IMG/VR virus record: IMGVR_UViG_3300031659_000126
Coordinates: 1-20,568 of that record
Reading direction: 5' to 3' (one strand)
From: a virus
DNA length: 20,568 bases
How positions within the stretch are numbered: position 1 is the stretch's first letter; every line of letters starts with the position of its first letter. Shown here in pieces: positions 1 through 20,568 of the stretch. The notes under the pieces are model-generated. The model was not told the DNA's origin and did not search any database. It was given only the letters and a program-made list of their open reading frames with translations. A program made the position numbers and the translations under genes.

Positions 1-236
1 CTCTTTCTAATAATATGCCTGAAAACGTTTTAGGTCTTAAGAAGGGAGGTACTGTAAAGGATGGCTTCGATCAAAGTGCGGTGGCTGGATTAAATATAGG
101 AGAGAATGTTAACCAAGACTCAGTACCGACGAATGGCGGAACTGGCGGTAATAATAACTTGGGGAATGTCAATGACAGTGCACCAACAAACGGAGGTACT
201 AGTGGTAATAATGAATTAGGAAATATTCATGAATAA
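1..236 (+). CDS. C-terminal end of an unidentified phage protein with a Gly/Asn-rich tandem repeat (5'-partial)
   Basis: The reading frame is open to the left edge (frame starting at base 3), so the ATG at 15 may be internal and this is best read as the tail of a longer gene. The visible part has no recognisable enzyme or fold signature. It is rich in Gly, Asn, Thr and Ser and ends in two near-identical 19-residue repeats (bases 117-230). Such low-complexity Gly/Asn ends occur in virion proteins as flexible linkers or fibre tails. The stop codon lies inside the start of the next gene (ATGAATAA, 229-236), which suggests translational coupling to the spike gene and a role in the same hub/spike module. 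The function is unknown. Whether it is a real gene end is fairly sure; its true start is not in the window. Confidence 0.65.
   Translation, partial: LSNNMPENVLGLKKGGTVKDGFDQSAVAGLNIGENVNQDSVPTNGGTGGNNNLGNVNDSAPTNGGTSGNNELGNIHE
117..230 (+). repeat. Two tandem 57-bp (19-codon) repeats
   Basis: Bases 117-173 encode DSVPTNGGTGGNNNLGNVN and bases 174-230 encode DSAPTNGGTSGNNELGNIH, in register and directly adjacent. The amino-acid match is much stronger than the base match, because many third positions differ. The unit is therefore kept at the protein level and is not a fresh DNA duplication. Confidence 0.9.
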
Positions 237-939
237 AAAAGAATTACAAAAGAGGAGTGATATACGAGATACTCATTGGCTAGGAACTGTAGTAGACAAT
301 AAAGATCCTGATAATTTCGGTAAATGTAAAGTTAAAGTTTTTGGTAAATTTGATTTACTAGATGACGAAGCTATTCCATGGGCGACTCCAATGAACCGTA
401 ACAATGTAGGTTCTCATTATCTTCCACATATAGGGGATGTTGTTTCTGTTAGATTTGACAATGGAAACATATACCATCCAGAATATTGGTTTCAAATCAA
501 TCAAAACAAAGAGCTTAAAGACGAGGTACTAGATTCTTCTGGAGAGCCTGACAATGTAGTGTCATTAGTATATGATGCTAAAAGAAATATTAGAATATAT
601 CAATCAGATGTTGATGGTTTAGTTATAGCGCATGGAAAAGATGGAAAAGATTCCGAGCCGCTCGTTAGATTATCCGATGATGGCAAGCTGTTTCTATATG
701 CTGCTAACATTTATATAGCGACACCAGAAGGAGATGATTTTAATGATATGGGTAACACTAGCCAGCCGGCGGTAAGAGGAGGAAGTTTAGAAGCATGGTT
801 AGCAGATTTTCTTATAGATTATAAAGCACACATACATCCTACTGGAGTAGGACCTTCAGGAACTTTATTGACACCATATGTCGAGAAGGCTCACACTATT
901 TACCAACAAGACAGTAAGTCTTCAAACGCTAACGAATAA
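229..939 (+). CDS. Baseplate central spike protein, gp5-type OB-fold, no lysozyme domain
   Basis: This 236-residue protein resembles the N-terminal OB-fold of the T4 gp5 / VgrG / gpV spike family. The match covers residues about 15-91: a start of GTVVDNKDPDNFGKCKVKVFG type, then IPWATPM, then a HIGDVVSVRF segment and an aromatic HPEYWFQIN end. A second short segment at about 200-216 (HIHPTGVGPSG) resembles the His/Pro/Gly motif near the end of gpV-like spikes. In the family this protein sits on the tail axis under the tube and forms a trimeric membrane-piercing device. T4 gp5 is about 575 residues with a lysozyme domain and a long beta-helix; both are missing here, so cell-wall cleavage must come from another protein. 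It overlaps the preceding gene by 8 bases and the following one by 1 (TAATG, 937-941). The family call is strong; the exact orthology to gp5 is inferred. Confidence 0.85.
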   Translation: MNKKELQKRSDIRDTHWLGTVVDNKDPDNFGKCKVKVFGKFDLLDDEAIPWATPMNRNNVGSHYLPHIGDVVSVRFDNGNIYHPEYWFQINQNKELKDEVLDSSGEPDNVVSLVYDAKRNIRIYQSDVDGLVIAHGKDGKDSEPLVRLSDDGKLFLYAANIYIATPEGDDFNDMGNTSQPAVRGGSLEAWLADFLIDYKAHIHPTGVGPSGTLLTPYVEKAHTIYQQDSKSSNANE

Positions 940-2450
940 TGGCTGCAGATTGGGACACATTCATAAGTAATGTCGAAAGTTATATAATAGCCGCAGATAA
1001 AGAAAAAGATCGATCTGATTTTGGAAATCATGTTGCTTTAGAATACCATAATGCTATTAAAACCGCTGAATCTCCGTTCGGCCAGACACATGTTTCAGCT
1101 ACTGAAAGTGGTTTAGTTGAAGTATATGAAGCTCAATTCGATAGAATGCAAGAAGATAAAGAGCTAGAACCACCTCTCAAAAATGCAGTAGACGACGACG
1201 GTAATGAACTACCATTTAGTGGTAAGACAAGCGACCCAGACAACCCAAATCCTGCAGCACCTGACCCTGAATACGCCGACCCTGATATGGAAGAGGTTCC
1301 GCCACCCGTAATAGACCCTGAAAAGATGCACATATTTTTAGATGGATATAGTTCAGAATATGATCTGCATAAATATAAGTTTTTTGAATTTTGTCTTACT
1401 GGTAGTGAAACACAAGACAGTTTAGTTGCTATGTTATCTAATAGAATATTAGTTTCTTTTATGTTAGAGGGTAGCGGTAGTGTTAGGGAGCAAATGGTTG
1501 AATGGATTGATAGTTTTCAGACATGGGAAGAGGGTGATCAAATTACAGGGACTAAAGCAGCATATTCTGCGTTTAAGAGTCTAGTTATAAAAGCAATTAA
1601 GGATGGGGGATATGACGATGATTATATTCTCGGTAAGGTAAGATATAGAACTATTCAAAAGTTATTTGATTCTTATGGCGTAAGCGCTATGGAAGATTCT
1701 ACAGCTACTACTGGTTTAAAAACATCTGCAAAGAATGGAAAACCATCTGAAATGATATATCACGGTTCGTTTAAAAAAGATTTTGCTGTTGAGTTTGTTC
1801 AGATTCCGTTTGATGGAGATAATACCAGTGATGATTATGAAGTTTCTCCTGTACTAACAAAAGAATTTGTAGTTTATTTTTCATTCTCAGGAAGAGGTAG
1901 TGCTTCTACTTGGCAAGATAGTCAAGTTGCTAGCGAGTATATTGAGGGTGAAATTGAGAATAAATGGGCTGAGATAATAGAACCAAAGGATGTTGAAGAC
2001 GTCGTTAATAATAAAAATAAAGCAGCTCCTTATATGTATACTAGACAGCAGACCGTCGATGCGATTGCTGAGGCGGATACTGGTGAAGGCGGAGATGATC
2101 CGTACGAATTATTAGCAAGGGAAACTATAAAGTACTGGAAAGATACTGCAGAGAAGCCGCTAAAAACTACACCTGCCGCCCCGCCATGTATAACAGAAAA
2201 ACCTCTAGGCGGAAAGTACATAACAGTATATACTGGTAGCGAAAAGAAATTAGCTGAAGGATTAAGAAAAGCACTGAACGCTGGTAAAGATTCTGATAGC
2301 ATACCAGATGCTGCTAATATGGTTGCGACTGCTCTTTCTGTTGCATATACTAAACATCTAAAGGAACTTAAGTTCATATACTTGGGTGGAATACCAGTAC
2401 CTACAGTTCCTGATATACCAATGATTGGTTTTGTGCCATTCGTCTCATAA
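939..2450 (+). CDS. Unidentified virion structural protein, probably baseplate-hub associated
   Basis: I do not recognise a family for this 503-residue protein. An N-terminal section (about 1-85) is followed by an acidic, proline-rich linker (about 85-130, many Asp/Pro/Glu), which suggests two domains joined by an extended strand. A helical part (about 130-260) follows, then a section rich in beta-forming residues (about 272-345). The C-terminus is hydrophobic and proline-rich (PVPTVPDIPMIGFVPF) but not long enough to be a clear membrane anchor. There is no signal peptide and there are no catalytic motifs. The start is fixed by the TAATG overlap with the spike gene, so the two are probably made together. 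That places it in the hub/spike assembly as a binding partner or chaperone of the spike; this is inferred from position only. Confidence 0.7.
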   Translation: MAADWDTFISNVESYIIAADKEKDRSDFGNHVALEYHNAIKTAESPFGQTHVSATESGLVEVYEAQFDRMQEDKELEPPLKNAVDDDGNELPFSGKTSDPDNPNPAAPDPEYADPDMEEVPPPVIDPEKMHIFLDGYSSEYDLHKYKFFEFCLTGSETQDSLVAMLSNRILVSFMLEGSGSVREQMVEWIDSFQTWEEGDQITGTKAAYSAFKSLVIKAIKDGGYDDDYILGKVRYRTIQKLFDSYGVSAMEDSTATTGLKTSAKNGKPSEMIYHGSFKKDFAVEFVQIPFDGDNTSDDYEVSPVLTKEFVVYFSFSGRGSASTWQDSQVASEYIEGEIENKWAEIIEPKDVEDVVNNKNKAAPYMYTRQQTVDAIAEADTGEGGDDPYELLARETIKYWKDTAEKPLKTTPAAPPCITEKPLGGKYITVYTGSEKKLAEGLRKALNAGKDSDSIPDAANMVATALSVAYTKHLKELKFIYLGGIPVPTVPDIPMIGFVPFVS

Positions 2451-2455
2451 ACCTT

Positions 2456-2464
2456 AGATATATA
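2456..2464 (+). promoter_or_regulatory. AGATATATA element upstream of the S1-like gene
   Basis: The motif AGATATATA starts 50 bases before the ATG at 2506, in the 55-base gap after the hub genes. It overlaps a TATAAT (2461-2466). The same nonamer occurs in three other gaps of this window, each 38-50 bases before a start codon. I infer a phage promoter element. Confidence 0.5.
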
Positions 2465-2492
2465 ATAAGATATTACAATTCAAATAACCCTT

Positions 2493-2506
2493 TAAAAATA
2501 AACAAA
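2493..2506 (+). promoter_or_regulatory. A-rich 14-base leader shared by two genes (translation-start context)
   Basis: TAAAAATAAACAAA ends on the A of the ATG at 2506. An identical 14-mer lies at 5513-5526 before the start at 5531. Neither has a Shine-Dalgarno sequence. A-rich, TAAAA-containing start contexts are known to support initiation in Flavobacterium and relatives, so this is probably the ribosome-loading sequence. Confidence 0.4.
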
Positions 2507-3702
2507 TGTCAAAGGAAACAGTTGTCAACAAGGACAGCAAACAACCAGAATTCGACTGGGATGCATATGAAGCTTCATGTCCAAGTGTAAGAAGAAAATC
2601 TGCAAAACGATTAAAAGATGGTACGAAAATATTTTGTACTGAACCATACGCCGAAGAATCACTAAAGGCATATAACCTAGATTTTACTGAAAATAAGAGA
2701 ATAGTTGATGTTAAACTAGACTGTTCGTATGAAGGAACTGTAGATTCTATAGATACTAAATGGTGTACTATTAATATAGGTGGAAGAGATTCTGTATACG
2801 TTGATTTAACGAAAGAAGCAGAAGAATACAGAGAATTATTAAAACCTGGCGAGAAAGTAAACGTTCAAGTTATAGAATCAAACGGTTCTATACAGGGTAA
2901 ATACATATTAGGTTCGGTTGAGGCTGGATTTAAACGTGCAATCTTTGATGAGATTCTAGAGAGTGTTGAGAATTCTAAAACTGCATATAATTCTACGGTT
3001 AAGAGTATTATACCTGGTGGAGGTTATATAGTAGAGATACAAGGTATCGAGTGTTTTATGCCAGGTTCTTTAGCTGGAATTAATAAACTTCATGACTTTG
3101 AATCAATATTAGGAACTAATATGTACGTTGTTCCTATGAGTTACTCTGCTGATAGAGGAACTATTGTAGTTTCACATAGAGAATATTTGAAAGCTATGAT
3201 TCCTACTAAAATTGCTGAAATAAAAGAATATGATAACGGCGTTGTTGTTAGAGGAAGTGTTACTGGTTCTGCTAAGTTCGGTATATTCTGTGAGTTTAAT
3301 GAGTGTTTAACTGGTATGATTCATGTAAATGACTTAGACGAGGAAACAATGAAGAGACATATGAACAGAGAAGTTGTTCCTGGAGAAGAGATTGAATTCT
3401 TTATTAAGAAGATTATTTCAGAATCTAAAATTACATTATCTCAGAAACCAGTAGAAGCGGTAACTGATCCATGGTTTAATGCTGCTGAAAGATTTAAGAC
3501 TCCGGTCGAGGTTACCGGTAAGATAAGATCTGTGAAGGATTATGGTGCGTTTGTCGACATCGGAGAAGGCCTTGTAGGGTTACTGCATGTGTCTGAATTC
3601 CCTGAAGGACATGATCTGAATGAACTTATAAAAGGCGATGACATCACAGTCACTGTCACTAGGATTGATGAGGAAACTCGTAAAGTTTTTCTTAAATTAT
3701 AA
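2506..3702 (+). CDS. Phage-encoded ribosomal protein S1-like RNA-binding protein (four S1 domains)
   Basis: This 398-residue protein contains four S1-type OB repeats at about 70-140, 163-232, 246-315 and 332-398. The last is textbook, with VTGKIRSVKDYGAFVDIGEG followed by GLLHVSE; the third has GMIHVNDL; the first two are more diverged. Cellular S1 usually has about six repeats and binds mRNA on the 30S subunit, helping initiation on mRNAs with weak ribosome-binding sites. The N-terminus contains FDWDAYE, which I recall near the N-terminus of Bacteroidota S1; this suggests descent from a host rpsA of that phylum and retained ribosome docking. It lies between tail genes but has its own 55-base upstream region, with an AGATATATA element and an A-rich leader. 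The likely role is favouring phage mRNA on host ribosomes. A regulator of its own mRNAs or an RNA chaperone is possible. The domain call is secure; the biological role is inferred. Confidence 0.9.
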   Translation: MSKETVVNKDSKQPEFDWDAYEASCPSVRRKSAKRLKDGTKIFCTEPYAEESLKAYNLDFTENKRIVDVKLDCSYEGTVDSIDTKWCTINIGGRDSVYVDLTKEAEEYRELLKPGEKVNVQVIESNGSIQGKYILGSVEAGFKRAIFDEILESVENSKTAYNSTVKSIIPGGGYIVEIQGIECFMPGSLAGINKLHDFESILGTNMYVVPMSYSADRGTIVVSHREYLKAMIPTKIAEIKEYDNGVVVRGSVTGSAKFGIFCEFNECLTGMIHVNDLDEETMKRHMNREVVPGEEIEFFIKKIISESKITLSQKPVEAVTDPWFNAAERFKTPVEVTGKIRSVKDYGAFVDIGEGLVGLLHVSEFPEGHDLNELIKGDDITVTVTRIDEETRKVFLKL

Positions 3703-3703
3703 T

Positions 3704-3712
3704 AGATATATA
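3704..3712 (+). promoter_or_regulatory. AGATATATA element upstream of the small Ala-rich gene
   Basis: The nonamer begins two bases after the S1-like stop codon and 45 bases before the ATG at 3749. A TATAAT lies at 3717-3722. It is one of four identical copies in gaps of this window; a promoter role is inferred from recurrence and spacing. Confidence 0.5.
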
Positions 3713-3748
3713 GAAATATAATTAAACTAAATAAAAATATAATTAAAT

Positions 3749-4102
3749 ATGAAATTAACAGAACAAAAACTAAGAGAGATCATTAGAGAAGAATTAAAAT
3801 CTAACGGTACAGTAAGCGAAATAGCTCCAGTTATTGCAGCTGTCGCAAGACAAGCAGTAGCTTCAGCAGTTGCTAAAAAAGTTAGCGAACAGGTAGAAGA
3901 AGGTATCGCACCAGGAGTTGATGATGTTGTTAAACTTGTAACGGCTTCTGCTGATATGTATGACAGTGATGATAATGAAGATCACAAAGGAAACGACTAC
4001 ATAGAAGAATGTAAAGAGGTTCTTGAAAATGCTATCGCTAAGATTGCTACTCAAGTTGCTACAGACGCTGCTTCTGCTGCAATTGCTAAGAAGATGTCAT
4101 AG
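3749..4102 (+). CDS. Small Ala-rich helical protein with an LREIIREEL-type N-terminus
   Basis: This 117-residue protein is of unknown function. It opens with MKLTEQKLREIIREELKS, an amphipathic helix. Similar K-L-T-x-x-x-L-R-x-I-I-R-E-E-type starts recur, as far as I recall, on otherwise unrelated small proteins of large marine T4-like phages, where they may act as a targeting or packaging tag. After the tag come two Ala/Val-rich helical segments (about 27-48 and 88-117) separated by an acidic stretch (about 55-85). There is no signal peptide and no membrane segment long enough to be convincing. It follows the S1-like gene after a 46-base AT-only-like gap and is closed by a strong terminator at 4140-4167, so it ends a transcription unit. 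It may be a head- or virion-associated small protein; this is a guess from the N-terminal tag. Confidence 0.75.
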   Translation: MKLTEQKLREIIREELKSNGTVSEIAPVIAAVARQAVASAVAKKVSEQVEEGIAPGVDDVVKLVTASADMYDSDDNEDHKGNDYIEECKEVLENAIAKIATQVATDAASAAIAKKMS

Positions 4103-4139
4103 TACTGTATAAATTAGAATACATAAATATTAATAAATT

Positions 4140-4167
4140 AATCCCGTTCGAAAGATCGGGATTTTTT
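4140..4167 (+). terminator. Intrinsic terminator with a GAAA tetraloop
   Basis: The hairpin has a 7-bp stem, AATCCCG (4140-4146) with CGGGATT (4157-4163). A T-T mismatch and two more pairs follow, closed by a C-GAAA-G tetraloop (4149-4154). The T run extends to 4167. It is the only clear rho-independent terminator I see in the window and separates the S1/small-protein unit from the amidoligase unit. Confidence 0.85.
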
Positions 4168-4181
4168 ATGTTCAAAAATTA

Positions 4182-4190
4182 AGATATATA
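4182..4190 (+). promoter_or_regulatory. AGATATATA element upstream of the amidoligase-like gene
   Basis: The third copy of the nonamer lies just after the terminator and 38 bases before the ATG at 4220. It overlaps TATAAATC (4187-4194), a 7/8 match to the T4 late-promoter core TATAAATA. Its location right after a terminator is the best positional support for a promoter role. Confidence 0.5.
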
Positions 4191-4205
4191 AATCAACTTA
4201 AGTTA

Positions 4206-4213
4206 TATAAATA
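4206..4213 (+). promoter_or_regulatory. Perfect T4-late-type TATAAATA core next to a start codon
   Basis: TATAAATA matches the core of T4 late promoters exactly and ends 6 bases before the ATG at 4220. In T4 the transcript begins about 6 bases past this core, which would place the first base at or next to the ATG, giving a leaderless mRNA. It may be a chance AT-rich match. Confidence 0.35.
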
Positions 4214-4219
4214 CCAATA

Positions 4220-5512
4220 ATGAACAGATTTAACGACGCAGAAATATTATCTAAATCTTTAGTAGGTGTAGAGTTTGAATTCTACTCTAATAAAGATATA
4301 AGTACTACAGCTAAAGAGCTTGGAGCATTGTTATCTAAAAAAATTAGAGTCGAAGACAAAGCCCATAGTGATTTCGTACCTACTAGAAGTGAATTTAAGA
4401 TAGAACCTGATATGAGTGGTGGGGAAAAGCTTATGGAATTAGTAACAGGCGCTCAACCATATGCCGACGCAAGGCTTTTAATTATAAGAGTTTCTCAATG
4501 GATTAAAGAGAATGGATTCACGAATGATAGAACTTCGATTCACTTAAATCTTTCATTCGATACTAGTAAAATAGAAAATAAACGAAGAATATCTATGATG
4601 AATGTTCTTAAATTTATTTTAGAATTTGATGAGGCCGCAGTTTTTTCTTTGTTTCCGCAAAGAAAAAACTCAGCATACGCTAAATCCGTAAAGTTCGTGC
4701 TTCCAAATTCAGAGACGTTTAATATAGATGGTGATTTAATAGATGAGCATAACTTTACATTCCCATCATCTAAATACTATGGTATTAATTTCGAGAAGAG
4801 AATCAAAAATTATTTAGAGTTTAGATATATCGGTGGAAAGGATTGGGAAACAAAAACTAATAAGATATTACATCTGCTTGATTCGTTTTTAGTTCAATTA
4901 TGGAAAAGTACAGAATCTAGAAGGTTTACTCATTTGAATTCACTAGAACTTAAAGACGTTCTTTCAAAGAATAGAAGAATTATAGACGCAAGAACTGACT
5001 GGAGAGTGATTGAAAAGAAATGGAAGAATATTGATTTTACAGTAGACCTACACAGAGACTCAGAAATTATACAATTATACTGGTCTAATATACAAAGAAG
5101 AGTTTTAAGATTGTTTACTCATGGTGCTCTTAAAAAAGGACATATAAATTACGACACAGATACTGGAAGAGTTCAAGTGAGTGCCGGAGAATTATCGTAT
5201 TGTGTTGCTCTTGAGGGTTATGATTTTATTGATTGTGATATTAAGGGAGAGATACAACAGTGCGATGTATTTGGAGGAACTATGAGCGACTCTGATATTA
5301 CCGACTGTAATTTCTATAATAACGCAAAAATAAAATCATCTAAAATTAAGAGTTGCTATATTAGTGCGGATTCTGCTGTTACTGATGGTTATATTTACGG
5401 GAGAGGTATTCTTAAGGGTAGTATGATAGGAGGTATATTCAGAGAGGGTACATATGATAAAGTAAGAGCAAGGTTCAAAGGTACTGAGAAAATAAGGTAC
5501 GACGAAGTATAA
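4220..5512 (+). CDS. Amidoligase-like enzyme (COOH-NH2 ligase family) with a C-terminal repetitive beta-solenoid-like tail
   Basis: The first 210 residues carry the pattern of the putative amidoligases (Amidoligase_2, glutamine-synthetase-like fold). There is an opening GVEFEF strand (16-21), then IEPDMSGGEKLMELVTG (61-77, matching the family's D-x-S ... E-[IL]-V block), SIHLNLSF (106-113, the family's His-containing strand) and LEFRYIGG (199-206). The family is predicted to join a carboxyl to an amine using ATP, to modify peptides, proteins or cell-wall components; substrates are mostly unknown. Residues about 340-416 form a different region, with short-period repeats of Ile/Cys/Phe alternating with Asp/Ser/Asn/Gly, as in pentapeptide-like or beta-helix stacks. 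Such a part could bind a surface or give trimeric attachment. The gene is isolated by the terminator at 4140-4167 and has its own promoter-like motifs. The enzyme call is motif-based only; activity and substrate are unknown. Confidence 0.7.
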   Translation: MNRFNDAEILSKSLVGVEFEFYSNKDISTTAKELGALLSKKIRVEDKAHSDFVPTRSEFKIEPDMSGGEKLMELVTGAQPYADARLLIIRVSQWIKENGFTNDRTSIHLNLSFDTSKIENKRRISMMNVLKFILEFDEAAVFSLFPQRKNSAYAKSVKFVLPNSETFNIDGDLIDEHNFTFPSSKYYGINFEKRIKNYLEFRYIGGKDWETKTNKILHLLDSFLVQLWKSTESRRFTHLNSLELKDVLSKNRRIIDARTDWRVIEKKWKNIDFTVDLHRDSEIIQLYWSNIQRRVLRLFTHGALKKGHINYDTDTGRVQVSAGELSYCVALEGYDFIDCDIKGEIQQCDVFGGTMSDSDITDCNFYNNAKIKSSKIKSCYISADSAVTDGYIYGRGILKGSMIGGIFREGTYDKVRARFKGTEKIRYDEV

Positions 5513-5526
5513 TAAAAATAAACAAA
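5513..5526 (+). promoter_or_regulatory. Second copy of the A-rich 14-base leader
   Basis: TAAAAATAAACAAA is identical to 2493-2506. It begins right after the amidoligase stop codon and lies 4 bases before the start at 5531. No Shine-Dalgarno sequence is present, so it likely sets the start of the next gene. Confidence 0.4.
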
Positions 5527-5530
5527 AGAT

Positions 5531-6337
5531 ATGAGTAATATATTTACAGGTGGAGCAACTGGTATGGCAACAGAACATGATTTCGGTTCATCTTGCTTGA
5601 ATGATTTCGTCGCAGAGATCGGTAACGAGATAACGGGCGCATGTATGATTCCGATGAATCTTCCATCTTCTGAAGTTGAAGCTATTATTAATAGAGCTAA
5701 GAAGTGGTTTTATAAAAAATACGAGTATTCTGTTCAAGAGAATTTCTTTGTAATACCGAAAGCTGCATTTTCTACTACATATTTCAAAGCATCAAGAACT
5801 ATTAATATGCCATCAACTGTATACTCTATATTTGGTGTTCATAAAACAAACGGAAATTCTATAACTGGTGATGTTGATTTTGCTAGTGGAGATTTTTCAG
5901 TAGAGAGAATGTTCGCTGGTAACATGTACGGAAGTGGAGGAGTCGCTGGTGCAGCAGAGAGTTTAGAATATTATGTAATAAACGAGAAGTTTTTTGACTT
6001 AGCGAGACAAATATTAAATAACCCATTCAGTTTCGATTATAATAGACTTAAACGAGCTTTAAGATTTACTGGAGAGACGCCAACAACTGATGTTGTGCTG
6101 GAGGTTTATGAAACTATTCCTGATTGTGCGCTATATGAAGATGAGATATTTTTTAGATACTGTGCGGCTAAAATAAAGGTTTCCCTTGGTAATAAATTAA
6201 GCGTTTTTGAGTTTCAATTACCTGGTAACATAACGGTAAATGGAGGCGCTATACTTGACATGGGACAGAGCGAACTTGAGGCGATCATAGAAGAAATTAA
6301 CGAGGATGAAGGAACTGATTGGATGATGCATTCTTAA
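5531..6337 (+). CDS. Unidentified tail/baseplate structural protein
   Basis: I cannot name a family for this 268-residue protein with confidence. It has an N-terminal helical part with an aromatic motif (about 50-70: AKKWFYKKYEYS), a mixed middle with a Gly-rich loop (about 125-145), and a C-terminal part. That last part has a Cys-containing helix (EDEIFFRYCAAKIKVSLG) followed by an acidic end (about 235-268). The layout of a charged helix, then a Gly/Leu-rich strand, then an acidic tail is of the sort seen in neck, tail-completion and sheath-contact proteins, but this is only a resemblance. The ATG at 5531 was chosen because the A-rich leader precedes it; an internal ATG at 5573 (MATEHDF) is a possible alternative. 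It sits directly before the wedge genes, 16 bases from the gp25-like start, so a baseplate or tail-assembly role is likely. Confidence 0.7.
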   Translation: MSNIFTGGATGMATEHDFGSSCLNDFVAEIGNEITGACMIPMNLPSSEVEAIINRAKKWFYKKYEYSVQENFFVIPKAAFSTTYFKASRTINMPSTVYSIFGVHKTNGNSITGDVDFASGDFSVERMFAGNMYGSGGVAGAAESLEYYVINEKFFDLARQILNNPFSFDYNRLKRALRFTGETPTTDVVLEVYETIPDCALYEDEIFFRYCAAKIKVSLGNKLSVFEFQLPGNITVNGGAILDMGQSELEAIIEEINEDEGTDWMMHS

Positions 6338-6353
6338 TTGAATATATAGTTAT

Positions 6354-6707
6354 ATGGAATTTTACATAAAGAAATACGGAGACCCTAAATTTGACAATAG
6401 TCAGATGGAAATTGATGATGAAATTACAGAGCTTCTGATTCAATTAGAAACCATGCTGTTTACAACTAAGGGTTCTGTGTTGGGCTCTCCGGAGTTTGGT
6501 TTAAATCTAGATGATTATGTTTATTCTTTTAGATATAACGATAATATGCTGGTTAAACTTATTAGGGAGGATATTAATAGGTTCATACCACTATCAAAAA
6601 AATATAGCGTGGAGGTAACTGCTGATTTTACAGATGAAGTTGATAGACACTTAGTGTTTATCAGTATTGTAGTAGACGCAAAGTACCAAGTAGGTCTTTA
6701 CATATAA
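6354..6707 (+). CDS. Baseplate wedge protein, GPW/gp25 family
   Basis: This 117-residue protein has the size and signature of the gp25/GpW lysozyme-like baseplate family. An N-terminal helical part (ITELLIQLETMLFTTKGSVLG, about 24-44) leads to the conserved turn SPEFGLNLDDYVY (45-57). This corresponds to the G-x-P-x-F-G-x-x-L block of the family. A helix (about 62-75) and two closing strands follow. In T4, gp25 sits in the inner baseplate, holds the wedge to the central hub and starts sheath polymerisation; the name notwithstanding, lysozyme activity is not needed for this. It is followed after 16 bases by the gp6-like gene, the conserved gp25-gp6 pairing of contractile injection systems, which makes the call firm. 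Confidence 0.9.
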   Translation: MEFYIKKYGDPKFDNSQMEIDDEITELLIQLETMLFTTKGSVLGSPEFGLNLDDYVYSFRYNDNMLVKLIREDINRFIPLSKKYSVEVTADFTDEVDRHLVFISIVVDAKYQVGLYI

Positions 6708-6723
6708 AACATTAATAATTAAA

Positions 6724-8547
6724 ATGGAATACAAATTCAAATATTTAGAAAAGTCAAGGATTAAGACGGCAGAAATGATAAAAGATACTCAAACTTTCAT
6801 CAGTAGGGTATACGATAGGGCGGGTACTCTATTTACATCAGCTTCTCCGTTTGCCCAGATATTAAACGTATTACAAGAACTTTCGAGTTTTGTTTTCCTC
6901 TATATAGAAGATGCTTTAGTAGAACAAAATATATTAACAGCTCAACATAAAGAATCTGTTTATGGTTTATCAAGACTTGCGGGTCATGATCCATTTAGAG
7001 GCTCTGCAGCACAGGGAGAAATAAGAATTAGATTAAATCCGTCTGCTGTAGCTGAGGTTGCAGGAGATGCTATCAACATACTTCCAGATAGTTTAATTAA
7101 GATGGAGGCTAACGGTTTAAAATATACAATGTTAACAAATTCAGATAAGTTTAGGGTTTCAAAATCAAATTCTGGATTTATTAGAATACCTATAATTCAA
7201 GGAGAGGTTGAAAAACAAACAGTAACAGGTACTGGTGAAAAGTTTCAATCATTCAATATAATAACAAAAGCAAGTACGGACCACAGTCAGGTTAGAGTTT
7301 CTGTAAATAGTATTACGTGGCAGAAATTCGATTCTATATATGATATGAAGGTTGGTACTCCTGGTTTTATTGTAAAGACAGGTATCAGTGGAGGCTTAGA
7401 TATTTATTTCGGTAATGGAAGTTTTGGAGCTCTTCCAGTTTTAGGTAGTTCTATAGAGATTAAGTATATAAAAAACAAAGGAGATAATGGGAATTTAATA
7501 GGAGGTAAGAATTTAAGATTTAAGTTTGATGATGATGGTTTTGATAGTTTAGGAAACTCATATGACTTAAATGAGTTATTAGAAACTGAAGTAACAATTA
7601 CACCTAGAATGGGTTCTAATCCTGAAAGTATAGAGCTTACAAAACTTATTGCGCCGCTGCAATCACATGCTTTTGTATTAGCGACTCCAGATAATTATGA
7701 AGCGTTTTTATCTCAATATGGTATGTTTTCATACTTAGACGCGTACAGTACAACGGACGATGGATACTTAGATGATGATAATGTTATCTATTTATTTATG
7801 CTACCTGATGTTAAAAGAAAACTTACTAATAATAAAGATTATTTTAGTTTGGAGGTTGATGAATTCTTCTTTTCTGAAGACGAGAACAACGCAGTGCTTG
7901 AGGTAATTGAAAAATCAGGTAGACAGATGCTGACGTCAGAGGTTAAAATTACTCCTCCGTCTCCTCAGTATTTTAGAATGGATATTAAAGTAAGGTATTT
8001 CGAAGGATATGATAAACATAGTATATTCAACAACATCAGGTCTTCAATATCAGAATATCTAATGAACATTACTCGCCGAGATAGATTACCAAAATCTGAT
8101 ATAATAGCTATACTAGAAGGCGTCGCAGGTATCGACTCAGTTAACGTAAGATTCGTTAGTAAAACTGAAGAAGACGCAAGGAGACTTGGTTACTATACCT
8201 CAGAAACTGTAATCATCACACCATCCACTCCAATACTAGAAGACATAGGTAATGGACAGCAAAAATTCGTATTCTTTAAAAGAACAGTAAAGAAAAAAAC
8301 GGTTAGATTTGCAAAAGACGCGGCTCTCCCAGAAAACGTAATAAACTTAGATTCATTTGGAGATATTCTTTTAGAAAAAGATGAGGTTGCTTTATTTAGA
8401 GGCGGCTGGACAGATAGAGATAATGTTCTAGTTGATGATGACGCGTTAATTGGAGAGATGGGAGCATTATCAGTTTACTTTGATGATCCCGCAGTTCCTC
8501 AAACTATATTCACTAGAGTGCAGGCAAAAAATAGAAAAACGCTATAA
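6724..8547 (+). CDS. Baseplate wedge protein, gp6 / baseplate-J-like
   Basis: This 607-residue protein is close to the length of T4 gp6 (about 660). The N-terminal block (about 40-95: PFAQILNVLQELSSFVFLY, then ...NILTAQHKESVYGLSRLAGHDP) is the start typical of gp6/gpJ wedge proteins. In these, a long helix packs against the sheath initiator and is followed by a Leu-Ala-Gly turn. A middle beta domain follows (about 98-280). The C-terminal region includes SDIIAILEGVAGIDSVNVRFVS (about 457-478), matching the ferredoxin-like end seen in J-type proteins. Gp6 forms the ring that holds the wedges together and opens on contraction. The gene follows gp25-like directly and overlaps the next gene by one base (TAATG, 8545-8549). 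The call rests on motifs, length and order together. Confidence 0.85.
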   Translation: MEYKFKYLEKSRIKTAEMIKDTQTFISRVYDRAGTLFTSASPFAQILNVLQELSSFVFLYIEDALVEQNILTAQHKESVYGLSRLAGHDPFRGSAAQGEIRIRLNPSAVAEVAGDAINILPDSLIKMEANGLKYTMLTNSDKFRVSKSNSGFIRIPIIQGEVEKQTVTGTGEKFQSFNIITKASTDHSQVRVSVNSITWQKFDSIYDMKVGTPGFIVKTGISGGLDIYFGNGSFGALPVLGSSIEIKYIKNKGDNGNLIGGKNLRFKFDDDGFDSLGNSYDLNELLETEVTITPRMGSNPESIELTKLIAPLQSHAFVLATPDNYEAFLSQYGMFSYLDAYSTTDDGYLDDDNVIYLFMLPDVKRKLTNNKDYFSLEVDEFFFSEDENNAVLEVIEKSGRQMLTSEVKITPPSPQYFRMDIKVRYFEGYDKHSIFNNIRSSISEYLMNITRRDRLPKSDIIAILEGVAGIDSVNVRFVSKTEEDARRLGYYTSETVIITPSTPILEDIGNGQQKFVFFKRTVKKKTVRFAKDAALPENVINLDSFGDILLEKDEVALFRGGWTDRDNVLVDDDALIGEMGALSVYFDDPAVPQTIFTRVQAKNRKTL

Positions 8548-8819
8548 TGGCTAAATTAACTGATGACATATTTAAGAGTAGGAGAGTTAGAATATATCAG
8601 GTCTCTAGGCAATTTTCAGACGAAAGAAAAAACTTACCTAATAATTATCGAATAAATATACTAAAGAACGCTATATCATCTCATATTTTTAGAAATAATC
8701 AGATGTTTGATTTTATAGTCTATTTGCAGGAGGTTGTTGCTAATTGGGTTGATGCCGTTAACGGGTTAAAAGTGTTCAAATCTTACACTGTGAAAAAAGA
8801 TGATAAAAATATTAGATAA
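8547..8819 (+). CDS. Small protein (90 aa) between wedge genes, unknown function
   Basis: This 90-residue basic protein has no recognised domain. It opens with charged sequence (KSRRVRIYQVSRQFSDERKN), and a helical, partly hydrophobic stretch follows (about 42-75). Both ends overlap neighbours by one base (TAATG at 8545-8549 and 8817-8821), so it is translated in lockstep with the gp6-like and giant downstream proteins. This suggests a wedge accessory or a chaperone of the giant protein. T4 gp53-like proteins are larger, so that name is not supported. The start is fixed by the overlap. Confidence 0.75.
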   Translation: MAKLTDDIFKSRRVRIYQVSRQFSDERKNLPNNYRINILKNAISSHIFRNNQMFDFIVYLQEVVANWVDAVNGLKVFKSYTVKKDDKNIR

Positions 8820-11800
8820 TGAGTAAATATTCAAATCTTAAATTCTTTGATAGTAATTCTGACGAATTAAATCTTAACTATGATATATCTGAAGAGTCGT
8901 GGAGTGGTGTAGTGTATATTCCTGAAGTTTCAGTAGGGTTATACGAAACAGTAACCATCTATATGCTAGAAGAGGCTAAGGGTACTTTTGGTGAAACAGT
9001 ATATATTAAACCAATAACACCGTTGTCTTCTGGAAATAACGACACTATACTAATAAACTTCGATGGTGGGTATGATACTAGTGTTAAATCCGATGGTGTT
9101 AACAACGATATTTCAATATACACAACATCGACTGTAGTTAATGATGCTAATATTCCAGAACTCTACATCAAGCATGAGGAGTCTACTACAAGGACAAGGA
9201 ATCCACATAGCATGGTTGAGGTTCCGGCAGTTTCTCCTATAATTTTTGACGGTGTAGTCACATCTATATCAGATCCACTAAGTACACAGATTCTCGCATT
9301 AAAAGAACCTATTCAAATAAATATATCTCTAAACTCTACAATAGAATCATACCACAAAAGAACTTTAAAGATTTATGAGGTAGATTCTGCTGGAAAGATA
9401 ACACACACAATAGCGTCTATACGAATATATGGAGAGACTGTTGCAGAGGACGAAAGATTAGAGGTTTTACTATCTAATATTGGTATGTCTCTTTCACCAT
9501 CTGACCATTTTGTTTTTGAAGATGCTAACTTAAGAGAGTCTAGTCCTGACTGGAAGCTCATCAATAGAAAAAGAAGAGAACTTCTTTTAGAAGCTGCAAA
9601 TATTAAACCGTTTATAGGAACGTATAAAGCTCTTTTAAACGCTATTAAATATTTTGGATATGAAAACATAACTCTTAAGGAATATTACTTAAACATAAAT
9701 GAACAGGCTGAAAACTTTGGTAAACTGAAGGCGGTTGCTGTACCAAATCAAGAGACTAAAGGATTCTTAGCTGCGAAAGGCATGAGTACTGGAGTAGGAC
9801 CAAATTCTAATCTTAAAAAGACTTCGAGATTCTCATTGGTTTATAGATTAAACAACACTACCGGGGAATATGACGAATGGGATATTCCTAAAGTTAAAGA
9901 GGCTTTAGATTTTTCACCAGATGAGGTTTTAATAAAATTATATGGTTTAAAAAACAGGCTACAGAAGTCTTATATTCCAATGCATGCTAAGATTGTTGAC
10001 ATTGTTGGAGAAGGAGATTACTTTTCTCAATTTAATATAAACACATGGAATAATCAACAAAATATACATAGCTTAAACGAAGGAGTACAGGTTGGATACG
10101 AACTTTTCCCAGATAGAGGTCTTTTCTTAGAAGATTTAAGAAAGGTTAGCCCATTATTTACTGGACTTGGACAGGACTTTGTATCGCTTATAAATCAATA
10201 CGGAACAACAGCTGGTCCAGTTTCATTCTGGAACATGCAGGATATAAATACAGCACCAAATCTCGTCGATAGGATAGGTAACAACGACGCTACTATGATG
10301 AATTTCGCGACGGGAATGGACACTGTGTTCGCAGTTGACCAACCAGCGACATCAACAATACTATATGTAGAGAACGCAAATACCTGGACGAATACACATC
10401 AATTAGTGTATAATGATATTGTAAACGATAATGTAGTAGGTAGACATACACCAAAGGGTGCCCATCCTAAACTACCGCCCTTTGTAATTACTGACTATAC
10501 CCCACAATTAACATTCAGCACTACATTAAACAACACGACAGCGTTTGGATTCAATGATAGTACATGTGTGTTGACTTCAGTCACAGGTTTACGACCAGCT
10601 GGGGAAATAACGCTAGCAGGTGGTGTAACTATTAGGTATACGGGAATAACCGGGAACACAATCACGGGTTGCGTCCCGTCTATAACATCGGGTTCAATAC
10701 CTGACGGTACATCAACTACAAATCAGAAGGGATTTTGGGAAATAGCTGGAGTAGTATCTATACCCAATGCTGTCGCTAAGGGAGATATTGTTTCTAATAG
10801 TTCTTTTTCACCAGACACACCGCCTCAAACGACAAGTACTAGATCTTTATCATTTAGTGGGTTAAATAAAACTCATGTAGTTGTACCGCACGATTATAGT
10901 ATTAAACCAACAGGCTCTATTACTTTTGCTGTTTGGGTAAAGCACGACGATTGGTTTAACACGAATGCTGCTGGGTTCAACCCAGGTAATCAATACCAAC
11001 ATATATTGAGTTGTAATAAAGGTATCGGAGGAGGAGGAGGATACTTAATGAGATGGGCAAACGGGTATTTAACGGTGGGTCTTAAAATAGTTGGAATAGC
11101 ACAAGCCATTGTACTCAAAACAGGATACAACAAATTCAATGGAGCAACTGATGCAAATCCTCCTGATAATCCCCCACAATCGGCAGGACATCCTTCGCTC
11201 GACGCTCATTATTACGAAGCAGGTAAAAAGGACTGGCACATGATTTCCTTTACATTCGATGGAAGATATGCGAGGCTATTCATAGATGGTAAACCAGCAG
11301 ATGATAACTGGGTTAGTCCAAATCTAAATGGAGAGTGTGTATATGATTTAGGGTCGTATGGTCATACCATACATTACTTCCCTCAATACCCAATGGACGT
11401 ATATATAGGCGGTAAATCTTCATGGCTTAATAATGGACCGTCATTCCTATCAAATAACTACGCAAATATCTTTGACGGTCTAATAGATGATTTTGCAATA
11501 TGGGATACTGCATTGACGCCTGGTAGAATTAGCGGATTATACGATAATTGGAATCCGAGTGATATATCATATGCTATTGGTGAAAATCCAATATATGATA
11601 TTAATTCGTTCTACACAAAATACACAGACACTGATTTATCTACATTCTCAGAATCAAATATTCCAGTAGGCTGTCCAATAATACTCAAAGCTAATACACT
11701 ATTAGACACATTTAACGATATTGAGGAATTAACATGGGACGATGCTAACGAAGGTATGGAGTTTACATACGGCATAGTTACAACAACAGAACTAGCTTTA

Positions 11801-13897
11801 ATAACAGGACAGGAGATCGGGCAATTAGCTATGGTGAATAACACAGGTCCTCTACCTACAGACCCTATAGTACTTGAGGCAAAAAAATGGGATGGTTCAG
11901 CGTGGTCACCGTATACTACCGTTTTTACTTGGGATAAATGGTGGCATAGAAACGTATATGAAATTGAATGGAGATTACAAGGGCCTACAGTGAACGGCGT
12001 TAAGTATGATAGGAGCTTTAGAGGAAGTATTGATAAGTTTTATGAGATACCCGTAACTCTACCATATATCGGTATCTATTCAGTTGAACTTTCGTTTTAC
12101 GATTTATATAATATTAGGAGTGTTAAGTTTGAAAAAGAATCAATTGAGGTAAAATCTAAGGAAGCTGAAACGTATGCGCTTACTCAACAGTTTGTACCGA
12201 AGAAAGATTGGAATGAATACGATAAACACACATGGTACAGTGCAGGGTCGGACTGGAACGTTTCTAATGAAAACGAAGAAGAGGTTCAAGACTTTACGGG
12301 TTCATATTATCTTACGCTAGATAGGGCTAATTATGCAAATTCAGATCCTGACTGGAGAAAATCTACAATAGTTAGGCATACTGATGGTATAGATCTTGGT
12401 CCATTATCGAATTACCCAACAACGCCTAATTTCAAAAGTACAGAAGGTCCATATGTTTGGAAAAATCTTAAAAAACATACTTGGAATAACGGAGAAACAA
12501 TGTCCTGGGATACGACTATCATAGGTGCAGATATAAACCCTTCATTTTCATTTGATATTACGGACAATGCAAAGGTTAAGATAACGATGAATTACTATGT
12601 AGGTACTAATATCACTGTGGCAACAGACTCATATGAGGTAACTGTAGCTCCATGGGGCGCGCAAGATCTTTCTGGTTGGAATTTAATAGCTGACGAACTA
12701 AATGCATTATCTGGCGTTGCTACGCCCGTCACTACAACCGTTGCTACATCAGTTACTGTTAATAACGCAGCTACCGCAGGTGCACCAACTACTATTATAT
12801 CGCCTTCTGCGGCAGGATTAAACACAATATATATTGCGGATGCTACCAATTATATAGCCACTGGTGCTATAATATATGATGACTCCAACGGTACGGGGGT
12901 AACAACAACCGCAACATCTATGGTAGACCATACTGCTATTATAGCTCCACCTTCAGCAGTTACTGCGAATGGTGCATTTACCACAGGAGATACAGCGATG
13001 TTATTAACTGGTGTATTAACTGCATGGCCAACTGCTGGTATTGCTGTTATTGGTGGGAAGACTATTACATACTCTGCTATATCATCACAGACTATTACAG
13101 TTCTTGGTGATACCGGTTCTATATCGACAGGTGCAACAGTAAGTACAATACAGGGCTACTGGCAGGTTGGTATTTCTGGAGGAATTCCAGCAGCTACTTT
13201 ATCGACACAGTCGTTTAACGGCATGAGCAATGGATATGCTACAGGTGGAGCGACGATAACGTTATCTGGAACCCTAACAGCATGGCCAACTGTCGGTACG
13301 ATAACAGTGTATGGTAAAACAATAACATATGGTAGTATATCTGGTCAGGTTCTTAGCGTTACTTCAGATACTGTTATTACTTCAGCCCCTATACCAAACG
13401 CGACATCAATATCGTCATACGTTAACGCTATAAACCCTCAGTTATCTAAATATACATATAACGCTGTGCAATACACTACATTTAATCCTAATGTCGCGAC
13501 AATATGTAATGAGATAATAGCAGTTTCTAATGGTGCTGATAGGATGCATGATTTTGACACGGTAGTTATAGATCCAGCTACTGGTGTTTTATTAAAAAGT
13601 AACCACCTGATACCATGCAACCCCACGCATGATAACGCTAAGATAATTAATCAACACGAGATACACGATAAACTTAATCATTTTACGTTTTCGTATGACG
13701 ACTCAAATGTACCTGGCGTAGTAAAACAAGAATGGATATTGAAAAATAACTCAAAAAATATCGATGATATATACTATAATAATAGGTGGTTACCTTATGT
13801 GTTTGACGAAACAGGAGATTATACCCTAAAGTTGAAACTTACAGACGTTAATGGCAATGAAATTAAAACAACAAAAAATATACTAACAATAAAATAA
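8819..13897 (+). CDS. Giant baseplate protein in gp7 position, with a LamG-like domain and repeats
   Basis: This 1692-residue protein is the largest in the window. After gp6 in T4 comes gp7 (about 1030 residues), so this is its positional equivalent. The N-terminal part (about 1-440) contains a KRRELLLEAANIKPFIGTY segment (about 250-270) followed by an aromatic helix and a KEYYLNI strand. I recall that block from structural proteins of large marine phages, but not precisely. Residues about 675-912 form a concanavalin/LamG-like fold, with a SLSFSGLNKTHVVVP opening, ITFAVWVK, WHMISFTFDGRYARLFIDGK, and an end of LIDDFAIWDTALT. This is a typical carbohydrate-binding jelly roll. Around it lie Thr/Gly-rich repeat modules (10550-10759 and 12983-13432). 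An Ig/PKD-like segment lies near 1045-1100, and the C-terminus (about 1590-1692) is PKD-like. It probably links wedges to surface recognition. The overlap with the upstream gene sets its start. The gp7 assignment is inferred. Confidence 0.8.
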   Translation: MSKYSNLKFFDSNSDELNLNYDISEESWSGVVYIPEVSVGLYETVTIYMLEEAKGTFGETVYIKPITPLSSGNNDTILINFDGGYDTSVKSDGVNNDISIYTTSTVVNDANIPELYIKHEESTTRTRNPHSMVEVPAVSPIIFDGVVTSISDPLSTQILALKEPIQINISLNSTIESYHKRTLKIYEVDSAGKITHTIASIRIYGETVAEDERLEVLLSNIGMSLSPSDHFVFEDANLRESSPDWKLINRKRRELLLEAANIKPFIGTYKALLNAIKYFGYENITLKEYYLNINEQAENFGKLKAVAVPNQETKGFLAAKGMSTGVGPNSNLKKTSRFSLVYRLNNTTGEYDEWDIPKVKEALDFSPDEVLIKLYGLKNRLQKSYIPMHAKIVDIVGEGDYFSQFNINTWNNQQNIHSLNEGVQVGYELFPDRGLFLEDLRKVSPLFTGLGQDFVSLINQYGTTAGPVSFWNMQDINTAPNLVDRIGNNDATMMNFATGMDTVFAVDQPATSTILYVENANTWTNTHQLVYNDIVNDNVVGRHTPKGAHPKLPPFVITDYTPQLTFSTTLNNTTAFGFNDSTCVLTSVTGLRPAGEITLAGGVTIRYTGITGNTITGCVPSITSGSIPDGTSTTNQKGFWEIAGVVSIPNAVAKGDIVSNSSFSPDTPPQTTSTRSLSFSGLNKTHVVVPHDYSIKPTGSITFAVWVKHDDWFNTNAAGFNPGNQYQHILSCNKGIGGGGGYLMRWANGYLTVGLKIVGIAQAIVLKTGYNKFNGATDANPPDNPPQSAGHPSLDAHYYEAGKKDWHMISFTFDGRYARLFIDGKPADDNWVSPNLNGECVYDLGSYGHTIHYFPQYPMDVYIGGKSSWLNNGPSFLSNNYANIFDGLIDDFAIWDTALTPGRISGLYDNWNPSDISYAIGENPIYDINSFYTKYTDTDLSTFSESNIPVGCPIILKANTLLDTFNDIEELTWDDANEGMEFTYGIVTTTELALITGQEIGQLAMVNNTGPLPTDPIVLEAKKWDGSAWSPYTTVFTWDKWWHRNVYEIEWRLQGPTVNGVKYDRSFRGSIDKFYEIPVTLPYIGIYSVELSFYDLYNIRSVKFEKESIEVKSKEAETYALTQQFVPKKDWNEYDKHTWYSAGSDWNVSNENEEEVQDFTGSYYLTLDRANYANSDPDWRKSTIVRHTDGIDLGPLSNYPTTPNFKSTEGPYVWKNLKKHTWNNGETMSWDTTIIGADINPSFSFDITDNAKVKITMNYYVGTNITVATDSYEVTVAPWGAQDLSGWNLIADELNALSGVATPVTTTVATSVTVNNAATAGAPTTIISPSAAGLNTIYIADATNYIATGAIIYDDSNGTGVTTTATSMVDHTAIIAPPSAVTANGAFTTGDTAMLLTGVLTAWPTAGIAVIGGKTITYSAISSQTITVLGDTGSISTGATVSTIQGYWQVGISGGIPAATLSTQSFNGMSNGYATGGATITLSGTLTAWPTVGTITVYGKTITYGSISGQVLSVTSDTVITSAPIPNATSISSYVNAINPQLSKYTYNAVQYTTFNPNVATICNEIIAVSNGADRMHDFDTVVIDPATGVLLKSNHLIPCNPTHDNAKIINQHEIHDKLNHFTFSYDDSNVPGVVKQEWILKNNSKNIDDIYYNNRWLPYVFDETGDYTLKLKLTDVNGNEIKTTKNILTIK
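10550..10759 (+). repeat. First copy of a beta-rich repeat module in the giant baseplate protein
   Basis: The module reads LTSVTGLRPAG, then GGVTIRYTGITGNTITG, and ends in GFWEIAGVV. It matches in order and spacing the modules at 12983-13432, but is over 2 kb away, on the other side of the LamG-like domain. The match is at protein level only, with one residue of length difference. Confidence 0.6.
12983..13432 (+). repeat. Two tandem modules of the beta-rich repeat
   Basis: Copies start at 12983 and 13241, exactly 258 bases (86 codons) apart and in frame. Both carry LTAWPT-x-G followed by GKTITY and an Ile-Ser-x-Gln turn. A 13-base identity, GCATGGCCAACTG, occurs at 13022-13034 and 13280-13292. 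Ahead of them is an Ala/Thr/Val-rich stretch (about 12700-12980) of low complexity. Confidence 0.8.
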
Positions 13898-13901
13898 AAC
13901 T

Positions 13902-14465
13902 ATGGCAAATATTTACACAGTACTAGGAACAGACAGTATTTCCTCATCGAGACTGCATTTAAACAATAACTTTGATTCTATTAATACAGAACTTAATAGT
14001 CTTTCTGGATTATTAAACACGACTTCACAGGATCTATCGATAACTGGAAACGTTAGTGCATATAATGGAGCATTCGTAGGTACGCTAAACGTTACTGCTA
14101 CTACTACATTAGGAGGAGCATTAATAGTATCTGGGAATCTTTCAACAAATGGATCTATACAGCATTCTGTTACGGGTCCTGGGATTGCGCTGCCGTTATC
14201 GAACGGAGGTTTTAATCATCATACATATATACTCACAAACACTGGCGGTTTACCGAATCTTTCTCTAAAGAATGGTATACAGGGACAAGAGATTTGGATA
14301 GTTTGTGATGCAAATACAGGTACCGCTGTAATAACTGAATCATCTTCTAATTTATTTAGCTATACTACGATTACTATGGTTGCGCTATCACATGTTCAGT
14401 TAAGATACGTAAATAGTGGATGGTACGTTGTTGGTACTTCTGCAACTGGCGTAACATTAGCATAA
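13902..14465 (+). CDS. Short tail-fibre-like protein
   Basis: The 187-residue protein opens with ANIYTVLGTDSISSSRLHLNNNFDSINTE. This type of S-x-S-R-x-x-L-N-N-N-F-x-x-I-N motif is frequent at the head-binding or baseplate-binding end of phage fibre proteins. Residues about 45-90 are Thr/Ser/Gly/Asn/Val-rich with short-period hydrophobics (GNVSAYNGAFVGTLNV, then LGGALIVSGNLSTNGS), as in a trimeric beta-helix shaft. The C-terminal part (about 95-187) is a compact beta domain, plausibly a knob. There is no chaperone motif and no enzyme signature. It lies 4 bases after the giant baseplate gene and 24 before the next, in the place where T4 has gp8-gp12 peripheral baseplate and short-fibre genes. 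A short fibre or fibre connector is likely; the receptor is unknown. Confidence 0.7.
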   Translation: MANIYTVLGTDSISSSRLHLNNNFDSINTELNSLSGLLNTTSQDLSITGNVSAYNGAFVGTLNVTATTTLGGALIVSGNLSTNGSIQHSVTGPGIALPLSNGGFNHHTYILTNTGGLPNLSLKNGIQGQEIWIVCDANTGTAVITESSSNLFSYTTITMVALSHVQLRYVNSGWYVVGTSATGVTLA

Positions 14466-14489
14466 TTAAAAATTAAATAAAATCTATAG

Positions 14490-16493
14490 ATGGCTACTCC
14501 ACTAATTAGAATACCAAAAGACCAGGGAGGTACTATGTATGCTTTCGCAAGCGCAGCAAAGGACCTTACTAGGGCATATTATAATCCAGACATGAACTTC
14601 GAATACTCGAAGTTTGCTCTGCTTGATCTGCCCGTGGTTGATGTACCGTCTGGTGGATCTACTGATAATTTCATTAGATTTAATAACCTTAGAAACTCTA
14701 CGGCATCTGGAGGACCTGCTCCTTTTTTAACGCCAAACGGTAACGCGAATGTAGACTTTGCAAAAACTTTCCAAAACTATGCGCTTAACCTCGAAGACTG
14801 GATATTATCTGATGACGATTTTGATGCTTTATTGTTGGAGAGCGACGCAGAAAAGATATTCTTTAAATACTTAAACCAAATCGGCGCGTTTAGAACACGA
14901 GCAGCTACATCTGCTGAATCTGTTAATAGTAGATTAGTTGAAGAGGATAACTCTTCACAGTCTGGTTCAGAATATAATCAAGTCGTTAGGTATTTAGGTA
15001 ATATAGACGTATCTAACGATAAGCAATATGGAGGAGAAGCATATAATGAGATTTTTATAAACGTTCCTTCTGCTGTTGGGTATACACCTGATGTTTTATT
15101 TAAAGAATCAAACTTTAACACAACAGAAACAGACTATGCTCCACAGACTCTATTTATAAACGGTAGAAATTCACAATCACATCCTGACGTAAATCTAGAC
15201 ATGCAGCCTATTGTCGATAATACAGATGATGGTGGTATCAATGGAACTACTGCAAATAATATAAATGGCGTGTATAACGTCGATCCAAACGAAACAACAC
15301 ACTGTGGAATAGAGTGGGAAAACCAAGAGTACGCTAAAATAGTGAGTGACGTTAAACTTAACACTATTCTTGATTATTCAAAAAGAGGAGGAGATTTTAG
15401 ATTTAACGCGATCTTAGTGTACTATGATATATATTCTAAATCTAACCCAAGTAATAGAGCTACAAATTTATATGGTGTTATATTACTAGATAATTTTAAG
15501 GATGATCCTAATTCTACTGGTTGGTATATTCCTGAATTAACAAAGAACAAGCCTAATGATATTACAGGTTTAAATGGTAATTCATTCGCTCTTAAGCTAA
15601 ACGTAAAATTTAATTCTTCGCTTGATAACGTAGGGATTGAGACTAATGTAAATGATTTTAGTACATTCTCGATGGATATATTCTTCGATACAACATCATC
15701 ACTTGAAAACGCAACAAGACTTTTGATGGATGCTAATAAAAGGTATGGCGACATTACAACGAGACTTGTTGACCTTGAGAATATTACACTAACAAAAACG
15801 ACATCAACTGAATTAGAAACTAGAATACTTTCTCTAGAAACTAGTGTATCTAACGCAGTTTTAAACTACGCAGATTCTACTTCAATTCTTGATTTAATTA
15901 CAAGTGCAAATGATAGAATCAACAAGATGATATCTGGAGAAATAGATGCTTCAGTTCAGGTTAACACTGACGTTATTGTTGCCGGTGGTGATAGTGGTGT
16001 TGTTATAACTAGATCTACAGTGGACAATACGATTGCATTGAAATCAAATAATGACGGATACAGTTTAAGTGGTAGTTATATCTTTGACAAAGCGTCGCTG
16101 ACAGTAGACACTAAGATAACACAAACCAATAAGTTTCTCAGTGGCATCGCAAGTACCAAGGGTATATGGTTGGGTTTAAGACCTTTTACTAATATTATTA
16201 GAGTGTATAACGATGGTACCGCAATATCAGATAACTTGAATATATACATAGATGACAGCGCAACTAATTGGACTAAAGGACATGTTGTTCGGATTACATT
16301 TAGAGATGTTATAGATATTCCTCCTGGGAAAACTATTAATATCTTCATGGATAAGCTGAACGGATGGGTACAAACCATAACAATACCTACCGGAGATTTA
16401 ATACAGAACAGCGCTGGTAAATATAAACCGTACATTGAAATAATATGTACTGACGAGATAAATAAAACGTTTGAAACCGACATTATTAGATAA
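14490..16493 (+). CDS. Unidentified peripheral baseplate/tail structural protein with coiled coil
   Basis: I do not recognise a named family for this 667-residue protein. It begins ATPLIRIPKDQGGTMYAF, a conserved-looking start that I associate loosely with virion proteins of large phages. The N-terminal part (about 1-400) is rich in Asp/Asn and mixed beta, and includes an acidic helical region near 100-130. Residues about 400-490 form a coiled coil, with regular heptads in DANKRYGDITTRLVDLENI and LETRILSLETSVS, suggesting a trimer or dimer. The C-terminal domain (about 490-667) is beta-rich. A fibre-like or intermediate-wedge role, comparable with T4 gp8-gp10 by position, is reasonable. Short gaps on both sides (24 and 6 bases) and no promoter-like motif suggest that it is co-transcribed with its neighbours. 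Confidence 0.7.
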   Translation: MATPLIRIPKDQGGTMYAFASAAKDLTRAYYNPDMNFEYSKFALLDLPVVDVPSGGSTDNFIRFNNLRNSTASGGPAPFLTPNGNANVDFAKTFQNYALNLEDWILSDDDFDALLLESDAEKIFFKYLNQIGAFRTRAATSAESVNSRLVEEDNSSQSGSEYNQVVRYLGNIDVSNDKQYGGEAYNEIFINVPSAVGYTPDVLFKESNFNTTETDYAPQTLFINGRNSQSHPDVNLDMQPIVDNTDDGGINGTTANNINGVYNVDPNETTHCGIEWENQEYAKIVSDVKLNTILDYSKRGGDFRFNAILVYYDIYSKSNPSNRATNLYGVILLDNFKDDPNSTGWYIPELTKNKPNDITGLNGNSFALKLNVKFNSSLDNVGIETNVNDFSTFSMDIFFDTTSSLENATRLLMDANKRYGDITTRLVDLENITLTKTTSTELETRILSLETSVSNAVLNYADSTSILDLITSANDRINKMISGEIDASVQVNTDVIVAGGDSGVVITRSTVDNTIALKSNNDGYSLSGSYIFDKASLTVDTKITQTNKFLSGIASTKGIWLGLRPFTNIIRVYNDGTAISDNLNIYIDDSATNWTKGHVVRITFRDVIDIPPGKTINIFMDKLNGWVQTITIPTGDLIQNSAGKYKPYIEIICTDEINKTFETDIIR

Positions 16494-16499
16494 AAATAT

Positions 16500-19400
16500 A
16501 TGAGTACTAACAATTCAATATCGCAGCTTTTAGAGCAATTCCTAGAATTAAACACAAATGCATTAGAAACATTTGAGCGCATCAATGAGGCTATAACAAC
16601 AGACAAGGAAACAGTTTCTATAACACTGTATGACGACAAGCTTGGTGTAAAAAAACCTATTCAAATTCCAGCATTTGGCTATTTGAAAAGAGAGATCGAC
16701 AGGTTAGACACTAACTTCAAATCTTTGAGTGGTGTTGACGGTGGAAATGCAAACATAAGACTTAAGGATGGTTCTTTTAGAAGAATACATACAGCAAAAC
16801 TTAAAGGTCCTTCAAAACCTATCACAAGGCTTGTATCTCCTGTGAATTTTAACACAAAGCTTAATGACTTCTTCGAAGATTTTTTAAATCCGCTATTAAC
16901 TATCGAGTTAACAGTGGATGGGCAAATACCAGTTGAAACGGAAAGAGTATACGTTGAGAGGTTTTTATTTGACTCAACTGATGTTAGTGCTTCTGAGATA
17001 TTTGATGAAACATACAAGGGTAGAAGCAACGTAAAATATAGCGATATTATTTACAAGCTAAAGAATGACGGTATAAAGTATTCAGTAGATTCTAATATAA
17101 TTGATATGCCTATACGAAACATACAGTATACCGGAGGTTTCGATGTCGTTGATATAATTAACACACAGAAGACCTCGGTAGTAGATCAAGTATCTCTAAC
17201 TAAATCTATCAAAATGTTTACGTTAAACAAGCTGAGTTATTCTGATGCATCGAAAACAATGAAGGATACTGAAACGATAAAGGTCGGAGATTCTCTAGTA
17301 GTTAACACTGCGGCATATGCTACTAGGTATAAAGTAATAAGTATAGACGGTTCAACTTCACAGATAGAGGTTAAACTAATAGAAGGTTTTGAGCCTATTA
17401 AAATAGGAGCAAATGCCCTAAAGATTTATAAGAGGATAGACTCAGGGTTAACGATAGATATTAACGTTGGTTATAACGAAAGACAGGTTGTTTTCATCAA
17501 ACCAGTAGATCCTGTATCTAAAATACAGGCCGAGACGTATTCGCCGGGTATAGGGTTCTTTTCCAATGAGCTTACAATGACCAAAACTGATGGTATATCA
17601 ACTACACTTGCAAAATACTATAAAGATGAGGTTGCAGATTTTGGACAGTTTATAAAGGCTCTTAAGGTTGATTATATTCCACCCGCTGCAGTCGCATTGA
17701 AACCAAGTCCGCCTAAATTAGATGTAGATAATTTTAAAGTGGTTCAAATTAACAAACATTTAACTGATAACTCTACTACAAAGAAGATTGTAAAGTTAAA
17801 GGCTGATAAGAAATCAGCGGAACAATCAGTATCACAATCCGATAGCGCAATTAGAAGGAAAAGAACTTTTATAAGTAGAAAGAAATTCAAATCAACATCA
17901 GAGAAAAACAGACACAGAGGAGAGCTTTCGGCATTAATAAGTAGAAGGGTAGACCACTCTAGATTATTTGCATCTCTTGTTAGCGATATTAAGGCTACTG
18001 CAGAATCAACGCAAATAGTTACAGTGGCTCCTAAATTTAGAACTAGGGGTTTCTGGTCAGTACCATCACCCAAAACATTAGGAGAGGAGGTATCACAGGA
18101 CGTTATTAAGTTTATCGTAAGATATAGATACCTTTCTAATAATGGAGCGGCATCAAGTATTGAACAAATTAAATTTAGTGACAGTGTTAATGATGTTGTA
18201 AAGACTGGTGCTTTTTCGAATTGGATTGAAATAGAGACTGCGGTAAAGAAAAGAAGATTTAATGCAACTACTGAAAAATACGAATGGTATTTTGAAAACG
18301 AAGAGGACGGCTCAGCTGTAAACTTCAATTCATTGGATCTTCCGCTATCTGTTGGAGAATCTGTTGAGGTTATGATTAAATCAGTTTCTGAGGCTGGGTA
18401 CCCTGCGAATCCTGTAACTTCCGATTGGTCTGATTCTGTTAAAATTGAATTCCCAGAAGAGTTTATAGTAGACGCAGTAACTGGATTGGTTAAAGATAAC
18501 GAAAGAGATTCTATTAAAGTTGAGATCATGGATGATCTAGAATCTAAGGGTATATACTCGCATGTCGACGATAGTACAGAAGAGTTTTCGCACACTGCAA
18601 ATACAATTGCTTCGGGATTCTTGAGTCCTGAACAGACCCCAATCTCGCTATATGACAAATTAAATACGATGCAGCTTGAAATCGAAAGACTTAGAGCTTC
18701 TATAGTACAGTCTGTTGGAGAATTAATGATTACTATAGTAGATGAGGAAGGAAATGCAACAGTAGTAAATAGAAACTCTGTAGTTAAGTTACATGGTGGT
18801 TATTACATACAAGAAGTTTCTCATGCAAGTAACTATAAGGGTGAAATTATAAATAAAATATTTAAAATAGAGATTAGCAATACTAAAGCGACTCAACTCG
18901 AGCTATCGGCGATGATTAATGGCGATAGGAAGTTAGAGGCTCATGTGTCATCAACCAATGGAACGTTCGGTTCAGGCGGAAACAATGGGACGACTCCACA
19001 GATTGGAGATGCGGTTATTACTAACGAGTACTATAAGTCAGAGGGTCAATATGATCTTGTTCCAGTAGGCTATCAAAACGTAGAAAGTGCAGATATAGAT
19101 ACTGGACAATTCTTCAATGCAATACCTAGCCAGTCATCTCAGACTAATGGACAATTTGTTTACTCTAGATTTAAAAATCTATCAAATACTAAGGATTTAT
19201 ACGACATGACCGCGATAACCGCAAATACATTCAGCGTTGGGTTTGACCAGACTGAAGTAGGTCCTGATTTAGTGTACTATGGTTTAACCCCTCCGACGAC
19301 AGGGACATCTACATGGAGCGACTGGTCAGCTAATATTGCTACACCTGGAGCAGGTGCAAGTGGTAATCAAAACGCAGGTACAATTTCGCATGGTGTATGG

Positions 19401-20093
19401 AACGGTGTAGCTAACTCGACACCTATAGCATCCGACGATCCTACTAACTCAAGCTATGACTCGTCTGTATTCCCATCTCTATTTCATCCATTTGCTAAGT
19501 TCTTGACAATAGCTTCAATAATATCTAATGGATACGTAGGTATACCAGCAACAGCTTCTTTACGTAAGAACGAAGCAGGCAGCTGGAAACAAACGCCGTT
19601 TAAGAGAACATTCGGTTCTCAAAACAACGCAAGTGCTCCTTCGTTTAGAAGAGCTGCTAAAGTTTCATTTTCCTCTGAAGACAAATACACTGTTGGTGGT
19701 AAATCATGTGGCGCGTTTTTATATATTTCTCCTGTGGATAAGTATTCGTTAAACGTAGATGCTGATAATAAGTTCGGTAAAAGGAGGATAAGCACTGGTG
19801 ATAATAATAATATAACATTAGATTTAGTTTGGCAGTATAGGATGACCGACTATAATGGTACTAACGTTAATGGTAAAGGTAGGGTCGGTGGTATAGTAGC
19901 TCAGACATTGACGAATATTACGTATACAAAAACAATAGGTCTTGATGTTCTTGCATATGACGAGAGGTTTAGCTTTGATATCGAGGTAACGTCAACGTAT
20001 AAACCAATAGGTAACAAACTGTCTACTATACCTTCTGCTTCCATGCAAAACTTTAGCGTTCGTAGATCGGAACGTAGATCAATCGGTAGATAA
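16500..20093 (+). CDS. Large baseplate/tail structural protein with an FN3-like domain and a basic segment
   Basis: This 1197-residue protein lies directly after the coiled-coil protein (6-base gap). The N-terminus (about 1-75) is helical (SISQLLEQFLELNTNALETF). The middle contains a strikingly basic segment (about 427-487) with many Lys/Arg (IRRKRTFISRKKFKSTSEKN). Next is a region with fibronectin type III-like features (about 500-660: a long strand IKFIVRYRYLS, then NWIEIET, ending VMIKSVSEAGYPA ... SDWSDSV). A short coiled coil lies at about 713-745 (LYDKLNTMQLEIERLRASI). The C-terminal 250 residues are beta-rich and end in a basic tail with RRSERRSIGR. No catalytic motif is seen. The FN3-like part suggests a surface-exposed arm or host-contact protein, and the coiled coil suggests oligomers. 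The exact T4 counterpart is unclear. The long minus-strand frame inside it is a shadow. Confidence 0.75.
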   Translation: MSTNNSISQLLEQFLELNTNALETFERINEAITTDKETVSITLYDDKLGVKKPIQIPAFGYLKREIDRLDTNFKSLSGVDGGNANIRLKDGSFRRIHTAKLKGPSKPITRLVSPVNFNTKLNDFFEDFLNPLLTIELTVDGQIPVETERVYVERFLFDSTDVSASEIFDETYKGRSNVKYSDIIYKLKNDGIKYSVDSNIIDMPIRNIQYTGGFDVVDIINTQKTSVVDQVSLTKSIKMFTLNKLSYSDASKTMKDTETIKVGDSLVVNTAAYATRYKVISIDGSTSQIEVKLIEGFEPIKIGANALKIYKRIDSGLTIDINVGYNERQVVFIKPVDPVSKIQAETYSPGIGFFSNELTMTKTDGISTTLAKYYKDEVADFGQFIKALKVDYIPPAAVALKPSPPKLDVDNFKVVQINKHLTDNSTTKKIVKLKADKKSAEQSVSQSDSAIRRKRTFISRKKFKSTSEKNRHRGELSALISRRVDHSRLFASLVSDIKATAESTQIVTVAPKFRTRGFWSVPSPKTLGEEVSQDVIKFIVRYRYLSNNGAASSIEQIKFSDSVNDVVKTGAFSNWIEIETAVKKRRFNATTEKYEWYFENEEDGSAVNFNSLDLPLSVGESVEVMIKSVSEAGYPANPVTSDWSDSVKIEFPEEFIVDAVTGLVKDNERDSIKVEIMDDLESKGIYSHVDDSTEEFSHTANTIASGFLSPEQTPISLYDKLNTMQLEIERLRASIVQSVGELMITIVDEEGNATVVNRNSVVKLHGGYYIQEVSHASNYKGEIINKIFKIEISNTKATQLELSAMINGDRKLEAHVSSTNGTFGSGGNNGTTPQIGDAVITNEYYKSEGQYDLVPVGYQNVESADIDTGQFFNAIPSQSSQTNGQFVYSRFKNLSNTKDLYDMTAITANTFSVGFDQTEVGPDLVYYGLTPPTTGTSTWSDWSANIATPGAGASGNQNAGTISHGVWNGVANSTPIASDDPTNSSYDSSVFPSLFHPFAKFLTIASIISNGYVGIPATASLRKNEAGSWKQTPFKRTFGSQNNASAPSFRRAAKVSFSSEDKYTVGGKSCGAFLYISPVDKYSLNVDADNKFGKRRISTGDNNNITLDLVWQYRMTDYNGTNVNGKGRVGGIVAQTLTNITYTKTIGLDVLAYDERFSFDIEVTSTYKPIGNKLSTIPSASMQNFSVRRSERRSIGR

Positions 20094-20120
20094 ACTTCTA
20101 GTATTGTATCAATCTTAATA

Positions 20121-20129
20121 AGATATATA
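20121..20129 (+). promoter_or_regulatory. AGATATATA element upstream of the last gene
   Basis: The fourth copy of the nonamer lies in the 66-base gap after the 1197-residue protein and 39 bases before the ATG at 20160. No clear terminator precedes it. It is consistent with a new transcription unit beginning here. Confidence 0.5.
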
Positions 20130-20159
20130 GAGTATAGCATATAAAAAGTTATACTTAAA

Positions 20160-20568
20160 ATGTCAAAATTAAACACAAACACAACATACAACGATTTTAC
20201 AAATAAATCGTTTGGACTTCTCAGAACTAACCCTAAATTAACAAGTAATGTTAAACTAGTGGTTGACTCTAACGATGCGATATACTTGAGTTCTTTTAAC
20301 GCAAGTAAAGAACTCTCATCTGCAGAATATAAGAAGTTTAACATACATTCTCTTGGTAAATACTCAGCGGATGTGTCTAGGTTTTATAAAAAACTACCGA
20401 TGCTTGATAGGTATCGCGTAATGCGAGAGCATCCGGACCTTTCAGTATATTCCGAATACTCTAAACAGTACGAAAATCAATATAATTTCGGTGCAGAATT
20501 CAACGCGACTAAGCTGTATGATGAACAATACAAATTTCTAGCGCCACTATGGCTGGACACTAGCGTCC
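20160..20568 (+). CDS. N-terminal part of a probable structural protein (3'-partial)
   Basis: The frame is open from the ATG at 20160 to the right edge, giving at least 136 residues. The sequence starts MSKLNTNTTYNDFTNKSFGL and is rich in Tyr, Phe, Ser and Asn. It includes helical parts (about 48-58 and 85-105) and a C-terminal YDEQYKFLAPLWLD stretch that resembles the aromatic patches of virion proteins. I recognise no family, signal peptide or catalytic motif in the visible part. It has its own gap with an AGATATATA copy at 20121, so it may be the first gene of the next transcription unit. The start is supported by the leader (ACTTAAAATG) and the lack of an upstream alternative in frame. 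Confidence 0.7.
   Translation, partial: MSKLNTNTTYNDFTNKSFGLLRTNPKLTSNVKLVVDSNDAIYLSSFNASKELSSAEYKKFNIHSLGKYSADVSRFYKKLPMLDRYRVMREHPDLSVYSEYSKQYENQYNFGAEFNATKLYDEQYKFLAPLWLDTSV

Follow-up and report, generated by a model that had tools for sequence, protein, structure and literature searches.

A four-domain bS1-like protein encoded in the tail module of phages that probably infect Bacteroidota

Phage-encoded ribosomal proteins

Huge phages were reported to encode rpS1-like proteins while their genomes rarely carry Shine-Dalgarno (SD) sequences, and it was proposed that these proteins act in initiation, whether bound to the ribosome or not (Al-Shayeb et al. 2020, PMC7162821). Both the occurrence of such proteins in phages and their association with genomes lacking SD sequences are already published in that work; the parts of the paper covered do not mention tail synteny or bS1-bS21 pairing. 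The Microcystis phage PhiMa05/MaAM05 also encodes a bS1 among other ribosomal proteins, which is reported to derive from Vampirovibrio-like bacteria (2026 paper). In Bacteroidetes phages, genes for another ribosomal protein, bS21, were found in the late structural block and a change of initiation was proposed (Chen et al. 2022; Mizuno et al. 2019). These bS21 genes are transcribed late together with the structural genes (Chen et al. 2022, PMC9723584). Mizuno et al. set S1 aside as an ambiguous domain.

Bacteroidota translate without SD pairing, and bS1 may take part in their choice of mRNAs by reading A-rich sequence at -12 to -15 (PMC6847099). The number of domains in bS1 ranges from one to six among bacteria (PMC6705787). 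In E. coli, Phe5 and Phe9 fix bS1 to uS2, Lys43 inserts into the Zn pocket of uS2, and OB1 is contacted by bS21 on the 30S subunit (PMC10123108).

The locus analysed here differs from the PhiMa05/MaAM05 system, where bS1 has a separate origin and lies beside rplU/rpmA rather than tail genes, and from the Bacteroidetes-phage bS21 genes, which code for a different protein; in the present group bS21 and S1 share contigs. New are the core-gene status of S1, its tail-module synteny, its four-domain form, the conservation of its docking residues and its pairing with bS21. No description of a core S1 of the tail module paired with bS21 was found in the literature covered, which consists mostly of open-access journal articles.

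The tail module and its conservation

The window, i.e. the whole stretch of 20,568 nucleotides analysed (IMG/VR record IMGVR_UViG_3300031659_000126), harbours the S1 gene, with ATG as start codon, in a tail module (Table 1). The initial annotation had placed this gene between spike and wedge genes, and this is correct: a gp5-like gene lies upstream and gp25 and gp6 genes lie downstream. The placement had been called unusual, but within this group every testable relative shares it. The same neighbourhood was found in thirty IMG/VR loci retrieved via S1. Retrieval by gp6 alone, an unbiased test of S1 presence, yielded 69 testable loci, all with S1 in the same slot, after 11 further loci too short to hold the slot had been left out. 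Among loci retrieved by the amidoligase-like gene, 76 of 78 harbour S1, and the two in which it is not seen have less than 2.2 kb of upstream sequence, too little to judge. The order gp5-S1-amidoligase-neck is kept in LR756500, a 462 kb phage. At least 580 relatives, not all of which need belong to the subfamily of the window, were found in IMG/VR by a wider scan.

Table 1 Features of the S1 locus in the window
Feature	Position	Strand	Evidence
gp5-like baseplate hub/spike	229..939	+	PF04717 (3e-8), phrog_37871
Fast-evolving 503-aa protein, gene located between those of spike and S1	939..2450	+	Profile searches, divergence
ATATATAA box, candidate late promoter of S1, 48 nt before the ATG	2458..2465	+	Motif conservation, strand bias
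bS1-like protein, 398 aa, four OB domains (corresponding to bS1 OB1-OB4)	2506..3702	+	HMM matches, AlphaFold2, Foldseek, hhalign
FDWDAYE codons (residues 16-22), F-x-W docking-like motif common to Bacteroidia-type bS1	2551..2571	+	Cluster and rpsA counts
Arg94 codon, position of E. coli bS1 Lys43 (inserts in uS2 Zn pocket)	2785..2787	+	Alignment
OB2 (residues 157-228), most conserved domain, phage signature FMPGSLAGINKL	2974..3189	+	Per-domain conservation
OB3 (residues 240-315), with F/Y258, F261 and H273 as expected RNA contacts	3223..3450	+	Cluster conservation
OB4 (residues 330-398), canonical S1 domain	3493..3699	+	PF00575, conservation
Amidoligase_2-like 430-aa protein, conserved, downstream of S1	4220..5512	+	PF12224, synteny
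Neck (Ad2-like), gp25 and gp6 wedge genes	5531..8547	+	phrog_211, PF04965, phrog_219
gp25-like	6354-6707		Pfam/PHROG
gp6-like	6724-8547		Pfam/PHROG

Upstream of S1, an [AG]TATATA motif is present at -62..-29 of the start in 41 of 45 phage clusters, compared to a mean of 7.2 and a maximum of 14 in shuffles. In a 170-kb relative, [AG]TATATAA is strand-biased (73 vs 25) and lies ahead of S1, of the amidoligase-like gene and of several structural genes. TATATAA is regarded as a candidate late promoter. The phage S1 is under strong purifying selection: its dN/dS values against near relatives, with some dS values near saturation, are 0.09-0.10, like those of gp6. The constant slot (69/69), the strong constraint and the conserved promoter-like box argue against a stray insertion, and the synteny rules out that S1 entered the tail operon by chance.

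The invariant slot in the tail module and a constraint as strong as that on the wedge protein gp6 would also fit a protein of the virion or of tail assembly, with the S1/OB domains acting as part of the baseplate, as an assembly factor or as a packaged and injected protein. However, none of the known tail proteins in PHROG was matched by the S1 protein, its gene has a separate promoter-like box, and its predicted RNA- and ribosome-contact residues are conserved (see below). A function in the virion is considered very improbable.

Domain organization of the S1 protein

The ORF encodes a bS1 homologue, with homology far above chance. The initial annotation had proposed an HMM search for S1 repeats. 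In this search curated bS1 models matched nearly the full length of the protein, with E values of 2e-46 for NF004952, 1.6e-42 for NF004953 (from residue 8 onwards) and 3e-40 for TIGR00717, and E. coli bS1 was matched in the PDB (2.5e-38). The scores for all bS1 models are below the equivalog cut-offs, with 158 bits against 524 for NF004952 and 146 bits against 720 for NF004953. NF004953 behaves as a Bacteroidota bS1 model: in the phylum to which Bacteroides clarus belongs, 60 of the 61 genomes sampled score above its cut-off, as does 1 of 14 control genomes. With Pfam alone only the last domains are clear (PF00575, E 8.7e-19, two stretches).

Alignment of the phage S1 family with Bacteroidota bS1 by hhalign covers OB1-OB4 and then ends (99.9% probability, 26-27% identity). 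The four S1 domains that had been read from the sequence were recovered as four OB barrels in an AlphaFold2 model, at about residues 74-137, 161-223, 247-312 and 334-397; with a mean pLDDT of 73 and a pTM of 0.43, this model does not predict the relative arrangement of the domains. Its best Foldseek match was E. coli bS1 on the 30S subunit (E 1e-24), and the ribosome-bound OB1-OB2 of 9guq was matched at a TM of 0.70 of the target. The last domain had been described as canonical, in agreement with its PF00575 match and its conserved OB4 residues. OB1-OB4 are present and collinear with those of bS1, and OB5-OB6 are absent; most likely, the gene product is a trimmed viral bS1. It shares with Bacteroidota bS1 (rpsA; NF004953) the order of OB1-OB4, an F-x-W motif, a basic residue at the position of the uS2 contact and the expected RNA-contact residues of OB3 and OB4. 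Apart from the missing OB5-OB6, it differs in about 20 residues inserted ahead of OB1, in an identity of about 26%, in the OB2 signature FMPGSLAGINKL and in scoring below the equivalog cut-off.

Phylogeny of viral S1 proteins

In a tree based on OB1-OB4, from which the N-terminal motif was left out, the S1 proteins of the window family, of phages of 462-735 kb and of Lak phages form one clade (16 rows, SH-aLRT 100), whose stem measures 4.8 changes per site. Given this single phage clade and its very long stem, a recent acquisition of the gene from a host was rejected. The huge-phage and Lak proteins, which likewise come from SD-poor genomes, are more diverged than those of the window family. 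PhiMa05 S1 falls outside the viral clade on a long branch. The position of the clade among rpsA is not discriminated by the AU test (p 0.49 with a Bacteroidia-like clade, 0.52 with Gammaproteobacteria), and it is only the N-terminal motif that points to Bacteroidia as the origin of the gene.

Several GenBank "phage" records carry an apparent bacterial rpsA, either by contamination or as mislabelled contigs. "Phage" hits from Acinetobacter, Listeria and Enterococcus look like such rpsA contamination and were used as outgroups only. A scan of genome contigs with phage S1 patterns revealed no relative; a repeat of the contig scan was done with the Bacteroidales rpsA contaminating a phage record.

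The N-terminus and predicted docking on uS2

Phe16 and Trp18 of the phage S1 are invariant in all 45 phage clusters. FDWDAYE had been annotated as a Bacteroidota S1-like N-terminus, and the rpsA comparison supports this. An F-x-W motif precedes OB1 in 19/19 rows of one Bacteroidota rpsA clade, comprising Bacteroides, Parabacteroides, Barnesiella, Dysgonomonas, Marinifilum and other genomes, and is absent from all 24 other rpsA (0/19 remaining rows of the phylum sample, 0/5 outgroups). Within the tree set it is present in all nine window-family rows and in both Lak rows; it was not found in the 635-735 kb phages or in LR756500. The motif may have been inherited or may have arisen by convergence; either way, the same binding partner is suggested. 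It is followed by the phage-specific insert and then by OB1, which is among the least conserved domains of phage S1 and yet has a basic residue at position 94 in 45/45 clusters (Arg in 38, Lys in 7). The equivalent of Lys43 is Lys in the Bacteroidota proteins aligned and in huge phages, and uncharged in Lak. Docking may differ in the 635-735 kb phages, in LR756500 and in Lak, since these lack either F-x-W or, in the case of Lak, the basic residue. For the window family, the conservation of both the N-terminal aromatics and the Lys43 equivalent favours docking of the viral S1 on the 30S subunit.

Conservation of OB2-OB4 and predicted RNA contacts

OB2-OB4 are far better conserved than OB1 in phage S1. 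The FMPGSLAGINKL signature of OB2 was recognisable in all eight divergent phage S1 proteins aligned. Over the 45 phage clusters, OB3 has an aromatic residue at 258 and Phe at 261 in 45/45 and His273 in 42/45, while in OB4 Tyr346, Phe349, His361 and Lys393 are invariant and Arg392 is found in 43/45. From general knowledge of S1 domains we take the OB3 positions and the invariant OB4 positions to be RNA contacts, and at these expected positions the RNA-contact residues of OB3 and OB4 appear to be retained in the viral S1.

The stronger conservation of OB2-OB4 is also what may be expected of an RNA-binding protein that works away from the ribosome, as a chaperone or translational regulator of A/U-rich late transcripts, protecting or unfolding them or regulating tail genes without docking on 30S. 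Many RNA-binding proteins use S1 domains, and Al-Shayeb et al. allowed a role "on or off the ribosome". However, such a protein would not need F-x-W or the basic uS2-contact residue, and the invariance of these residues within otherwise poorly conserved segments therefore counts against this explanation, which is regarded as unlikely.

Loss of OB5-OB6 with retention of the anchor could also characterize a host shut-off factor. Such a factor would occupy the uS2 site and displace full-length host bS1, leaving mRNAs that need OB5-OB6 untranslated. The location of the gene among structural genes, which are usually made in quantity, would suit it. However, the expected RNA-contact residues of OB3 and OB4 are still constrained, and the SD-less mRNAs of the phage itself would need an active S1; host shut-off is considered distinctly improbable.

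Initiation signals of the phage genes

SD cores (GGAG/GAGG) precede none of the 13 genes in the window, as had been noted initially, and are depleted in the 170-kb relative (2 of 176 genes vs 11.6 expected). The leaders are A-rich (54-58% A); in the 170-kb relative, A peaks at -13 (72%) and reaches 63% at -3. In F. johnsoniae, A at -3, -6, -12 and -13 promotes initiation, and domain 4 of bS1 would sit near mRNA positions -12 to -15 (Baez et al. 2019, PMC6847099). The viral S1 ends directly after domain 4, and the phage leaders peak in A at -13. Since the leaders match the F. johnsoniae pattern, they would need no special ribosome, and the phage seems adapted to the initiation rules of its host. 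When F. johnsoniae bS1 was added in vitro, its effects were modest and depended on the mRNA (PMC9976891). The suggestion that S1 retunes ribosomes toward A-rich phage leaders is unsupported, as these leaders resemble the published Flavobacterium pattern. What stands of the initial interpretation is a bS1-type protein with a Bacteroidota-like N-terminus, encoded in a structural module, in which the predicted contact residues for ribosome and RNA are retained. Its general idea had already appeared for huge phages (PMC7162821). The viral S1 may add capacity, take the place of host bS1 or favour late mRNAs.

Co-encoded bS21 and a proposed mechanism

bS21 (PF01165) was found in 19 of 36 S1-bearing IMG/VR records (4/11 and 15/25), many of which are fragments, and in 4 of 5 huge phages, thus in 4/7 huge-phage or Lak records; a search of two Lak genomes did not find it. 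In the contigs examined that allowed both ends to be placed, bS21 shares its strand with S1 and precedes it by about 15-17 kb. No bS21 was found in the 170-kb relative; in this lineage the conserved slot (83364-83457) is empty while its neighbours are kept. In a small search set, phage bS21 resembles that of Parabacteroides (E values as low as 3e-15), and the sequences examined keep Tyr at the Bacteroidia-specific Tyr54 position. Tyr54 of F. johnsoniae bS21 stacks on A1534 and helps to hide the anti-SD (PMC9976891). A Bacteroidia host is supported by this resemblance and by Tyr54, and the virus group with S1 in its tail module probably infects Bacteroidota.

It is proposed that the viral S1 would be made late in infection alongside the tail proteins. 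Through its N-terminal aromatic motif and OB1 (Arg94) it would bind uS2 on the 30S subunit of a Bacteroidia host, either replacing host bS1 or sitting next to it. OB2-OB4 would then capture A/U-rich leaders of late mRNAs that lack SD sequences and pass these on to the decoding site. The same-strand bS21 gene that related phages have about 15 kb upstream of S1 would provide a partner in refitting host ribosomes. Because phage bS21 is the co-encoded counterpart of a 30S neighbour that contacts bS1, host ribosomes may gain two matching initiation proteins. Of this mechanism we infer the host, the late timing, the 30S binding and the favoured mRNAs. Against it speak the lineages without bS21, the huge phages and Lak with their missing docking residues, the modest effects of F. 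johnsoniae bS1 in vitro, the phage-specific insert before OB1, for which the mechanism does not account, and the host-like leaders, which make a gain for phage mRNAs not evident. On balance the evidence tips slightly toward a four-domain viral bS1 that is anchored to 30S via uS2 and catches SD-less late leaders, sometimes together with phage bS21, and the virus may in this way re-equip the host ribosome late in infection.

A broader version is more doubtful, though conceivable: in a major lineage of Bacteroidota phages, a core late pair of four-domain bS1 and Bacteroidia-type bS21 would remake the 30S platform as an initiation machine specific to the virus, and S1 would be no less obligatory than the baseplate wedge. 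If true, ribosome refitting can be a core rather than an accessory function in a widespread phage group. The compact viral S1 (anchor plus OB2-OB4), often accompanied by bS21, would be a natural minimal tool to probe mRNA choice in Bacteroidota.

Other features of the locus

A second motif, ATATTTAC, occurs at about -31, mostly before other genes. It is strand-biased like [AG]TATATAA, and the two motifs resemble separate classes of promoter in this phage group, with sites in the window at 2458 and 4184. A conserved 5' leader motif, TTAAC-CTT, was rejected as an autoregulatory site as it is not specific to S1. In one relative locus S1 appears to be split into two ORFs (5698-7026), a possible frameshift or assembly error. 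Downstream of S1 in the window, a 117-aa protein beginning with KLTEQKLREIIREEL is encoded at 3749-4102, which is present in some near relatives only, and a terminator-like hairpin (AATCCCG...CGGGATTTTTT, 4135-4175) separates its gene from that of the amidoligase-like protein. PF12224 was matched by 6 of 8 members of the amidoligase-like family (best 3.5e-8). The amidoligase-like protein has a repeat-like C-terminus, and its gene nearly always adjoins S1; speculatively, it could modify, for example, a ribosomal protein.

Follow-up and report, generated by a model that had tools for sequence, protein, structure and literature searches.

Amidoligase_2 proteins (PF12224) are carboxylate-amine (COOH-NH2) ligases of the glutamine synthetase (GS) fold that occur in phages and bacteria, and the substrates usually proposed for those of phages are peptidoglycan or small molecules (PMC5498523, PMC10580990). 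In the podoviruses RIO-1, phiEco32, LUZ24, and CW02, amidoligases are part of cassettes that contain several partner enzymes and sit among transcription and DNA-metabolism genes (PMC5498523). These cassettes are thought to alter peptidoglycan against superinfection, which is itself a hypothesis (PMC5498523; see also PMC10580990). We found the amidoligase genes of Arthrobacter phages Kovu and Salgado and of Salinivibrio phage CW02 beside genes for gamma-glutamyl cyclotransferase and glutamine amidotransferase, and those of gut Heliusvirales beside a cyclotransferase gene.

Here we analyzed a 20.6-kb virus record (20,568 nucleotides; hereafter, the window) that carries structural genes of a myovirus-like phage. 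One of its proteins shares the domain, motif order, and catalytic-type residues of Amidoligase_2 proteins, but its family adds a predicted C-terminal beta-solenoid and is encoded in a tail locus without cyclotransferase or glutamine amidotransferase neighbors; a Pfam scan of the window genes detected neither partner. The CW02 amidoligase is part of a profile that matches the window family, but the amidoligase of this family stands alone in the tail block, whereas the cassettes lie in the DNA-metabolism region (PMC5498523). Our literature search found no description of an amidoligase-pentapeptide fusion; as far as that literature shows, this member of a known enzyme family, with its unusual fusion and strict linkage to tail genes, represents a variant that had not been described.

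Domain structure and active-site positions

The open reading frame at 4220-5512 (plus strand), which begins with ATG at 4220 and whose stop codon ends at 5512, lies where the initial annotation placed it, is complete, encodes 430 amino acids, and has hundreds of full-length relatives. The motifs that had suggested an amidoligase are present in the order given there: GVEFEF (residues 16-21), IEPDMSGG (61-68), ELVTG (73-77), SIHLNL (106-111), and LEFRYIGG (199-206). Alignments, structure, and profiles delimit a catalytic domain of the GS-fold amidoligase type (residues 1-235; 4220-4924, plus strand). In the predicted structure, it is followed by a helical linker region (236-300; 4925-5119, plus strand), which is less conserved than the catalytic domain.

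Searches of Pfam, PHROGs, and PDB with the window protein alone gave weak or no matches. Its score against Amidoligase_2 was 16.5 bits (E 0.0079), below the Pfam gathering cut-off of 22 bits, and NCBIfam returned only a kinase match far below cut-off. Family profiles and structure were therefore needed to identify the domain. Amidoligase_2 matched 33 of 56 diverse members at E <= 0.01 (best, 3.8e-10), and relatives above the cut-off include a full-length one (G002; 22.7 bits) and a distant one from Agrobacterium phage Atu_ph07 (30.2 bits). By hhalign, the family profile matched a profile of nine phage proteins (most of them annotated amidoligases, the rest close to annotated ones, plus the Atu_ph07 protein) with 97.8% probability (E 1.3e-12, 233 columns); a smaller, four-sequence profile gave a probability of only 26.8%. 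The AlphaFold model of the whole protein had a mean pLDDT of 88.9, and its closest solved structures were glutamine synthetases (4bax; Z 10.6, 187 aligned residues, rmsd 3.9). Foldseek found 5dm3 (E 6.7e-4) and also gamma-glutamylcysteine synthetase, and named matches among the BFVD viral models were mostly amidoligases. The Pfam matches of the family, the profile comparison, and the matches of the AlphaFold model together establish the domain, which the single protein matches only below the cut-off. The proposed Amidoligase_2 identity thus survived the fold comparison, in which both amidoligases and glutamine synthetases were recovered, and assignment of the N-terminal part to an Amidoligase_2-type domain is well supported.

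Conservation was assessed in 56 relatives with identity down to about 30%. Residues E18, E20, D64, S66, E73, H108, R148, N190, E200, and R202 were identical in 56/56 members and, together with N110, form the invariant positions of the catalytic domain; the loss of Glu, His, and Arg positions that would have spoken against an amidoligase was not seen in these homologs. Invariant positions of the canonical alignment correspond to E20, D64, S66, H108, R148, N190, E200, and R202 of the window protein, so that the Amidoligase_2 pattern (ExE, D-x-S, E(L/V)V(T/S), GxH, R, N, and E-x-R) is present with two exceptions: the canonical Trp is replaced by F59, and Ser usually takes the place of the Gly in GxH (S106; 54 of 56 members). 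The window family, like the Atu_ph07 relative, also departs from Amidoligase_2 at 108-110, where HxN replaces HxH. We take E18/E20, D64/E73, H108, E200, and R202 to correspond to the metal and phosphate sites of GS. Between neighboring sequences, dN/dS was about 0.1-0.2 for the fusion gene, about 0.1 for the catalytic domain (where dS was computable), and about 0.13-0.22 for the C-terminal region. Judging from these ratios, the catalytic domain is under strong purifying selection and the C-terminal region under somewhat weaker constraint, and the conserved positions suggest that the enzyme is apparently active.

The C-terminal repeat region noted in the initial annotation was also borne out. 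Residues 301-430 (5120-5509, plus strand), when modeled alone, formed a beta-solenoid with a pLDDT of 93.3, and the family profile of this region matched pentapeptide-repeat proteins in PDB (AlbG/McbG-like 2xt4, E 7.8e-5; MfpA, 4.5e-4; Qnr, 6.1e-4). Pentapeptide_4 matched 15 of the 56 members at E <= 0.01 (best, 5.4e-6); individually scored relatives all fell under its cut-off (best, 26.8 bits versus 38), and the window protein itself matched none of the Pfam pentapeptide models. Structure comparison placed NP275/276 (Z 9.9) and EfsQnr (Z 9.1) among the matches, with other beta-helices scoring equally, and a period of 5 was the strongest of the hydrophobicity periods tested, at a non-significant level (shuffle p 0.11). 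The C-terminal part is thus a predicted beta-solenoid, probably derived from pentapeptide repeats. It shares the solenoid and profile similarity with MfpA, Qnr, and AlbG, but it is short and its pentads are irregular. A role as a DNA-gyrase mimic is unsupported; the members checked carry a net charge of just -1 to -6, and there is therefore no strong case for DNA mimicry. The DUF2169 proteins of type VI secretion systems (T6SS) resemble the window family in that a component of a contractile injection apparatus is extended by C-terminal pentapeptide repeats (PMC11883445), but they are without an amidoligase, and we regard the likeness as analogy and claim no homology. The solenoid could also serve for oligomerization only.

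Distribution, tail-block linkage, and upstream element

A scan of IMG/VR found at least 544 relatives. Among GenBank phages, nearly full-length relatives are present in six records of 462-735 kb (LR745206 and LR756500-LR756504). Hundreds of relatives occur in huge phages. No cellular relative was found in the genome_contigs collection of 84,980 species, which speaks against recent acquisition from a host without proving absence.

The location in a tail locus, as originally proposed, was confirmed by the neighboring genes, all on the plus strand. Upstream lies a gp5-like baseplate hub/spike protein with an OB domain (229-939; Phage_base_V, E 3e-8, and baseplate phrogs). The next gene downstream encodes a head-tail adaptor (neck) protein (5531-6337; phrog_211, E 8.1e-14), followed by a gp25-like baseplate wedge protein (6354-6707; GPW_gp25, E 3e-4, below cut-off) and a gp6-like baseplate wedge protein (6724-8547; phrog_219, E 4.5e-32). 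In the marine clade, gene order is nearly constant: hub, a 503-aa gene, ribosomal protein S1 homolog, amidoligase, head-tail adaptor, gp25, and gp6. When loci were collected from adaptor and gp6 rather than from the amidoligase, 94 of 95 loci had the amidoligase gene no more than 500 bases upstream of the adaptor, at amidoligase identities down to 42%; these loci come from related phages of a single clade, with some contigs counted twice, and are not independent evidence. In the remaining locus, the contig ends 99 bases upstream of the adaptor. In more distant huge phages (L081, L086, and L187), about 0.8-2 kb separate the adaptor and the amidoligase. The OB hub is within 10 kb of the amidoligase in five of seven huge genomes; it is far away in W04 and was undetected in W06. 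Near-universal retention in the tail block argues against an optional accessory gene, and the strict linkage to the adaptor, together with the lack of cyclotransferase and glutamine amidotransferase genes beside the amidoligase in the window, speaks for a role in phage assembly or another late role.

The gene at 2506-3702 (plus strand) encodes a 398-aa homolog of ribosomal protein S1 with several S1 domains (30S ribosomal protein S1 model, E 2.1e-46, below the equivalog cut-off). The amidoligase gene is just downstream in 30/30 S1 loci, and conversely, S1 is upstream in most marine amidoligase loci and in LR756500; in the marine clade as in LR756500, it is as near to the amidoligase as the tail genes are. 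S1-domain and S21 genes are known from huge phages (PMC7162821). In LR745206, LR756501, LR756502, LR756504, and a 508-kb IMG/VR genome, S1 domains lie tens of kilobases or more from the amidoligase, the nearest at about 19 kb (508-kb genome).

Several other features were observed around these genes. A small protein encoded at 3749-4102, which begins MKLTEQKLREIIREEL, is found in some relatives only and weakly matches the XXXCH domain of the GAK system; a terminator-like hairpin follows its gene at about 4142-4170. In the 462-kb LR756500 (L081), a transposase gene (1728-2903; phrog_506, E 2.4e-27) lies within the tail gene region.

Alignment of upstream regions revealed a conserved 5' element, GATATATAAATCAACTTAAGTTATATAAATA (also written ATATATAAAYYAACTTAAGT), at 4183-4213 (plus strand). 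Its RATATATA part keeps a constant distance from the amidoligase gene across the clade, and all 34 aligned upstream regions share an unchanged ATATATA core at about -36. Over 20 loci, 97 of 168 RATATATA occurrences are intergenic, although intergenic sequence makes up about 2% of the total, and these are mostly just upstream of tail-block genes, including amidoligase, S1, and gp25. This pattern suggests that RATATATA is a phage promoter. The 5' element is also present in L017 and others, and in some loci it forms a near-palindrome of about 37 bases, from which a conserved RNA hairpin had been suspected. RNAalifold found no consensus structure, and we therefore prefer a promoter or operator over an RNA hairpin as the function of this element. 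A T4-type late promoter, TATAAATA at 4206, was also considered; it was not above chance in the window and not conserved. In LR745206 (L083), a related element, TTAATATATA, is enriched (7 occurrences versus 1.1 expected). It stands before the amidoligase and other genes, and several gene starts follow it at a distance of a few to some tens of bases. From its placement, TTAATATATA is likely a phage promoter in L083 and its relatives, which would give some genes very short leaders.

Candidate substrates and roles

We tentatively favor a late carboxylate-amine ligase that acts on a virion or tail protein and uses the solenoid as a docking module, while placing this reading at somewhat below an even chance. 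By analogy with the GS fold, the product would be an ATP-dependent carboxylate-amine ligase of the Amidoligase_2 type, in which E18, E20, D64/E73, H108, and E200 with R202 would hold ATP and divalent metals, and in which a carboxylate would be activated as an acyl phosphate and then joined to an amine. The enzyme would be made late, with the tail and neck genes, and the beta-solenoid, a plausible docking arm, would most likely dock it onto a tail, neck, or baseplate component. The most likely substrate would be a phage structural protein, which would acquire an amino acid or an isopeptide/amide bond while the particle is being assembled. The domain, the invariant active-site positions, the solenoid, the tail-gene linkage, and the lack of the usual partner genes nearby are computed results; enzyme class and context are well supported, and we infer catalysis, late timing, docking, and the substrate. 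Because the link to the neck and tail block is strict and deep, we regard an optional metabolic role as unlikely and consider a late role connected with the particle the most likely. Against the assembly reading count the two huge genomes of seven without the OB-hub link (W04 and W06), the equal closeness of S1 in the marine clade and LR756500, and the targets usually proposed for other phage amidoligases.

The usual proposal for phage amidoligases is a different target, the cell wall (PMC5498523, PMC10580990). On this view, the enzyme would form an amide link on peptides of the peptidoglycan or on a different compound of the host envelope and thereby modify the wall or exclude superinfection. 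Separate GGACT cyclotransferase genes, away from the amidoligase, in three of the six huge phage records (LR745206, LR756501, and LR756502; none in LR756500 and LR756504) are consistent with this proposal, as is a weak M15 D-Ala-D-Ala carboxypeptidase-like gene about 2.8 kb away in the LR745206 group. The M15-like domain was seen in a 537-aa gene near the LR745206 tail genes (L083 5514-7127, minus strand; E 5.2e-5, just under the cut-off). However, the window amidoligase has no cassette partners beside it, unlike those of Kovu, Salgado, and CW02, and its gene lies in the tail block, outside a DNA-metabolism region; we consider a wall target unlikely. Linkage to the OB hub, within 10 kb in five of seven genomes, would fit an injected effector that rides the baseplate hub/spike by means of its solenoid and modifies a target in the host as soon as the DNA has been injected. 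The role of the T6SS pentapeptide-repeat extension is itself unknown (PMC11883445), however, and the parallel is one of analogy, so that we give this possibility a low probability.

Proximity to S1 raises the question of translation. RimK adds amino acids to S6, and the amidoligase might likewise attach amino acids to ribosomal proteins of the phage or the host, in concert with the phage S1 protein encoded next to it; S1 lies directly upstream in all of the S1 loci, in most marine loci, and in LR756500. RimK is an ATP-grasp enzyme and not of the GS fold, however, which counts against such a role, and the link to the head-tail adaptor is at least as strict as that to S1, which is distant in LR745206, LR756501, LR756502, LR756504, and the 508-kb genome. 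Even though huge phages carry S1-domain and S21 genes (PMC7162821), a translation modifier thus appears improbable. A protein that kept the fold and lost the chemistry, with a purely structural or regulatory role, would also fit the solenoid fusion and the linkage to tail genes, but residues of the metal- and ATP-site type do not vary among the 56 sequences, and conservation is higher in the catalytic domain than in the C-terminal region, making loss of chemistry very improbable.

So far, phage amidoligase genes have been viewed as optional, serving to modify the wall or metabolites, with functions unproven. Here, an amidoligase fused to a solenoid is strictly retained in the tail block throughout a wide group of huge phages. 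It is possible, although doubtful, that in this lineage of the largest phages a GS-fold amidoligase became central to particle assembly, covalently modifying or cross-linking a tail or neck protein by way of a beta-solenoid docking arm. If the ribosome or the wall is the target, placement with tail genes needs another explanation; if virion proteins are modified, amide-ligase chemistry would have an unexpected role in phage assembly.
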